From: Phyllobacterium bourgognense
Lineage (GTDB): Bacteria > Pseudomonadota > Alphaproteobacteria > Rhizobiales > Rhizobiaceae
Assembly: GCF_003337575.1 (NCBI RefSeq)
Contig: NZ_QPJM01000007.1
Location: 124,001-188,000 of the forward strand
Direction: 5' to 3'
DNA: 64,000 bases
The notes under the pieces: generated by a model
What the model saw: only the letters and a program-made list of their open reading frames with translations
What the model was told of the DNA's origin: nothing
Database searches by the model: none
Translations under genes and position numbers: made by a program
Part shown: one piece after another, positions 1 through 64,000 of the stretch
Layout of the letters: the number at the start of each line of letters is the position of its first letter
How positions within the stretch are numbered: position 1 is the first letter of the stretch

Positions 1-144
1 GGAAATACGAGCATCGGACAAGTAGCGGCGGTATTGGCCACAATCTGCCACAGGAAGCACCGCGCGACTTCGCTCAAGCCGTCCTTGACGTCGATACCTT
101 TTAAGAAATACTGCGGACTCGCCCAGGCGGGTCCGCAGCATCAT
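1..144 (-). CDS. Partial protein-coding start, cut by window edge, possibly frameshifted
   Basis: An ATG follows the TGA stop of the CDP-alcohol phosphatidyltransferase gene directly (TGA then ATG ATG), which suggests the next gene of the same operon. The ATG frame stays open to the window edge, but after about 15 codons its codon choice becomes arginine-rich and unnatural. From the four-A run at 99-102 another frame (GIDVKDGLSEVARCFLW) has typical high-GC coding codons. A one-base indel in that run would join the two into one natural protein. I do not recognise the product, and only about 48 codons are visible. Confidence 0.35.
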   Translation of the reverse strand, partial: MMLRTRLGESAVFLKRYRRQGRLERSRAVLPVADCGQYRRYLSDARIS

Positions 145-789
145 TCACTCGGGGCCAGAACGGCCTGCTAATACGCGGGAAATGCTGATTGTTCGCGTGA
201 CGCAGGTCACGAGACTGCCAATCGTTATGATGGCCAATGCCACAAGCAGTGACCAGTGGCTCCCGACGAGCCACGTTTCGACGCACTGGACAACGAGACC
301 CGCGGTGAGCACTGCCATGCGGCGCTGTTTCGCCATGATGCCGCTGAAGTCCTGAGCCAATCCCAACGATCCGCCGAAAACCCTGATGTAGGCGGTCAGG
401 GCGGCGAGCAGCGCGCATAGCCACCCAAGCCAGGGGTAGCCCACGGCATATCCAACCGGAACAAGAAACAGCGTATCGCAGATCCTATCCGGAAATTCGT
501 TGTAGAGAGGCCCGCCCGGTGTTTTCTTGCCGCCTTCGATCGCGACCATTCCGTCGAGAAGGTTGCAGATCAGTCTCATCTGCACGCAGGCAGCGGCGCA
601 AAACCAAGTGATCGGATGAATCGTAAACGCGATGAGCGCGCCCCCGATGACCGCAAACACTATCGACAGCAGCGAAATGCTGTTGGCAGTGACGCCCGCT
701 TGCGCCAGATACTTGCTGAGCCTGATGGCCCAGGGAGACGACCGGCTGGAAATCGGGCGGCGCGCGACTTCCTCCTGCAGTTTACTCAT
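145..789 (-). CDS. CDP-alcohol phosphatidyltransferase family membrane protein
   Basis: This 214-aa protein has several hydrophobic segments. Around residues 75-107 it shows NLLDGMVA followed by GGPLYNEFPDRICD, a version of the CDP-alcohol phosphotransferase signature whose aspartates bind metal and the CDP-lipid. Family members move a phosphatidyl group from CDP-diacylglycerol to an alcohol in the inner membrane. The usual second alanine-arginine of the signature is replaced by an AIEGGKK stretch, so this is a divergent subfamily and the alcohol acceptor cannot be named. A strong GGGGGAAG ribosome site lies just before the ATG. A possible operon partner begins immediately after the stop codon. 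Confidence 0.8.
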   Translation of the reverse strand: MSKLQEEVARRPISSRSSPWAIRLSKYLAQAGVTANSISLLSIVFAVIGGALIAFTIHPITWFCAAACVQMRLICNLLDGMVAIEGGKKTPGGPLYNEFPDRICDTLFLVPVGYAVGYPWLGWLCALLAALTAYIRVFGGSLGLAQDFSGIMAKQRRMAVLTAGLVVQCVETWLVGSHWSLLVALAIITIGSLVTCVTRTISISRVLAGRSGPE

Positions 790-982
790 TCACTTCCCCC
801 ATCTGGCGACCACCCTGGCCGAGATTGCCCTTCTGCAATCGAAATTGAAAGTGGATGCCGGTATTTTTACTGCGCCAATGCGTTGCCGGTTGTACAGTAT
901 GCCGATCCTGGGCCGTTTCATTAAGCGGAACCCGCGTTCGAGATGTGCGTTGCACATTGCTCAAGCTTTGAAAGATACCGCC

Positions 983-1483
983 ATGATGCAGATTCTTGCG
1001 GGACTGATTTTGGCTTTTGCAGTGGTGGGGGCTGCACGTGCCGACGAAGCGGCGTTTCTTCAATCCCTCGAAGGCAAGTGGGAGGGCAATGGCGCGGTAC
1101 GCATACGCACGAATCTACCGTCGATGACGGTTTCCTGCACCTTCGACTCGGCGACCACGCCTTCGTCATTGGCGCTGGAGGGCCGTTGCACCGGCCTGAT
1201 GGTCATGTCCCGCGCTGTTGCCGTCAACCTGACATCGAGCGGCGGCAGATACACCGGCTCCTACACCGGATCAGCCACCGGCGTAGCTCGCCTCTCTGGG
1301 ACAAGGCGCGGAAACGCAATTAACCTAGGTATTCTCTGGGCCAAAAACGTCAATGGCGACCGCAAAGCACAGATAACCATGCGGAAAGTCGGCAATAACG
1401 GTATGGTGTTGACGACGACCGACATGGATCCTCGATCACGCACATCCGTTGTCACCAGTGAAATAAATCTCGTGCGCAATTAG
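983..1483 (+). CDS. Secreted hypothetical protein
   Basis: This 166-aa protein starts at the ATG-ATG pair at 983. The open frame extends upstream, but the signal peptide argues for this start: MMQILAGLILAFAVVGAARA with likely cleavage before DEAAF. The mature part begins with LQSLEGKWEGNG, resembling small beta-rich proteins in which a leading GxW sits in the first strand of a lipocalin-like barrel. It is rich in Ser, Thr and Gly. I do not recognise a named family. It is probably periplasmic and stands alone between the divergent lipid gene and the downstream hydrolase. Confidence 0.65.
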   Translation: MMQILAGLILAFAVVGAARADEAAFLQSLEGKWEGNGAVRIRTNLPSMTVSCTFDSATTPSSLALEGRCTGLMVMSRAVAVNLTSSGGRYTGSYTGSATGVARLSGTRRGNAINLGILWAKNVNGDRKAQITMRKVGNNGMVLTTTDMDPRSRTSVVTSEINLVRN

Positions 1484-1560
1484 CCGGGCGAAATATTCTC
1501 CATTCCACGACTGCAGCGTACCGTGTCACAATAATCGCGGGTCAAAAACGGCAGGCTGAA

Positions 1561-2202
1561 ATGCACGATAAATTTCTGTTCGACGGACCGGACGATGCGC
1601 CAGTCACCATTCTACTTGCCCATGGTGCAGGAGCACCGATGGATTCAACTTCGATGGAAGCTGCGGCCAAGGCCCTTGCCGCGGCGGGCTTTCGCGTTGC
1701 GCGTTTCGAGTTCGGCTATATGGCGTCCCGTCGCACGTCAGGGATACGCAAACCTCCGCCCCGGGCCGAAAAACTCAACCCGGAATACGTTGCGGCCGTT
1801 GACGAACTTGGAGCAACAGGTCCGCTGATCATCGGTGGCAAGTCGATGGGTGGACGGGTCGCCAGCATGATCGCCGACGATCTCCATTCTGCCGGAAAAG
1901 TTGCCGGTCTCCTCTGTCTCGGCTATCCGTTTCATCCGCCGGGCAAGCCGGACCAACTTCGTACGAAGCATCTCGCCGGGCTGATGACGCCTGCGTTGAT
2001 CTGCCAGGGCACTCGCGACGAGTTCGGCACGCGAGAGGAAGTTTCGGATTACGCACTCTCGCGCAAGATCGAACTTCGCTGGCTGGAGGACGGCGACCAC
2101 GATCTCAAGCCTCGCAAGAGCGTATCCGGCTTCACAGCCGCCGATCATTTAAGGACTCTGGCCTCAGCGGTTACAGAGTGGACGGGCCGCCTGGCGCTGT
2201 GA
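1561..2202 (+). CDS. Alpha/beta-hydrolase of the KANL3/Tex30 type
   Basis: This 213-aa cytosolic protein has the alpha/beta-hydrolase order: an early LLAHGAGAPMDS strand-loop forming the oxyanion region (about residues 19-30), the nucleophile elbow GGKSMGGR (Ser near 95), and late D and H residues in GTRDEFG and DGDHDL. The short size and the HGAGAPMDS motif match the Tex30/KANL3-like bacterial hydrolases, whose substrate is unknown. It has no signal peptide. It is followed by about 170 nt before a secreted DUF2147 gene and does not look operonic. Confidence 0.8.
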   Translation: MHDKFLFDGPDDAPVTILLAHGAGAPMDSTSMEAAAKALAAAGFRVARFEFGYMASRRTSGIRKPPPRAEKLNPEYVAAVDELGATGPLIIGGKSMGGRVASMIADDLHSAGKVAGLLCLGYPFHPPGKPDQLRTKHLAGLMTPALICQGTRDEFGTREEVSDYALSRKIELRWLEDGDHDLKPRKSVSGFTAADHLRTLASAVTEWTGRLAL

Positions 2203-2370
2203 TGGCGCTTGTCATACGAGCCGCTCCGGATTCACCCTTGATCATTAGTCACGAAACTTGCTTTGTCCCTATTCCTGTCCAATTCCTGCTGTATTGACTG
2301 CCGCAAACTGTAGCCATCCGCGCAAAGAGCGCAGAGATTTTCAACCCATCATGTAACACGGAGCCACGAT

Positions 2371-2781
2371 TTGTTTGGTACTCAGAAAGCTATTATCACT
2401 CTTGTTTTAGCAGGCAGCATGACGACTGCGGCAATGGCGCAGGAACCAAAGATTGTTGGAACCTATGTCAACGAGTCTGGCGGCACGAAGGTCCGGTTAA
2501 GCGAGTGTAACGCCGGCGTTTGCGGCACGATCGTATGGATGAAAAACCCGGTCAACGACGTCAACAATCCCGATGCCTCCAAACACGACCGTCCGGTGGT
2601 GGGTCTTCAGGCAGTCACGCTGAAATCAAACGGGTCTGGAGCATATACGGGCTCTCTTTACGATACCGAGAGCGGCAAGACCTATGCGGGCAAGGCAAAA
2701 TTTTCCGATCAGAGCGTTCAACTCTCCGGTTGCGTGCTTGGCGGCCTCCTGTGCAAAACCCAGACCTGGCGACGCGAATAG
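2371..2781 (+). CDS. Secreted DUF2147 family protein, TTG start
   Basis: This 136-aa protein opens with a TTG codon. An ATG in this frame is lacking until inside the signal peptide, and a GGAG ribosome site sits about seven bases before the TTG. The signal peptide ends near AAMAQ. The mature region (GTYVNESGGTKVRLSEC, CGTIVWMKNP, SGKTYAGKA, CVLGGLLCKTQTWRR) matches DUF2147, small periplasmic proteins common in rhizobia with calycin-like predicted folds and no known activity. Four cysteines probably form disulfides. Confidence 0.8.
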   Translation: MFGTQKAIITLVLAGSMTTAAMAQEPKIVGTYVNESGGTKVRLSECNAGVCGTIVWMKNPVNDVNNPDASKHDRPVVGLQAVTLKSNGSGAYTGSLYDTESGKTYAGKAKFSDQSVQLSGCVLGGLLCKTQTWRRE

Positions 2782-2829
2782 GTGACAGGTGCGGCAAAGA
2801 CGAATGGTCCTTGCCGCACTTTGCGTCCT

Positions 2830-3870
2830 TTAGGCAGCGACCGAGATGTCGCTTTCGAGAGGAACGGATGCGATGGTCTTGAGAATTTGCGAAGCGATCT
2901 GATAGGGGTCGCCCTGTGAGTTCGGGCGACGGTCCTCGAGATACCCGCGGTAGCCATTGTTTACGAAGCTATGCGGTACGCGGATCGATGCGCCGCGATC
3001 GGCCACGCCGTAGCTGAATGTATGAATGGACTGCGTTTCGTGCTTGCCGGTCAGGCGCAGATGATTGTCGGGGCCATAGACGGCGATGTGATCGGCGGTT
3101 GCACTCTGGAAGGCACTCATCAACTGCTCGAAATACTCTTTGCCGCCGATTTCCCGCATATATTGTGTGGAGAAATTGGCGTGCATGCCCGAACCATTCC
3201 AATCGGTATCGCCGAGCGGCTTGCAATGATATTCAACGTCGATGCCATACTTTTCGGTCAAACGCTGCAGTAGATAGCGCGCGAGCCAGATCTCGTCGGC
3301 AGCCTTTCTGGAGCCCTTTCCAAAAATCTGGAACTCCCACTGGCCTTTAGCCACTTCGGCATTGATGCCTTCGTGGTTGAGTCCTGCTGCGAGGCACACG
3401 TCGAGATGTTCTTCGACGATCTTGCGGGCAATATCGCCAACGCTGCTATAGCCAACGCCGGTATAATACGGGCCCTGCGGAGCAGGATATCCAGCTTCCG
3501 GGAAGCCGAGAGGACGGCCATTTTTGAAGAAGAAGTATTCCTGTTCGAATCCGAACCATGCATTTTCGTCATCGAGGATCGATGCGCGCTTGTTCGAAGG
3601 ATGCGGCGTAACGCCATCCGGCATCATGACTTCGCACATGACAAGAGCACCGTTCTTGCGCTCGCTATCAGGATAGATGGCCACTGGCTTCAACACGCAA
3701 TCCGAGCTTCTGCCTTCAGCTTGCATCGTGGAGCTGCCGTCGAATCCCCACATCGGCAGATCCTCAAGTGCAGGAAAACTGTCAAACTCCTTGACCTGCG
3801 TCTTGCCGCGAAGATTCGGCACCGGCGTGTATCCATCCAGCCAAATATACTCGAGCTTGTATTTTGTCAT
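2830..3870 (-). CDS. glnII: Glutamine synthetase type II (eukaryote-like)
   Basis: This 346-aa enzyme condenses ammonium and glutamate into glutamine using ATP in the cytosol. The start is MTKYKLEYIWLDGY at 3870, preceded by a GGAAGG ribosome site; the upstream in-frame extension is promoter sequence. Family motifs are visible: WGFDGSSTMQAEG, DENAWFGFEQEYF, the GINAEVAKGQWEFQ glutamate-binding region and NHLRLTGKHE. The length fits GSII (about 330-350 aa), which rhizobia carry beside GlnA. A sigma-54-type promoter lies about 85-100 bases upstream, so NtrC control under nitrogen limitation is expected. There is no co-directional neighbour within reach, so the gene is probably monocistronic. 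Confidence 0.95.
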   Translation of the reverse strand: MTKYKLEYIWLDGYTPVPNLRGKTQVKEFDSFPALEDLPMWGFDGSSTMQAEGRSSDCVLKPVAIYPDSERKNGALVMCEVMMPDGVTPHPSNKRASILDDENAWFGFEQEYFFFKNGRPLGFPEAGYPAPQGPYYTGVGYSSVGDIARKIVEEHLDVCLAAGLNHEGINAEVAKGQWEFQIFGKGSRKAADEIWLARYLLQRLTEKYGIDVEYHCKPLGDTDWNGSGMHANFSTQYMREIGGKEYFEQLMSAFQSATADHIAVYGPDNHLRLTGKHETQSIHTFSYGVADRGASIRVPHSFVNNGYRGYLEDRRPNSQGDPYQIASQILKTIASVPLESDISVAA

Positions 3871-3954
3871 TTTTTTACCTTCCTTGTCTGAAGGCGTAGC
3901 GATCCAGGATATTCCGATGATCGAGTAACGCCAGCTTGCACCATGAGAACAAGA

Positions 3955-3970
3955 AGCACGTTCCATGCCA
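3955..3970 (-). promoter_or_regulatory. Sigma-54 (-24/-12) promoter of glnII
   Basis: On the minus strand the sequence is TGGCATGGAACGTGCT. Against the consensus TGGCAC-N5-TTGC it keeps the -24 GG and -12 GC with the exact ten-base spacing and departs at two other positions. Its upstream edge is 100 bases before the glnII ATG, giving a leader of about 75 nt. RpoN/NtrC control of rhizobial glnII is established; the site assignment is mine. I found no convincing NtrC half-site pair upstream. Confidence 0.7.
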
Positions 3971-4266
3971 ATTGGTCTGGCCGTCTCGAATTTCTTCAAA
4001 AGTTGCAGCGTCCAGAGGGCCAATCGTCAAAATAAGAACGATTCATGACAGGCGGGCAAACGCAGATATCCTCCCTTCTTGCGTGTGATCGAGACGTTAG
4101 CCAGTGAAACGACAACGAGTTCGGAAAAAGCGCCTCGGATTTCGGCGCAGGGTGAACCGAACCGCATTAAAAAGCATCAGAGTGATTTTAATTTGAGCAT
4201 CGCAAAATCGAATTTGCCCTCAGCGAGAGCACGCGGGAGCCGAATTGGAACATCTCACAATATGAT

Positions 4267-4282
4267 ACGTTGATATCAACGT
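4267..4282. promoter_or_regulatory. 16-bp perfect palindrome over promoter of DUF899 gene
   Basis: ACGTTGATATCAACGT is perfectly self-complementary and is followed at once by TATAAT (4283-4288), a consensus -10 box, about 80 bases before the DUF899 start codon. A repressor dimer site overlapping the promoter is the simplest reading. The regulator is not identifiable from the window. Confidence 0.5.
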
Positions 4283-4367
4283 TATAATGCCATAGACTTC
4301 TCTGTGGCAGGCTCATCCCTGCGACTGGGCCGCCGGATCGAATACACAACCACCCAAAGGATCGATC

Positions 4368-5066
4368 ATGAACACCACCCATCCACTGACACCCGCAGCG
4401 GAGCTCGTGAAGCTGAGCGAGGCGCACTTTCCAAATGAGAGCAGTGAATACCGGCAGGCGCGCAACGCGCTGTTGGCTGAAGAGATCGAATTGCGACGCC
4501 ACATCGAACGCGTAGCCGAGCAACGACGGGCATTGCCACCCGGCGGCGAAGTCTCCAGGAATTATCGGTTTGAGGGTGAGCACGGCCCTGTGAGTTTCGC
4601 CGATCTGTTCAATGGCAAACAGACACTCGTGGCTTATAGTTACATGTTCGGGCCACAACGTATCCGGCCGTGCCCGATGTGCACTTCACAACTCAGCGCT
4701 TGGGATGGTGAGGCGCGTGACATCGAACAGCGCGTCGCTTTGGCGGTGATCGCGCGTTCGCCGATCGACCGGCTTGTCGCCTTCAAAAAGGAACGCGGCT
4801 GGCACGGCCTCAAGCTCTATTCCGACATGAGCGGCGATTACACCCGCGACTATGTGAGTGCGGAGGATGACGATGTCTCTGCATTTAATGTCTTCACGCG
4901 CGGCAATGGCACAATCCGCCACTTCTGGAGCGAGGAAATGGGCGTAGCGACCGCCGATCCCGGGCAGGACCCGCGCGGCGCACCGGACCCCATGCCACTG
5001 TGGACCATTCTCGATGCAACTCCCGAAGGTCGCGGCAAGGACTGGTATCCGAAGCTTGAGTATTGA
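4368..5066 (+). CDS. DUF899 thioredoxin-like family protein
   Basis: This 232-aa protein has AEEIELRRHIERVAEQRRALPPGG (residues about 36-60), RFEGEHGPVSFADLF, the GPQRIRPCPMCTSQLSAWDG cysteine loop and a C-terminal FNVFTRGNGTIRHFWSEE region. These are the hallmarks of DUF899, a thioredoxin-fold family of unknown substrate. The CPMC pair occupies the place of a redox-active CxxC. It is cytosolic and monocistronic. A palindrome overlapping its -10 box suggests regulated expression. Confidence 0.85.
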   Translation: MNTTHPLTPAAELVKLSEAHFPNESSEYRQARNALLAEEIELRRHIERVAEQRRALPPGGEVSRNYRFEGEHGPVSFADLFNGKQTLVAYSYMFGPQRIRPCPMCTSQLSAWDGEARDIEQRVALAVIARSPIDRLVAFKKERGWHGLKLYSDMSGDYTRDYVSAEDDDVSAFNVFTRGNGTIRHFWSEEMGVATADPGQDPRGAPDPMPLWTILDATPEGRGKDWYPKLEY

Positions 5067-5139
5067 AATGAGCTGGTTCTGGATAAACAAAGCTTCCGAT
5101 AGAGGCTGTTGAGATTCACGCCGTGATGCGCCGAAAACG

Positions 5140-5242
5140 GTGGCTTTCGGGCTCGCCCTGCGACGAGCACGGCGCACATAAAGCACGCGAGCACCGGAGG
5201 CGCAGAAAGTCGCGTCAGATGACCGCGCAGTAGACTTTACGA
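5140..5242 (-). repeat. Dispersed intergenic repeat, copy A
   Basis: This region lies just past the 3' end of the minus-strand 163-aa gene. It shares the core GAGCACCGGA-GCG-AGAAA--CGC-TCAGATG-CC (5189-5223) with 34861-34895. Both copies have the same orientation and the same distance past a minus-strand stop codon. It also encodes spurious peptides such as RARKPPFSAHHGVNLNS, which I recall as a recurrent intergenic translation in Rhizobiales genomes. It is therefore treated as a repeat and not a gene. Confidence 0.55.
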
Positions 5243-5250
5243 GCGGGCTC

Positions 5251-5742
5251 TCAGAAGTCGACACGCGGCGTATCCTGCATGGGATTTTCAAAAAGCATCC
5301 AGAACGAAACGCCGTGAGCCTCCTCATACCAGGCCTCGAAGCGCTCAAGCGCATCATCGATGCCTGACGTTTCGCCAGGCATCTCCGCCTCGTCCGAAGC
5401 ACGATGGAGCGCAATGACCACTGGCGCAAAATGCGTAAGGATTGCATCCCGCGCTTCACTTTCCGACGACCAGCCCAGCCTCGTTCGCAACAGCGCAAGC
5501 GCGCACGCGACGGCGATTTCCTCACCGGTCCGCTCGGCCGGATCACTATCGTCCCCCATTTGCGGCTTTGCCGCCTCGGCGACGGACCGCATCAGGTTCA
5601 TCCGGCGAAAGGCGAAAGCACGTTCGCGCTCGAGTGCCGCCATGCGGGTTGCCGCTTCCCGCCGATAGGTTGTTTCGGCCGATTGCGCCTTGTCGGCGGC
5701 TTGCTGCAGCCGCTCGATATAGGTGGTTACCGTCGTCGTCAT
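5251..5742 (-). CDS. Hypothetical protein translationally coupled to selB
   Basis: This 163-aa protein is mostly helical. The N-terminal part (residues about 5-50) is charged and coiled-coil-like, and the C-terminal half (LRTRLGWSSESEARDAILTH, ALERFEAWYEEAHGV) is acidic with tryptophans. There is no signal peptide or membrane segment. Its ATG overlaps the selB stop (ATGA at 5739-5742), and I see no ribosome-binding sequence before it, so it likely depends on ribosomes finishing selB, which requires passage through selC. I do not recognise the family. Position suggests an accessory role in selenocysteine or formate metabolism, but that is inference only. Confidence 0.7.
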   Translation of the reverse strand: MTTTVTTYIERLQQAADKAQSAETTYRREAATRMAALERERAFAFRRMNLMRSVAEAAKPQMGDDSDPAERTGEEIAVACALALLRTRLGWSSESEARDAILTHFAPVVIALHRASDEAEMPGETSGIDDALERFEAWYEEAHGVSFWMLFENPMQDTPRVDF

Positions 5743-7823
5743 CGAGAGCTACCGGAGTGACCGGGCGATGGCGGAAGAGAGTGGGAGTCGAACCCACCAA
5801 AGACCGTCTCTCGGCCCCTCCCGGATTTGAAGTCCGGACGCCCCACCGGGGACGATTCTCCTCCAGAAACAGTATTTTCGCCCGTCACACCATCTGTCCG
5901 ATCGGCGAAGAGATCCAGACGGTTCCGGTTGACGCGGCGAAGGTCACCACGGCGTAGTGTGATGCTATGGTGGTCGAAGAAATCAAGGATCTGGATTGCA
6001 ACCTTGCGACCATTTTCGACCCGGTCGCGAAATTGCGCGGCGGTAAACCAGCCTTCATTGGAAGCTGTGCTGATCTCGACGATAATGGCAACCATTTCTG
6101 CAACCGTGCTTCGCAGGAAGAAATGGTCGTGCGCCACCTCATGCACTTTGCCAATGCGGCTGCCCAGCTTCAGTAGCCGGCGCACCTGCGGTTCCGGCAT
6201 CGCGAACAACACGGCAATATCGCGGACGCGCGGCGGGCGGAACCGTTCGGCTCCGCCGAGTAGCGGCTCGATCGCATCCCACAGCTGCTCGTCAGCCGGA
6301 GCCATCGTCACTTTGTGACCGGAAAGCCGCACCCAGGCTCCATCAAGCGCGATCTCCCCGCCGCGGGCAAGACTATGCAAGGCTGCACGGAACGCAGGTA
6401 CGGGTAGGCGCAGCTCAAGCTGTGTCCGCAGCCGTTCAATCCCGATCCCCAACAAATCCGGATTGTCGGCATGAAAAATTTCGAGCCGGTCCAGAAGATC
6501 TCGCTGGAAGTTCTTCCACTGCCCAAGCGATATGGCGACAACCGCAGCATCGACAGGCAACTGCACCGCGCCCATCAATTCTACCAGCGCATTGACGTCT
6601 TCCATCACCAAGGCCCTGTCACGCGCAAACGCCGTAATGTCCAGATAAAATGGCGGCACTGCAAGCAATGCTGCCAGCGCCCGGTCCGGCTCGATCAATT
6701 CGTGCGCATCGAGCTGTGTCCTTCGCTCCGGGGTGCGTCGTCTGCGGGCAGGAGCACGCAAATCCAGGAAGCGGCCACCACCAATCGTGCGGCGCGCAGA
6801 CGTGTCGCGGATGACGTAACGATCGCCAACCGCTGCAGCGATCGACCGGTCAAGCACAAGTTGCACGCGGGTGCGTGTCCCGGGGGCCACTGGCTCATCA
6901 CTCAGCAAAGCGATGCGAGCGCCTGTCTCGGCCGACGCATGGTGCAGCCGAACCGGGAACCAGTGACCGATCGGCTTGCGTTCGGAGCCGAGCACACGCA
7001 ATGTCGCGTCAATCCGGCTCGTCGGCGCATGCAGGGTGGGGTCAAGCACCACGTCGCCACGACTGATCGCTGCCTTCGTAATGTCTGCGCCGACGAGGTT
7101 GAGAGCACAACGATCACCGGCTCGGCCAACCTCACTCGGCCGGTTCTGTGCGTGGATTGAACGGATGCGGGCGGAAAGGCCAGACGGGCTCACCGTCACA
7201 TGATCATCGACGGAGATCATTCCCGAAAGGACAGTTCCGGTTACAACGGTGCCCGCCCCCTGGATTGTGAATGAACGATCGACCGCCAGCCGGAAGCGGC
7301 CAGTTGCGCGGCGGCGGGCGAACCTGCGTGCAGCGTCAATGATTTCATCGCGCAATGCCGCGATGCCGCGATCCGAAACCGTTGAAACGGCAATGATCGG
7401 AGCATCGCGAAGTGCCGTTCCGGCAAGTTCATTTCGTATTTCGATTTCGACCTCGGTGAGCCGTTCTTCCTGCACCAGATCAGCCTTGGTGAGAGCAACG
7501 ACACCGCGTTCGATACCGAGGAGGTCGATGATAGCGAGATGCTCGCGTGTCTGGGGCATTGCCCCGTCATCCGCAGCAACGACCAGCAGGGCAAAATCGA
7601 TACCGCTGGCCCCGGCGAGCATGGTGTGGATGAACTTCTCGTGCCCCGGCACATCGACAAAGCCAAGTATCTCAGCCCCTTCTACAGGCATATAGGCAAA
7701 GCCGAGATCGATCGAAATACCCCGGGCCTTTTCCTCTTTCAGCCGATCGGTGTCGACATTGGTCAGCGCCTTGACCAGCGATGTCTTGCCATGATCGATA
7801 TGCCCTGCGGTACCGACGATCAT
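5739..7823 (-). CDS. selB: Selenocysteine-specific elongation factor SelB, reading through selC
   Basis: SelB delivers selenocysteinyl-tRNA to UGA codons that carry a SECIS hairpin. GTPase motifs are GHIDHGKT (residues 7-14), DVPGHEKF (57-64) and TKAD (112-115). EF-Tu-like domains follow, then four winged-helix repeats ending near [15 protein letters not shown] and RLDLF, where E. coli SelB also ends. The frame then runs on: after some 14 more residues it passes through all 96 nt of the tRNA-Sec gene in phase (residues about 654-685) and stops nine codons later, giving 694 aa. Its ATG overlaps the selA stop (ATGA), and its own TGA overlaps the next ATG. The extra C-terminal tail of about 55 residues is unlikely to be functional protein. 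Confidence 0.93.
5769..5864 (-). tRNA. selC: tRNA-Sec (anticodon UCA) with encoded CCA
   Basis: The 96-nt length with encoded CCA is typical of bacterial tRNA-Sec. The acceptor stem has eight pairs, GGAGGAGA with TCTCTTCC (one G-U), followed by discriminator G and CCA. The anticodon loop CTTCAAA carries UCA (complement of 5828-5830). A long variable arm and the T loop TTCGACTC are visible. It reads UGA for selenocysteine after SerRS charging and SelA conversion. It lies wholly inside the selB reading frame on the same strand. No separate promoter is evident, so it is probably cut out of the operon transcript by RNase P. Confidence 0.95.
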
Positions 7824-9250
7824 GGCTTGCCCACCTTGTCGATTTCCGGCCCCATATCAAAATTTGCGATGCCGGCGAAATTCGCCGCAAAACCGGCCTC
7901 GTCCTCAAGACAGCGCAGATCCAGCACCAGCGCTCCGCGCTCGATACGGCCGATGACCGGCATCGGAAGTCTCCTGAGTGCAGCCGCCAGTTCAGTGAGC
8001 ATGCTCCCGCTGCTCTCCATCGGCGTCAGGGCCAAGCCTGCGCTCGGCACGGTGGAAAGCGGCAGAGCCCCGGAGCCGATCTGGCTCTCACACGAAATAA
8101 CGGAAACGCTGAATCCGCCTTGCAGCGCACGCCCTACGATCGGTGCCAGCCGCTGCGCCTGTGCGTCGATGTCGCCCTGTGAACGGGTAAGCAGCCGCAT
8201 GGTTGGAAGCCGCTCGCTCAAGCTGTCCGGATCGCGATAGAGCTGCAATGTCGCTATCAGCGCCGCAAGGCGGATTTTGTCGACACGCAGCGCGCGTTTC
8301 ATAGGGTTCTTGTTGATCGTCTCGATGAGTGACTTGCGTCCGACGATGAACCCGGCCTGCGGGCCGCCCAGGAGCTTGTCACCGGAAAAGGTCACGATGT
8401 CGGCACCCTCGGCGATCGCTTCGCGTACGGTCGGCTCGTGCGCAAGTCCGAAACGGGTGAGATCCGTCAGTGTGCCGGAACCAAGGTCATTGACCAGGGG
8501 AACGTCCTTGCTGCGGGCGATGCCAGCCAGTTCGCTCGCACCCACCTCCTTGGTGAAGCCCTCGATGCGATAGTTGGAGGTATGGACCTTCAGTATCAGG
8601 CCAGTATCTGGCCCGATGGCATTGCGATAATCCCGGGCATGGGTGCGGTTCGTGGTACCGACCTCGACAAGACGCGCACCGGCACGCGCCATAATATCGG
8701 GCATGCGGAAAGCCCCTCCGATTTCGATCAGCTCACCACGCGAGACGATGGCTTCCCTGCCCGCGGCCAGACTGTTCAGAACCAAAAGGACAGCCGCCGC
8801 ATTGTTGTTGACGATGGTCGCCTCTTCCGCCCCTGTCAGTTCGCAGATCAACGAACGCAGATGATCATCGCGTTCGCCGCGCTTGCCGCTCTCAAGATCG
8901 AATTCGAGAGCAACGGCCTCGCGCATGGCCGCCGTTGCAGCCTCGATTGCCGCTTGCGCCAGCAATGCGCGACCGAGATTCGTGTGCAGTACCGTACCCG
9001 TCAGATTAAACAGGGGTCGGAGCGATGACTTGTCACCCGCCTCGAGGCTGGCTAGCGCGGCCGCCATGATGGTTTCCCCGGAGGGGGCGTTATGGCCATT
9101 ACGCACGTCATCACGTGTCTCCGCCAATGCACTCCGCAAGGCTTCAGTGAGAGCCGGACGTCCAAAACGCTCGATGATGCCAGCGGCCGATGCCGACTTC
9201 AGAAGCTGGTCCACTGAAGGAAGGCGGCGCAAGTTGGCATTGCTGTCCAT
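7820..9250 (-). CDS. selA: L-seryl-tRNA(Sec) selenium transferase
   Basis: SelA converts seryl-tRNA-Sec to selenocysteinyl-tRNA-Sec with selenophosphate and PLP. The PLP lysine is in [12 protein letters not shown] (Lys292 counting from the ATG). [22 protein letters not shown] and [10 protein letters not shown] are further family signatures. I chose the ATG at 9250 (476 aa) over the in-frame GTG at 9256, because GGAGG abuts the GTG but is correctly spaced for the ATG. The stop overlaps the selB start (ATGA), and fdhE ends 10 bases upstream, so it lies within the fdo-sel operon. Confidence 0.95.
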
Positions 9251-9260
9251 TTCCACCCTC

Positions 9261-10178
9261 CTAAAAGCCGGCTAACAGCGGGGAAAAACCGCCACGGTGA
9301 TAAGGCCCCTCCCGCATCAGGAGATCGAGGCTCAGGCTCGCCACATCATCGGCAACGGGATCGGCCGCGGGCTCCCTGTCCTGATACAGTATCTTCGACC
9401 AGCCACGACATTCATCGCAAGTCTCGGCCTTGATGATTCCGCCTTGTCCGTCGATCTCCTGATAGCCGATCCCCTTGGTGGAACCGCACAGCACGCATTT
9501 GACCCGGACATAGTGCCAAAGCGTGCCGCACAGGGAACATGCGCAAAACCGCGCGCCGTGCGAACCGGGCCACCCGACGACCATCGACGACATCGGAGCG
9601 CCACCACAGACGGGACAAACGCCGTCGGCCACCGGCGCCAGCGCGGCCACATCAAGAACGGATGCAAGACGGGCGAAATACACCTGTAGCCCCGCCCACA
9701 CAAAAACATGCTCGGCAATCGCATCTCCGGGCAATGTGTTGGAGAATAGAGTTTGCGCCATGGCAAGACGTTCGGCAGGATCGGCTGCTGTCACGCGAGC
9801 CAGCGCCTTGGCCGCGGCAACCGGCTTTTCGATTGTGGCGGCCGCGGCGAACAGGCGATCGAATAGAGTGCCAATCGCCGGGTCGCCCTCCATCACGCTT
9901 CGGTCGAGCGGCGGCATTTCGAACTCGCGTGCACGCGCAATCGTTTCGGCATCGGGGCTCTCCGGCAGAGGCAGATCCGTCTGGATATCGTTTTGGGCTC
10001 GGCTAAGTTCGGCGACGAAATTCAGATAGGGTGCCAGATTGCTCGTTTCAGCCAACTGGCGCAGACGCTTCGATCTGAGGGAAAAAAGCGAAGCGGGATC
10101 GGGCAGACGCGCAAAGGGCGGTGACGCAATATTCCCAATCGCTGTTGGATCCGGTACGACCGCGCTTTTGCGACTCAT
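9261..10178 (-). CDS. fdhE: Formate dehydrogenase accessory protein FdhE
   Basis: This 305-aa cytosolic rubredoxin-like protein is needed to mature Tat-exported respiratory formate dehydrogenases. Zinc or iron-binding cysteine pairs appear in order: [27 protein letters not shown] and ETCDECRGW (residues about 185-270). The N-terminal helical half contains [18 protein letters not shown], the usual FdhE opening. A GGGAG ribosome site precedes the ATG by four bases. It lies between fdoI and selA on the same strand with short gaps. Confidence 0.92.
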
Positions 10179-10230
10179 AAAACTCCCTCACGAACCCGCC
10201 GGGCCACGTGGACCGATGTTGAACGCCCTG

Positions 10231-10932
10231 TTATTCGGCGGGCGTATTCCCCGATTTGCCTTTTGGTGCCCTGCCGACCAGCTCACGCAACCACTTGCGA
10301 TGATGCCTCCACGCCCAGCCGCCGGTCACGGAACCGCGGGTCATTGCCCTTATAGTACCGCGCACCCAGATCGCTGCATAGACATGGATGATCCAGACAC
10401 TGATCGCACAAACAGCAGCAATCGCGTGAATGAGCACAGCCCATCTTTTCTGCTCGATTGTGGTGAACAGCGAGAAATACTGATCCCAGATTATCAGCCC
10501 CGTTGTGATCAGCACGATAATCAGAGCCGACATCGACCAGAAGACAAATTTCTGTCCGGCATTGTATTTACCGACGTCCGGCAAGCGTTCTTCATGTCCC
10601 GTCAGCACATCCCGAAGCCGCGCGAGCCAGGTGCCATCCTCACGCTTCCACAGATTGGCTTTCCAGAAGCGGAGAAACAGACCGAAAAAGCTGAAAAACA
10701 GCAGAACACCGATCCACGGATGAATGATGCGCGTCAACGGGCCTCCACCAAAGAGCCCCGTCAGGAAAAACAGGCTGGGATGGAACAAGGCAAGGCCGGA
10801 CAACGCCAGGAGCACGAGGCTAACCGCAGTGATCCAATGATTGACGCGCGCACCCGCCGTATACCGGTCGACGATAACGGGCTTGCCCGGATGCACGCTA
10901 TCGCCCTTCTCCACGTCATAATCCGTGCTCAT
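10231..10932 (-). CDS. fdoI: Formate dehydrogenase cytochrome b556 (gamma) subunit
   Basis: This 233-aa inner-membrane diheme cytochrome b passes electrons from the iron-sulfur subunit to quinone. Four hydrophobic segments are visible, with heme-ligand histidines in [26 protein letters not shown] and [21 protein letters not shown] basic, cytoplasmic C-terminal tail ([19 protein letters not shown]) follows. Its ATG overlaps the fdoH stop (ATGA), showing coupling. Confidence 0.93.
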
Positions 10933-11873
10933 GGGCGAGGTTCCTCTCCGGTCAGCTTTTCAGCGGCCTCTTCGTCCTCTTCGGAAACCCGGTTCGGACC
11001 GGTAACCAGATAGTGCATGAACCCGGCTGCAGCAGCAAAACCGACCACAGCGAGCCCGGCATATTTCGTGACACCCTTCCAGGCCTCGACGATCGGGCTA
11101 ATCTTCGGATTGTTTGGCAGGTCGGCGTAAATCTCCGGCTTGTCCGCATGATGCAGCACATACATGACATGCGTGCCGCCAACGCCCGGCGGATCGTAAA
11201 GTCCCGCATTGGCAAACCCGCGCGATTTCAAATCGGTGATGCGCCCTGCCGCGTGCTCTTTCATCTCATCCTTTGTCCCGAACACGATCGCTTGCGTCGG
11301 ACATGCCTTGGCGCAGGCAGGTCCCTGCCCGACGGCGATGCGGTCGGAGCAGAGCGTGCATTTGTAAGCAGTATGGTCGACCTGTGAAATGCGCGGAATA
11401 TTGAACGGGCATCCCTTGATGCAATAGCCGCAGCCAATACAGTTTTCGTGGATGAAATCGACAATACCATTCGAGAATTGCACGATGGCGCCGGGGGCCG
11501 GGCAAGCCTTGAGGCAGCCAGGATCCTCGCAATGCATGCAGCCATCCTTGCGGATGAGCCACTCGAGATTGTTCGTTTCCGGGTTTTCCCACTCGGTGAA
11601 CCGCATCAGCGTAAACATATCCGGCGTCAGGTCGTGCGGGTTATCGTAGACGCCGGTGTTGATTTCCATTTCCGGATGCGTGTCATTCCACTCGATACAG
11701 GCCGACTGGCAGGCTTTGCAGCCGATGCACTTGGAGACATCGATGAGCTTTGCCACCTCGGTCTGCCGTTGCGCGGGCGGCGTCACAGTTGACGCCGACC
11801 GGCGGATCAAATCCTGATCGCCAAACTTCAGGGGCTCAGGCCGGGTGGTGGGGTTTGGAACAGGCGGGAACAT
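10929..11873 (-). CDS. fdoH: Formate dehydrogenase iron-sulfur (beta) subunit
   Basis: This 314-aa protein carries four 4Fe-4S clusters: [35 protein letters not shown] with CPFNIPR, and CTLCSDR with CAKACP. A single C-terminal membrane helix ([20 protein letters not shown]) anchors it on the periplasmic side. The start is the ATG at 11873 ([15 protein letters not shown]), with a GGAGG site and 10 bases after the fdoG stop; the longer in-frame extension is fdoG sequence. The stop overlaps the fdoI start. Confidence 0.94.
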
Positions 11874-11883
11874 GGGTAACCTC

Positions 11884-14800
11884 CTATGCCACCGGCCCGG
11901 CGATGGGCTCGATATTGACCAGGAACGCCTTGTATTCAGGCGTCTCGATATTGGCGTCACCGACGAAAGGCGTGAGCGAGTTTGGACCGAAGCCCTTCTT
12001 CGCTGCCCCCGTGAAACCCCAGTGCAGCGGAATGCCGACCACATGAACCGGCTTGCCGTCGCAGATCAAAGGTTTGATCCGCTTCGTGACGACCACCTTG
12101 GCCTTGATCGATCCGCGCTTGGACCACACGCGTACCCAGCCACCTTTGACGATGCCTTTCTCCTTCGCGAGTTCTTCCGATATCTCGACGAAGAATTCCG
12201 GCTGCAGGACGGCATTCACCCAGACATGCTTGGTCCAGTAGTGGAAGTGTTCGGTAAGACGGTAGGACGTTGCCGCATAAGGAAACTCCTGCGAAGCGGG
12301 TTCGGCAAACTGCGCAAAATCGCCCTTGAATACTCGCGCCGCTGGATTGCCGCGGACCTTCGGAGCGATGAGGTTTGTGACCGGCGACTCGAACGGTTCG
12401 TAATGAGCCGGGAATGGTCCATCGCGCATCATGCCACGTACGAAGAGGCGCGACACGCCCTCCGCATTCATGATGAACGGACCGACGTCCTGCGGCTTGG
12501 CTGTCGGCGCAATATCCGGCACGTCGTAGCCTGACCATTTCTGACCGTCCCACTCGATCAGCTTGCGGCTGGGGTCCCAGGCCTTGCCATTCAGGTCCGC
12601 CGAAGCTCGGTTGTAGAGGATGCGGCGGTTGACGGGCCACGAAAATGCCCATTTCGAGTAGGCTCCGGTCTCATCGGGATCCGACGTATCGCGCCGGGCC
12701 ATGTTGTTGCCGTTCTCGTTGAAGCAGCCGGAATAAATCCAGCAGCCGCTCGTCGTGGAGCCGTCATCCCGCAACGCGGCGAAGCTTGGCACCAGCTTGC
12801 CGGCTTCAACCACCACTTTGGTAGGATCAGTCGGATCCATCACCGGGGCCAGCGCTTTGCCGTTCAGTTCCTTGGCAAGCTCTTCGGCAGTCGGCTCACC
12901 CGGATCGGCATAGGACCAGTCGAGATTGACGATCGGATCGGGGAACGCTCCACCCTCCTTGCGGTAAAGGTCCCTGAGACGCGTATAGATCTGCGCCATT
13001 ATCCAGTTGTCCGTCTTGGCTTCACCGGGAGCCGTACCGCCAGGCCAATGCCACTGCAGCCAGCGTCCGGAATTGGTGAGGGAACCCTCGTCTTCAGCAA
13101 AGCAGGTCGAAGGCAGTTGATAGACCTCCGTCTGGATTTGCGAAGGATCAACATCGTTGAACTCGCCGTGATTTTCCCAGAACCGCGATGTTTCCGTATC
13201 GAGCGGATCCATCGTCACGAGGAACTTGAGCTTCGACAGCGATGCGGTCAGCTTCGTTCTGTTGGGCGCTGCAAGCAGAGGGTTGAACCCCTGGCAGATG
13301 TATCCCGTCATCTTGCCTTGGTTCATAAGTTCGAAAGCGCGCAGCACATCGTAGCCAGGCACGTCGAGCTTTGGCAGCCAGTCATAGGCGAAATGGTTTT
13401 CCGGCGTCGCCGCCGGGCCCCACATCGACTTGAGGAAACTGACGAAGAACTTCCTGTAGTTCTGCCAGTAGCTCATCTGGTTTGGCCGGAGTGGCTTGAA
13501 GCCGCGTGTCGCCATATAGCTGTCGAAATCCACCTCTTTCTCGGTTGGTAGCGTCATGTAGCCCGGAAGCAGGTTCGACATCAGGCCTACATCGGTCAGC
13601 CCCTGGATATTGGAATGCCCGCGCAGTGCGTTCATGCCACCACCGCGCACGCCGATATTGCCGAGGACCAGTTGTAACATCGCCATCGAGCGGATGTTTT
13701 GCGAACCCTTCGAATGCTGGGTCCAGCCAAGCGCGTACATGGACGTCATCGTCTTGGTCGGCGTTGAGCATTCCGAGATCATCTCGGCCACCTTGAGAAA
13801 CTTCTCCTTGGGTGTGCCGCAGATGCGCTCGACCATTTCGGGCGTATAGACAGAGACATGCGCCTTCAACATGTTCCACACGCAACGTGGATGCGTCAGC
13901 GTGTCATCGACGACAGCGTAACCGTCATCGCCGATTACATAATCCCAACTCGACTTGTCGTAGTCGCGCTTTGTCTCATCGTAACCGGTAAACAGGCCGT
14001 CCTTGTATTCGAAGCCGTCCTTGACGATGAAGGCGGCGTTGGTGAATGCCTTCACATAATCCCACTGCACCTTGCCGTTCTGGATGCAGTAATTCATGAC
14101 ACCGAGCAGGAAAGCTATGTCCGACCCCTGACGGATGGGCGCGTACACGTCGGCAACCGACGCAGAGCGCGTGAAGCGGGGATCGACGACGATAAGCTTG
14201 GCACCACGGTTGGCCTTGGCCTCCGTGACCCATTTGAAACCGCAAGGATGCGCTTCGGCGGCATTGCCACCCATGATGACGACAAGATCCGTATTCCTGA
14301 TATCGGTCCAGGAATTGGTCATTGCACCACGGCCAAATGTTGGGCCCAAACTGGACACCGTTGGGCCGTGTCAGACACGTGCCTGGTTATCGAATACCAG
14401 CATTCCGGCGCTGCGCACGACTTTATAGGTGGCAAACGCTGTTTCGTTCGTTGTTGCCGAGGCGGCCAGGAAGCCCGTCGTCGTCCATCGATTGACGGTC
14501 ACGCCGTCATTGTTCTTCTGGACAAAATTACCGTCGCGATCGTCCTTCATCAACCGGGCGATGCGATCAAGCGCGTCATTCCAGGAGATGCGTTCGAACT
14601 TGTCCGAGCCGGGCTTGCGGACCATCGGATATTTCAGGCGTGTCTCGGCCTTGACGAAGTCGAGCAGGGCCGCACCCTTCGGGCACAGCGTTCCACGATT
14701 TGTCGGATGGTCGGTGTCGCCCTCGATATGGACGATCTCGGCCTTTTCGCCCTTTTTCAGGTCGCCCTTCGAATACATGATGATACCGCATGCAACCGAG

Positions 14801-14970
14801 CAATAGGGGCAGGTATTCCGGGTTTCGGTGGTGTTTACGAGTTTGAAAGCGCGGATCGCTTCGGCATGGGCGGCTTCGATCTCGCCGAAGCCAAAGGCAC
14901 CAAGCGCCGTACCCGCAACACCCGCGCCGGTCGCCGCAAGAAACTGGCGCCGCGAGAGTTCCATGTTCAT
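11884..14970 (-). CDS. fdoG: Selenocysteine formate dehydrogenase catalytic (alpha) subunit
   Basis: This is a 1028-aa selenoprotein that oxidises formate to CO2 in the periplasm at a bis-MGD cofactor. The Tat signal [14 protein letters not shown] opens the protein. Cys54, Cys57, Cys61 and Cys96 bind the proximal 4Fe-4S cluster. Codon 200 is an in-frame TGA (14371-14373) in the motif NQARV-Sec-HGPTV, exactly the position of selenocysteine in FdnG/FdoG, and the frame stays open for another 828 codons. A hairpin lies three bases after the TGA. Conventional ORF calling splits this gene into 199-aa and 824-aa pieces. It is first gene of fdoGHI-fdhE-selAB. The three-codon frame ATG CTA TGA overlaps the start codon. 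Confidence 0.96.
14343..14373 (-). promoter_or_regulatory. Bacterial SECIS element of fdoG
   Basis: After the UGA (14373-14371) come three bases, then GGCCCAA (14367-14361), an 11-nt loop CGGUGUCCAGU and UUGGGCC (14349-14343). This gives a perfect seven-pair stem at the distance used by bacterial SECIS elements. The first codons after UGA (CAC GGC CCA) match the E. coli fdnG/fdhF SECIS region as I recall it. A GU in the loop fits the SelB-recognised apical bases. Confidence 0.8.
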
Positions 14971-15257
14971 AGCATGTTATCTCCCTTTAAACCGGCTCTG
15001 CCGATAAAGCATGCCGGAGATCAGACACAAACCATTGGCATTTCAATTAAAATCCTACCTGACCATATTTTATTGTCAAATCAATAAGAAGCGATCAAAC
15101 ATGAATGTAATAATCAAATTAAAGTCCGTGCTGTGCCCGTCCCGGCGAACGTCGCTAGTATTTTGATACTGATCGCCTTTTACTGCTCAATTTGCAGACA
15201 CGCCAACCTACGCAATGACGAATTGACGTTCGGCCTCAAATGGACAAGAATAAAAGC
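14971..15257. other. Intergenic region upstream of fdoG
   Basis: This AT-rich stretch separates the minus-strand fdo-sel operon from the plus-strand genes. A GGGAG ribosome site for fdoG sits ten bases before its ATG. I looked for an FNR/FixK box; only half sites (ATCAA at about 15079 and 15092) are visible. No convincing coding sequence is present. Confidence 0.5.
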
Positions 15258-15343
15258 GTGAGCTTACTCGTCGCTCCCGAGTTTCGGGGCAGTCGTCATG
15301 GTGCTTTCGACGCAGAATGCCCCCGGGAAACGGCGGGCTTTTT
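15258..15343 (+). ncRNA. Candidate small RNA ahead of the transglutaminase gene
   Basis: A TTGACG box (15223-15228) is followed after 17 bases by AAGAAT (15246-15251). About 90 nt later there is a textbook intrinsic terminator (GCCCCCG, loop, CGGCGGGC, five T). Between them is a hairpin CCCGA-GTT-TCGGG (about 15280-15292). There is no plausible coding frame here: a 70-aa frame crosses the terminator and has poor composition. It could instead be a terminated leader of the downstream gene. Confidence 0.35.
15319..15343 (+). terminator. Intrinsic terminator
   Basis: The stem GCCCCCG / CGGCGGGC (one bulge) with loop GGAAA is followed by TTTTT. It lies 105 bases before the transglutaminase start, so it ends a short upstream transcript rather than that gene. 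Confidence 0.7.
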
Positions 15344-15448
15344 CTGGTGCGTGCCATTCTGTCTTTCGCAAAACTCGAAAAGCTTTCACCACGTACAGTT
15401 TAGCTGTCTGCCAATGCCGTTGATGTCATCAAATCGGGAGGGCATGAA

Positions 15449-16549
15449 ATGATCGATCGTCGCGAATTCCTCAAAATCGGCGCCGTAACGAGTGTAATGG
15501 CCGCGATACCGGGACGGGTGTTTGCGGGCACCGCTTTTGCCCCGAAGCCTGCCGGTTGGCGGACCTTCGAAATCACAACCCGTATTGAGCCGTCAGGCAC
15601 CGAGGGCACCGGGCGCGCTTGGATTCCATTGCCTGGTTTCAGCGCCAGCGATTGGAACCGGCCCGAGACAAGTACCTGGACGACCAATGCGACCAGCGCC
15701 AGGATCGCACGTAGTCCGGCCAATGACACTGACATGCTGCTTGTCGAATGGAAAGCCGGCAGCGTAGCACCTGCCGTTGAGATCATCAGCCGTGTCGCCA
15801 CGCGCGATCGTGCCATCGATCTTTCAAAGCCAGTAAACCCCACGCCGCTCAACACTGACGAGCGCGCACGATATCTCGCCGGAAGCCGGCTTGTCCCGAC
15901 TGATGGCATCGTCAAGGAAACAGCCGACAGTATCGTCGGCAATACCGCAAACGAGATAGATAAGGCGAAGCTGATCTACGATTGGGTGGTTGAGAAGACT
16001 TACCGGAATGCCGCCACGCGCGGCTGCGGTTCCGGAGATGTCGTGGCCATGTTGAGGAGCGGCGACCTCGGCGGCAAATGTGCCGACCTGAATGCTCTCT
16101 ATGTCGGCCTTGCCCGAGCCGCTGGTCTGCCTGCGCGCGATATTTACGGTCTCCGGGTTGCGCCATCCAACTTCGGCTACAAGAGCCTCGGCGCCAAGAA
16201 CGAGATCGTCACCAAAGCACAGCATTGCCGGGCGGAAGTCTATCTTTCTGACTTTGGCTGGGTGCCTGTTGATCCGGCGGATGTTCGAAAGGTCATGCTT
16301 GAGGAGGCGGACGGCGGTCTTCCTGCTGACAATCCCAAGGTGGTTGCGGCGCGCGAGACGTTGTTCGGCGCCTGGGAAGGCAATTGGATCGCCTATAATG
16401 ACGCCCGCGACGTGATTTTGCCCGGTTCGACCGGGGCAGCGCTCGGTTTCCTGATGTACCCGCAGGCGGAAGTTGCGTCGGTAAGGCTCGATTGCCTTGA
16501 ACCCGACGCCTTCAGATACACGATCCGGTCACGAGAGATCACGGTCTGA
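15449..16549 (+). CDS. Tat-exported transglutaminase-like (papain-fold) protein
   Basis: This 366-aa protein has a Tat-type signal (MIDRREFLKIGAV, cleavage near VFAGT). It has a middle beta domain and a transglutaminase core with Cys211 in GGKCADLNALYVGLAR, His259 in TKAQHCRAEVYL and Asp275 in WVPVDPADV, the catalytic Cys-His-Asp triad in order. Proteins of this family may act as periplasmic peptidases or cross-linkers; the substrate is unknown. The start follows GGGAGG. It lies 38 bases upstream of selD in the same direction, so the two may be cotranscribed. Confidence 0.85.
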   Translation: MIDRREFLKIGAVTSVMAAIPGRVFAGTAFAPKPAGWRTFEITTRIEPSGTEGTGRAWIPLPGFSASDWNRPETSTWTTNATSARIARSPANDTDMLLVEWKAGSVAPAVEIISRVATRDRAIDLSKPVNPTPLNTDERARYLAGSRLVPTDGIVKETADSIVGNTANEIDKAKLIYDWVVEKTYRNAATRGCGSGDVVAMLRSGDLGGKCADLNALYVGLARAAGLPARDIYGLRVAPSNFGYKSLGAKNEIVTKAQHCRAEVYLSDFGWVPVDPADVRKVMLEEADGGLPADNPKVVAARETLFGAWEGNWIAYNDARDVILPGSTGAALGFLMYPQAEVASVRLDCLEPDAFRYTIRSREITV

Positions 16550-16587
16550 CCTGATATCGATTTCGCAAATCGCATGGAGCCCGTATC

Positions 16588-17649
16588 ATGGATGATAGAA
16601 CGTCATTGTCGTCGGTACGCCTGACCTCGCTGTCCCATGGTGGCGGATGCGGATGCAAGCTGGCACCATCTGTCTTGCAGCAATTGCTTGCGGATCAACC
16701 TGCCGCCGGACCGTTTGCCCGGCTGCTTGTCGGAACCGAAACCGGTGACGATGCCGCGGTGTGGCAGCTCGATGACGAAACCTGTGTGATCGCGACGACG
16801 GACTTCTTCATGCCGATGGTCGATGATCCTTTCGACTTCGGCCGGATCGCGGCAACCAATGCGATATCCGATGTCTATGCAATGGGCGGAAAACCGATCA
16901 TGGCACTCGCCATTCTCGGCATGCCGATCGACAAGCTGCCGGCCGAGACAGTGCGCGAGATCCTGAAGGGCGGAAGCGCCATCTGCTCCGAAGCAGGTAT
17001 CCCTGTTGCCGGTGGCCATTCGATCGATTCTCCCGAGCCGATCTACGGCCTGGCGGTCATCGGCACCTGCCCCATTGCCAGTCTGCGGCGTAACAGCGGC
17101 GCCAGGCCCGGTGACACGCTGATTTTGACCAAGGCGCTTGGTGTCGGAATTTACTCGGCGGCGTTCAAGAAAGGCATGTTGCCGGCGGACGCCTATGCCG
17201 AACTCATCGCATCGACGACGCACCTCAACCGCATCGGCGCCGAACTCGCCAAGGATGCGGATGTGCATGCCATTACCGACGTCACCGGCTTCGGCATTCT
17301 CGGCCATGCCCTTGAGATGGCAAGAGGGTCGAATGTGCATATCTCGCTGCGCGCGGACGATGTTGCCGTGTTTATTCACGGCGCCGAACTCGCAAAGGAG
17401 GGTTTCGTCACCGGCGCCTCGCATCGCAATTGGGCAAGCTACGATACAGAAATCGTCTTGCCCGCCGATTTCCCCCTATGGCGGCGTCACCTGCTGACCG
17501 ATCCCCAGACCTCTGGCGGACTGCTCGTATCCTGCAAGGCGGAACGTGCAGCGGACGTGCTCCAACAGATCACCACTGCGGGCTATCCTGCAGCCAGGAT
17601 CATTGGTTCGGTCGAGACGGGCGAGCCTGGATTGCACGTCGTTACCTGA
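16588..17649 (+). CDS. selD: Selenide, water dikinase (selenophosphate synthetase)
   Basis: SelD makes selenophosphate, the selenium donor for SelA, from selenide and ATP. The N-terminal glycine-rich segment GGGCGCK places Cys21 and Lys24 at the catalytic positions, so this is the cysteine rather than the selenocysteine form. [23 protein letters not shown] and [16 protein letters not shown] are AIR-synthase-superfamily motifs. The length of 353 aa is normal. It completes the local Sec system, on the strand opposite to selAB. Confidence 0.96.
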
Positions 17650-17781
17650 CGGATCCGCCTTTAATTTCCCAATCTGAGTGCAAGAGTTTTGCAGCAGGTA
17701 TCTGGTCTCGCGTTCGGAACCAAATCGCCCATCGTCGATTAGGCATGCTGAAGGGAAGGGTAAATCAAGGGAGAGTACCCC

Positions 17782-18072
17782 ATGAAACGCATGCTTCTTC
17801 TAACCGCTGCATTGTTATTCGCGGGAGCCAGCCAGGTGATGGCGCAAGATACCGTGATTGTCGAAGTACCGCAGCCGGCACGGGACTATGTAATCGCCAA
17901 TCCGTCTGAGGACGTCATGATCAAGGAGGATCTTGCCGTCGGTACAGCCATACCCGAGGATGTCAAGTTGGTGCCGATACCTGCCAGCCCGGACTATAGT
18001 TATGTTTATGTAAAGAAGCAGCCGGTCATCGTTTCGACGAAAGATCGAAAAGTTGTCTATCTGTCCAATTAA
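17782..18072 (+). CDS. Secreted DUF1236 family protein
   Basis: This 96-aa protein has a clear signal peptide (MKRMLLLTAALLFAGASQVMA). The mature sequence VPQPARDYVIANP, VGTAIPEDVKLVPIP and YSYVYVKKQPVIVSTKDRKVV is the repeat-like core of DUF1236, found in rhizobial periplasmic or outer-surface proteins of unknown function. A GGGAG ribosome site precedes the ATG, and an intrinsic-type hairpin lies 30 bases after the stop. Confidence 0.8.
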   Translation: MKRMLLLTAALLFAGASQVMAQDTVIVEVPQPARDYVIANPSEDVMIKEDLAVGTAIPEDVKLVPIPASPDYSYVYVKKQPVIVSTKDRKVVYLSN

Positions 18073-18102
18073 TTAGAATTGTATCGATCTGGCGCCTGGA
18101 GT

Positions 18103-18133
18103 AAGCCCGCTACGCAAAGTAGCGGGCTTCGTT
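18103..18133 (+). terminator. Hairpin terminator after DUF1236 gene
   Basis: The arms AAGCCCGCTAC (18103-18113) and GTAGCGGGCTT (18119-18129) pair perfectly over 11 bp with loop GCAAA. Only a weak T-rich tail (CGTTAT) follows. Its position inside the upstream extension of the MgtC frame supports the later start for that gene. Confidence 0.65.
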
Positions 18134-18150
18134 ATCGAAGTGGAAGCCCA

Positions 18151-18852
18151 ATGCCGCTTGATCCGACTTTAGAAGACATTGTCATTCGCTTGCTGCTGAC
18201 CGTCGCCGCAGGCGCGATAATCGGGCTAGACCGGGAAGCGAGCGGGCGTGCCGCCGGCTTTCGCACGACGATCCTCGTGGGCCTGGCAGCTTGCGCAGCG
18301 ATGATTCAGGCCAATTTGCTGTTATCGACGGACGGGAAAGAGCCCGGGTTCTTCGTCAATATCGATGTCCTGCGGCTTCCACTCGGGATTCTGACAGGTG
18401 TTGGTTTTATCGGCGGCGGAGCCATATTCAAACGTGGTGACCTCGTTACCGGCGTAACGACAGCGGCAACGCTGTGGGTCATGACCGCAATCGGTCTTGC
18501 ATTCGGCGGTGGGCAAATTGCTCTCGCCAGCATAGTTACAGCGCTGGCGTTTTTGACGCTATGGGCCTTGAAATGGTTGGACAACCGTATCCCCCGGGAG
18601 CAGAGAGCGATATTGTCCATCATCCACACGCCCGGCGAACCTTTGCCGGGTATTGAAAGTGGTATCCGTCCTCTCGGCTATCGCGCGCGTTTCGTGAGAA
18701 AGGTTCAAAGCGCAGAAACCGGCCATTCGATTGTTTCATACGAGATTCGCTGGCGCCGGCCTGAAACAGGAGCTCCACCCACCGATCTTCTGGAATTCTT
18801 GGAGGACAATTATTCAGTCGACAAATTTGATACGATCAGGGAATCCGATTAA
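18151..18852 (+). CDS. MgtC/SapB family membrane protein
   Basis: This 233-aa protein starts at MPLDPTLEDIVIRLLL. It has four or five membrane helices with the family motifs GAIIGLDREASGRAAGFRT (about residues 22-40), LGILTGVGFIGGGAIF and TTAATLWVMTAIGLAFGGG. A cytosolic C-terminal domain of about 80 residues follows. MgtC-like proteins modulate magnesium or ATP-synthase homeostasis and survival under magnesium or acid stress; this one is chromosomal-type, with no linked mgtB. The longer frame from 18079 includes the preceding terminator, so I reject that start. Confidence 0.88.
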   Translation: MPLDPTLEDIVIRLLLTVAAGAIIGLDREASGRAAGFRTTILVGLAACAAMIQANLLLSTDGKEPGFFVNIDVLRLPLGILTGVGFIGGGAIFKRGDLVTGVTTAATLWVMTAIGLAFGGGQIALASIVTALAFLTLWALKWLDNRIPREQRAILSIIHTPGEPLPGIESGIRPLGYRARFVRKVQSAETGHSIVSYEIRWRRPETGAPPTDLLEFLEDNYSVDKFDTIRESD

Positions 18853-18883
18853 TAGAACCCAGCTTGCGCAAAAGGAGTACGTT

Positions 18884-19012
18884 GTGTCACGCAGGCATAC
18901 GATGATTATTGGAGTAATCGCACTCGCCGTCGCGATAGCCGCCCTGTTCTGGTATTTCCCGATGGATAACCAACCGCCAGGACAGACACCAGCTCCGCAA
19001 ATGGGCAATTGA
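18884..19012 (+). CDS. Small single-helix membrane protein (42 aa), GTG start
   Basis: A GTG at 18884 follows AAAGGAG with good spacing. The product MSRRHTMIIGVIALAVAIAA begins with a basic N-tip and a single hydrophobic helix, then a proline-rich tail (NQPPGQTPAPQMGN). It lies 31 bases after the MgtC-like gene on the same strand and may be cotranscribed with it. The function is unknown. Small membrane peptides next to MgtC-family genes are known regulators in enterobacteria, which is only an analogy here. Confidence 0.6.
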   Translation: MSRRHTMIIGVIALAVAIAALFWYFPMDNQPPGQTPAPQMGN

Positions 19013-19127
19013 GCCCACGAGCCCGAAGACCGCTGGCCGCGACCCTTCGCCCCTGCATGCATCGTTCAGGAACAATTGCCGCCGATATCGGTTTATCAGG
19101 CATGTCAACCAGTAAGGACGATCGAAA

Positions 19128-19496
19128 ATGAAAACGATTGCATCAGCCATGATCGCCATAGGCGCGATCGCCTTTGCGTCCAGTACCGCTTTGGCCGCAT
19201 GTCCGGACACCACAGGGTCAGTGAAACCTGACGCTCAAACGGGCATCGCCAAGGATGGCAGCAAGGCTCCTCTCGAAAATAGTGCCAACAGCCAGACTCA
19301 AACCGGAACAGCAAGTACAGGGACGACAACCAGTAGCAGTGAAGGTCAGACCGCCAAAAAAGATGGTCAGACCATGCCACTAGCCAACAAGGAAGGTGGC
19401 GGCGATCCTAATCTTGCTACGTCGCAGCAAGACGTTACGGCCCAACAAAAAGGCGAACAAACGGCGATGGCCAAAGCAGAGGATTGCAAGGAGTAA
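19128..19496 (+). CDS. Secreted low-complexity protein
   Basis: This 122-aa protein has a signal peptide (MKTIASAMIAIGAIAFASSTALA) and a mature part dominated by Ser, Thr, Gln, Gly and Lys (NSQTQTGTASTGTTTSSSEG). Only two cysteines remain, one at each end, which could form a disulfide. It is probably unstructured in the periplasm. I recall similar unnamed proteins in rhizobia but no function. A hairpin follows ten bases after the stop. Confidence 0.7.
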   Translation: MKTIASAMIAIGAIAFASSTALAACPDTTGSVKPDAQTGIAKDGSKAPLENSANSQTQTGTASTGTTTSSSEGQTAKKDGQTMPLANKEGGGDPNLATSQQDVTAQQKGEQTAMAKAEDCKE

Positions 19497-19505
19497 ACGA
19501 TTGAA

Positions 19506-19531
19506 GAGGGGAGATCAATCGACCTCCCCTC
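19506..19531 (+). terminator. Hairpin terminator
   Basis: The arms GAGGGGAG and CTCCCCTC flank a ten-base loop, directly after the 122-aa secreted protein gene. The T-tract is weak (CGTGTT). Confidence 0.55.
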
Positions 19532-19595
19532 CGTGTTAAAACCGGCTCGAAATCCATGATTCATGAGCCGGTCATTTGTATGCGCACCTGCTGAT

Positions 19596-19682
19596 TTAAT
19601 ACCAGCGTCCGCGGCCGTACCAGCCGCCTCCACCCAGCAGAAGCAGTATAAGTACTATGATAAGAAGTGTGGTGAGATCCAT
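19596..19682 (-). CDS. DUF3309 small membrane protein (28 aa)
   Basis: Read on the minus strand, the ATG at 19682 gives MDLTTLLIIVLILLLL followed by GGGGWYGRGRWY and a TAA stop. This is the characteristic DUF3309 pattern: one hydrophobic helix ending in a glycine run and an aromatic, basic tail. Such peptides are widespread in Rhizobiales, often several per genome, with no known role. Standard length cut-offs miss it. A GGAGG-type site (GGCCAACC complement) is not obvious, but GAGGCCAACC lies near -10. Confidence 0.8.
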   Translation of the reverse strand: MDLTTLLIIVLILLLLGGGGWYGRGRWY

Positions 19683-19794
19683 GGTTGGCCTCCTTGGTTA
19701 CTTGCGACCGCGCACGCGTTTGGTCTGGCAGAACAACGTTCCGATGCGTGCGATTGTTCCACTGCAAGCCGTTGTGGTTGTTTCGGGAGATCGT

Positions 19795-20054
19795 TAGAGC
19801 AAATTTAGAGCCAGTTCTGTTTCGGGCGATGCAATCCACGCGGAAGGTGGCGAGGCCGATGTCTATCCATCGGACGACGCCACCTGACAAAGTGGTTGGC
19901 CGCCAGCCGCGAAACCCGAAGGTCCGGGTGAATTTGTTCAAATCCTTCGGGCTTCGGCTTCGTCCGATGGGAAGGCATCGGCCTCGCCAAACCCCTCGAC
20001 CTTGTCCCGAATTCTCCCCGGCAGAACGACTCTAAATAGACAAAACCTGCTCTA
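19795..20054. repeat. 260-bp imperfect inverted-repeat (MITE-like) element
   Basis: The ends are TAGAGC (19795) and GCTCTA (20054). Subterminal ATTTAGAG/CTCTAAAT and a 28-bp inner pair around GGCGAGGCCGATG and CATCGGCCTCGCC (about 19849-19876 and 19961-19988, three mismatches) are arranged symmetrically. Smaller nested hairpins (CCCGAAGG/CCTTCGGG) fill the centre. No protein is encoded convincingly. The right end overlaps the stop codon of the DNA glycosylase gene. Confidence 0.7.
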
Positions 20055-20603
20055 GGGATGGAATTTTTTGCTTATGAAGCGGGAGCCGCGCAGACCAAAA
20101 CGCCAGGGTATTTCGGTAGCCCGGCTGATGCCTATCCGGGTACCACAGCAAACGTCGCTATTCACATCTGATGGTGCGAATGAAAATGGCCATGCCAGCA
20201 CCGACATTCCGTCATGTGATTTGTCGATACCCAATGCTTGCGCAAATCTTCCCGGCCCCGAACATAATAGGCTGATATCGCCGGTTGATCGCCGCGACTG
20301 CATTGTCTCGATGCCTCTGGTAGGTTCTAGCGCTCTGATCAGTACCGCTGATCCGGGGGTACAAACCAGATTTAAACACCAGTGAATGCCGTACGAGCGG
20401 TACACATAGGCGTGGCCAGCCGCCTCAAACATAGTCCTGTTTCGAGGTCGAGGGCCTTGAAAACTATGCGAAGCCGGATCGTCCCTTGCATAAGCTTCGG
20501 TCTCGACGATGCGTCCGCCAATGCCCTCGACATAGACCGACATCCCAATCAAATCGCGACCGACCGCTTCAGCATCCCGGTCGAAGAACCCGAAATTGAT
20601 CAT
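20052..20603 (-). CDS. DNA-3-methyladenine glycosylase (AAG/MPG family)
   Basis: This 183-aa base-excision repair enzyme removes alkylated purines. Family motifs in order are [19 protein letters not shown] (catalytic Glu near residue 34), [19 protein letters not shown] (residues about 50-68), [10 protein letters not shown] and [15 protein letters not shown]. The length is normal for bacterial AAG. Its stop codon TAG is formed by the outermost base pairs of the adjacent inverted-repeat element, so the last residues may have been remodelled by that insertion. Confidence 0.93.
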
Positions 20604-20732
20604 TCCCTATTCCTGTTCTCGGTTCCAATGGAACCAATTTGTCCTGTGTGACCTTTAGGAGTCGCGGCGGGCAAAAAACACTCACGTTCCCGCAATATTG
20701 TAACGGCAATCGCCAATTTACAGGAGGTTCCC

Positions 20733-20810
20733 ATGGGTCGCGGTATTCTACTCTGGCTACTCGGAGTGCCAATTCCAATTATCCTGCTCCTCTTTTTGTT
20801 TATGCGATAG
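20733..20810 (+). CDS. 25-aa hydrophobic membrane peptide
   Basis: An ATG at 20733 follows CAGGAGG with ideal spacing. The product MGRGILLWLLGVPIPIILLL is a single membrane helix with a proline pair, ending FLFMR, then TAG. The next gene starts ten bases later behind its own GGAGAG site, so the two form an operon. I recall near-identical orphan peptides in other Rhizobiales. The function is unknown. Confidence 0.7.
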   Translation: MGRGILLWLLGVPIPIILLLFLFMR

Positions 20811-20819
20811 GAGAGCGAA

Positions 20820-21737
20820 ATGTCCCCCACCGACCTGCAAGCGGATATTGATCCGTCCCTCGAAACGACTGCGAGCGCCATCAGTTGGGGCCCTATTTTT
20901 GCGGGCGCTGTGACCGCTGCAGCCGTAACGTTGCTTCTCACTCTGCTGGGGTCCGGCTTTGGATTGACGATGGTTTCGCCTTGGTCGTCTGAAAATCCTT
21001 CAGTCACCACATTCGCCGTTTCCACCGCTATCTGGCTGATCATCGTTCAATGGATTTCAGCTGGAGTCGGAGGCTATTTAACCGGGCGCCTTAGAACGAA
21101 ATGGACCGGCATCCATACCAACGAAGTATATTTTCGGGATACCGCGCATGGCTTCGTCGCGTGGGCACTGGCGACCCTGTTTGTTGCCGCCGTGCTTGGG
21201 ACTGCTATTTCCTCGACAATCCATACGGGTGTGCAGGCGGCATCCAATGTTGCTTCGGGCGCTGCGAATGCAGCAACCTCAGCCGCAGGCTCTGCAGCAA
21301 ACGAGACATCCGTCTCTTACTTTGTGGATAGTCTGCTGCGGCCGGCGTCGCCCGCTTCGGCAACGCCTGCTGGCGCAGCTGACGCAGCTGCGGAGGTTTC
21401 ACGCATTCTGTTGAACGCTGCAACGACCGGATCTCTCCCTCCCGAAGATCGCACTTACCTCGATCAGTTGGTTGCTTCTCGCAGCGGACTGAGTGAGACA
21501 GATGCGAAGGCCCGTGTCGATGCTGTTCTCGCACGGGCGGATGCTGCAAAGAACGCGGCAGTAGAAGCGGCAGACAACGCACGAAAGGCAGCCGCAGCGG
21601 CGGCGTTCATCGGGGCTCTCTCTCTGCTGCTCGGAGCTTTTATCGCAAGTGCCGCGGCCGCACTCGGCGGAAGACAGCGCGACGACGATGAAGGTACCTA
21701 CTTGTCGGCATCCGGCAGAACCTACATCGCACAGTAA
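20820..21737 (+). CDS. Conserved multi-pass membrane protein
   Basis: This 305-aa protein has membrane segments near residues 22-50, 65-90 and 105-125 (HGFVAWALATLFVAAVLGTA). A long alanine-rich, charged soluble middle with coiled-coil character (residues about 135-260, ARADAAKNAAVEAADNARKA) follows, then a final helix pair (AAFIGALSLLLGAFIASAAA). I recall this as an unnamed conserved rhizobial membrane protein. It sits behind a 25-aa peptide gene. A perfect ten-pair hairpin follows the stop. Confidence 0.7.
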   Translation: MSPTDLQADIDPSLETTASAISWGPIFAGAVTAAAVTLLLTLLGSGFGLTMVSPWSSENPSVTTFAVSTAIWLIIVQWISAGVGGYLTGRLRTKWTGIHTNEVYFRDTAHGFVAWALATLFVAAVLGTAISSTIHTGVQAASNVASGAANAATSAAGSAANETSVSYFVDSLLRPASPASATPAGAADAAAEVSRILLNAATTGSLPPEDRTYLDQLVASRSGLSETDAKARVDAVLARADAAKNAAVEAADNARKAAAAAAFIGALSLLLGAFIASAAAALGGRQRDDDEGTYLSASGRTYIAQ

Positions 21738-21755
21738 TACTGGATTGCAAACGCA

Positions 21756-21779
21756 GTGGCGAGGGTGCGCCCTCGCCAC
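21756..21779 (+). terminator. Perfect ten-pair hairpin
   Basis: GTGGCGAGGG, loop TGCG, CCCTCGCCAC lies 19 bases after the membrane-protein stop. There is no T-tract, so it may act as a processing or stability hairpin rather than a strict terminator. Confidence 0.45.
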
Positions 21780-21891
21780 CTGAACTTGGAAGACCGTCCC
21801 CTCTCTCTCAGAACAAGAAAATGCGAACACCGCGGAACGCATTTCTATTTAAGGGGTTGAAGAAACCATCACGCTCATTTGGAGATGCCAA

Positions 21892-22308
21892 ATGTCAGTT
21901 TTGGAGCACGCAATTGCGGTTGCCGCCCGCGCACACGCTGGTTACCTCGCGGAAGATGGCGAGCCCTACATCTTTCACCCACTGCGCGTGATGATGGCGC
22001 TGGATGACGAAGATGAGCGGATCGTCGGGGTTCTGCACGATGTACCCGAAAAGACCGCATGGTCCCTGGATGGTCTCAAGGCCGAAGGTTTCCTCGAGCA
22101 TATAATCGCTGCCATCGATTCAGTGAGTCGCCGCCAAGGAGAAGACTATTTCGACTTCGTACAACGTACGCGCGAGAACGACCTCGGCCGCCGTGTCAAG
22201 ATCGCTGATCTGCAAGATAATATCGAGAACGTAAAGTCGCGGCTGGACGATCCGCAAGCGCGAAAGAAGCTGGATAAATACGAAGAAGCACTGAGACGAC
22301 TTCTATAG
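21892..22308 (+). CDS. HD-domain protein (SpoT-like phosphohydrolase fold)
   Basis: This 138-aa protein consists only of an HD domain: H near residue 10 (EHAIAVAARAHAG), FHPLRVMMAL, the VGVLHDVPEKT HD pair (about residues 44-54) and a late RVKIADLQDN motif. These metal ligands match the hydrolase domain of RelA/SpoT proteins and small Mesh1-like hydrolases, so nucleotide hydrolysis, possibly of (p)ppGpp, is plausible but not shown. It lies 14 bases upstream of the KTSC gene. Confidence 0.8.
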   Translation: MSVLEHAIAVAARAHAGYLAEDGEPYIFHPLRVMMALDDEDERIVGVLHDVPEKTAWSLDGLKAEGFLEHIIAAIDSVSRRQGEDYFDFVQRTRENDLGRRVKIADLQDNIENVKSRLDDPQARKKLDKYEEALRRLL

Positions 22309-22321
22309 CACGTGAACCGCC

Positions 22322-22537
22322 ATGCCATCCACCTTGATCCAAAACGCCACCTATAATGAGGCGACGCGGGTGCTGTCGATCTGGTTTGTGCCCAACGGGA
22401 AGCGTTACGACTACCACAATGTCGCGCCGGAGACCTATACGGCCCTCCGCAAGGCCTACTCCAAAGGCCGCTATTTCAATACCCACATCCGCGATCGTTA
22501 TCCGTTCCGTTTGGTGGAACAACCCGGGCAAAGATAA
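22322..22537 (+). CDS. KTSC domain protein
   Basis: This 71-aa protein is a single KTSC domain: LIQNATYNEATRVLSIWFV, the YDYHNVAPETYTAL core and SKGRYFNTHIRDRYPF. The domain is found alone or at the ends of lysyl-tRNA synthetase-like and phage proteins, with an unclear RNA- or protein-binding role. It probably belongs to the same transcript as the HD gene before it. Confidence 0.8.
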   Translation: MPSTLIQNATYNEATRVLSIWFVPNGKRYDYHNVAPETYTALRKAYSKGRYFNTHIRDRYPFRLVEQPGQR

Positions 22538-22680
22538 TGGCGCTCCTGGGCGAACCGCGCACGTTTTTGTGAACGCCATAGTCCAGGCCGCAACGTGATT
22601 GGACTTCGTGATCCTTTGGAGTCACTTTTGTCCTCGGGGTATTATGGGCGGACCAACTATTGTCAGAATAGGAGGCCAAA

Positions 22681-23121
22681 ATGAAGCATCATGCCCTTGA
22701 ACAACTGCAGATCGTCGCCGAGGTCGATCAGGACTACCCTCGCCAAACCCTGTCAAAAAGCCAACGTCTCGAGCGCTGGGCAGCGCTCCTTGAACAGAAT
22801 CCCGAGCGGCGCCTCTCGACGTTGCATCAGACGGAATATCAACCTGCCAGTCAGCGCTCGACCATGCGTGGTGAGGGCTCACCCATCTCGGTGGCGTTCG
22901 ACGATCCTGTCCTGCGCGCCGCCGGATTGGAAAACGACAGCTATGGGGAAGCCAAACGGTTCTTCGAACTGTCTGACCGCCAGTTGCACAATGTCATTTG
23001 CTATTGCCATTTCGGCGCGACAGTAAATGCCGCGACAGCTGCCTATTACATCCGTCGGCTCGTGCCTACAGGGACAAGGCGGGGCATGCTGGCTCGGTTG
23101 CGCGAGATGTTTGTCGGTTAA
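22681..23121 (+). CDS. Hypothetical cytosolic protein
   Basis: This 146-aa protein starts at MKHHALEQLQIVAE with an AGGAGG ribosome site. It shows a helical N-terminus (QTLSKSQRLERWAALLE), a polar linker and a compact C-terminal region (AKRFFELSDRQLHNVICYCH, GATVNAATAAYYIRRL). No signal peptide or membrane helix is present. I do not recognise a named family; the pattern looks like a conserved unnamed rhizobial protein. A short hairpin follows 30 bases after the stop. Confidence 0.65.
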   Translation: MKHHALEQLQIVAEVDQDYPRQTLSKSQRLERWAALLEQNPERRLSTLHQTEYQPASQRSTMRGEGSPISVAFDDPVLRAAGLENDSYGEAKRFFELSDRQLHNVICYCHFGATVNAATAAYYIRRLVPTGTRRGMLARLREMFVG

Positions 23122-23466
23122 AACCGTCGGCGCTTCAAGGTCTTCTTTAGAGCGGCTCGCTCGCGAGCCGCCACTTAATCTTTGCGTTGCTGATGGTCCA
23201 CGGAAAATAGACAGGAACACCCTTACCCAATGGCAAAATCATCGTGCCTTTGTCGATGTGCTGACCCTCACTTCCTGATTGGCAAACGAGTTTCCATTAA
23301 GGTCCTGTTTAGGTTAATATTTTTCTTCATACCGCACCTAATTACCAATTAAGTTCTGTTCACTGGACTTCATAATCACCTAAATCTTTTTAGCTATGAA
23401 GCTCGTCTTGGCCGGCCCATGGTTTCGTCGACGATATCTTTGCGACCTCGAAATCGCAAATGTGGC
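23122..23466. other. Intergenic region between 146-aa gene and repC
   Basis: This stretch contains one perfect stem-loop (GCGGCTCG-CTCG-CGAGCCGC, 23152-23171) that may end plus-strand transcription. The remainder is AT-rich (23290-23400), downstream of the repC stop codon. No coding sequence, transposon end or parS-like palindrome is visible. Confidence 0.5.
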
Positions 23467-24765
23467 TCATTTCGCCGCGACTAACCGGACGTGCGAGCCG
23501 TTCGCTCTAAGTTGCGCAAGCACCATCGGCCAGACCGAGAACTCGCCTTTTGCCGCCTTTTCGGTGAGGGACCTCAAATAGCCGCCGGCGGAATTGATCT
23601 GCTCGGCGCGTTCGAGGATACACGCGATGGCGATTGCAGCATTTTCCTGTCCCAGGATCTCGCAGGCTTCCTCGTACGCCGAGGGGCTGACGCCAAGCAT
23701 CGAGCGGACGACTACGGCCGCCGCCATCAGATCCGGCCAGTTTGTGATACCGCTCCTCGCATAGCCCGCGATTTGCGGACAAGCTTGGCGCACAAGACCA
23801 AGCGGAACTGGTTTGACGTTGTGGAGCCCGGCATCTGCACCATCCCCCCCTCCCCTCTCCAAGTGGATGGTAATTGTTTCATCGCCCCGTGTCGCAATAG
23901 TCTCCTCGTTTCCAGATTCTGGTGCAGTTTTTGCCCCTTGGGTTTCTCTAAAGCCGGGTTCAAGATCAGAAGTGGATTGGGTATTTGAATTATGTTTGTG
24001 GCGCTCAGAATGAGACTCTTTGGCGCTTGTTTTTTGAGAATTAAGCTTATCTTCCAATAGATTGGATATCTCCAGCTGGAGACATTCCAGTCCATCGACA
24101 GCTGGTTCCAGATCGTCAATCGTTGCCTGGCGCGGAATGTCGTCGATGACCGCACGAAACCGTGAGTATTGGGCGCTCCAGTCGATGTGTGACAGTTCCT
24201 CAAAGCCAAGTTCGATCAGCTTGACGACATCACGGCGCAGCAGCGTGACGCGCTCCTTCATCAGCTTCAGTTGCAGCCGCTCCGAACGCACCTGTTCGGC
24301 TAAAGCTTCAAATTCAGCCGCACGTGAGACCAATGGTGCCAATGAGAAGCCGAATGCCTCGCCGCCCTCCCCTGCCCTCGCCTTACGGGCGTAGCGCTTG
24401 CCATTGGGGCTGTCCTTGCGAAAGATCAGCCCGGTTTCCACCAGCGCACTCAAATGCCGCCGTAGCGTCGCCGGCGCCATTCCATGCGCGCGCAGCGAAA
24501 GTTGCACATTTGATGGAAACACCACGAGGCCATTGGCCTCACAGAGCTCCGTCTGTGGATAGAATGTCAAAAGCGCGTTCAAAACGACGAGCGCCCGATC
24601 GGAGATCCCGATCAGCGCCCTCGCCTCACACAGGCTGCGAAACAGCTTCCATTTGTCGATCGACGCTTCCGGATCGATCTCCTGCGCCTGTGCCTGCGTT
24701 GCCAGCATGCCAAGCGACAGTGACCGCCGCCCGAAGGGCGTCGTGAATGCATTCCCCGTCTGCAT
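23467..24765 (-). CDS. repC: Replication initiator RepC
   Basis: RepC (432 aa) starts replication of repABC replicons and binds the origin located inside its own gene. The N-terminal half is a winged-helix region (FGRRSLSLGMLATQ, RALVVLNALLTFYP, VQLSLRAHGMAPATLRRHL, RKDSPNGKRYARK), followed by a basic coiled segment. A variable linker (residues about 235-300) is encoded by AT-rich DNA. The C-terminal domain (WPDLMAAAVVVRSMLGVSP, AIACILERAEQINSAGGYLR) closes the protein. The ribosome site is AGAAAGGTGAAAG. An antisense RNA gene lies between repB and repC. Confidence 0.97.
   Translation of the reverse strand: MQTGNAFTTPFGRRSLSLGMLATQAQAQEIDPEASIDKWKLFRSLCEARALIGISDRALVVLNALLTFYPQTELCEANGLVVFPSNVQLSLRAHGMAPATLRRHLSALVETGLIFRKDSPNGKRYARKARAGEGGEAFGFSLAPLVSRAAEFEALAEQVRSERLQLKLMKERVTLLRRDVVKLIELGFEELSHIDWSAQYSRFRAVIDDIPRQATIDDLEPAVDGLECLQLEISNLLEDKLNSQKTSAKESHSERHKHNSNTQSTSDLEPGFRETQGAKTAPESGNEETIATRGDETITIHLERGGGDGADAGLHNVKPVPLGLVRQACPQIAGYARSGITNWPDLMAAAVVVRSMLGVSPSAYEEACEILGQENAAIAIACILERAEQINSAGGYLRSLTEKAAKGEFSVWPMVLAQLRANGSHVRLVAAK
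23985..24065. other. oriV: Probable oriV, AT-rich segment inside repC
   Basis: The middle of repC (linker codons) is markedly AT-rich compared with the flanking gene, with runs such as TTTTTTGAGAATTAAGC. In repABC replicons studied so far the replication origin lies inside the repC coding sequence, commonly in such a segment. The boundaries are approximate. Confidence 0.5.
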
Positions 24766-24824
24766 TGTCTTTCACCTTTCTAAAGGCAAAAGAAGTCCAC
24801 TCGCCAAAACGACGTCAAAAAGTC

Positions 24825-24853
24825 TTGACACTGATTCGGGGAAATGCGATTCT
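24825..24853 (+). promoter_or_regulatory. Promoter of the repABC counter-transcript
   Basis: A consensus TTGACA (-35, 24825-24830) is followed after 17 bases by GATTCT (-10). It is directed opposite to repABC and placed between repB and repC, as in characterised repABC plasmids. Confidence 0.7.
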
Positions 24854-24859
24854 CGATCC

Positions 24860-24917
24860 TGCTAGAGATATGAGAGAAGCCTTCCGAGACAGCAATGTTG
24901 AGGTGGGCTTTTTTCTT
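24860..24917 (+). ncRNA. incA: Counter-transcribed RNA (incA/ctRNA) controlling repC
   Basis: About 58 nt run from the predicted start near 24860 to an intrinsic terminator: AAGCC, an interrupted stem, GGGCTT and TTTTTC ending at 24917. In repABC plasmids this RNA pairs with the repBC leader to block repC translation and sets copy number and incompatibility. Location, strand, size and terminator all match. The exact 5' end is inferred. Confidence 0.75.
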
Positions 24918-24924
24918 TTGCGGA

Positions 24925-25884
24925 TTAATCTCCTGTTTTGGTTGCTTGCGACCCCTGGAAAGCCCGATAGAGCTCGTCGAGGTTGTCTGCAATGTATGCG
25001 CCGAAGCGTGAGGCATTCTTCGCCTTCAAAGCCAATGTGAATGCCTTGCCGCTATCCTTGATTTCCACCTTCACGGATTTGTCCTGTGCCGCCCAGGCTT
25101 TGGCCGCCGGCGCCGCAGCCTTCGCCGGCCGCTTCGATTTTACCAGGAAGTCCGACAGCAAAGTGAACCGTGCGTCACCGGTCTCGGCAGCGAAATCATC
25201 CGATCTTGTAAAGTCTGCCGCCTTCTCGGCGTTGCCCGGTACCTGCAACAGCTTCGACAGCTGCCACCAACGGTCCCGCCCGGTCGCCCTGGCCGAGCCG
25301 ATCGCGAGTATGATCGCCTCGGGAACATAAGCCGCGACCGACTGCATCTTCGAAAATGTCGTGGCATCCAGGGCAAGCGCAGACTTGATGACAGACTGAT
25401 CGTAGCCGAGGTCGGCGAGACGCTTGGCAAACAATGTGCGTTCGATGAAGGACAGGTTCGATCGGGCAGCGTTCTCCTGGCCCTGAGCAATCACATGGTC
25501 CTGATCGGCCATTGGCTTGACGACGGCACGAACCTGTCGTCCGAGCTGTCTGGCGACTTTGACGCGGCGATGTCCGAAAACTACCTGATAACGGCCCGAA
25601 ACGGCGGGATGGGGACGCACCAGTATGGGCGAGTCCTGGCCCCGCTCCTTCACGGCGACCAACAGTTCCTGAAAAGCCTCGTCGTCATCGTCGATCCGGT
25701 CCGATACGAAAGAACCGTCGATGAGTTCCGGGTCGAGTTCGACAACGCTGCCTTTGGCGAGTTCTTCGAACGAACTCTTGATCGAACGCGAAGCACCGCT
25801 GACGACATAGGACAATGCGTCATTGCGCTCTGGCTTTGCCGGCGCCGGGTTCATCACGCTGCTAAAAATGTCTTTACGGGCCAT
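24925..25884 (-). CDS. repB: Partition protein RepB (ParB family)
   Basis: This 319-aa protein is the centromere-binding partner of RepA. Motifs include the ParB/Srx-like segment GQDSPILVRPHP and YQVVFGHRRVKVARQLG, the QGQENAARSNLSFIERTLF box (about residues 138-157), and the helix-turn-helix LGYDQSVIKSALALDATTFSKM. An alanine/lysine linker and the C-terminal dimerisation region follow. It lies 82 bases after repA, and a parS-like palindrome is in that gap. Confidence 0.96.
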   Translation of the reverse strand: MARKDIFSSVMNPAPAKPERNDALSYVVSGASRSIKSSFEELAKGSVVELDPELIDGSFVSDRIDDDDEAFQELLVAVKERGQDSPILVRPHPAVSGRYQVVFGHRRVKVARQLGRQVRAVVKPMADQDHVIAQGQENAARSNLSFIERTLFAKRLADLGYDQSVIKSALALDATTFSKMQSVAAYVPEAIILAIGSARATGRDRWWQLSKLLQVPGNAEKAADFTRSDDFAAETGDARFTLLSDFLVKSKRPAKAAAPAAKAWAAQDKSVKVEIKDSGKAFTLALKAKNASRFGAYIADNLDELYRAFQGSQATKTGD

Positions 25885-25939
25885 CTATCTGCTCCCGTTT
25901 CGGATTAAGAAACTGATTTCACAGGCAAAATGCATCGTT

Positions 25940-25953
25940 TTTACCGCCGTAAA
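25940..25953. promoter_or_regulatory. parS: parS-like palindrome between repA and repB
   Basis: TTTACCGCCGTAAA is a 14-bp near-palindrome. It shares TTTACCGC-GTAAA with the second site upstream of repA (27373). repABC centromeres are short palindromes of this kind found near the rep genes, bound by RepB. Confidence 0.7.
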
Positions 25954-25966
25954 CCTGCTTGTCATA

Positions 25967-27166
25967 TCAGCGCCCCCACGCTCTGTGAACGAGGGCTGTA
26001 ATTTCTGAATTCACAGCGTCCAGCGATTCAATAGCGCGTTCATAGGTCGTGCGCGTGAAGCTCGTTTTCTCGACTTCGTAGAGTGTCTGCTTGGTCAGGC
26101 CCGCATCCGACACCGCCGTCGATTTCAGCATTGGATTGGTAAGGATCTCCTCCGCCAGCATGGACTGCATGAACCCGACCATCTGCGCTTGCGGGATATC
26201 CATCGGCTCATAGCGTGTGATAAGATAGCGGAACCAATCGAGTTCAACACGTGCTCCGGCTTGTTTGACCGTCTTGAGGATGCCACCAAGCATCAGCAGG
26301 AATTGCGACATCGACATGAGGTCGAGCATCTGCGGATGCACGGTGATCAATACGGATGTCGCAGCCGACATGGCCGTCAGTGTCAGATAGCCCAGTTGCG
26401 GCGGGCAATCGATGACCACAACATCGTAGCGGCCGTCTACTTCCTCGAGCGCACTGGCGATACGGGTGAAGAACTGCCTGCCCTCGCGCGAAACTTTGTC
26501 CTGCATGGCAAGCGGCGTGTCGTACTCATATTCCTGCAATTCGAGATTGGCAGGAATGATGTCGAGGCCAGGAAAATTGGTAGGAAGAATCACTTCCGAT
26601 ATGGGCCTGCGCTCGTCGTCGTAACGGATAGCTTCGTAAAGCGACAGGTTCCGGTCGAGCTCCGGCTGGAACCCGTGCAGCGCCGACAGCGAGGCTTGTG
26701 GATCGAGATCGATGGCAAGGATGCGGTGGCCGGTCAGCGCCAGATATTGCGAGAGATGCGCCGCTGTCGTCGTCTTGCCCGATCCGCCCTTGAAGTTGAC
26801 GACAGCGATAACCTGCAGCTTGTCGCCCTGCTTGCGGTGCGGCACATACTTCTTCACTTCCGTGCGGCCGTTGCGGTCGAGATAATGCCGCAGCTCCAGC
26901 ATCTGCTCAGCAGTATAGGAACGGCGACCTGACGATACCTGGGCAGGGACCGGACCTTTTCCTTCGAGGTGCAGGCGCTTGAGATTATTCTGCGTCACGC
27001 CAAGATAGTGGGCTACCTCGGCCATGGAGAACTGCCGCAATGTCTTCTTCGCATTCGGTGGAAATTTTTCCATCCGAAGCTGATTCAGCCGGCGAGAAAT
27101 CTCCGCACCCTGATCGAGGATCTTGTCATCGAACTCGAACTTTGGCAGAGGCATTGCGATGTTCAT
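25967..27166 (-). CDS. repA: Partition ATPase and autorepressor RepA (ParA family)
   Basis: This 399-aa protein has an N-terminal helix-turn-helix (FSMAEVAHYLGVTQNNLKRL, residues about 46-65) for operator binding, then a deviant Walker A motif FKGGSGKTT (125-133), DLDPQASLSAL and VVIDCPPQLGYLT. It drives segregation with RepB and represses repABC transcription. The order repA-repB-repC on one strand, with a ctRNA and parS sites, identifies the cassette. Confidence 0.96.
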   Translation of the reverse strand: MNIAMPLPKFEFDDKILDQGAEISRRLNQLRMEKFPPNAKKTLRQFSMAEVAHYLGVTQNNLKRLHLEGKGPVPAQVSSGRRSYTAEQMLELRHYLDRNGRTEVKKYVPHRKQGDKLQVIAVVNFKGGSGKTTTAAHLSQYLALTGHRILAIDLDPQASLSALHGFQPELDRNLSLYEAIRYDDERRPISEVILPTNFPGLDIIPANLELQEYEYDTPLAMQDKVSREGRQFFTRIASALEEVDGRYDVVVIDCPPQLGYLTLTAMSAATSVLITVHPQMLDLMSMSQFLLMLGGILKTVKQAGARVELDWFRYLITRYEPMDIPQAQMVGFMQSMLAEEILTNPMLKSTAVSDAGLTKQTLYEVEKTSFTRTTYERAIESLDAVNSEITALVHRAWGR

Positions 27167-27258
27167 CGGAATCGAAACCTCTAATAGCGCTTTTTCAAAG
27201 CAATCCTTTTAAGAACCGCTATTAAGCTCCGATTCGATTGATCCGGCAAGAATTTTTA

Positions 27259-27276
27259 GGTTAACAAAAGGTTAAC
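27259..27276. repeat. Direct repeat GGTTAAC upstream of repA
   Basis: GGTTAAC occurs at 27259-27265 and 27270-27276, spaced one helical turn apart and about 95 bases before the repA ATG. This is a plausible binding site for RepA or the host replication machinery; the role is inference. Confidence 0.4.
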
Positions 27277-27372
27277 GCGCGTGAAGCTAACAACTTTACT
27301 GCACAATCCCTGTTTCGATAGATGAATCCCAGAGTAGTACGGGATTTGTTTTTGCTCGATAAATCCGCCAAT

Positions 27373-27386
27373 TTTACCGCAGTAAA
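27373..27386. promoter_or_regulatory. parS: Second parS-like palindrome, upstream of repA
   Basis: TTTACCGCAGTAAA differs by one base from the repA-repB copy. It is framed by a further inverted repeat, ATCCGCC on the left and GGCGGAT on the right (about 27363-27398). It lies between repA and the 3' end of the cyd operon. Confidence 0.7.
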
Positions 27387-27422
27387 TATCGGCGGATCAT
27401 GCGGCGAGGGCTGCCTATAAAA

Positions 27423-27542
27423 CTACTCCTCTGCCGCGTTCTTGCGGGATTTATCGTCTTCCACCAGTTCGTACCACATCGCATTCAGTACAGCGAAGGC
27501 GGCGGCGAAGGGCAATCCGAGAAGCCAGGCGAAATACCACAT
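27423..27542 (-). CDS. cydX: Cytochrome bd oxidase small subunit CydX
   Basis: This 39-aa single-helix peptide starts MWYFAWLLGLPFAAAFAVLN and ends VEDDKSRKNAAEE. The MWYFAWxLG start is the CydX hallmark; the subunit stabilises the heme site of CydA. It lies 15 bases after the cydB stop with a GGACAAGGAC site, so it is the last gene of the cyd operon. It is below common gene-calling size limits. Confidence 0.92.
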   Translation of the reverse strand: MWYFAWLLGLPFAAAFAVLNAMWYELVEDDKSRKNAAEE

Positions 27543-27557
27543 GTCCTTGTCCTTTCG

Positions 27558-28712
27558 TTAGTAGGCGTGACCGCTCTCGTCGTTGATTGCATCTTCATCG
27601 ACCTTGCCCCAGAGCACGTGATAGACCCAGCTCGTATAGGCGACGATCAGCGGAATGAAAATCACCGTGACGACCAGCATGATGAACAGGGTCAAATGGC
27701 TGGACGATGCGTCCCACACGGTCAGGCTGGACCTCGGATCGAGAGAGGACGGGAGTATAAACGGAAACATCGAGACGCCCACTGTCGAGATGATGCCGAA
27801 GATAGACAGCGCGCTCGAAAGGATCGTCGCGATCTCCCACCTTGCCCTCAGCCCGACAAGCGCGCCAGCTGCGCCAATGAAGCCGAAGATCGGGGCCAGC
27901 AGAAGCACCGGATAGCTGCCATAATTGGCAAACCATGCACCGCTTTCTTCAATGACAGTTTTCATAAGCGGGTTCGATACGCCTGTAGGGTCGACAGGGC
28001 TGGTTATGCGGTAACCGCCGTCTCCGGCCCATACCCACAGCCCGGCAAGGCCGAACAGACCGATCGTGATCAGCGCTGCACCACTGCCATATCCGCGGGC
28101 ACGCTCCGCCACGGGTCCTGAAGTCTTCAACACGAGCCATGCACCGCCATGCATGACCAGCATGGCCACCGAGAGGAGACCGCACAGCAGCGCGAACGGG
28201 TTCAGCAGGCCGAAGAACGAGCCTTCGTAGAAGATGCGAAGATCGTTGTTGAAACGGAAGGGAACGCCCTGCAAGATATTGCCCATGGCCACACCGAAAA
28301 TCAGCGCCGGCACAAAGCCGCCGATGAACAAGGCGCAATCCCAGGCAGCACGCCAGGTATCGCTATCCCGCTTCGACCTGTACTTGAAGCCGACGGGGCG
28401 CAGGATAAGCGATGCCAGTATGATGAACATGGCGAGATAAAAGCCCGAGAAGGACACCGCATAGAGCGGCGGCCAGGCCGCGAAGATCGCACCCCCGCCA
28501 ACAATGAGCCAGACCTGGTTGCCTTCCCAGATCGGACCAATCGTATTGATGACGATGCGCCGTTCCATATCGGTTTTTGCCACGAACGGCAGCAGCGTAC
28601 CGGTGCCGAGATCGAAACCATCGGTGATGGCGAACCCGATCAGGAGGACGCCGATCAGCAGCCACCAGATCATCCGCAGGGTATCGTAGTCGAGAAGTTC
28701 GCTGAGGATCAT
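27558..28712 (-). CDS. cydB: Cytochrome bd ubiquinol oxidase subunit II
   Basis: This 384-aa inner-membrane protein has about eight helices. It opens with LDYDTLRMIWWLLIGVLLIG and GFAITDGFDLGTGTLLPFV, the latter the conserved CydB segment, and continues with EGNQVWLIVGGGAIFAAWP. With CydA and CydX it forms the high-affinity, microaerobic quinol oxidase. It is six bases downstream of cydA. Confidence 0.96.
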   Translation of the reverse strand: MILSELLDYDTLRMIWWLLIGVLLIGFAITDGFDLGTGTLLPFVAKTDMERRIVINTIGPIWEGNQVWLIVGGGAIFAAWPPLYAVSFSGFYLAMFIILASLILRPVGFKYRSKRDSDTWRAAWDCALFIGGFVPALIFGVAMGNILQGVPFRFNNDLRIFYEGSFFGLLNPFALLCGLLSVAMLVMHGGAWLVLKTSGPVAERARGYGSGAALITIGLFGLAGLWVWAGDGGYRITSPVDPTGVSNPLMKTVIEESGAWFANYGSYPVLLLAPIFGFIGAAGALVGLRARWEIATILSSALSIFGIISTVGVSMFPFILPSSLDPRSSLTVWDASSSHLTLFIMLVVTVIFIPLIVAYTSWVYHVLWGKVDEDAINDESGHAY

Positions 28713-28718
28713 GATCGT

Positions 28719-30296
28719 TTACTCCGCTGGCACGATATTAGGGGAAATCAGCTTCGCTTCCGGCTCGAAGTCGGGTTCCGGTCCCTTGGCGATTGCTTTC
28801 AGCATCAGGCCCATCTCGACGATGAAGAGCGTTGTGTAGATCACGACGAAACCTCCGATGGTGATAAGCAGCGACGTTGCACCCAGATTGGAAACCGCAG
28901 CGGCCGTCGGCAACACGCCCTCGATGACCCAGGGTTGCCGGCCAAACTCCGCAACGACCCAGCCAAGCTCCGCGGCAACCCAGGGGAGGGGGATCGCAAA
29001 CACCGCGATACGCAGCAGCCAGGGATAGGCATCGATCTTGCGCCGTATGGACAGGATGAAGAATGTCGCCGTGAGAAGGATAAAGAATATACCGAGCCCG
29101 ACCATGATGCGGAACGACCAGAACAGCGTGGGTACATTTGGCACAGTGTCCCATGCTGCCTTCTCGATCTGGTCGTCGGTGGCTTGCCGCGGATCGTCCA
29201 CATAGCGTTTCAACAGAAGCGCGTATCCGAGATCGGCGCCATTCGCTTCGAATGCCTCGCGCACCTCGGCCGGGACAGTCGTCGTGCTGCCTGCCTCCCG
29301 TATGCGCTGGAGCGCATCATAGGCAATCAAACCCTGGCGTATCCTCGATCTAGCATGGTCGACCAGTTCTTCGATGCCGGGAATGACCGTCGTCAGCGAC
29401 CGCGTGCCGATCAGCCCCATGACCCAGGGGATGTGCACGGCATAGTGCGTCTCGCGTGCTTCCTGGTCGGGAAACCCAAAAGCCGTGAACGCAGCCGGGG
29501 CAGGCTCGGTCTTCCACATCGCCTCGATCGAGGCGAGTTTCATTTTCTGGTGTTCGGTGGAGAGATAGCCGCTCTCGTCGCCGAGAACCACGACCGAAAG
29601 CGCCGAGGCAAGGCCAAACGAAGCAGCAACAGTCATTGAGCGCTTGGCGATCTCGATGTGCCTGCCTTTGAGGGCATACCAGGCCGAGACACCGAGTACG
29701 AAAATCGATGCCGTGACGTAACCCGCAGACACGGTGTGTACAAACTTCGCCTGCGCGACTGGATTGAACAAAACCTCATAAAAATCAACGACTTCCATGC
29801 GCATCGTCTGCGGATTGAAGGCGGAACCCACAGGGTTTTGCATCCAGCCGTTGGCGATGAGTATCCACAGCGCCGAGAAATTCGATCCCGCTGCCACCGC
29901 CCAGGTCGCCGCCAGATGTCCGACCTTGGAAAGCTTGTCCCAACCGAAGAAGAACAGCCCGACGAACGTTGCCTCAAGGAAGAACGCCATCAGTCCTTCG
30001 ATCGCCAGCGGTGCGCCGAAAATATCGCCGACATAGTGGCTGTAATAGCTCCAGTTCATGCCGAACTGAAATTCCATGACTATGCCGGTGGCGACACCGA
30101 GGGCAAAATTGATACCGAATAGTACGCCCCAGAATTTGGTCATCTGGCGCCAGATGACGCGGCCGGTCATCACATAGACCGTCTCCATGATCGCCAGAAG
30201 GACGGACAGTCCAAGCGTCAAGGGCACGAAGAGAAAGTGGTAGAGAGCTGTGATCGCAAATTGCAGGCGCGACAGCGCCACGATATCGAGTTCCAT
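28719..30296 (-). CDS. cydA: Cytochrome bd ubiquinol oxidase subunit I
   Basis: This 525-aa catalytic subunit oxidises ubiquinol and reduces O2 to water at hemes b558, b595 and d. It contains the heme-ligand histidine in LSRLQFAITALYHFLFVPLT, GRQPWVIEGVLPT, and a Q-loop region (residues about 255-335) with GFPDQEARETHYAVHIPW. The length matches the long-Q-loop class only partly. It lies 82 bases after cydC on the same strand. Confidence 0.96.
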   Translation of the reverse strand: MELDIVALSRLQFAITALYHFLFVPLTLGLSVLLAIMETVYVMTGRVIWRQMTKFWGVLFGINFALGVATGIVMEFQFGMNWSYYSHYVGDIFGAPLAIEGLMAFFLEATFVGLFFFGWDKLSKVGHLAATWAVAAGSNFSALWILIANGWMQNPVGSAFNPQTMRMEVVDFYEVLFNPVAQAKFVHTVSAGYVTASIFVLGVSAWYALKGRHIEIAKRSMTVAASFGLASALSVVVLGDESGYLSTEHQKMKLASIEAMWKTEPAPAAFTAFGFPDQEARETHYAVHIPWVMGLIGTRSLTTVIPGIEELVDHARSRIRQGLIAYDALQRIREAGSTTTVPAEVREAFEANGADLGYALLLKRYVDDPRQATDDQIEKAAWDTVPNVPTLFWSFRIMVGLGIFFILLTATFFILSIRRKIDAYPWLLRIAVFAIPLPWVAAELGWVVAEFGRQPWVIEGVLPTAAAVSNLGATSLLITIGGFVVIYTTLFIVEMGLMLKAIAKGPEPDFEPEAKLISPNIVPAE

Positions 30297-30378
30297 TGCT
30301 TCTGCCGGATCGTTCCGGCCCCCTGTTAGCGGCCTTCACCTGGAGTGAACGCCGAATAAATTCTGCCTCGGTCTTGTC

Positions 30379-32067
30379 TCAGTCCGGCCGCAGCGCGGCG
30401 AGGGCAGCGTCGAATTCCTGTTCTCCGCATCGCGGCGCGCCAACGACGCGCCCGCGTTCGAGAACCAGCAGCCGGTCGGCGATCATCGCCTCCCGCCTGA
30501 TATGCGTGGCGATGACGACAGAACGGCCTTGCATCTGTGCTCGAAGGCGCTGAAGCACGTCACGGGCTGTATCTCCGTCGAGACCCTCGGTCGGCTCATC
30601 CAGCAGCCAGAGAGGCGTGTCGCGCAAAAGCAGCCGCGCCAGCGCCAAACGGCGGGCCTGACCGCCGGAAATCCCAAACCCGCCTTCGCCAAGCATGGTA
30701 TCCAGACCTGCCGGCAGGGCGGCGACGAACTGTCCAAGGCCTGCTGTAGCAAGAACGTCGAGAAGACGCGTATCGTCGGCACCTCGATCGGCAAGCCGGA
30801 GATTGTCACGCAGACTGTCCTGAAAGAGCTCTGTTCTCTGTGTCAGAAGGGTAGCGGGGAGGCATGCGACGCTGCCCACTTTAGCTGCGATCTCGCCAGC
30901 GATCAGTGCCAGCAGTGTGGACTTGCCGGCACCGCTCGCCCCGACAAGTGCGAGGCGTTCACCGCGAACAAGCGACAGTGACAGATGCCGAAGCGTCGGG
31001 AGGGGTGAGCCATCGTAGCAGACCGAAACGTCCTTGAGTTCAACCGCCAGTTCACCTCGTGGAGAAACCGGTGGTTCGGGGGAGGGGAGGGGGGCGATGT
31101 TCGGACCGATGCGCTTTGCGGCAAGCACAGTGCGCCCGAGTTCAACCGCGCCGCGGCGCAGCCCGGCAAAGGGTTCCAGTGCTGCCAGCGCGATCAGCAG
31201 ACCGAGGGCCGCAACCGGCCCACCGATCACGCCACCACTGGCCAATAGAGCGACCGCATAAAGAGTGCCGCCGAGCAGGATTGCCGAGGCTATGCCGAAA
31301 CCGGCTGTGACAAACATCTCGATACGATTCAGTGCATCATCCGTTTGCGAAAGGCGACGATCGGAAGCCATGATCGCATTCCGCTGGGCGTCCAGCCGTC
31401 CGGCCATGACCAGGTCGATTTGCCCGGCGACAAGATCGATCGTGCGCGAGCGCAGGGTCTCCAAGGCATGAGCGCGGCGGCGCGATGGTTTTGCGGCGAA
31501 GCGCGCAGCGATGAGCGGAATGCCGAACCCGGTCAACAGCAGCCACGATCCTGCGGCAAGACCCAACAGCGGATGCATGAGCCCGAGAGCGGCAGCAATG
31601 GCGAGCGCCGTGCAAAGCGCGACGGCCGCGGGGACGAGAATGCGCAGATAAAGCGAATCGAGAGCATCGATATCGGCAGTCAGGCGAAACAGCAGCCTTG
31701 CCGGACGCTTCAACAGCCTCTGCGCCGCTCGGCGTTGAGCCCAATTGCGGAAAACTTCTGCGCGCAATCCCGCCAGCACACCAAGCGTTGCGTCGTGCGT
31801 GGTCAGGCGTTCGCCGTAGCGTGCGGCGGTGCGGGCGAGAGCCAGAAAACGGATCGCTGCGGCGGGCGCAAAAACATCGAAAGCGAATGCAGTGGCTGAC
31901 GACAGCCCCGCTATTGCCGTGGCGGTAATGAACCAGCCGGAAAGGCCAAGCAGGGCGATACCGGCGAGCACTGTTGCCGCCGCCAGCAGAGCGCCCGCCA
32001 GAAGCGCGGCGCGCCACTCAGTGAGGAATAGCGCCAATATGGGTCTGAATGCGCTCCACAGGGCCAT
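30379..32067 (-). CDS. cydC: ABC exporter subunit CydC
   Basis: This 562-aa half-transporter pairs with CydD to export glutathione/cysteine to the periplasm, which is required for bd oxidase assembly. Six membrane helices are followed by the ATPase domain: Walker A LVGASGAGKSTLLALIAG (about residue 390), signature GISGGQARRLALARL and Walker B LWLLDEPTEGLD. I chose the ATG at 32067 over GTG at 32070, because GGAGGGG is well spaced for it. It overlaps the cydD stop by one base (TGATG). Confidence 0.93.
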   Translation of the reverse strand: MALWSAFRPILALFLTEWRAALLAGALLAAATVLAGIALLGLSGWFITATAIAGLSSATAFAFDVFAPAAAIRFLALARTAARYGERLTTHDATLGVLAGLRAEVFRNWAQRRAAQRLLKRPARLLFRLTADIDALDSLYLRILVPAAVALCTALAIAAALGLMHPLLGLAAGSWLLLTGFGIPLIAARFAAKPSRRRAHALETLRSRTIDLVAGQIDLVMAGRLDAQRNAIMASDRRLSQTDDALNRIEMFVTAGFGIASAILLGGTLYAVALLASGGVIGGPVAALGLLIALAALEPFAGLRRGAVELGRTVLAAKRIGPNIAPLPSPEPPVSPRGELAVELKDVSVCYDGSPLPTLRHLSLSLVRGERLALVGASGAGKSTLLALIAGEIAAKVGSVACLPATLLTQRTELFQDSLRDNLRLADRGADDTRLLDVLATAGLGQFVAALPAGLDTMLGEGGFGISGGQARRLALARLLLRDTPLWLLDEPTEGLDGDTARDVLQRLRAQMQGRSVVIATHIRREAMIADRLLVLERGRVVGAPRCGEQEFDAALAALRPD

Positions 32068-33839
32068 CACAACCCCTCCTGCGGTGTTTGAGACGGCAGG
32101 ATGACAACTCTGTCCATGCGGCTTGCCAGGACAGGATCGTGCGTCGCGACGATGAGCGTCTTGCCGGCTGCGATTCTCAGCAGGCTATCCATGATTTCAT
32201 TGGCTGTGCTCGTATCGAGATGTGCGGTCGGTTCATCCGCGAGGATCAGCCCTGCATCCGGATTGGCAGCCGCGCGCGCCAAAGCAAGCCTTAAGGTTTC
32301 CCCGCCGGAAAGGCCCGATCCGCCTTCACCGATCGGCGCGTTTGCATGCGCATTGGCCACGTCCTGCAGGGCCGCCTTGCCGAGCGCGGCTCCTATCTCA
32401 TCGGATCCGATTTCCGGGCGGCCCAGCGCTACATTGTCCGCAACCGTACCAGCGAAAATATGCGGCTTCTGTCCGACCCAGGCAATGCCTGTCCGAAGCT
32501 CCGCCGCCGTGGCCGGCGTGAGGGGAATGTTTCCAACTGCGATCCGTCCGCTTTCACAAGGCGCGAGTCCGGCGATCAAAGCGAGAAGCGTGGATTTTCC
32601 CGAGCCGCTTGGACCCAGCAGCGCAATGTGCTCAGCCGGCAAAACATCGAGGCTGAATTGGTCAAAAACCGCAGAGCCATTGCCCTTGTAGTGGAATGTG
32701 ATCTTTCCAACCTGGACGCCTGGAACTGCCGCATGGATCGCAATTGTCTGCGTAGCGCCCTTGTCGGCACCCGGCATGACAACGCCATCATCGGACAGCT
32801 TGTCCAGGGCTTCGATCGCGGCCTCGCCCGCAGCCCGGTCGTGCCAGACCGAGGACAATTCACGCAGCGGCTCGAAGAAAGCCGGTGCAAGCAAAAGAAT
32901 GAACAGGCCTTCGGTCAGGCTCAAACGCCCGCCCCAGGCACCGAAATTCAACTGGCCGAGCAGGTGGAAACCAACATAGACGGCGACCATGGCAACACCT
33001 AGTGCCGCAAACAGCTCAAGCACCGCGGATGACAGAAACGCTATTTTAAGCACCGCCATCGTGCGTACCCGCAGCGATTGCGCATTGTCGCGCAGGCGAT
33101 GCGCGGTCAAATCCACGGCGTCCAGTGAACGGATGGTGCCCAAACCGCGCAGCCGGTCGAGCAGGAACGCATTCATGCCGCCCATTTCGACAAGCTGTTT
33201 CTCGCTCGCCGCTTTGGCACGCCAGCCGATCAGCGCCATGAAAACCGGAATCAGAGGAGCGGAAACTAACAGGACTATAGCTACCACCCAGGACAACGGC
33301 AGGACACAAAGCATAATAGCAACGGGAACAATCGTTGCCTTCAGCCGCGCCGGGCGAAAGCGCGAAAGATAGGGTACGATGGCCTCTGCCTGCTCAGCGA
33401 GCACACTCGCCGCGAAGCCGGAAGCGGGTCGTTCCATATCCAGCGGCGAGCGCCGGGTCAGCGCTGCCACAGCCTTGTCGCGTTTCGTGGTCAACACGGT
33501 GCGGGCGGCACGAAAAGCGAGCCGGCTTCCAAACGCATCGAGCAGTGCCCGGAACACGCCAATCACAACGACGCCAAGAACCAGCCAGTAGATATTCGCC
33601 ATTCCTTTGCCGGCAACGATGCTGCCCACACCTGTAGCGAGGAGCAAAGCCTGCGGCAACCACAACAGCGATGCGAGCACCTGAACAATGGGCGCCACCC
33701 TCTCGGCGCGTGCAGCGTCAGGAGAACTCGCGGATTTTTCCACTAAATTTGATGACGCGGACCGCAGCGTTGCACTGTCGTTCACAAAATCACTCTGCGT
33801 GCGGAGCGCTATCGAGGACGAATGTGCTGCCGGTGCCAT
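32067..33839 (-). CDS. cydD: ABC exporter subunit CydD
   Basis: This 590-aa partner of CydC starts at MAPAAHSSSIALRTQ (33839), four bases after the regulator stop; the longer frame is regulator sequence. Membrane domain helices run through residues about 60-340. ATPase motifs are LLGPSGSGKSTLLALIAG, GLSGGETLRLALARA and LILADEPTAHLD. It is the first structural gene of the cydDCABX operon. Confidence 0.93.
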   Translation of the reverse strand: MAPAAHSSSIALRTQSDFVNDSATLRSASSNLVEKSASSPDAARAERVAPIVQVLASLLWLPQALLLATGVGSIVAGKGMANIYWLVLGVVVIGVFRALLDAFGSRLAFRAARTVLTTKRDKAVAALTRRSPLDMERPASGFAASVLAEQAEAIVPYLSRFRPARLKATIVPVAIMLCVLPLSWVVAIVLLVSAPLIPVFMALIGWRAKAASEKQLVEMGGMNAFLLDRLRGLGTIRSLDAVDLTAHRLRDNAQSLRVRTMAVLKIAFLSSAVLELFAALGVAMVAVYVGFHLLGQLNFGAWGGRLSLTEGLFILLLAPAFFEPLRELSSVWHDRAAGEAAIEALDKLSDDGVVMPGADKGATQTIAIHAAVPGVQVGKITFHYKGNGSAVFDQFSLDVLPAEHIALLGPSGSGKSTLLALIAGLAPCESGRIAVGNIPLTPATAAELRTGIAWVGQKPHIFAGTVADNVALGRPEIGSDEIGAALGKAALQDVANAHANAPIGEGGSGLSGGETLRLALARAAANPDAGLILADEPTAHLDTSTANEIMDSLLRIAAGKTLIVATHDPVLASRMDRVVILPSQTPQEGL

Positions 33840-33843
33840 CACT

Positions 33844-34416
33844 TCAACCCTTCTCGGGAGAACGCTTCGACCTGCCGAGGGATACGATCTTGTCCTTCGC
33901 CTCCAGCAGTCTTGTGACTTTCGCACCCAGCGTCAATAGGGTCGCCAAGCGGTCCGTCTCAAGTTTCTTGACGTCGTCGTACCAATTAGTCAGTTGCTCG
34001 ATGAGGCTGTGCATCTCGCCCATCCGTGCCTGCGCGTGGCGTTCTGCGTCGCTTGCCGGCTGCTGCATCAGGATTTCGCGCAAAACAGACAGTGTCGGGT
34101 CGACTTCGCGTTTCTTTCGTTCCTCTGCAAGTGTGCGTAGAATCTGCCAGACATCGTCCGGCGTCGTGAAGAAATCGCGGCGATCGTCGGGAAGATGTTT
34201 AAGCAGGACAAGGTTCCATGCCTGCAACTCGCGCAAGCTCATCGACACATTCGAGCGGGAAATTCCCAGCGCATCGACGATCTGCTCGGCATTGAGCGGA
34301 TCGGGCGAGACATAAAGCAGCGCATAGATCTGGCCGACAGTGCGGTTGATGCCCCACCGGCTCCCCATTTCGCCGAAGTGCAGAACGAAGGATTGAACGA
34401 GTGGCGGCAGATTCAT
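33844..34416 (-). CDS. GbsR/MarR-type transcriptional regulator of the cyd operon
   Basis: This 190-aa protein has a winged helix-turn-helix at residues about 20-90: WGINRTVGQIYALLYVSPD, LNAEQIVDALGISRSNVSMS, and the wing VLLKHLPDDRRDFF. A helical C-terminal dimerisation part follows. This is the GbsR subgroup of MarR regulators. I chose the ATG at 34416; a TTG 18 bases upstream is possible. It is cotranscribed with cydDCABX, and a perfect 20-bp palindrome lies 24 bases before its start, so autoregulation of the whole oxidase operon is likely. The signal is unknown. Confidence 0.85.
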   Translation of the reverse strand: MNLPPLVQSFVLHFGEMGSRWGINRTVGQIYALLYVSPDPLNAEQIVDALGISRSNVSMSLRELQAWNLVLLKHLPDDRRDFFTTPDDVWQILRTLAEERKKREVDPTLSVLREILMQQPASDAERHAQARMGEMHSLIEQLTNWYDDVKKLETDRLATLLTLGAKVTRLLEAKDKIVSLGRSKRSPEKG

Positions 34417-34439
34417 CGGTTTATCCCGTTGCAACTGTG

Positions 34440-34459
34440 ATTTCAGTAATTACTGAAAT
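34440..34459. promoter_or_regulatory. 20-bp perfect palindromic operator of the cyd operon
   Basis: ATTTCAGTAATTACTGAAAT is perfectly self-complementary, a typical size for a MarR/GbsR dimer site. It lies directly upstream of the regulator gene. The binding protein is inferred from adjacency. Confidence 0.65.
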
Positions 34460-34502
34460 TACGATATTTAATAAATCGTAAATTTGCAAGGGGTGGTTTG
34501 GG

Positions 34503-34685
34503 GTGCACAGGAAAAGGGGAGGGGAGGGTCCTGCAGACCGCAGGTTCTTGACCCTCCCCCTTGTGGGGAGGGGCGGACCGCAGGGCCGGGGAGGGGCCCT
34601 TTCTAGATATTTGGTCGCCGTCAGGCTTAAGAGACCCGTCCCTGCTGCTGCGCAGCCTCCCTCCCACAAGGGGGAGGGGAAGAGG
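34503..34685. repeat. G/C-run inverted-repeat element
   Basis: Nested inverted repeats are built of AGGGGAGGGTC/GACCCTCCCCCT (about 34517-34558) and CCCTCCCCCTTGTGGGGAGGG (about 34551-34571), complementary to the CCTCCCACAAGGGGGAGGGG near 34660-34680. I recall the CCCCCTTGTGGGGAGGG motif as a common dispersed repeat in Rhizobiales intergenic DNA. No coding capacity is visible. Confidence 0.55.
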
Positions 34686-34732
34686 CGGCACTCTTGGAGC
34701 CGGCTCTTGAACCTATGACCGCCGCACCAAAA

Positions 34733-34765
34733 AACCCGGCCCGATCGGAACGATCGAGCCGGGTT
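34733..34765. terminator. Hairpin between cyd and efe operons
   Basis: AACCCGGC...GCCGGGTT with an inner CGATC/GATCG stem gives a long, strong, nearly symmetrical hairpin. A-runs before it on the plus strand become T-runs on the minus strand, so it fits a terminator for minus-strand transcription, downstream of the efe operon. Confidence 0.6.
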
Positions 34766-34819
34766 GCAAAGGTGGCGTAGTAGCGTTTTGAGAATTCAGC
34801 CTGATGAGTCAGCTGGTGT

Positions 34820-34900
34820 GGTTTTTCGAGAACCGGAGCGCAGCGGACTTATTGGTCCGTGAGCACCGGAAGCGTAGAAAACCGCATCAGATGCCCATCA
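34820..34900 (-). repeat. Dispersed intergenic repeat, copy B
   Basis: GAGCACCGGAAGCGTAGAAA at 34861 and the bases after it match copy A at 5189. Its orientation and distance (about 26 bases) past a minus-strand stop codon, here efeM, are the same. A preceding GAACCGGAGCGCAGCGGAC segment forms part of the repeat. Confidence 0.55.
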
Positions 34901-34920
34901 GGGTGAAGAAATCAAAAGGC

Positions 34921-35748
34921 TTAGTTCAGACCCAGCTTCCCGCGCAGCGTCGACAGGTCTTCGGCGAGCGTATTCACGGCAGCAGCCAACACGGCACGGT
35001 CATCTTCGGTGAGCTTGTCATAGAGCTCATAGCCGTCGGCCGTCTTGTACTTGGCCAACGTCGTATCGACCTTGTCGAAATTGCCCGATACCTTGGTCAC
35101 GAAGGCGCTGTCTTCCTTTTCGACCAGCGGACGCACAAGATCGAAAATCTTGCGCGAGCCATCGAAGTTCGCCTTGAAGTCCCAAAGATCGGTGTGGCTG
35201 TAGCGATCTTCTTCACCGGAAATCTTGGTCGCCGCAACTTCTTCCATAAGCACGGCCGCACCACCGACAACCTTCTCGGGTGGCAGCGTCAAATCTGTAA
35301 TGCGCTTGTTGAGCTCGGTCACGTCGGCCATCAGCTTGTCGGCGAATGGTCCGAGGTCCTTGGTGCTGTTTTCTGAAAAGAGGCCGTATTCGATACGGTG
35401 GAAACCGGTGAACTCCGGATCCTTCTCCGCCTTTTCATGGTCGTCGGCGCGTGAATCGATCGAGCCGTCGAGATCGCTGAACAACTCTGCGATCGGCTCG
35501 ATCGCTTCGTAGCTCATGCGCGTGGAACCGAAGAGCGACTTGGCCTTGTCCACATCGCCCGCCTTGACCGCGTCGGTGAATACTTTGGTATCAGCGACGA
35601 GTTTTTCAGCGTGCTCCGACACGTAGATCTTGTAGTCGGCAATTGGTTGAACGAGATCGAGCGGTGCAACCTCGGCATTTGCCATTCGCGGCAAAGCCGC
35701 GGCTGCAAGTGCCAACAGGCTGGCAGATAGTACAAGTTTGAGTTTCAT
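34921..35748 (-). CDS. efeM: EfeM-type periplasmic M75 (imelysin-like) protein
   Basis: This 275-aa protein has a signal peptide ([21 protein letters not shown]) and a single M75 domain with the metal-ligand motif [15 protein letters not shown] (about residues 112-127). It lacks the cupredoxin domain seen in EfeO, which defines the EfeM type. It is the last gene of efeUOB-efeM, 11 bases after efeB. It likely binds ferrous or ferric iron in the periplasm and supplies the permease. Confidence 0.85.
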
Positions 35749-35759
35749 CCTTAGTCCCC

Positions 35760-37067
35760 TTAAGATTTGCGGACCACGTCGTGACCCGCTGCTTCCAATA
35801 ATGTCCGGCCGACAAAATCGCTTTCGTCCTGCGGTCCGGGTGGCGTGAAGAAAAAGCCGCCGCCAATCGGCTTGATGTATTCCTCGAGCGGCTCGCCATC
35901 GAGCTGGCGCTGCACCGTGATGAAGCCCTTCTCCAGATCCGCCTGATAGCAGATGAACAGGAGCCCCTGTTCGAGCTGGCCGGATTTGCTCACCCCGTTC
36001 GAATAGTTGAAGGGGCGGCGAAGAATGAGGTTTGCTTCGGAGGCCTGCGTGCGAAAATTGGCAAGCCTTATATGCGCGTCGAGCGGCGTTATCGTCCCTT
36101 CCGGATCCTTGGAATAGTCAGGCACATCGTGCTCGGTACTTCCGCCGCCATGCGGTGCGCCCGTCGCCTTCTTGCGGCCGATGATGCGCTCCTGCTCGCC
36201 GAGCGGCGTGCGGTCCCAGCGTTCGACGAAATTACGGATGATGCGCACCGCCTGATAGGATCCGCCGCGCGTCCATGCGGGCTCCGCGCCGTTTTCCGGT
36301 ACCCAGACGATTTTGTCCATCAGCGCAGCATTGTTGGCATCGGGATTGGCCGAACCGTCCCGGAAGCCGAGGAAATTGCGCGCGCTTTCATGAGTTCCGT
36401 CCGGTTTCGGCGGCAGGACAGGCACCGAGCCTTCCTGTTTCCAGCGAAGCACCATCAGATCGGGCAGGTTTTTCAGGACGTCGCGCAGGGCGTGGATGTT
36501 CGTGTCCGGCGTGTTAGAGCTGATCTGCAACGCCAGGTCGCCGTGGCACAAATCGGCATCCAGCGCATCATTGCGGAAGGCCTTCATGCGCGAAAGACGC
36601 GCAGGTTTGTGCGGCGCCAGCCAATAGCGGTCATCGAAGAACGAAGAACCGAGCGAAACAGTAATCGTCAGATTGTCAGGCGGAATCACCGGCCCCAGCA
36701 GTCCTGAATCTGCCGGTGGCAGCTTGTCGTCCAGTTCTGGCGGCGTGCCGCCTTGCATCAGGAAGGCGATGCGGCTCGACAGCGTCCGGAACAGCCGCTC
36801 CACGTCTGCAGGCGTTTTCGCCAGTACGTGAAACGAGGCGATCATGCCCGCCGCCGGGCGCGGTGTGACGATGCCCGCCTGATGCAGACCGTAGAATGAC
36901 TGACGCTCCTGCGTCTTGTCGCTGACGGGCGCATCGGTGACCTGTCCGCCCTGCTTTTCCGCCGCCCGTGCCGTGGTCAGTCCGGTGGTCAGGGCGCTGC
37001 CTGCAGCACCGACACCGAAAAGCACGTTGCGCCGTGTTGTCACCAGTTTGTTGTCGTTGGTTGTCAT
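35760..37067 (-). CDS. efeB: Tat-exported heme peroxidase EfeB (DyP family)
   Basis: This 435-aa protein has a Tat signal ([18 protein letters not shown]). DyP motifs are present: [13 protein letters not shown] (the GxxDG distal Asp and Arg) and [12 protein letters not shown] with the proximal heme histidine. EfeB oxidises ferrous iron or acts on porphyrins in the periplasm as part of the EfeUOB low-pH ferrous iron uptake system. It lies five bases after efeO. Confidence 0.93.
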
Positions 37068-37072
37068 CGCCG

Positions 37073-38263
37073 TTACTCCAGTCCTACGGCCGCATTGAGC
37101 TTGCCGATCGCCTCGGCCAGCCCTTGCATCTTCTGCGCCAGTGCCTTGCGGCTATCCGCGTTCACCTTGTCGTAGGCTGGATAACCGTCCGGACCCTTGA
37201 GCGCAGTCAACGCGCCGTTGGTCTCTGTCAGGCGGCTGTCGATATCGGCCACCACCTGTGGCGCGGCCTGCACCGCAACGGGCTTCAAGAGCGCCATCAT
37301 TCGTGAAACCCCGGCAATATTGGCCTCGAAGTCCGCAAGATCGGTCTGCGCGTAGTGATCTTCACCCGCGGCGATCTTCGTATCGGCAATCTGCCCGACA
37401 AGCCGCCCCGCGCCCTTGGCGATCTGCTCGGGCGGAATGCGCAGGCCGCGTATCCGGTCCTTCAGCGCCGTCACGTCGGCCAGTAGCTTCGCCGAGACTG
37501 GCGCCAGCCCGTCAAGGCTGTTCTTGGCGTAGAGACCGTATTCCACGCGATGGAAGCCGGTGAACCCCGGATCCTCCTCGCGCTTTTCGAGATAATCCGC
37601 CACCGGATCGATTGCATTGTGGAGATCGGCAAAGAGGTCAGCCATCGGTTCGATCTGCTTGTAGGGAGCACGCGCCTTCTGGTAGGATTCCCGCGCCTTC
37701 TCGAGATCGCCGGCCTTGACTGCGTCGTCGAGAGCCTTCGTCGCCTTCACCAGCGAATTCGCCTGCATCACCATGAACACCTGGAATTCGGCCAGCGGAC
37801 CGATAAACGATACCAGCGCCGGCCGCGCAGCCTCGGCTTCGGACTCGGCAGATGGCGTGACGTGCAAGGTTCCACGCGGATTGTTGAGCAGGCCGCAGGT
37901 GATCTCGTAGGTTCCGGCCTTGAGTTTTGCCTGCATCGTCTGGGTAAAGCCCGGCACGATATTCTCGCGCTCTTCCAGAACCATCACGCCGTCGAGGATT
38001 TCCCACTCAAGCGCGCGGTTGGATTTGTTGACGATGGTGAAGGTCGAACGCCCGGCCGGAACCGTAATCTCGTTGGGATCGCATGCGCTGTCGTTGATCG
38101 TGACAGTGATTGCCTCGCCTGAACCCGCCGATTTCAAACCTTTCGATGCATAGTAGAAGGCCACGCCGCCTGCAACGACGAGAAGGGCGGCCCCGGCAAC
38201 CGCCAGCTTCATCAGCTTTTGCGATGAAGGGCGGGGAGAACTGGAGCCGGCGGTTTGCGTCAT
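37073..38263 (-). CDS. efeO: Iron-uptake periplasmic protein EfeO (cupredoxin plus M75)
   Basis: This 396-aa protein has an N-terminal membrane anchor (LMKLAVAGAALLVVAGGVAF), then a cupredoxin-like domain (residues about 45-135: ITVTINDSACDPNEITVPAG and YEITCGLLNNPRGTLHV). An M75 domain follows with FTGFHRVEYGLYAKN. It hands iron to EfeU. Its M75 half is clearly homologous to efeM two genes downstream, which suggests duplication with loss of the cupredoxin part. Confidence 0.93.
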   Translation of the reverse strand: MTQTAGSSSPRPSSQKLMKLAVAGAALLVVAGGVAFYYASKGLKSAGSGEAITVTINDSACDPNEITVPAGRSTFTIVNKSNRALEWEILDGVMVLEERENIVPGFTQTMQAKLKAGTYEITCGLLNNPRGTLHVTPSAESEAEAARPALVSFIGPLAEFQVFMVMQANSLVKATKALDDAVKAGDLEKARESYQKARAPYKQIEPMADLFADLHNAIDPVADYLEKREEDPGFTGFHRVEYGLYAKNSLDGLAPVSAKLLADVTALKDRIRGLRIPPEQIAKGAGRLVGQIADTKIAAGEDHYAQTDLADFEANIAGVSRMMALLKPVAVQAAPQVVADIDSRLTETNGALTALKGPDGYPAYDKVNADSRKALAQKMQGLAEAIGKLNAAVGLE

Positions 38264-38292
38264 ATAAACTTCTTTCGGTCAATAGGTGGCGA

Positions 38293-39126
38293 TCAATGGG
38301 AAGGTTGGGCGGCAGTTGTGCGACTGCCCGCTGGTCGCAGGAACATGAAGATGCTGATGGATAGGAAGGCGACGTAGACGATGATTTCGCCCAGCGTCGG
38401 CATATCCTGATAGCCGAACATTCCGGAGAGCAACGTACCCAATGGGCTGCTCACCGGCAGGATGCCGCTCAGGTCGATGACAATCGTCTGGAGACTGTTC
38501 CAGACACCCGCCTCGTGGAAATGCCGCAATGTGCCCGCCAATATCCCGGCAGCGACCACCAATATGAAAAGACCCGTCCAGAAGAAGAACCGGCGCAGAT
38601 TGAGGCGGATACCGCCCATATAGATGCCATAGCCAACCACGATCGACACCAGAATGCCGAGAAGCGCGCCAAGCGGCGCATCGCTGTTGGTGCTCTGCTG
38701 GAAAATGGCGAGCAGGAAGAATACCGATTCGAGCCCTTCACGGGCCACAGCGAAGAACACCATGGCGATCAGCGCGGGGGCCTGTCCTGTCGAATGCGAA
38801 AAAGCCGAGTCGATCGAATGATGCAGTTCCGATTTGATCGAGCGCGCCGCCTTGCGCATCCAGAAAACCATCGACGACAAAACGATGACGGCAACCAGCC
38901 CGACAATGGCCTCGAAGAATTCCTGCGCCTTCTGGGGGAACTCGGCACTGACCATCTGCAGCCCGGCTCCGACGAAGAGCGACAGCGCTATGGCAAGCAG
39001 AATCCCGACCCAAACCGCCGGCATCCATTCACCTCGACCAGTCTGCTTCAGATAGCTCGCGACAATGCCCACGATCAGAGCCGCCTCGATGCCCTCACGC
39101 AGCATTATCAGGAATGGAACGAGCAT
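38293..39126 (-). CDS. efeU: Ferrous iron permease EfeU (FTR1 family)
   Basis: This 277-aa inner-membrane permease has about seven helices. The two iron-binding REGxE motifs are intact: REGIE at residues 10-14 and REGLE at 129-133. The length is normal and there is no frameshift, unlike the disrupted efeU of E. coli K-12. It is the first gene of the efe operon. A GAGGG ribosome site precedes the ATG, and an Irr-type palindrome lies about 100 bases upstream. Confidence 0.95.
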   Translation of the reverse strand: MLVPFLIMLREGIEAALIVGIVASYLKQTGRGEWMPAVWVGILLAIALSLFVGAGLQMVSAEFPQKAQEFFEAIVGLVAVIVLSSMVFWMRKAARSIKSELHHSIDSAFSHSTGQAPALIAMVFFAVAREGLESVFFLLAIFQQSTNSDAPLGALLGILVSIVVGYGIYMGGIRLNLRRFFFWTGLFILVVAAGILAGTLRHFHEAGVWNSLQTIVIDLSGILPVSSPLGTLLSGMFGYQDMPTLGEIIVYVAFLSISIFMFLRPAGSRTTAAQPSH

Positions 39127-39224
39127 AGATCAGACCCTCGGCCAACCATTGACGTCTCTTTGAGACGCGCCTTGGGGCCGCGGGAGTCATAGACTGTCGC
39201 GAAAAACGAAGCAATAACAATATA

Positions 39225-39239
39225 TTAGAAGAATTCTAA
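39225..39239. promoter_or_regulatory. Irr/ICE-like iron-control site upstream of efeU
   Basis: TTAGAAGAATTCTAA has arms TTAGAA and TTCTAA around a GAA centre, matching the iron control element bound by Irr in Rhizobiales. It lies 99-113 bases before the efeU ATG. Irr is a heme-responsive regulator that works under iron limitation. Confidence 0.7.
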
Positions 39240-39372
39240 GGAATAACCGGAGGAAATTTGTCAATTATTCCAATATGTTGATTGTTTCAATCCACAATCG
39301 AATGCAACCTGATGTGGAGAAGCACCCCTGCACCGCCACATTCTTTCCACAATTCCTCCAGTGGAGGCGAAA

Positions 39373-40089
39373 TCAACGCGGAACGCTCGCCACGCCGAGC
39401 AATTGATCGACCGTGTCTCGATCGCCCGCCAGTTGGTCCGATGAACCATCCCATACGATGCGGCCGCGTTCGAGAATGATCACCCGTTCGGCAAAATCGA
39501 GAGCGCTCTGGATGCGCTGTTCGACGAGCAGGATGGTCATCTCGCCGCTCGAGGCGAGTTGCGAAAACGCCGCCATCAGTTCCTCGCATATGACGGGCGC
39601 CAGCCCCTCCAGGGGCTCGTCGAGCAGCAGCACAGTCGGCTTGCCGAGAATGGTGCGGGCGGTCGAGAGCATCTGCTGTTCGCCCCCGGAAAGCTTTGCC
39701 CCGGAATTCGCCCGCCGCTCGTAGAGTCGCGGGAACATGTCGTAGGCCTCCTGCAACGCACTACGCGGCCGTCCCTTCAACCCGACGAAAAGATTCTCTT
39801 CGACAGTCAGCGATGGAAAGATACTGCGTGATTGCGGTACGAAGCCAAGCCCGCTCCAGGCCCGGGCAGAGCTTTCCATATGGGTAAGGTCCGCATCGCC
39901 GAGTTTGATCGTGCCGTCATAGCGCCGTGTCTGCCCCGCCAGCGTTGCAAACAATGTCGTCTTGCCGACGCCGTTTCGTCCAAGCACCGCGATGCGCGCA
40001 CCAGCCTCGGCGGTGAAGGAAATATCTTCGAGGACCCGCGTTGGGCCATAACCGGCGCTCAGACCTTTGACTTCAAGCCGCGCTGCCAT
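39373..40089 (-). CDS. livF: Branched-chain-type ABC transporter ATPase (LivF-like)
   Basis: This 238-aa cytosolic ATPase has Walker A VLGRNGVGKTT, signature KLSGGEQQMLSTARTI and Walker B LLLDEPLEGL. I chose the ATG at 40089, since GGAGGG is seven bases away; the upstream frame is livG. It overlaps the end of livG by 17 bases. It is the last gene of the transporter set linked to the pca genes, so its substrate is more likely an aromatic acid than an amino acid. Confidence 0.9.
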   Translation of the reverse strand: MAARLEVKGLSAGYGPTRVLEDISFTAEAGARIAVLGRNGVGKTTLFATLAGQTRRYDGTIKLGDADLTHMESSARAWSGLGFVPQSRSIFPSLTVEENLFVGLKGRPRSALQEAYDMFPRLYERRANSGAKLSGGEQQMLSTARTILGKPTVLLLDEPLEGLAPVICEELMAAFSQLASSGEMTILLVEQRIQSALDFAERVIILERGRIVWDGSSDQLAGDRDTVDQLLGVASVPR

Positions 40090-40834
40090 TGGCATACCCT
40101 CCGAGATAGGCCTCGCGTACCCGCGCGTCATTCGTCGCATCGCCTGGAAGACCGTCGAAGATGATTTCACCGGCCGCCAGCACGATCACCCTCTTGGCAA
40201 ACCGAAAAACCAGATCCATGTCATGCTCGATCATCAGCACCGCGAGATCGGCCGGCAGTTGCGCCAATGCATTCTCGATCAGGAACGTATCGCTGTGCGG
40301 CACGCCCGCGGCCGGTTCGTCGAGCAACAGCACCTTCGGTCGAAGCGCCAGCGCCAGCGCAATTTCCAGAAGGCGCTGTTGCCCATAGGCGATCTCGCTG
40401 ACCGGAACCCGCCCGAGTGCCGTCAGATTGAGCGTCTCCAGAGTTTCATAGGTTTCACGCATCACGTCCGGCATGGCCTGAAAGGAACCCGCCATTCGGC
40501 CGGACTTTCCTTGCCGCTGCAGGATCGCCAGCGCGACATGCTCTTCGGGGGTCATCTCCGCAAAAAGCCGTGTCACCTGAAACGAGCGAACCAACCCGGC
40601 GCGCACGCGCCTCATCGGATTGAATCGCGAAATGTCTTCGCCGCCCATCAGGACCTGTCCGGAGTCCGGACGCAAATGGCCGGTTACCAGATTGACGAAG
40701 GTGGTTTTCCCGGCGCCGTTCGGGCCGATCAGCGCCACGCGGTCACCCTTGCCCAGCGACAGCGAGACATCGCGCGTAACGTTCAACCCGCCAAAGGCCT
40801 TCTGGAGATGATCTACCTCGAAGAGTGGACTCAT
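40073..40834 (-). CDS. livG: Branched-chain-type ABC transporter ATPase (LivG-like)
   Basis: This 253-aa ATPase shows LFEVDHLQKAFGGL, Walker A LIGPNGAGKTTFVNLVTG, the LivG-specific GLVRSFQVTRLFAEMTPEEH stretch and Walker B KVLLLDEPAAGV. Its start overlaps the livM stop (ATGA). Confidence 0.92.
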   Translation of the reverse strand: MSPLFEVDHLQKAFGGLNVTRDVSLSLGKGDRVALIGPNGAGKTTFVNLVTGHLRPDSGQVLMGGEDISRFNPMRRVRAGLVRSFQVTRLFAEMTPEEHVALAILQRQGKSGRMAGSFQAMPDVMRETYETLETLNLTALGRVPVSEIAYGQQRLLEIALALALRPKVLLLDEPAAGVPHSDTFLIENALAQLPADLAVLMIEHDMDLVFRFAKRVIVLAAGEIIFDGLPGDATNDARVREAYLGGYANGSAA

Positions 40835-41829
40835 TTGCCGCCCCGCCTGTATCGCTCAAGGAGGGTCGCGGCCGTCCCATAAAGCCCCTTGGGCGCAAAC
40901 AACACCACGGCAATCAGCAGTGCGCCGACGATCGTCAGCCAATGGAACGGGTTGGCGGCAGAGACCAGATCTTCGATCCAGACAAAAGCTATCGTGCCGA
41001 TCAGTGCTCCGTAAAGCGAGCCCACGCCACCGAGAACCAGCATGACGAGCGCTTCGGCGGAATTGGTGAAGCTCAGGCTGTCGAGGCCGACGACCTGTGT
41101 CGATACCGCATTGAAGGCGCCGCCGACACCCGCGACCAACCCCGAGATCACATACATCTTGATCAGGGTGAGCTTGACCGAGGCGCCCATTGCACTGACC
41201 CGAACAGGATCCTGCCGGATACCCCGACAAAGCATGCCGAAGGGTGACCGGACCAGAATGCGCAGGAGTATGAATACAAGGAGGAGCAGGACGATACCAA
41301 AGACGTAGGCGGTGCGGCCCCAGAGATCGAACTCGAAGACTCCGAGGACGGGATCGGGCGAGATGCCGGAGAGGCCATCGCTGCCCCCGGTGTATTCCGA
41401 TGCCTTGTTGGCCGCCTCGTGGAACAAATGGATGATGGCGATGGACAGCACAAGCTGGGCGAGGCCGTGTCCGCGCAGGATGACGATGCCCGAAATCAGC
41501 CCCGCCAAAGCCCCGCCAACTGCGCCGATGGCGATCATGGTGATCGGTTCGGTGATCCCGAAATGTGCCGCCGCGATTCCGGCCGCATAGGCGCCGCTGC
41601 CGAAGAGTGCGGCATGACCGAGCGTCGCAACACCGCAATATCCGGTCACCAGATCGAGCGACAGGACCAGCAGCATGATCGCGATCATGCGCGTCAGCAG
41701 CGCCAGATTGTTGGGAAACAGGAAGTATCCGGCTATGGCCGCAACCAATATGACGGCGATGCCAATGAGGTCGCGCTGCCAGCCCCTGTTTTGGGCAGGC
41801 ATTGCAGTAACAGATGCCTCTGCGCTCAT
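40831..41829 (-). CDS. livM: Branched-chain-type ABC transporter permease (LivM-like)
   Basis: This 332-aa permease has 8-9 membrane helices. The typical LivM core is present: SLDLVTGYCGVATLGHAALF (residues about 56-75), GLAQLVLSIAIIHLFHEAAN and VLGGVGSLYGALIGTIAFVW. It is coupled by ATGA overlaps to livH before it and livG after it. Confidence 0.92.
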   Translation of the reverse strand: MSAEASVTAMPAQNRGWQRDLIGIAVILVAAIAGYFLFPNNLALLTRMIAIMLLVLSLDLVTGYCGVATLGHAALFGSGAYAAGIAAAHFGITEPITMIAIGAVGGALAGLISGIVILRGHGLAQLVLSIAIIHLFHEAANKASEYTGGSDGLSGISPDPVLGVFEFDLWGRTAYVFGIVLLLLVFILLRILVRSPFGMLCRGIRQDPVRVSAMGASVKLTLIKMYVISGLVAGVGGAFNAVSTQVVGLDSLSFTNSAEALVMLVLGGVGSLYGALIGTIAFVWIEDLVSAANPFHWLTIVGALLIAVVLFAPKGLYGTAATLLERYRRGGK

Positions 41830-42689
41830 TTGGCTCTTCCCATCAGACCGCGTGGAAACACCCAGACGATGGCGATCACCGCGAGATAGAAAAAGAACTC
41901 ACCATATTCCGGCACGAGATAGCGTCCCGTCGTATCGACGGCCCCGAGCAGCAGGCAGGCGATCAGCGCGCCGGAAATGGAACCCGCACCGCCGACCGAA
42001 ACGACGACAAGAAACGTCACCATGTAGCGCAGGGCATAATAGGGTTCGACCGGCAGCAGTTCCGCACCGATCACCCCGCCAAAGGCTGCAAGACCAACGG
42101 CAAGCGCGAAACTTGCCGCATAGACGATTTTGGTGCGAACGCCGAGCGCCGCCGCCATCGCCGTATTGTCCACCGAGGCGCGCAGTTTGACACCGAAGGA
42201 CGTGCGCTCGATCAGATACCAAAGCCCCAACGCAACAACCACACCGCAGCCGATGGCAAAGAGCTTGTGAGCCGCGATGGTACGGAAACCGATATCGACG
42301 GGACCTTGCAGTCCGGCGGGGAGGGGGATCGTCTTCAGCGTCGGACCGAACACGTAATTGGCAAGGCCGATAATGCAAAAGGTGATGCCGATGGTCATCA
42401 GCACCTGCGTCAGCTCCGGTGCGCCATAAATCCGCCGGTAGAGAAAACGTTCCAGCGGAACGGCAATGATGATCGTGCCAAGCACGGCAATCACGATCGC
42501 CAGGCCATAGCCAAGCCCGAGATCGCGCGCCGCATAGGAAGCGATATAGCCGCCGATCATGGCGAATGCGCCGTGGGCGAGGTTGATCACCCGCATCAGG
42601 CCCATCGTCACCGACAGGCCAATCGAGATGACGAACAGGATCATCCCGTAGGCCAGGGCATCGACGCCAATGCTGAAGAACGTCTGCAT
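41826..42689 (-). CDS. livH: Branched-chain-type ABC transporter permease (LivH-like)
   Basis: This 287-aa permease has LSVTMGLMRVINLAHGAFAM (residues about 25-44) and the late VVSVGGAGSISGALIACLLLG loop that docks the ATPases. It lies 21 bases after the binding-protein gene and overlaps livM (ATGA). Confidence 0.92.
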   Translation of the reverse strand: MQTFFSIGVDALAYGMILFVISIGLSVTMGLMRVINLAHGAFAMIGGYIASYAARDLGLGYGLAIVIAVLGTIIIAVPLERFLYRRIYGAPELTQVLMTIGITFCIIGLANYVFGPTLKTIPLPAGLQGPVDIGFRTIAAHKLFAIGCGVVVALGLWYLIERTSFGVKLRASVDNTAMAAALGVRTKIVYAASFALAVGLAAFGGVIGAELLPVEPYYALRYMVTFLVVVSVGGAGSISGALIACLLLGAVDTTGRYLVPEYGEFFFYLAVIAIVWVFPRGLMGRAK

Positions 42690-42710
42690 CAGATCATTCC
42701 GGTTTTGGGA

Positions 42711-43883
42711 CTACTTTGCAGCAGCCAATCCCGGATCCGGCTGCTTCTCAAACGTCTTGATTTCCTTGTTGAAGTAGACGCCGTCAGCACCCTTCGAAAC
42801 TTCACGCAGATAAATGTTCTGGGTTATGTGGCGCGTGTCGGGATCGATGGAGACCGGACCGCGCGGGCTTTCCCAGGTGAGGCCTTTGACCGCATCGACT
42901 GCCTTCTGCGCATCCTGCTTGCCGCCGGTCGCTTCGATCATCTTGCTGATGACATACATGCCATCATAGGCGCTGACGGCCGGGAACGATAACTCGGCCG
43001 GGTTGCCGATCGCCTTCTGGGCGGCGGCGACAAATGCCTTGTTTTCGGGTGAATTGTGCGCCAGCGAATAATGGAACGTCGTCAGGATGCCGAGGCCCGC
43101 ATCGCCAATCGCCGGCAGATCCGACTCCTGTGTCAGGTCGCCCGGCGCGAGAAACTGGATGCCCGCCTGCTTCAGGCCGTTCTCGTTATAGGCCTTGACG
43201 AACCCGAGCGTGGTTGGACCCGACGGCAGGAAGGCAAAAACCGCCTGTGCCCCGGAGTTGCGCACCCGCTGCATCACCGGGCTGAAATCATTGGTCGACA
43301 GCGGCATGCGGATCGATTCGACAACCTTGCCGCCTTCTTTCTCGAAGGTCGTCTTGAACGCGTTCTCCGCATCGACACCCGGGCCGTAATCGCTGACGAC
43401 TGTAATTGCCTTCTCCACACCGCGTTCGCGCGCGATCTTCGCCATCGGCGCAGAGGTCTGCCATGTGGTGAATGAAGTGCGGACAACCAGCGGGCTCTTG
43501 GTGACGATGGCCGACGTCGCCGCGTTCATGATGACCATCGGCACATTCGCCTGCTTGAGCAGCGGCGTGACCGCCATGGCGTCCGGGGTGAAATAAAAGC
43601 CGGCGAGATATTGCACGCCTTCCTTGACCACCAGTTCCTGCGCCAACGCTTTGGACTGGGCCGGGTCGGCTTGCGGCACATCCCGGTAGAGGATTTCAAT
43701 CGTGTTCTCGCCGATCTTGTCACCATGGGTTGCAATGTAGGCGTCGATGCCCGCCTTGAAATTTTTGCCCTGAATTGCGAATGGTCCCGAGAAGGGACCG
43801 ACAACGCCGATCTTGATGACTTCGGCATAGGCACCTGCACTCATCAGAATTGATGCGGCGACGGCCAGAATGAGCTTTTTCAT
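42711..43883 (-). CDS. livK: Periplasmic substrate-binding protein of the LivK/aromatic-acid family
   Basis: This 390-aa protein starts at MKKLILAVAASILMSAGAYA, a signal peptide; the longer frame upstream is leader DNA. The mature region has IGVVGPFSGPFAIQGKNFKAG, FYFTPDAMAVTPLLKQANVP and VVSDYGPGVDAENAFKTTFE, the type I periplasmic-binding fold used for amino acids and for aromatic acids. It follows pcaB by 183 bases on the same strand. S. meliloti has a PcaQ-controlled transporter of this type for protocatechuate, so protocatechuate or a related acid is the likely ligand. Confidence 0.88.
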   Translation of the reverse strand: MKKLILAVAASILMSAGAYAEVIKIGVVGPFSGPFAIQGKNFKAGIDAYIATHGDKIGENTIEILYRDVPQADPAQSKALAQELVVKEGVQYLAGFYFTPDAMAVTPLLKQANVPMVIMNAATSAIVTKSPLVVRTSFTTWQTSAPMAKIARERGVEKAITVVSDYGPGVDAENAFKTTFEKEGGKVVESIRMPLSTNDFSPVMQRVRNSGAQAVFAFLPSGPTTLGFVKAYNENGLKQAGIQFLAPGDLTQESDLPAIGDAGLGILTTFHYSLAHNSPENKAFVAAAQKAIGNPAELSFPAVSAYDGMYVISKMIEATGGKQDAQKAVDAVKGLTWESPRGPVSIDPDTRHITQNIYLREVSKGADGVYFNKEIKTFEKQPDPGLAAAK

Positions 43884-44066
43884 GGTTCCTCCCTCAATCG
43901 AAAACTGCTTTTTCAGAACATTGCACACGCCCCGCGGTTTCCGAAGCAGGAATGAAACGAAAAGATGCAATTCTCACACAAGACCGAGCGATTCCTATGT
44001 AAGAAATGTCGATTCTGGCGCAAGATTTTCCACTCTCAATTGCATTTTAGTTGCGTGTGGTTGAAA

Positions 44067-45122
44067 TCACGCCTTGCCAAGGCTCTCAATCGAACCAAGC
44101 AACTTGCTGGCCGAGCGCAGCGCGGTCGTTGTCGTTGCAACCATGGAGGGCAATATCATCCACTCCAAAGTCCATGCGGCACCCGAACGTTCCTGCTCGT
44201 GGATCAAGGCGTGGTGCATGCCGGAAACCTGCGTGGCATTGTAGCGGGCGAGCGCAACCAGAAGTTCAGCAAGGACCGGATTTCGCTTGTGCGGCATCGC
44301 CGACGACTTGCCGCCCCCGCTCAATTTGAGCTCGGTCGAGCCTTGAGCCAGTAGTGCAATATCCTGGCCAATTTTGCCAAGCGAACCGGAAATCAGCGAT
44401 AAAAAGTCAGCAAACTCAACGAGAATGTCGCGCTGACTGTGCCATTGCGGCGTATCGTGAAGGCCAAGCACCGCCGCCATTCGATTGCGAACCGCTGGTC
44501 CTTTATCCCCCAGTTTCTCCAGCGTTCCTGCCGCGCCGCCGAACTGGATCACCGGGAAATCGAGCTTCAATATGTCCAAGCGCTTGCGATGACGCAGCAG
44601 CGGCGCACGCCAGGATTCGATACGGTCCCTGACTGTTATCGCAATGGCAGCCTGCATACGGGTATACCCCATCAAGCCATTGTTCCCAAACGTCTTTTCA
44701 AGTTGATCCAGATCGGCGATGATATCGGACAATCCGGTTTCGAGGCGTGTCATTACCGGCTTCAGCCGGATCATCAGGCCCGTGTCGATGACGTCCTGGC
44801 TGGTCGCCCCGAGATGCAGGGACGCGCGGTGCTCTAACGGAATAGTCTCGCGTAATTGCCGGATAAGTTCCGGGATGACGACACCGTCCAATGCGACCGC
44901 CGATTTGAGCGCGGCTATATCGGGCGAGAAAGCCCGGCACGCCTTTTCGATCGCCTCGGCGGCCGCGTTTTCTATAATATTTTCAGCAGCTTGCGCCTTG
45001 GCGAGAGCGATTTCGAACTGAAGCATTGCCGCAATATCGCTCTCCGCCGAGAACCATTGCGCTGCCTCTTCGTCGCCGATCAAACCGGACAGAAATGGAT
45101 GATCGAAAGGAGAAATACTCAT
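44067..45122 (-). CDS. pcaB: 3-carboxy-cis,cis-muconate cycloisomerase
   Basis: This 351-aa enzyme of the fumarase/aspartase superfamily turns 3-carboxymuconate into 4-carboxymuconolactone. Signature regions are SLHLGATSQDVIDTGLM (about residue 101) and GGGKSSAMPHKRNPVLAE (about 270). It is somewhat shorter than the 450-aa type of Pseudomonas, as in rhizobia. It lies three bases after pcaG and is the last gene of pcaDCHGB. Confidence 0.93.
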   Translation of the reverse strand: MSISPFDHPFLSGLIGDEEAAQWFSAESDIAAMLQFEIALAKAQAAENIIENAAAEAIEKACRAFSPDIAALKSAVALDGVVIPELIRQLRETIPLEHRASLHLGATSQDVIDTGLMIRLKPVMTRLETGLSDIIADLDQLEKTFGNNGLMGYTRMQAAIAITVRDRIESWRAPLLRHRKRLDILKLDFPVIQFGGAAGTLEKLGDKGPAVRNRMAAVLGLHDTPQWHSQRDILVEFADFLSLISGSLGKIGQDIALLAQGSTELKLSGGGKSSAMPHKRNPVLAELLVALARYNATQVSGMHHALIHEQERSGAAWTLEWMILPSMVATTTTALRSASKLLGSIESLGKA

Positions 45123-45125
45123 GGC

Positions 45126-45739
45126 CTATACATCGAAAAAGATGGTTTCCTTGTCGCCTTGCAGATAGATATCAAAGACATAGCTCGATCCATCGCGTTT
45201 CGCGATCAGCGTCGGGACGCGATTGCGATGCTCGATACGTTGCAGGATCGGGTCCTTGTCATTCGCCTCTTTCTCGTCGTCGAAATAGATCCGCGTCTGC
45301 AACCCTATGTTGATCCCCCGCGCCACGATCCAGACCGTGACATGCGGCGCCATCATACGCCCGTCCTTGAAGGGAACCTGTCCCGGCTTCACGGTTTCGA
45401 AGCGATATTCGGCCGTTTCCATGTCCGTCGGACAGCGTCCCCACCCGGTAAAATTGGGATCGGCGCTCCCGCGCAACTCGGATGGACTGTTGTAAAGCCC
45501 CTTGCTGTCGGCCTGCCATATCTCAAGCAAGGCGTCACGCAATGGCGTTCCGGTGCCGTCGAAAACCCGACCTCGCAGGCTAATTCGCTCGCCCAGTGTC
45601 TTGTCATTGACCATGGAGATGCCAAGATCGTTCTCGTAAACGCCTGTAATCTCAGCAAAATTCGGCGTGCAGCCGATGTGGACGTAAGGTCCGGCCGTCT
45701 GTGATGGCGTTTCCTTGAGGTAGCCCAATTGTTGCACCA

Positions 45740-45740
<1 letters not shown>
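45126..45740 (-). CDS. pcaG: Protocatechuate 3,4-dioxygenase alpha subunit
   Basis: This 204-aa non-metal-binding chain of the intradiol dioxygenase starts at MVQQLGYLKETPSQTAGPY. It has the shared fold motifs RGRVFDGTGTPLRDALLEIWQ and YRFETVKPGQVPFKDGR, but lacks the HxH iron ligands (APHVTVWIV instead). Its ATG overlaps the pcaH stop by one base (TGATG), as expected for an equimolar complex. Confidence 0.95.
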
Positions 45741-46897
<1,157 letters not shown>

Positions 46898-46901
<4 letters not shown>

Positions 46902-47704
46902 GCTTTCTCTCCAAGTTGGAACTCGTCGATGAATGCTCGTATCACCGCCGTCAGCGCTTCCGGTTGCTCCACGCATGGGATATGTCCGGCATCCTTGATC
47001 ACCTCGTAACGTGAACGGGGAATGAGCTTCGCCAGCGAAAGCACAACTTCCGGTGGCGTCGACCCATCCTGATCCCCGACGACGCAAATAGTCGGGACCG
47101 TGATGCGCGAGGCTTCGGTTGTAAAATCGGCATCGCGCAACGCAGCACACGTCCCGATATACCCTCCGATGGCCTGGCGGGTCAGCATATTGCGATACCC
47201 GGCAAGTTCGTCGCGACGCTGCTTGTGGAAGGGAGGAGTGAACCATTTTTCGAGCACACCATCCGCAATCGCTTCAATGCCCCCTTGCTCAAGCGCCACG
47301 ATGCGTGCAGTCCACATCTCCGCCGAGCCGATCTTATGGGCAGTATCGCAAAGGATAAGTGCACGCACCAGATCCGGCCGCGCCGCATAGAGCCCTTGTG
47401 CCACCAGCCCGCCAACCGACAGGCCACAGATAATCGCGTTCCTGACCTCGAGATAATCAAGGAGGCCTGCAATGTCAGCGGTGTGATCATTAATGGAATA
47501 CGGTGTCGTACCAATATCCGAGAGACCATGTCCGCGCATGTCATATGTCACGATGGCGACATCGCCGACGAGCCGCAGAATGACATCGCGCCAGATACGG
47601 AAGTCGGTCCCGAGCGAATTGGCAAAGACCAGCACAGGCTTGCCTTCCGGCGCGCCGATTAATTGGTAGTGCAGAGCTACACCGTTGATCGAAACGAATT
47701 GCAC
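46898..47704 (-). CDS. pcaD: 3-oxoadipate enol-lactonase
   Basis: This 268-aa alpha/beta-hydrolase opens the enol-lactone to beta-ketoadipate. Motifs are VLVFANSLGTDFRIW (oxyanion), YDMRGHGLSD, nucleophile ICGLSVGGLVAQGL (Ser), and GDQDGSTPPE plus DAGHIPCVEQ for Asp and His. I chose the GTG at 47704 (VQFVSINGVALHYQ) because GGGAGG lies five bases before it; the earlier ATG lacks such a site. It is the first gene of pcaDCHGB, divergent from pcaQ. Confidence 0.93.
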
Positions 47705-47735
47705 AGAAGCCTCCCATTCAATAAACCACGTTGGA

Positions 47736-47751
47736 TTATCCAACTGGTTAG
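47736..47751. promoter_or_regulatory. PcaQ-binding site candidate
   Basis: TTATCC-AACT-GGTTAG lies between pcaQ and pcaD and resembles the PcaQ motif ATAACC-N4-GGTTAA described upstream of pcaD in S. meliloti, with three departures. It is positioned to activate pcaD from the divergent promoter region. Confidence 0.6.
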
Positions 47752-47801
47752 GTAAAATGATATTTTATCGCATTCTCTTAACTGATGGGTTATGAAATGC
47801 C

Positions 47802-48725
47802 ATGATCGACAGCCGCATCAAGTTTCGCCACCTGCAAACTTTTCTGGAAGTCGCACGTCAGAAGAGCGTGATGAAGGCGGCAGCTATTCTTCATATCAGT
47901 CAACCGGCTGTCACCAAAACAATCCGTGAAATGGAAAGCGAGCTAGGCGTTGCCGTATTCGAACGCGACGGCCGCGGCATCAGGATCACGCGCTATGGCG
48001 AGGTGTTCCTGCGCCATGCCGGCGCTGCCATCACGGCATTGCGCCAAGGCATTGATTCCGTTTCCAACGAACGGTCGGGGGAGGGTGTCCACATCCGCAT
48101 TGGCGCTTTACCGACCGTGTCCACCCGCGTGATGCCGCATGCCATCAGTTTGTTTCTGCAAGAGGAAACACAAAGCCGGATCAAGATTGTTACGGGCGAA
48201 AACGCGGTCCTGCTGGAGCAGCTTCGGCTTGGCGATCTCGATCTCGTTGTTGGCCGACTTGCAGCCCCTGAGAAAATGACGGGATTCTCCTTCGAACATC
48301 TCTATTCCGAGCAGGTGGTTTTCGCCGTCAGCGCCAGCCATCCGCTCTTGAATTCACAAGAGGATATTTTTTCGCTTCTCGCCGAATTTCCCGTTCTCAT
48401 GCCAACCAAGGCATCTATTATCCGGCCCTTCGTCGACCGCTTTCTCATCGCCAATGGGGTGGCCACTCCGCCTATCCAGATCGAGACGGTATCCGACGCG
48501 TTTGGCCGCGCCTTTGTTCGCTCCAGTAACGCGGTCTGGATTATCTCATCGGGCGTCGTCGCCGATGATGTTGACGATGGGAGTTTGGCGCTTTTACCGA
48601 TAGACACAAGCGAAACGCGCGGACCGGTAGGTCTCACGATGCGTGCTGACATAACGCCGTCACTACCACTGATGATCCTGATGCAGACTATCCGCGAGGC
48701 AGCAATAGAAGCATCAACTACCTAG
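47802..48725 (+). CDS. pcaQ: LysR-type activator PcaQ
   Basis: This 307-aa LysR regulator has its helix-turn-helix at residues about 20-50 (SVMKAAAILHISQPAVTKTI, then REMESELGVAVFERDGRGI). An effector domain follows with RIGALPTVSTRVMPHAISLF and LRLGDLDLVVGRLA. PcaQ activates pcaDCHGB in response to pathway intermediates. It is transcribed away from pcaD. Its TAG stop overlaps the pcaR stop on the other strand (CTAG). Confidence 0.93.
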   Translation: MIDSRIKFRHLQTFLEVARQKSVMKAAAILHISQPAVTKTIREMESELGVAVFERDGRGIRITRYGEVFLRHAGAAITALRQGIDSVSNERSGEGVHIRIGALPTVSTRVMPHAISLFLQEETQSRIKIVTGENAVLLEQLRLGDLDLVVGRLAAPEKMTGFSFEHLYSEQVVFAVSASHPLLNSQEDIFSLLAEFPVLMPTKASIIRPFVDRFLIANGVATPPIQIETVSDAFGRAFVRSSNAVWIISSGVVADDVDDGSLALLPIDTSETRGPVGLTMRADITPSLPLMILMQTIREAAIEASTT

Positions 48726-49477
48726 ACCAATAAGCCCGCAAGCGTATCGCGAGTTGATTGCATCACCGGTAGATAGGTTGTGACCATTTCATCAACAGTA
48801 ACCCTCGGTGCCTGCGCACCGACGTTAAGGGCGGCAATGGTGGTACCCCGCATATTGCGCACCGGGATGGCAATCGAGCAGAGACCAATCTCCAATTCCT
48901 GATCGATGACGGCATATCCCTGCTCGCGTATCAGTTGCAGCTCCGCCATCAAGTCGGCAATCGTCGTTTTTGTATTCGGCGTATTCGCTTTGCGGTTGCT
49001 ATTCTCCAGAACACGCTTCGCATCGCCCTCATTCATCGCGGCAAGCAAGACTCGCCCCATGGACGAGCAATAGGCGGGCAGGCGGCTTCCGGGATTGAGA
49101 TTGATCGACATTACCCGCTTATGCGAAGCCCGGGCGATATAGACGATCTCATTACCATCGAGGACGGAAGCCGATGCGCTTTCGCCGGTCTTTTCCGACA
49201 GTTGATCGAGAAAAGGTTGCAGCAGGCGGGGCAGGGGCGTGGATGTGAGATAGGAATGGCCGAGACGCAGTATTCGCGGCGACAGCGAGAAGAATTTGCC
49301 GTCATAGTCGGCATAGCCGAGTTGCGCCAAGGTCAAGAGACAGCGCCGGGCGGTTGCACGTTCGAGGCCGGTGATCCTCGAGATATCCGTGATTGAAAGA
49401 CGCGGATTTGCCGCGTCGAATGCCTCGATTACCGAGAGGCCCTTGGCAAAACCGCTGATGAAGTCTGTGTCTCGCAT
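48722..49477 (-). CDS. pcaR: IclR-type regulator PcaR
   Basis: This 251-aa IclR regulator has an N-terminal winged helix (FISGFAKGLSVIEAFDA, LSITDISRITGLERATARRC) and an effector domain with RILRLGHSYLTSTPL and YCSSMGRVLLAAM (residues about 145-160). PcaR activates pcaIJF with beta-ketoadipate. The start is MRDTDFISGFAKG; the longer frame lies in the operator. It is divergent from pcaI, with a 39-bp inverted repeat between. Confidence 0.9.
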   Translation of the reverse strand: MRDTDFISGFAKGLSVIEAFDAANPRLSITDISRITGLERATARRCLLTLAQLGYADYDGKFFSLSPRILRLGHSYLTSTPLPRLLQPFLDQLSEKTGESASASVLDGNEIVYIARASHKRVMSINLNPGSRLPAYCSSMGRVLLAAMNEGDAKRVLENSNRKANTPNTKTTIADLMAELQLIREQGYAVIDQELEIGLCSIAIPVRNMRGTTIAALNVGAQAPRVTVDEMVTTYLPVMQSTRDTLAGLLV

Positions 49478-49495
49478 GGGCAAAATATGGCACGT

Positions 49496-49534
49496 TTTGT
49501 GCGTTATACGAACAAAAATCATATAACGCACAAA
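49496..49534. promoter_or_regulatory. Large inverted repeat between pcaR and pcaIJF (PcaR operator)
   Basis: TTTGTGCGTTATACG (49496-49510), a nine-base A-rich spacer and CATATAACGCACAAA (49520-49534) pair at 14 of 15 positions. It overlaps the divergent promoter region and lies close upstream of a TTGACC (-35-like, 49539). IclR regulators bind such sites; that PcaR binds here is inferred. Confidence 0.7.
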
Positions 49535-49600
49535 TAAATTGACCTTTGAGCCAATGAAGCACTAATCAAAAGATGAGGAATTCGGGACAGGGAGAGAAAT

Positions 49601-50461
49601 GTGGCGCGGATTTGCACGCTTTCCGAAGCGATTGAAGAAAATGTCAGGGACGGCGATTCCATTGCAATGGAAGGGTTCACGCACCTGATCCCTTATGCGG
49701 CTGGCCACGAAATCATCCGGCAGGATCGCAAGGAGCTTTTTCTCATCCGGATGACGCCAGATCTGATCTACGACCAGTTGATCGGCGTGGGCGCAGCACG
49801 CGGTATGAAATTCTCCTGGGGCGGCAATCCAGGGGTTGGCTCGTTGCACCGTTTTCGCGATGCAGTCGAGAACCAATGGCCACGCCCGCTCGAAATCGAG
49901 GAGCATTCGCACGCCGCCATGGCAAACGCCTATGAGGCTGGGGCAGCAAACCTGCCATTCGCCATGCTCCGCGGCTATATCGGTGCGGATCTAGCGAAGG
50001 TTAATCCGAACATCAAATCAATCACCTGCCCGTTCACCGGCGAAGTTCTTGCGGCGGTCCCGTCCATTCGACCTGACGTGTCGATTATCCACGCCCAGCG
50101 CGCGGACCGCAAAGGCAATGTGCTGATCGAAGGCATCTCCGGCGTTCAAAAAGAAGCGGTACTTGCGGCCAAACGCTCGATCGTTACGGTCGAAGAAATC
50201 GTTGATGAACTGAATCCGCCGTCGCCCAACGCGGTGGTTCTGCCGACGTGGGCCGTCAGTTCGGTTGTTCATGTGCCAGGTGGTGCGTTTCCGTCCTATG
50301 CGCACGGCTATTATCCGCGCTCCAACGCTTTTTACATTGCCTGGGACAGGATTGCCCGTGACCGCGATAGTTTCACCGCCTGGATCAAGGAGCATGTTCG
50401 TGGCGGAAAGCCCGAAGATTTCGCCCGCCATGTCGGCAAGCGTTCTGCAAAAGCAGCGTAA
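49601..50461 (+). CDS. pcaI: 3-oxoadipate CoA-transferase subunit A
   Basis: This 286-aa alpha chain, with PcaJ, moves CoA from succinyl-CoA to beta-ketoadipate. The GTG start at 49601 is supported by GGGAG six to ten bases before it; the nearby ATG at 49599 is in another frame. Motifs are SIAMEGFTHLIPYAAGHEII, DLIYDQLIGVGAARGMKFSW and HAQRADRKGNVLIEG. It is 11 bases before pcaJ. Confidence 0.92.
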   Translation: MARICTLSEAIEENVRDGDSIAMEGFTHLIPYAAGHEIIRQDRKELFLIRMTPDLIYDQLIGVGAARGMKFSWGGNPGVGSLHRFRDAVENQWPRPLEIEEHSHAAMANAYEAGAANLPFAMLRGYIGADLAKVNPNIKSITCPFTGEVLAAVPSIRPDVSIIHAQRADRKGNVLIEGISGVQKEAVLAAKRSIVTVEEIVDELNPPSPNAVVLPTWAVSSVVHVPGGAFPSYAHGYYPRSNAFYIAWDRIARDRDSFTAWIKEHVRGGKPEDFARHVGKRSAKAA

Positions 50462-50472
50462 GGAGTATCGTC

Positions 50473-51246
50473 ATGTCGATTGAATTTACACCAACAGAGA
50501 TGATGACGATCGCTGCAGCCCGCGCTTTGACCAATGATGACGTGTGTTTCGTCGGCATCGGCGCGCCATCGGCAGCCTGCAATGTTGCAAGGCTTACCCA
50601 CGCACCGGATATCACTCTAATCTATGAAAGCGGCACGATCGGTACGAAGCCAGACGTTCTGCCGCTTTCGATCGGCGATGGTGAATTGTGCGATACCGCC
50701 TTGTGCACTGTTTCAGTCCCGGAGATGTTTCGCTACTGGTTGCAGGGCGGACGCATCACCACAGGCTTTCTCGGCGGTGCGCAGATCGACCGGTTCGCCA
50801 ATCTGAATACAACCGTTGTCGGCGACTATGACAAGCCGAACGTTCGCCTGCCGGGTGGCGGCGGCGCACCCGAAATCGCCAGCAATTGCGGCCAGATCTA
50901 TATAACCATGGCGCTCAACAAGCGTGGTTTTGTCGACCATCTCGATTTCATCACGTCGATGGGGCACGGAGAGGGCGGCAATCATCGGGCGCGGCTTGGG
51001 ATGAAAACCAAGGGCCCGACACGCGTCATTACCGACCTATGTATATTTGAGCCCGATGCTGTAACCAGGGAATTAACGGTTGTGTCGATCCATCCGGGTG
51101 TGATCCGGGCGACGATTGAAGAGAATTGCGGCTGGCCTGTTCTTTTTGCCGAGACCGTTACGGAAACTCCGGCCCCGACGACAGTCGAAATCTCCGTGCT
51201 CCGCGACATCAATGCCCGGACCAAGAAAGCGCATGAGGCCGCCTGA
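50473..51246 (+). CDS. pcaJ: 3-oxoadipate CoA-transferase subunit B
   Basis: This 257-aa beta chain carries the catalytic glutamate in ITLIYESGTIG (about residue 53) that forms the glutamyl-CoA thioester. GGGGAPEIASNCGQIYI is also typical. The ATG follows AAGGAG. Its stop overlaps the pcaF start (TGATG). Confidence 0.94.
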   Translation: MSIEFTPTEMMTIAAARALTNDDVCFVGIGAPSAACNVARLTHAPDITLIYESGTIGTKPDVLPLSIGDGELCDTALCTVSVPEMFRYWLQGGRITTGFLGGAQIDRFANLNTTVVGDYDKPNVRLPGGGGAPEIASNCGQIYITMALNKRGFVDHLDFITSMGHGEGGNHRARLGMKTKGPTRVITDLCIFEPDAVTRELTVVSIHPGVIRATIEENCGWPVLFAETVTETPAPTTVEISVLRDINARTKKAHEAA

Positions 51247-52451
51247 TGACCGAAGTTTACATCTGCGATTATATACGCACGCCGATTGGCCGCTTTGGCG
51301 GAGCCCTGGCCTCCGTTCGTGCTGACGATCTTGGCGCAATTCCGTTGAAGGCACTGATCCAACGCAATAAAGGTGTCGACTGGGAAGCCATCGACGAAGT
51401 GATTTACGGCTGCGCCAACCAGGCTGGCGAAGACAATCGCAACGTGGCGCGCATGGCGCTGCTACTCGCCGGGCTTCCTGTGAGCGTCCCCGGAACAACC
51501 ATGAACCGCCTGTGCGGTTCGGGTATGGATGCCGTCATCACCGCCGCCCGTGCTGTCAAGGCCGGCGAAATCGAACTTGCGATCGCCGGCGGTGTCGAAT
51601 CTATGTCTCGTGCCCCTTTCGTAATGCCGAAAGCGGAGAGTGCATTTTCGCGCCATGCGGAAATCCATGACACGACGATCGGCTGGCGTTTCATCAATCC
51701 ACTGATGCAGCAAGAATATGGCGTCGATTCAATGCCGGAAACTGGCGAGAACGTTGCCGAGGATTTCAATGTATCGCGTGCAGATCAGGATGCTTTTGCC
51801 GTGCGATCCCAGCAAAAGGCCGGGGCGGCGATGGCGAACGGACGCCTCGCCCGTGAAATCACGCCGGTCACGATCCCGCAGCGAAAAGGTGATGCAATCA
51901 TTGTTGACCAGGACGAACACCCGCGTCCCCAAACCACAATCGAGCAACTGGCGAAACTCCCGACGCCGTTCCGCAAAGGCGGGTCGGTTACAGCGGGCAA
52001 TGCGTCAGGCGTCAACGACGGCGCGGCAGCGCTGATCGTCGCTTCCGAAGCCGCCGCGAAGAAATATGGCCTGACGCCGATTGCCCGTATCGCCGGTGGC
52101 GCAACTGCTGGTGTACCGCCCCGTATCATGGGTGTCGGGCCGATCGCAGCCTCGGTGAAGCTCTGTGCCCGGCTTGGCATTTCGCCGAAAGATTTCGATA
52201 TCATCGAACTCAACGAGGCCTTTGCCTCCCAGGGACTCGCGACGCTTCGGGCGCTTGGCATTGCCGATGATGCAGAGTTCGTCAATCCAAATGGCGGCGC
52301 CATTGCGCTGGGTCATCCACTTGGCATGAGCGGTGCCCGCATCACAGGCACAGCCGCGCTGGAACTCAAACTGCGCGGCGCGAAACGTGTACTTGCCACC
52401 ATGTGCATTGGTGTCGGGCAAGGGATTGCCGTCGCACTTGAGAGGGTTTGA
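51246..52451 (+). CDS. pcaF: 3-oxoadipyl-CoA thiolase
   Basis: This 401-aa thiolase releases succinyl-CoA and acetyl-CoA, completing the pathway. The acyl-accepting cysteine is in TMNRLCGSGMDAV (about residue 91). His is in GGAIALGHPLGMSGAR and the second Cys in LATMCIGVGQGIA. LTPIARIAGGATAGVPPRIM is the beta-ketoadipyl type. It is the last gene of pcaIJF and ends 50 bases before the convergent polysaccharide cluster. Confidence 0.95.
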   Translation: MTEVYICDYIRTPIGRFGGALASVRADDLGAIPLKALIQRNKGVDWEAIDEVIYGCANQAGEDNRNVARMALLLAGLPVSVPGTTMNRLCGSGMDAVITAARAVKAGEIELAIAGGVESMSRAPFVMPKAESAFSRHAEIHDTTIGWRFINPLMQQEYGVDSMPETGENVAEDFNVSRADQDAFAVRSQQKAGAAMANGRLAREITPVTIPQRKGDAIIVDQDEHPRPQTTIEQLAKLPTPFRKGGSVTAGNASGVNDGAAALIVASEAAAKKYGLTPIARIAGGATAGVPPRIMGVGPIAASVKLCARLGISPKDFDIIELNEAFASQGLATLRALGIADDAEFVNPNGGAIALGHPLGMSGARITGTAALELKLRGAKRVLATMCIGVGQGIAVALERV

Positions 52452-52503
52452 TCAGACACTCTGCCGATCCCGAATGGAGGTACGCCTGCCACAATCATTG
52501 TCC

Positions 52504-54273
52504 TTATACAGATTTGGCTGTACCAGCCTGGCGCGTTTTTTGTGCACGTAGCCGCGTTAGGGTATTCTCCGCCCACTGCCAATCCGGCGCAAGTTCGGTG
52601 CTTCGAACTGCAGCATCGATAGCTTTGTCGCGTTGCCCATTCACCTCGTAGAGTTGCGATCTCAGCATGTAGACTTCCGCGCGTTCACGTGCTTGGAAGA
52701 GTGTTTCGAGCAGACGATCTGTGGCAATCAAACCCTGTTCCGGATTGGTCTTGCTGCGAACGCGAAGATTTGAAAGTTTCAGCAGAGGCCAAGCCCATTC
52801 GGGCCGCGCATCGGATGCACGCACAAACGCTTCAGCAGCGTCTTCGATATTGTTCAAAGCTTCATGGCAGCGCCCGAGCAACTGCCAGGCATCGGACGAA
52901 TCCGGCCGGCGGGCAATGTATTCGCGCAAGGCATCAGTGCAGGGCTCGTATTTCTGTTGCCGGAACAGGACTTGCGCGAGTTGATAATTCCACCAATCAA
53001 CGCTGCAATCGAATTCGACGGCTTTGCGCAGTTGGGCTTCAGCCTCTTCAGGCTGTTCCAGCCGCATCAGGGTCAAGGCCAGTTGATGCCGCGAGCGCGC
53101 ATTCCATGGCTCAGAGCTGACCGCACGTTCCGCGTAAATACGCGCCTCATCAAGCTTTTCACCAAGCCGGGACAATTCGACCGAGACCATGTACTGTGCT
53201 TCAGGATTGTCCGGATGATGGTTCTTCAGCTCCGCAACAAGATCGGGAGGAATGGCTTTGCCGCTATGTGCGGACAACAGTGCCTGATAGACAGCGCGAA
53301 CCGGGAAGATGGCAGGTTCGATGCTGGCCGCTTGTTGTGTTGCGAATGCCAAATCTTCCTTCGACAGAAGCTTCAGCTTGGCACGAACCACCGAAGCGTA
53401 GGTGAAGTGCGGCGTATCGACGGGTGGCTCGATCAAGAAGCGTTCGACGAATTGCGACAGGACAACATCCGGCTGGTAGGCTTCGATCAACTCACGGTCA
53501 AATGATTTGCCGTAGATATAGACGAGCGTGCTGAAACTCTCCTTGAGGAAAGGCAAGAGATTACCGCCAAAGGAATCGCCGAACATCACGCAGCGCGGCA
53601 GCGTCGTGTCCTTGTTGACAAAAACCCTGATCCTCCCGCGGTTCGGAATGCGGTTGTCGAAGGCGAGGCGGCCAGCTGCGCCTTCAATGCGGGCGGACAA
53701 AGTGGGCGCAGAAACAGGGGGTTCGAACTTGATACCCAGATCACCGACATACGGGACCTCTTCAAACGCCACCCGCGAGCCTTCGACCCGCAGCGGTTCG
53801 ATGCCACTATTCGAAAGGCCCGCGCAAAAGGCCTGATAGCCAATATAGGCCCCAAATCCGCTCCAGTGCGTATCACTTTTCGGATAGGTTAGGCCTTGCA
53901 TTTTACCCGCGCGGATTACCTCAAGAGGATAAATGATTTTCCGTGCGCGTTGCGGGCCAAGGGCAGCCATGATCTGGTGGATGGGGCGTTGTTCGGCGAT
54001 TTCCACCCAGTCCGGAAGTTGTTCCGAATAGACGAGCTCTTTGTTCGGAGCCACGAACATCAGATGTTGGGCACCGACCGAAGCTACATATTGATCGCGT
54101 TCGAGGATCAGTTTTTTCCAAGCGTCAACACCCTGCTGATCCAGCAAATGACGGCCAGTGATCTGGTCGATAACGCGATTTGAATCATGATCGAGAAAAA
54201 TCCAGCCATTTTTGCCCAGGAGATATTTCTTGCTCTTGTCTGCGCGCGACGTGGAAACGAAATCATCACTCAT
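52504..54273 (-). CDS. AlgX/AlgJ-like SGNH acetyltransferase domain fused to TPR repeats
   Basis: This 589-aa protein starts at MSDDFVSTSRADK, with GGAGG before the ATG. Residues about 15-320 form an AlgX/AlgJ/AlgV-type SGNH domain: YLLGKNGWIFLDHD, catalytic Asp134 and His136 in YPKSDTHWSGFGAY, and Ser234 in VMFGDSFGGNLLPF. Residues about 340-580 are helical pairs typical of TPRs (YMVSVELSRLGEKLDEARIY, WNARSRHQLALTLMRLEQ). There is no signal peptide, so it may act at the inner face or be exported with a partner. It probably O-acetylates, or helps acetylate, the polysaccharide. It overlaps the GH16 gene by four bases. Confidence 0.82.
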   Translation of the reverse strand: MSDDFVSTSRADKSKKYLLGKNGWIFLDHDSNRVIDQITGRHLLDQQGVDAWKKLILERDQYVASVGAQHLMFVAPNKELVYSEQLPDWVEIAEQRPIHQIMAALGPQRARKIIYPLEVIRAGKMQGLTYPKSDTHWSGFGAYIGYQAFCAGLSNSGIEPLRVEGSRVAFEEVPYVGDLGIKFEPPVSAPTLSARIEGAAGRLAFDNRIPNRGRIRVFVNKDTTLPRCVMFGDSFGGNLLPFLKESFSTLVYIYGKSFDRELIEAYQPDVVLSQFVERFLIEPPVDTPHFTYASVVRAKLKLLSKEDLAFATQQAASIEPAIFPVRAVYQALLSAHSGKAIPPDLVAELKNHHPDNPEAQYMVSVELSRLGEKLDEARIYAERAVSSEPWNARSRHQLALTLMRLEQPEEAEAQLRKAVEFDCSVDWWNYQLAQVLFRQQKYEPCTDALREYIARRPDSSDAWQLLGRCHEALNNIEDAAEAFVRASDARPEWAWPLLKLSNLRVRSKTNPEQGLIATDRLLETLFQARERAEVYMLRSQLYEVNGQRDKAIDAAVRSTELAPDWQWAENTLTRLRAQKTRQAGTAKSV

Positions 54274-55109
54274 GAACACCTCCAGAGCGGCACGTCCTGC
54301 CACTCGCTGTTTTGGAATACGCGAATGCTTTTCACCGAGGTTGCCGCGCCATCCACATCGCCGTCATCTTTACCGGCGAAAGACGCGACCGCGTTGCTGA
54401 AGAGAAGCTGCGCAGGCGTGTGCGCGAAGGTGTTTCCAACCTCGTATATTTTCCGGTCATCGAAGAAGAACTGAAACCGGTCCTTGCTCCACAGCATGCC
54501 GTAGCGATGGAAGGCATCGGCCAGTTTCAAGCGCGGACGGTAAGTCTTGGATAAAACCTGCCTGTCAGGTAGCCAGCGGCGCGCTGTCACTTGAACCAGA
54601 TTGGGATACTTGGCTTCTGCCACGTCGAGCTCAAAGCGGGTATCGCCTTCACTCTCGCGCACGGAGGTAAGCCAGAACGCGTTGTTGACACCGGGCTCAT
54701 TGGCGATCTTCATTTCGCACTCGAAATAACCGTAACATTGGCGAAAATCGCGCGTTCGCACGTATCCGCCGCTGAACGGCCGCTTGTCACTCAACTTGCC
54801 CGTGTTGCGGCCAAGTTTCAATGAAAGCCCGGCGCCCGAAATTGCAACATTCCCGGGTATCCGGATGCTCCTGGTCTCTCCGCCGCTGTCACTAACCTTG
54901 ATCCAGCGTTGATCGAAGGCGGCATTGTCGGTGAAATCATCATTGAACGAGAGTTGCCATTTGCCTCGCGCGCGTTGGAGCGGAACGGGAATATCCGAGC
55001 AAAGCGCGTGAGCAAGTGCAGGCCGCGTCAGCAATCCAGCCGAAGCAATTCCCAAGCCTGCGAGGCTCAGGAAGGAACGTCGGCTGAATTGCGCGCGGCT
55101 CTGCGTCAT
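54270..55109 (-). CDS. Tat-exported GH16 family glycanase
   Basis: This 279-aa enzyme has the Tat signal FSRRSFLSLAGLGIASAG, cleaved near ALAHA. A GH16 jelly-roll follows, with the catalytic motif ELDVAE at residues 160-165 (nucleophile Glu160, acid/base Glu165), preceded by YGYFECEMKIANEPGVNNAF. Family members cut beta-1,3 or beta-1,4 glucans and galactans, and in rhizobia ExoK/ExsH trim succinoglycan. Here it probably sets chain length or releases the cluster's own polymer. It overlaps both neighbours by ATGA. Confidence 0.88.
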   Translation of the reverse strand: MTQSRAQFSRRSFLSLAGLGIASAGLLTRPALAHALCSDIPVPLQRARGKWQLSFNDDFTDNAAFDQRWIKVSDSGGETRSIRIPGNVAISGAGLSLKLGRNTGKLSDKRPFSGGYVRTRDFRQCYGYFECEMKIANEPGVNNAFWLTSVRESEGDTRFELDVAEAKYPNLVQVTARRWLPDRQVLSKTYRPRLKLADAFHRYGMLWSKDRFQFFFDDRKIYEVGNTFAHTPAQLLFSNAVASFAGKDDGDVDGAATSVKSIRVFQNSEWQDVPLWRCS

Positions 55110-56446
55110 ACCGCGGCCTTGGCTGGAGCTTCCTTGAGGCTGCGCAGGCTGGTTTCGAGATTCCAGGCACGATTACGCAAGGTTTCCACCTCTCCGGTCA
55201 TGAAATCGATCTCGCTACGGAACCATGCCACAGCTTCATGGATGTTGTGCGGAACCTGAACCAGATTGGGTACCGAGAGCGGCTTGTCTGCAGGTGCAGC
55301 CACAGGCTTTGGCAGCACGTGGTTCAGCTTGTTCTCGGTCAGGAAGCGATGATACTCGGCATAGTTCAGGCGATAAATATGCTGGACTTTGGAGAAGTCC
55401 GCTTTTTCGAGCATTTTTTCGAGGTTGATCGGCAGGTAGTCCTCGATCTCGATCGATGGAATTGCAAACAGCGAGGACAATTCCCGAATACGCGAATCAT
55501 AGGTGAAAAATACCGCCGGAATTCCCTGATGCAGGGCTATGACATTGCCATGTAGCCGGAAACCAACCATCACATCCACATTTGCAGCTGCGTCGGCCGC
55601 CCATTCTTCGATATCGAAAAAGGCGCTCATGCGATTGTTAAGCATCTCTTCCGCCTCGGCGTGGCCAAGCAGATTGAACTTGGTGAGGATGGCCTTGATG
55701 TTGTCCTGTTTCTCCTTGCCGGAGGAGAAAATAGCAAGCGTCTCTTCGCGTTCGCCCTGCGAGTAGAGTTTGCTCGAAGGACGCTTGGCGACTGCATCGA
55801 TCAGCGCGCGCTGCATCCGGTTGGTCTTGGTCGCGTTGCTGGCGTAGTCAGCAGAAAGATATTTATTCAGTGTGAGGCCGACGCGGGCAGTTGCCGGATC
55901 GATGGATTTGATCGTGATCGAGGGGCGTAAGGAACGGTAAAAGCTCGGGCAGCCAATCACCCGCACATTCTTGATGCCGAGATCGTTGAATATCTCCGCG
56001 CTGTAGAAGCCACGAACGCCAATCGTCTCGCATTTGTCGGCGATGACCTTCCACGCCTCGACGGTACCTTTCGGCACGTTGAGCTTCTTGTACTTGCCGG
56101 CCTGTGCACCGACACCGATGGCGACGACCGGGCCTTTGAGCTTCTTGAGCAGTGGTACGACATGGGCGAGATCGACGGTTTCCGTCAGATAGTTCGAACC
56201 GCGCACGACGGTAGCATCATAAGTTCCGTCTTGCGGCCAGAGCTTTTCGTTACCGGCGTGCGAGAACTGCACGTTCTTGATGTCGTCGTAGGCGAGGGCC
56301 TTGAGCGTAGCGTCATAGACGAGAACGTCGCCTGTGTTGATGCCACCCTTGTTGAAGGCCGCCAGTGGGTCCTCAAACTTCAAATAGGCGGACTTGTTGC
56401 CAGGCTTGACCGCGGCGCCACCATTCAGAACAAAAAGTTTCTTCAT
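55106..56446 (-). CDS. Polysaccharide pyruvyl transferase family protein, coiled C-terminus
   Basis: This 446-aa protein has a family fold with NTGDVLVYDATLKAL near residue 40, VVRGSNYL, VVAIGVGAQAG, ETIGVRGFYSAE, VRVIGCPSFYRS and the late MVGFRLHGNVIALHQGIPAV (residues about 290-312). Such enzymes add ketal pyruvate to sugars, or act as GT-B-like transferases. The last 50 residues (EAVAWFRSEIDFMTGEVETL) form a coiled coil absent from its paralog at 62255. It is three bases after the double glycosyltransferase. Confidence 0.85.
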   Translation of the reverse strand: MKKLFVLNGGAAVKPGNKSAYLKFEDPLAAFNKGGINTGDVLVYDATLKALAYDDIKNVQFSHAGNEKLWPQDGTYDATVVRGSNYLTETVDLAHVVPLLKKLKGPVVAIGVGAQAGKYKKLNVPKGTVEAWKVIADKCETIGVRGFYSAEIFNDLGIKNVRVIGCPSFYRSLRPSITIKSIDPATARVGLTLNKYLSADYASNATKTNRMQRALIDAVAKRPSSKLYSQGEREETLAIFSSGKEKQDNIKAILTKFNLLGHAEAEEMLNNRMSAFFDIEEWAADAAANVDVMVGFRLHGNVIALHQGIPAVFFTYDSRIRELSSLFAIPSIEIEDYLPINLEKMLEKADFSKVQHIYRLNYAEYHRFLTENKLNHVLPKPVAAPADKPLSVPNLVQVPHNIHEAVAWFRSEIDFMTGEVETLRNRAWNLETSLRSLKEAPAKAAV

Positions 56447-56448
56447 CG

Positions 56449-59319
56449 TTAGTTCCTCAAATTATGCATGTGGGCTGATCCGGCAGCAGCGATCTGCAGC
56501 GGCCTGATTTCGGAAATTTCGTCACGCTGTTTTGGCGCTGCCTCGCGCGGAAACCGTTCGAAAGAGGGTGTCCTCTCAGGCGTGATTGTCGGCGCAGTCT
56601 GTTCGACAAGCTTCAGGGTTGTCTCCACCGGGAGGGCGGGAAGCCGGTCAGGGAACCATGACTTCAACTGGTTCACCAACGGTTCGACACTGTGTTCCCA
56701 CATGAGGGAACCGCCGCGCTCTGCAGCAGCTTCAGAGAGGCGGCGCAATGCAGCGGGATCCTCTGACAATGCCGTGATGATTTCCGTCAGTTCCCGGCTG
56801 ATAACGTTGTCGTCCGTCGACTCGATCAACAGACCATCGGCACCATGGTCGATGAGTTCGCCGACCGCGCCGACTGACGTGGCGATCGGTACACAACCCA
56901 GACGCTGAGCCTCGATAATGGTCAAGGGTGCGCCTTCCCAGCGCGACGGCAACACGACCACGTCGGCCCAGGCGAACGCCTTGTTCAGGTGGCGGCTCGA
57001 AAAGACCGGCGGTTCGACGTGAACGCCAACTTCAGCGAAACGTTCTTTCCACGAACCTCCGGCGCCAGCGTCCATGACATCGCTACCAATGATTTTCCAG
57101 TCGATCGGTGCTGAGCGCTGGCGCAGGTCGCGAACAGAGGCGAACAATCGCTCGATACCCTTTTGAGCATCGAGCCGTCCCAGGAAAAGAACATTGAGCC
57201 TGTCCCGCTGCGGCCTGTTGCGGCGCGCCGCAAGGATAGCTTCCTGCTCCTTGGAAGACAGCGCATAACTCGCGGCATTTTGAATGTGCATGAGTTTGGC
57301 ATCCGGGACGCCCATACCATGCAACCACTCCGCCATATCCCTGGAGCAGGTCAGGATGGTGTCGTAGACATGCTCGAAGGCGAGCGTGAGGTACGGATGG
57401 CCTGCATCGCGTCCCATTTTCGATTTATCGAGTACGTGAACATAGTTCAGCACCTTCATGCCGCGGCGGCGAAGTTCACCGAGCATGGAATTGACCGGGG
57501 CCGCCTGATTGTTGATCACGACATCCAGCCCGGCCAGAAAGCCCATGATCAGCTCGGCTTTCGCGGCCTCATCATGGCCCATCAACAAATCATGCCCGGC
57601 AAACTGATTGGGACCGCCCCAGAGCGGGTAATCATCTGCGAGGAAGTTAACCGTCTTGAACACGCCGTCGTTTTCGGGAATGCGATTATAAACCGGCTTG
57701 CCAAGCAGGAAGAGGTGTACTTCGCAGCCCGCATTCTTCAAAGCTTGCGCCACCGCATAGGCGACTTTTTCGACGCCGCCGAAACTGCCAATGGGCAAAA
57801 GGAATCCGACACGCAGCGGATTGGACGCGTGAGCGAGTCTTGGCATTACCGGTCTTGCGCCCACTGCATGCCGCAGCAATTCGAAATAGCGGCTGCGATT
57901 GGGGAAATAGACGGAACGCCAGAGCCAGCGGTTTTTTGACTGCAATCGATAGCCGGAATCGCGCAGTGCCCCCAATGTAGCCAGAAGGGCATTGGTTGGC
58001 GACAAGGCAGTGCTTTGCATTTCTCGCGACGTGAATGGCCCGCTGATGACGATTTCGATCACATTGGGACTTGGAACCGGCTTGTGCAGTGAGCGCGTCC
58101 AATCGTCGGATGCATCATCTGCGCAGGTAGAGAAAATATCGAATGTACACATCCAGCCAAAAGGCTTGTCAGTAAGGGGTTCCGCGTCGCTGATCTTGCG
58201 TATGTCAATGCCGACCTTGGCGTTGTTCCGCTCGAAGCGAATGGCGACGAAATGGTGTTTTTGAGCAATCCGCTCGCCCAGCCACAGCAGATTGTGGATC
58301 AAGCCGAGGCGGCTCAGAGCCTCTCTGTGTGCCGCCGTCATCCATAATAGAAACGGCGGAACACCGAAGGTTTCCGGTTCGGCCTTAGCGGCCCAGAAAC
58401 GCGTGACAAAATCTTCCAGGCTGCATTTGGTATGCTCGACTGTCGGATCGGTGAACAAATCCACCGCATACGTACCCATGCCGATCGCAGCATAGCGCGG
58501 CGTTTCCTCGTGTTCCCAGGCAAGCAGGGTTTCGGCGGCAAAGAGTTTCTTATGCTTCTGCCGGATGTAGGTCAGAATGCCCTCTCGCGTGCGATTTGAA
58601 TCGCGCAACATGCTCTCGGCGCGTTGCCGGTATTCGAAACCGAAGAAAGGATAGTTCGCGCCAAGGAAGCCGCGCCCGATCGCTTGCAGCCAGAAGTCCC
58701 AGTCCTCAAAACCAGCTTTCATGCTCTCATCGAAACGCACGCCGGCATTGAGCATACGCCGCGAAACCAGACTGCCGGCTTCGCATATATTGTCAAAGGT
58801 CAGGTGCAGCAGGCGCGAGTATTGCGTTGTGTAATTTCCATTCCACTCGATGCCAAACTTGTCGATATTCGGATAGATCCAGTCGACCTTGTCGTCCGCC
58901 TTCATGAAACCGAGAATGTCGCGGATCGCCGTGGGCGTAATGCGATTGTCGGCGTCGAGAAAATAGACGGCTTCGAGATCCGGGAAATTGCGGAGCGCAA
59001 ACTCGATGCCGTAGTTGCGGGCTGAACTCAGCCCTCCATTGGCCTTGCGCAGGTAAAAGACGTTTTCATGTGCCAGCGCATAAGTTCGCCCGATTTCGCC
59101 GGTTTCCCGATAGGGACAACCATCGTCGATGATCACTGCCGCGATACCGAAAGGCGCTTCCTGCACCAAAACGGATTCGACAGCTTCCGCGAGAAGCACA
59201 GAGTGCTTATAGGCCGGAATTAGCACTGCAACCCTGGTCGGCGGTGGACTATCCGGGTCGATCTCGGACGGCAATTGCGTGGCGATCTGTTCTCGGAGAC
59301 GGCTGATCTGGTCCAGCAT
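56449..59319 (-). CDS. Bifunctional glycosyltransferase GT2-GT4
   Basis: This 956-aa cytosolic protein holds two transferases. Residues about 25-290 are GT2: VAVLIPAYKHSVLLAEAVES, VIIDDGCPY, NGGLSSARNYGIEFAL and AVYFLDADNRITPTA with the metal-binding DxD-like site. A linker follows, then GT4 from about 500: LRVGFLLPIGSFGGVEKVAY, LNVLFLGRLDAQKGIERLF and VVLPSRWEGAPLTIIEAQRL with the ExxxxxxE pair. Two sugars may be added by one polypeptide. It lies between the unknown 512-aa gene and the pyruvyl transferase. Confidence 0.88.
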   Translation of the reverse strand: MLDQISRLREQIATQLPSEIDPDSPPPTRVAVLIPAYKHSVLLAEAVESVLVQEAPFGIAAVIIDDGCPYRETGEIGRTYALAHENVFYLRKANGGLSSARNYGIEFALRNFPDLEAVYFLDADNRITPTAIRDILGFMKADDKVDWIYPNIDKFGIEWNGNYTTQYSRLLHLTFDNICEAGSLVSRRMLNAGVRFDESMKAGFEDWDFWLQAIGRGFLGANYPFFGFEYRQRAESMLRDSNRTREGILTYIRQKHKKLFAAETLLAWEHEETPRYAAIGMGTYAVDLFTDPTVEHTKCSLEDFVTRFWAAKAEPETFGVPPFLLWMTAAHREALSRLGLIHNLLWLGERIAQKHHFVAIRFERNNAKVGIDIRKISDAEPLTDKPFGWMCTFDIFSTCADDASDDWTRSLHKPVPSPNVIEIVISGPFTSREMQSTALSPTNALLATLGALRDSGYRLQSKNRWLWRSVYFPNRSRYFELLRHAVGARPVMPRLAHASNPLRVGFLLPIGSFGGVEKVAYAVAQALKNAGCEVHLFLLGKPVYNRIPENDGVFKTVNFLADDYPLWGGPNQFAGHDLLMGHDEAAKAELIMGFLAGLDVVINNQAAPVNSMLGELRRRGMKVLNYVHVLDKSKMGRDAGHPYLTLAFEHVYDTILTCSRDMAEWLHGMGVPDAKLMHIQNAASYALSSKEQEAILAARRNRPQRDRLNVLFLGRLDAQKGIERLFASVRDLRQRSAPIDWKIIGSDVMDAGAGGSWKERFAEVGVHVEPPVFSSRHLNKAFAWADVVVLPSRWEGAPLTIIEAQRLGCVPIATSVGAVGELIDHGADGLLIESTDDNVISRELTEIITALSEDPAALRRLSEAAAERGGSLMWEHSVEPLVNQLKSWFPDRLPALPVETTLKLVEQTAPTITPERTPSFERFPREAAPKQRDEISEIRPLQIAAAGSAHMHNLRN

Positions 59320-59324
59320 GAAAA

Positions 59325-60863
59325 TTATCCGTTGACCATGAGGGTGATATTACGGAATTTCGCCCAAGCGAAGGCGTTGTCTCCCGGATTGTCCTTCATT
59401 CGGGTCGCGATGTAGATGTTTTGCCACACGCCAACCTGCTCGGTAATGAAGGCAGTGAGCCGCGGCTCTTCACCCGGTGCAACACTAACCCAACCTGAAA
59501 ATCCTTCTCCGGCGCCGGGTGTCCGTTGCTCATCGAATAGCTGACGGGCAGTTCGAATGTCGCTCGCAATTACCAGAGCAAAATCGACATCCTTCGATTC
59601 TTCATTATCGATGACCGCACTGGACGAGATGCGCAGGATATTGGGCGGGCAGGCCGCTGGTATATGGCCGATCGTTATACCGGTTGACGGCGGATGACAG
59701 CCTATAGCCCTTTCCTCGGGCAGAGGGAGAATAGCTGCGAAATCGAACGAAATCTCGTCCGTATTGGATAGGTCCGCGAGCTCGAGGATGCCGGTTGCCA
59801 TTGGCATTTCCCGAAAGCCGCCGTCTCTAGTGTCCTGGGATTGAGCCGGCAAATAGTTCGCCCAGCTCGGAAGCAGAACACCTGGCATACCGCACCAGAT
59901 TTGCATGGCAAGGCTGTTCTTCAGTAGCGGTGTGTCGTTTGCCGCATCTCTGACCTGAAACATATCGAGCGGCTGAAGTCCGCCAAGCGACAACAGCGGC
60001 ATTTCATCGTCCATGCCGTCGATACGAAGGCGCAGGCTCAGCGTCCGCCGCAAGCCGGCAAGCGTTCGCGAGAGGCCCAGATAGTTCCAGCCCTGACCAA
60101 GTTTTGAAAGCGGCACCACCCAGCTCTCTACAATACACATGTCTTCCAGCGTCACCAGTTGGGCATGCAGAGTGGTATCGTCACGTTGCATCAGACGTTC
60201 GAAATGGATGGCAACGGCACTGACGCCTGCGCTCGCGACTGGGAGGATTTGCGATACGCCTTCGAATGAAGCATCGGCCAGAACGTTGGAACGCGACGAA
60301 CTGCGGACCGGCTCGTTTGAGAAGGCAAGGTCGAAGGGTTGCAATCCCTGCCGGTCGACAAAGCTCTCGACCGCAGCAAACCTGTTCTGCAAATTGTCAT
60401 TCAAGGTGCGCAAGGCAAGCAGTTCGCGATTTGACTGCGTGATTTTCCTCGCTTCGAATACCACCAAGCTCGCGAGCTTCTGGATAATCAAACCTGCCGT
60501 CTCAATCTCCCTCCCGGCATGCCATTCAAAAACAGTTGGTTCGTCGACTACGCCACGGCTTTTCAACCAGTCGAGCAGCCTCTTTTCCCGGCCCCGATGA
60601 ACGGGATTGATGAGAACAGCCAGCGTGCACAGGGGCGCCTCATGCATCTCGAATTTTCTCCCGGATGAATCCGACAACATGGCCGCGTCATCCTTGACGC
60701 CTTCGAAACCCAGAATTTTTATGGCTTTCGACAGGCCTTCGGGCAGCTCGTCATGGTCAATGCCCATGCGAAGCAGGATCGGTTCCTTCAACAAATCTAT
60801 TTCTCTCAAAGATTTCGCAACCGGCGAAAGCTTGTACGAAGTCTGAACCGTCATTTCCCTCAT
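59325..60863 (-). CDS. Unrecognised 512-aa protein of the polysaccharide cluster
   Basis: There is no signal peptide or membrane helix. A helical stretch (residues about 120-165, IIQKLASLVVFEARKITQSN) is followed by a beta-rich region with MCIVESWVVPLSKLGQGW and LSLRLRIDGMDDE, which looks like a carbohydrate-binding or jelly-roll module. A second beta-rich half is similar in style (GFSGWVSVAPGEEPRLTAFI, VWQNIYIATRMKDNPGDNAF), so two related lectin-like folds are possible. It may belong to a DUF that I cannot name with confidence. It sits five bases upstream of the GT2-GT4 gene. Confidence 0.7.
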   Translation of the reverse strand: MREMTVQTSYKLSPVAKSLREIDLLKEPILLRMGIDHDELPEGLSKAIKILGFEGVKDDAAMLSDSSGRKFEMHEAPLCTLAVLINPVHRGREKRLLDWLKSRGVVDEPTVFEWHAGREIETAGLIIQKLASLVVFEARKITQSNRELLALRTLNDNLQNRFAAVESFVDRQGLQPFDLAFSNEPVRSSSRSNVLADASFEGVSQILPVASAGVSAVAIHFERLMQRDDTTLHAQLVTLEDMCIVESWVVPLSKLGQGWNYLGLSRTLAGLRRTLSLRLRIDGMDDEMPLLSLGGLQPLDMFQVRDAANDTPLLKNSLAMQIWCGMPGVLLPSWANYLPAQSQDTRDGGFREMPMATGILELADLSNTDEISFDFAAILPLPEERAIGCHPPSTGITIGHIPAACPPNILRISSSAVIDNEESKDVDFALVIASDIRTARQLFDEQRTPGAGEGFSGWVSVAPGEEPRLTAFITEQVGVWQNIYIATRMKDNPGDNAFAWAKFRNITLMVNG

Positions 60864-61113
60864 CCTTGACCAACCACAGGCGCCGAACCGTGTCTCTATA
60901 CAAATAGAATGGCAGATTGATGAAGCTTGTCACATAAATATATTGCAGCGCAACACTAAAATATTTGATCGCGTGCGTTTTTATTCTTCACGTAACTTAC
61001 AATCATTGTAAAAGTAATTTATTTCAAAATTCAAAGTATTTGCTGACTTATTGCATGTTACTATAGCAGCCCCGGCGTTTCGAACGTCGTCGCTGCTATA
61101 CTCATGGAAATGG
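60864..61113. other. AT-rich spacer inside the polysaccharide cluster
   Basis: These 250 bases separate galE from the 512-aa gene, which share a strand. A stem TATAGCAGC/GCTGCTATA (61062-61100) lies just past galE. The remainder is strongly AT-rich (60930-61050) and is a likely promoter region for the downstream five-gene unit. No clear -35/-10 pair was assigned. Confidence 0.45.
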
Positions 61114-62133
61114 CTAGACGGCAATGCGCTTTTCCGGCGCGTCAGCCGCTCTCAACGATTGCAGTTTTCGTTCCCAAGCAAGAGCATCCCCAACGATCAG
61201 GTCAAGATCTGCACGCTTGGGTGAGAAACCAAATTCCTTGCAGACCCGATCATTACCAGCCACCAGAATAGCTGGATCACCGGCACGCCGAGGCGCCATG
61301 CGCACCGAAAAATCAACGCCCGACACGCGCTTGACCGCATCAATGATCTCAAGCACCGAATAGCCATAACCATAACCGCAATTGGCTGAAGTGCTTTTGC
61401 CACCAGCCTCGAGATAATTCAGCGCGCAGAGATGCGCCTGGGCCAGATCGCCAACGTGGATATAGTCGCGGATACAGGTTCCGTCTGCTGTCGGGTAGTC
61501 CGTACCGTAAACCTCGATATGAGAGCGTTCACCCGTAGCAGCCTGGCTGGCGATTTTGATCAGGTGGGTTGCGCGCGGAAACGACTGTCCGGAACGCAGC
61601 TGCGGATCGGCGCCGGCCACGTTGAAATAGCGCAGCGCAACATAGTTGAAATCCGGATGAGCAGCTGCCGCATCGCGCAACATCCACTCCGTCATGAGTT
61701 TTGACGTGCCATAGGGCGAAATCGGTTGATGCGGCATTTCTTCGGTGATTGGCGTCTTCTCGGGCTCGCCATAGACGGCGGCCGTGGACGAAAAAATGAA
61801 ATGCTCGATACCTTCGGCAATAGCTGCTTCGATCAGCGAACGTGATTGCACCGTGTTGTTCCGGTAATAGAAAAGCGGATCGCGCACGGAATCCGGCACG
61901 ACGATAGAGCCGGCAAAATGCAGAATCGCGGTCACTCCGTGCGTGCGGATCACATCGCGCACGAGCGCCTGATCGCCGACATCGCCCTCGATGAACGGGA
62001 CGTCTTCGGGCACCAACCAGGAAAAACCGCAGCTCAAATCATCGAGCACAACAACGGATCGTCCCGCGTCTTTCAATGCGAGCACCATGTGGCTGCCGAT
62101 ATAGCCTGCACCACCTGTAACAAGAACGCTCAT
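61114..62133 (-). CDS. galE: UDP-glucose 4-epimerase
   Basis: This 339-aa SDR enzyme interconverts UDP-glucose and UDP-galactose, supplying galactose for polysaccharide. The start MSVLVTGGAGYIGSHMVLAL shows the GxxGxxG NAD motif at residues 7-13, with a GGAG site; an earlier ATG lacks the motif at the N-terminus. FIFSSTAAVYGEP and PISPYGTSKLMTEWML hold the Ser-Tyr-Lys catalytic set. GDPAILVAGNDRVCKEFGFS is typical at the C-terminus. Confidence 0.95.
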   Translation of the reverse strand: MSVLVTGGAGYIGSHMVLALKDAGRSVVVLDDLSCGFSWLVPEDVPFIEGDVGDQALVRDVIRTHGVTAILHFAGSIVVPDSVRDPLFYYRNNTVQSRSLIEAAIAEGIEHFIFSSTAAVYGEPEKTPITEEMPHQPISPYGTSKLMTEWMLRDAAAAHPDFNYVALRYFNVAGADPQLRSGQSFPRATHLIKIASQAATGERSHIEVYGTDYPTADGTCIRDYIHVGDLAQAHLCALNYLEAGGKSTSANCGYGYGYSVLEIIDAVKRVSGVDFSVRMAPRRAGDPAILVAGNDRVCKEFGFSPKRADLDLIVGDALAWERKLQSLRAADAPEKRIAV

Positions 62134-62254
62134 TGGGGAAACTCCTGGAATTTCTGTTTGAGGGATTGTTTGTAAGAACCTGGCATTTGCCAATTAGCGA
62201 ATTTTGGTTAGACCTCCCCAACCTGCTGCGGTCCCCACGAAAGTCGCACTGGCA

Positions 62255-63442
62255 TCATGCGACGCGGCGAACCGAATCTGGCACCTGCTTATCGGTCTCC
62301 ACCATTTTGTGGTCCACACCGTTTTCCGTCAGAAACAGGTACATTTCGCCATAAGTCCGGTACCAAGCTTGATTATATTTGTCGAAGAGCGCCTGGTCCC
62401 AATAGTCCTCCAGCCTGAACTTCCCGCCGCTGAAAATATCGAAACTCGGAATTTGATAGGTCTCGGCAAACTCCACGGTGCGGCTGTCGTAGGTGAAGTA
62501 GATAGAAGGCACTCCATTGGCCATGGCCATGAGATTGCCGTGCAACCGATAACCGAGAACGAGTTCTTTTGTCCGGACGAGGCTCTCATAATCGGCGACG
62601 ACATCGGAATAGAACATGCGTTCGCGGTAGAGCTTTTCCACCGTCTCATCCAGATACCAGTCGGAAGCCCATTTGTTTGCCTTCAGAGCCGCAATCGCTT
62701 CCTCTTTCTGGTCATCCGTCCCGAAAACCAGTTTTTTTTCTTCGACTTCGCCCTGGGCCATCAGGGTTGCGTCGAAGCGACCCGCCATTTCCTTGACGAG
62801 ATCGCGATGAAACGTCAGGTAACGCTCGATATCCTGAGCGTAGGTCGGTGAGACTTCACGCCGGATGGTGATCCCGATATTTCGCACCTCATCAAGCCGC
62901 GGCAGTTCTATTCTCATCTCGGGATCGTTGCGGCGGAATGCAGTCGGGCAGCCAATAATCCGAACATTTTTTATGCCGATATCGCTCATGACCTGTGCAG
63001 AATAAGCTCCACGCACACCGACCGAAGCCGTCGAGTCCGCTATCACCTTCAGAACTGTCTTCGTTTGGTCGGAGAGTTCCAATTGGCCCTCGACTGGAGC
63101 TTGAGCCCCTATGCCAAAGGCAATCACCGGCAACCCGAGCCGCTTCAGAACCGGGATGGCATCGGTCCAGTCCATATGCTGGTGAACATAGTTCGAGCCG
63201 CGAAGAATGACGTAGTCATATTCCTCCCGCAGGCGATCGATGTGATCCATGTTCGGATTCATGATCGGCAATTCAGCCTGCTTTTCGTAGTTCATCAATT
63301 TCAACGACGAATCGAAGACAAAAGCGTCGCCGATATTATGGTAGTGATCGATACTGCGCTGCACATTGCTGTGCTGATACCAGCGAACGCTATCGTGATC
63401 GTAGACCTCGCCCGATGGGATCATTACCAGTACACGTGCCAT
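62255..63442 (-). CDS. Polysaccharide pyruvyl transferase family protein
   Basis: This 395-aa protein is a paralog of the one at 55106: YVILRGSNYVHQHMDW, VIAFGIGAQAPVEG, ASVGVRGAYSAQVM, VRIIGCPTAFRRNDPE and LVLGYRLHGNLMAMANGVPS. It lacks the C-terminal coiled tail. The opening MARVLVMIPSGEVYDHDSVR differs from its paralog. It lies 37 bases after the GT4 gene, on the same strand. It probably decorates a different sugar, or carries out glycosyl rather than pyruvyl transfer. Confidence 0.83.
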   Translation of the reverse strand: MARVLVMIPSGEVYDHDSVRWYQHSNVQRSIDHYHNIGDAFVFDSSLKLMNYEKQAELPIMNPNMDHIDRLREEYDYVILRGSNYVHQHMDWTDAIPVLKRLGLPVIAFGIGAQAPVEGQLELSDQTKTVLKVIADSTASVGVRGAYSAQVMSDIGIKNVRIIGCPTAFRRNDPEMRIELPRLDEVRNIGITIRREVSPTYAQDIERYLTFHRDLVKEMAGRFDATLMAQGEVEEKKLVFGTDDQKEEAIAALKANKWASDWYLDETVEKLYRERMFYSDVVADYESLVRTKELVLGYRLHGNLMAMANGVPSIYFTYDSRTVEFAETYQIPSFDIFSGGKFRLEDYWDQALFDKYNQAWYRTYGEMYLFLTENGVDHKMVETDKQVPDSVRRVA

Positions 63443-63479
63443 GGGGTTTCCTTCTCGTGGCGTTGAAAGCTGGCGAAAT

Positions 63480-64000
63480 TCAGCTCGCTTGCGAAAGAAC
63501 GACGTCGGTCCTTGCGGCTATGTTGATTGGCTCTTGCCGGCCGGATTTGAGCAGGTCGCCATAGAGGGCAACATGTTCTTCGGCACAGTCGATGTAATTC
63601 GTCGGCCGGCGGGCACTGTGATGAAGACGATCCCAAATCAATGGATCACACAATACCTCTGTGAACCGGTCGGCAAGATCTTCGGCGCTGCGAACGCGGA
63701 AATGCAGGCCATCCTCACCATCGCGTACTTTTTCGGCCATTCCGCCAATATTGGAGCAGATGATCGGCCGGCGATGATGCAATGCTTCTTGAATAACGAT
63801 CGGTGAATTCTCCCACCAGATTGAAGGCATCACGACCCAGTCGACCGATTGCATCAGGCGTGGCATTTCAGCGTTCTGATAGGCGCCGTAGAAGCGCACG
63901 CGCGAGCCGGCCTCTGCGATCAGCTTTTCCATACGTTCCTGAAATTCGCGCGGCTGTTTTTCGAGATTGCCGCCGAAAATCATCAAGCGCGAATCGGCAC
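63480..64000 (-). CDS. Glycosyltransferase family 4, C-terminal part (runs off the edge)
   Basis: The frame is open through the window end and enters as ADSRLMIFGGN, so only the C-terminal 173 residues are visible. They show the GT4 signature: VRFYGAYQNAEMPRLMQSVD, VVMPSIWWENSPIVIQEALH (E-x7-E nucleotide-sugar site) and PIICSNIGGMAEKVRDGEDG. It is the most upstream visible gene of the polysaccharide cluster; the missing N-terminus and further genes lie to the right. Confidence 0.9.
   Translation of the reverse strand, partial: ADSRLMIFGGNLEKQPREFQERMEKLIAEAGSRVRFYGAYQNAEMPRLMQSVDWVVMPSIWWENSPIVIQEALHHRRPIICSNIGGMAEKVRDGEDGLHFRVRSAEDLADRFTEVLCDPLIWDRLHHSARRPTNYIDCAEEHVALYGDLLKSGRQEPINIAARTDVVLSQAS

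Follow-up and report, generated by a model that had tools for sequence, protein, structure and literature searches.

The selB gene of Phyllobacterium bourgognense belongs to a clade in which, as sequence comparison indicates, the reading frame through a nested selenocysteine tRNA gene, selC, and a stop codon directly behind it are kept, while the spacers on either side of selC have changed in both length and sequence. As the explanation of this pattern we lean towards a SelB tail that is translated and tolerated, in which case the competition between tRNA processing and translation would mostly be a tolerated side effect. The nested arrangement, in which an entire tRNA-Sec gene lies within selB, was described by Mukai 2021 for Rhizobiales and some other Alphaproteobacteria (PMC8124441). 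The nested selC genes are mostly 96 or 93 nt long, which keeps the frame, and the selB stop overlaps the next start; tRNA processing was proposed to leave a nonstop selB mRNA, making SelB and tRNA-Sec alternative products of the same transcript, and selC remnants (Sinorhizobium meliloti, Rhizobium sp. NFR07) as well as losses (Methylopila, some Ensifer) were reported (PMC8124441). Two reviews repeat the arrangement (PMC9312934, PMC13188914), and Mukai 2021 is cited in PMC12685816; among the papers listed by a literature search with subscription journals mostly outside its scope, there was no experimental test of the model. The nested arrangement and the exclusion model have been known since 2021, an explicit role of tmRNA being absent from PMC8124441. 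New here is the comparative evidence for preservation of the frame through selC and of the prompt stop; the text of PMC8124441 contains none of the underlying tests of phase, stop placement and substitutions.

The locus lies in a window of 64 kb, the whole stretch of DNA that was analysed (Table 1). The initial annotation had the selB frame pass through a complete 96-nt selC and end nine codons later in an ATGA, and this description is exact to the base. The tRNA-Sec gene, with anticodon tca, is the sole tRNA that ARAGORN finds in the window; its limits agree with those proposed earlier, its length, including the encoded CCA, equals 32 codons, and the Rfam tRNA-Sec model RF01852 matches 5773..5864 of the minus strand with 75.6 bits (gathering score 47). 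Since 7823 - 5864 = 1959 = 653 x 3, the first base of selC opens a codon, and the gene occupies selB codons 654-685 in phase 0. The TGA that follows it (5741..5739) overlaps the ATG (5742..5740) of the downstream ORF. The host gene passes the NCBIfam selB model TIGR00475 (399.4 bits, cut-off 242.25), with a match ending at residue 631, and its Pfam domains are GTP_EFTU, Beta-barrel_SelB, SelB-wing_2 and SelB-wing_3; there is no stop codon between the last winged helix and selC, the F of the RLDLF motif being residue 639.

Table 1. Features of the selB–selC overlap and its neighbourhood, in window coordinates.
Feature	Position	Strand	Basis
selB ORF, 694 codons (694 aa) plus TGA	5739..7823	-	ORF list, TIGR00475, Pfam
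Conserved SelB fold, residues 1-639, to RLDLF	5907..7823	-	alignment of 36 SelB proteins; AlphaFold2 pLDDT
Spacer 1, 14 codons from F639 to selC, stop-free	5865..5906	-	sequence
selC, tRNA-Sec, 96 nt with encoded CCA	5769..5864	-	ARAGORN, RF01852
Spacer 2, nine codons from CCA end to selB stop	5742..5768	-	sequence
ATGA, overlap of selB stop and start of next ORF	5739..5742	-	sequence
ORF1 (downstream ORF), 163 aa	5251..5742	-	ORF list; tblastn homologues in nested relatives
selA, end overlaps selB start by four bases	7820..9256	-	TIGR00474, 601.3 bits
Molybdopterin oxidoreductase gene, in-frame TGA = residue 200 (14371..14373)	11884..14970	-	domains
selD-like gene	16588..17649	+	AIRS domains

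The locus thus has the hallmarks of the nested class: a whole tRNA-Sec gene within the selB ORF, on the same strand and of a length divisible by three, together with a selB stop that shares bases with the next start codon, a trait of many, not all, members. With the genes of Mukai 2021 it shares the in-frame 96-nt tRNA-Sec, the C-terminal extension beginning with Gly, the stop/start overlap and the exclusion model; nothing essential differs, and it is a further member of the class, from a Phyllobacterium genome. Taken alone, an open frame in one genome is weak evidence, because selC is free of stops in all three forward frames and the gap before it spans no more than 14 codons; what lifts the arrangement above chance is its recurrence among relatives.

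The four-base overlap of selA and selB (7820..7823) shows how tightly the sel genes are packed. In the 5' direction from selB, selA is followed by fdhE, a cytochrome b561 gene and the molybdopterin oxidoreductase gene; from its domains and its fdhE neighbour, we take the latter to encode the large subunit of a Sec-containing formate dehydrogenase, a likely customer of selB and selC. The AIRS-domain gene is presumably selD, named here after the family to which we assign it. Together with selA, the selD-like gene and the oxidoreductase gene with its in-frame TGA form a putative selenocysteine system near selC. For the downstream 163-aa ORF, Pfam and NCBIfam yielded no known domain. A simple scan of 5100..6900 detected a single sigma-70-like site, which lies on the plus strand and not on the minus strand, and no terminator-like site; as evidence against a separate selC promoter this is weak, since the scan covers sigma-70 sites only. 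In the genome assembly (5.6 Mb, 61 contigs, 96.49% complete), selC was the only tRNA-Sec gene found: RF01852 gave 12 matches, two of them above the cut-off, and the second is a tRNA-Ser according to ARAGORN. The ribosome-rescue genes of the genome include those for tmRNA, SmpB and a member of NF006718/PRK09256, which is presumably the ArfB rescue family.

For the comparison across relatives, 192 SelB loci were entered, and removal of 30 duplicates and 2 loci without the SelB C-terminus left 160 non-redundant ones; L024-L030, which are EF-Tu-like and match only to SelB residue 350-369, and L136-L144 had been excluded beforehand. Loci were taken from 30 of the 50 genomes matching in a class search and from 30 of the 47 matching in a family search, to which 12 of the remaining 17 were added; two more are L021 and L022. 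As the SelB of the window served as the query, the sample leans towards its relatives. With selC sought by ARAGORN only, within 400 nt, the 160 SelB 3' ends divide into 67 with a nested selC, 5 with a partial overlap, 47 with a stop before selC and 41 with no selC found in that range. The clade that contains the window holds 121 loci (66 nested, 29 with a stop before selC, 3 with partial overlaps in phases 0, 0 and 1, and 23 without a nearby selC); its delimitation and all counts of changes rest on one FastTree tree of SelB proteins, the counts being parsimony minima. One nested locus, L208 (genome G718), lies outside this clade, has its selC in phase 2 and is excluded from the 66. Its neighbours L206 and L207 overlap partially, the former in phase 1 and the latter in phase 0, and these three arrangements possibly have separate origins.

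Not all relatives, then, are without a stop ahead of selC, in contrast to what the initial annotation had looked for: 47 of 160 loci stop earlier. It had also held that a stop between the winged helix and selC in relatives would refute its reading, and exactly such a stop is present in relatives such as Brucella/Ochrobactrum. In six loci of this group (L054, L055, L056, L097, L099, L105), selC lies 261-293 nt past the end of SelB homology, and by eye the gap contains a small lipoprotein-like ORF, with Gly-Cys after a hydrophobic stretch, which in several loci starts at an ATGA or GTGA overlapping the selB stop.

Within the clade, the phase of nested selC genes is invariant: all 66 are in phase 0, whereas the 29 clade loci with a stop before selC, which serve as the control, are spread over the three phases (10/11/8). 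Spacer 1 ranges from 12 to 66 nt in the nested loci, always as a multiple of three, and its length changed at least 23 times on the tree, never out of frame. If 1/2 to 4/5 of neutral indels are assumed to fall out of frame, the chance of this outcome is 2e-6 to 8e-15. Nesting as such does not impose the phase: after in silico indels of 1 or 2 nt in the spacer, 67-84% of the ORFs remain nested, since 51 of the 67 nested loci have a selC without a stop in any of its three frames. Chance, or a sequencing or assembly artefact, could readily account for one genome, in which a gap of 14 codons and a tRNA gene rich in GC are easily open, but not for 66 loci that share one clade, come from several genera and are always in phase 0; the comparison across relatives refutes this explanation, which can be practically discounted. 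As phase-0 nesting requires, the frame from the first selC base is open in all 66 nested genes. The same frame contains a stop in 20 of 54 non-nested selC genes (17 TAG, 2 TAA and 1 TGA at tRNA position 55; 1 TGA at position 52).

The position of the stop behind selC follows the same frame. In 65 of the 66 nested loci the first stop in the selB frame occurs within 33 nt past selC, as opposed to 12 and 4 of 66 for the other two frames, counts for which the nested loci, being related, are not independent; in the 47 loci with a stop before selC, the corresponding numbers are 14, 10 and 10 by frame. Despite this relatedness, the nested loci show at least 13 changes of the stop codon itself and at least 20 of the length of spacer 2. 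Counted from the start of selC, the tail has a median of 38 codons in frame and medians of 53 and 59.5 codons in the other frames, so that a frameshift would lengthen it. Constancy of phase 0 despite the changes in the spacers, combined with stops near selC, makes the frame and the prompt stop look selected, and their preservation argues that ribosomes read through selC.

One reading of this preservation is translational coupling, in which the frame is kept only to deliver ribosomes to the ATGA of the downstream ORF. Overlapping starts are indeed frequent: in 30 of 67 nested loci an ATGA, GTGA or TTGA opens an ORF of at least 60 codons, these ORFs not all being homologous, and homologues of ORF1 or ORF2 lie downstream in 42 of 67. 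Loci of the Mesorhizobium type, however, have their stop ~6 nt past selC and ORF1 further down, with no overlap, and the frame is equally kept in the 36 nested loci in which no long downstream ORF overlaps, with 12 length changes of spacer 1 and none out of frame (chance 1e-3 to 4e-8 under the same assumption). Since loci that lack an overlapping start also keep the frame, coupling alone cannot explain it, and we regard this reading as highly improbable.

Equally, SelB might make functional use of the tail encoded by selC, with selection acting on the peptide sequence of this tail. The exclusive use of phase 0, though the other phases are mostly open, would fit this reading, as would three loci with broken tRNA genes (L011, L013, L163), in which remnants of selC stay in the selB frame. 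The substitution pattern points the other way. Within selC there is no codon-position signal (changes at the three positions 52/25/43 for nested genes, compared with 120/88/124 for the non-nested ones, p = 0.30; positions 1+2 against 3, p = 0.83), and a peptide constraint there was dropped as unsupported, nested and non-nested genes showing no difference by codon position. In the spacers, pN/pS is high (spacer 1, 0.65-0.84; spacer 2, 0.62-0.90; adjacent SelB domain, 0.15-0.27); over all nested loci, changes by codon position amount to 105/111/145 in spacer 1 (p = 0.02) and 52/40/80 in spacer 2 (p = 0.0006), a weak third-position excess. The GC3 of spacer 1, which the scripts counted from residue 641 (36 nt), is 0.51 in comparison with 0.77 in the SelB domain, a codon usage that is not gene-like. 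An AlphaFold2 model built with 36 sequences has pLDDT <50 from residue 642 and ~30 over 642-694, so the SelB tail 642-694 is predicted to be disordered. Together with the repeated losses of the tail on the tree, these properties make a selected peptide very unlikely.

The remnants in the three loci derive from the 5' part of selC, as does a degenerate one in the selB frame of L086, which is Rhizobium sp. NFR07; by eye, the breakpoints lie just past the anticodon loop in L011 and L013 and in the variable arm in L163. A stem between spacer 1 and spacer 2 flanking selC (fold of 5739..5920) was considered separately and rejected: z was below -2 in 0 of 67 cases, with a mean of -0.28 against shuffles.

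The model of Mukai 2021 and of the initial annotation goes further: processing of selC would exclude translation of selB and thereby balance SelB against tRNA-Sec, with tmRNA, in the version of the annotation, clearing the nonstop message. The geometry behind it holds, since a cut at the mature 5' end of selC would strip the selB mRNA of its stop codon, and any ribosome traversing the full ORF would have to unfold selC. In addition to this nested geometry, the preserved frame and prompt stop, the single selC found in the genome, the lack of a minus-strand sigma-70-like site in 5100..6900 and the presence of genes for tmRNA and SmpB are all compatible with such a switch. Two points weaken the idea that the cell depends on the physical conflict: relatives have early stops, and stops before selC were gained recurrently, apparently at close to the neutral rate. 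Changes between the nested state and a stop before selC number 9 in the clade, or 11 with partial overlaps, some of the loci having long spacers, which suggest insertions; the neutral expectation is about 8.3 stop gains in spacer 1 and about 2.4 in selC, a crude estimate that uses parsimony counts, columns filled in at least half of the rows and one substitution model. Because this expectation is crude, modest selection against an early stop may exist; stop gains near the neutral count imply that a stop before selC seems tolerated, a poor fit with a switch that cells need. Likewise, selC is open in three frames in most nested loci, and ribosome transit alone would not need phase 0.

For tmRNA, the claim of a required partner is reduced to that of a rescue system that is encoded, with SmpB, in the genome. 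A second likely rescue factor, the NF006718/PRK09256 member, is encoded beside it, so tmRNA is not shown to be indispensable, and any need for it is weakened further because a nonstop message would already encode the whole SelB fold. A dedicated switch is possible, but gains no support over a tolerated side effect, and on the genomic evidence it appears somewhat doubtful.

Autoregulation of SelB in Escherichia coli reportedly relies on an mRNA element, a SECIS-like binding site, and involves no tRNA within the coding sequence. As summarised in PMC8124441, it likewise holds SelB proportional to the selenocysteine machinery (Thanbichler and Boeck 2002). A tRNA gene likewise situated whole inside a protein gene, in direct orientation, is tRNA-Lys in the mitochondrial cox1 of Armadillidium vulgare (Doublet 2015, in the account of PMC8124441). 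That case concerns a compact mitochondrial genome, whereas the present one concerns a bacterial genome of 5.6 Mb.

The tolerated tail, the explanation towards which we lean, could operate in the following manner: Ribosomes would translate through selC and produce SelB with a disordered tail of about 55 residues. Selection would purge frameshifts, as these would turn a short, harmless tail into a longer one, often extending into the next gene. Each transcript would yield either mature tRNA-Sec and a nonstop selB fragment or full-length SelB, and this competition may keep SelB low. The strict phase, the prompt stops, the third-position excess in the spacers, the predicted disorder of the tail and the near-neutral gain of stops favour this reading, while the absence of a codon-position signal inside selC and the GC3 of spacer 1 count against it. 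Alternatively, transit in phase 0 and a stop within ~11 codons might form a selected termination device, by which translation of selB would gate the maturation of the sole tRNA-Sec and tie Sec-tRNA to SelB. Such a device would account for the strictness of the phase and for the prompt termination, even in loci that lack an overlapping downstream ORF; we consider it unlikely.

Where a bacterial protein gene encloses a tRNA gene, translation and RNA processing are in competition for one stretch of nucleotides. The negative result is equally relevant: neither the peptide nor the lack of an earlier stop shows signs of strong selection. The published hypothesis is thereby narrowed to two options, a switch or a tolerated tail. 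Should the cell make use of the competition, it would provide a simple means of matching an elongation factor to the tRNA that it serves.
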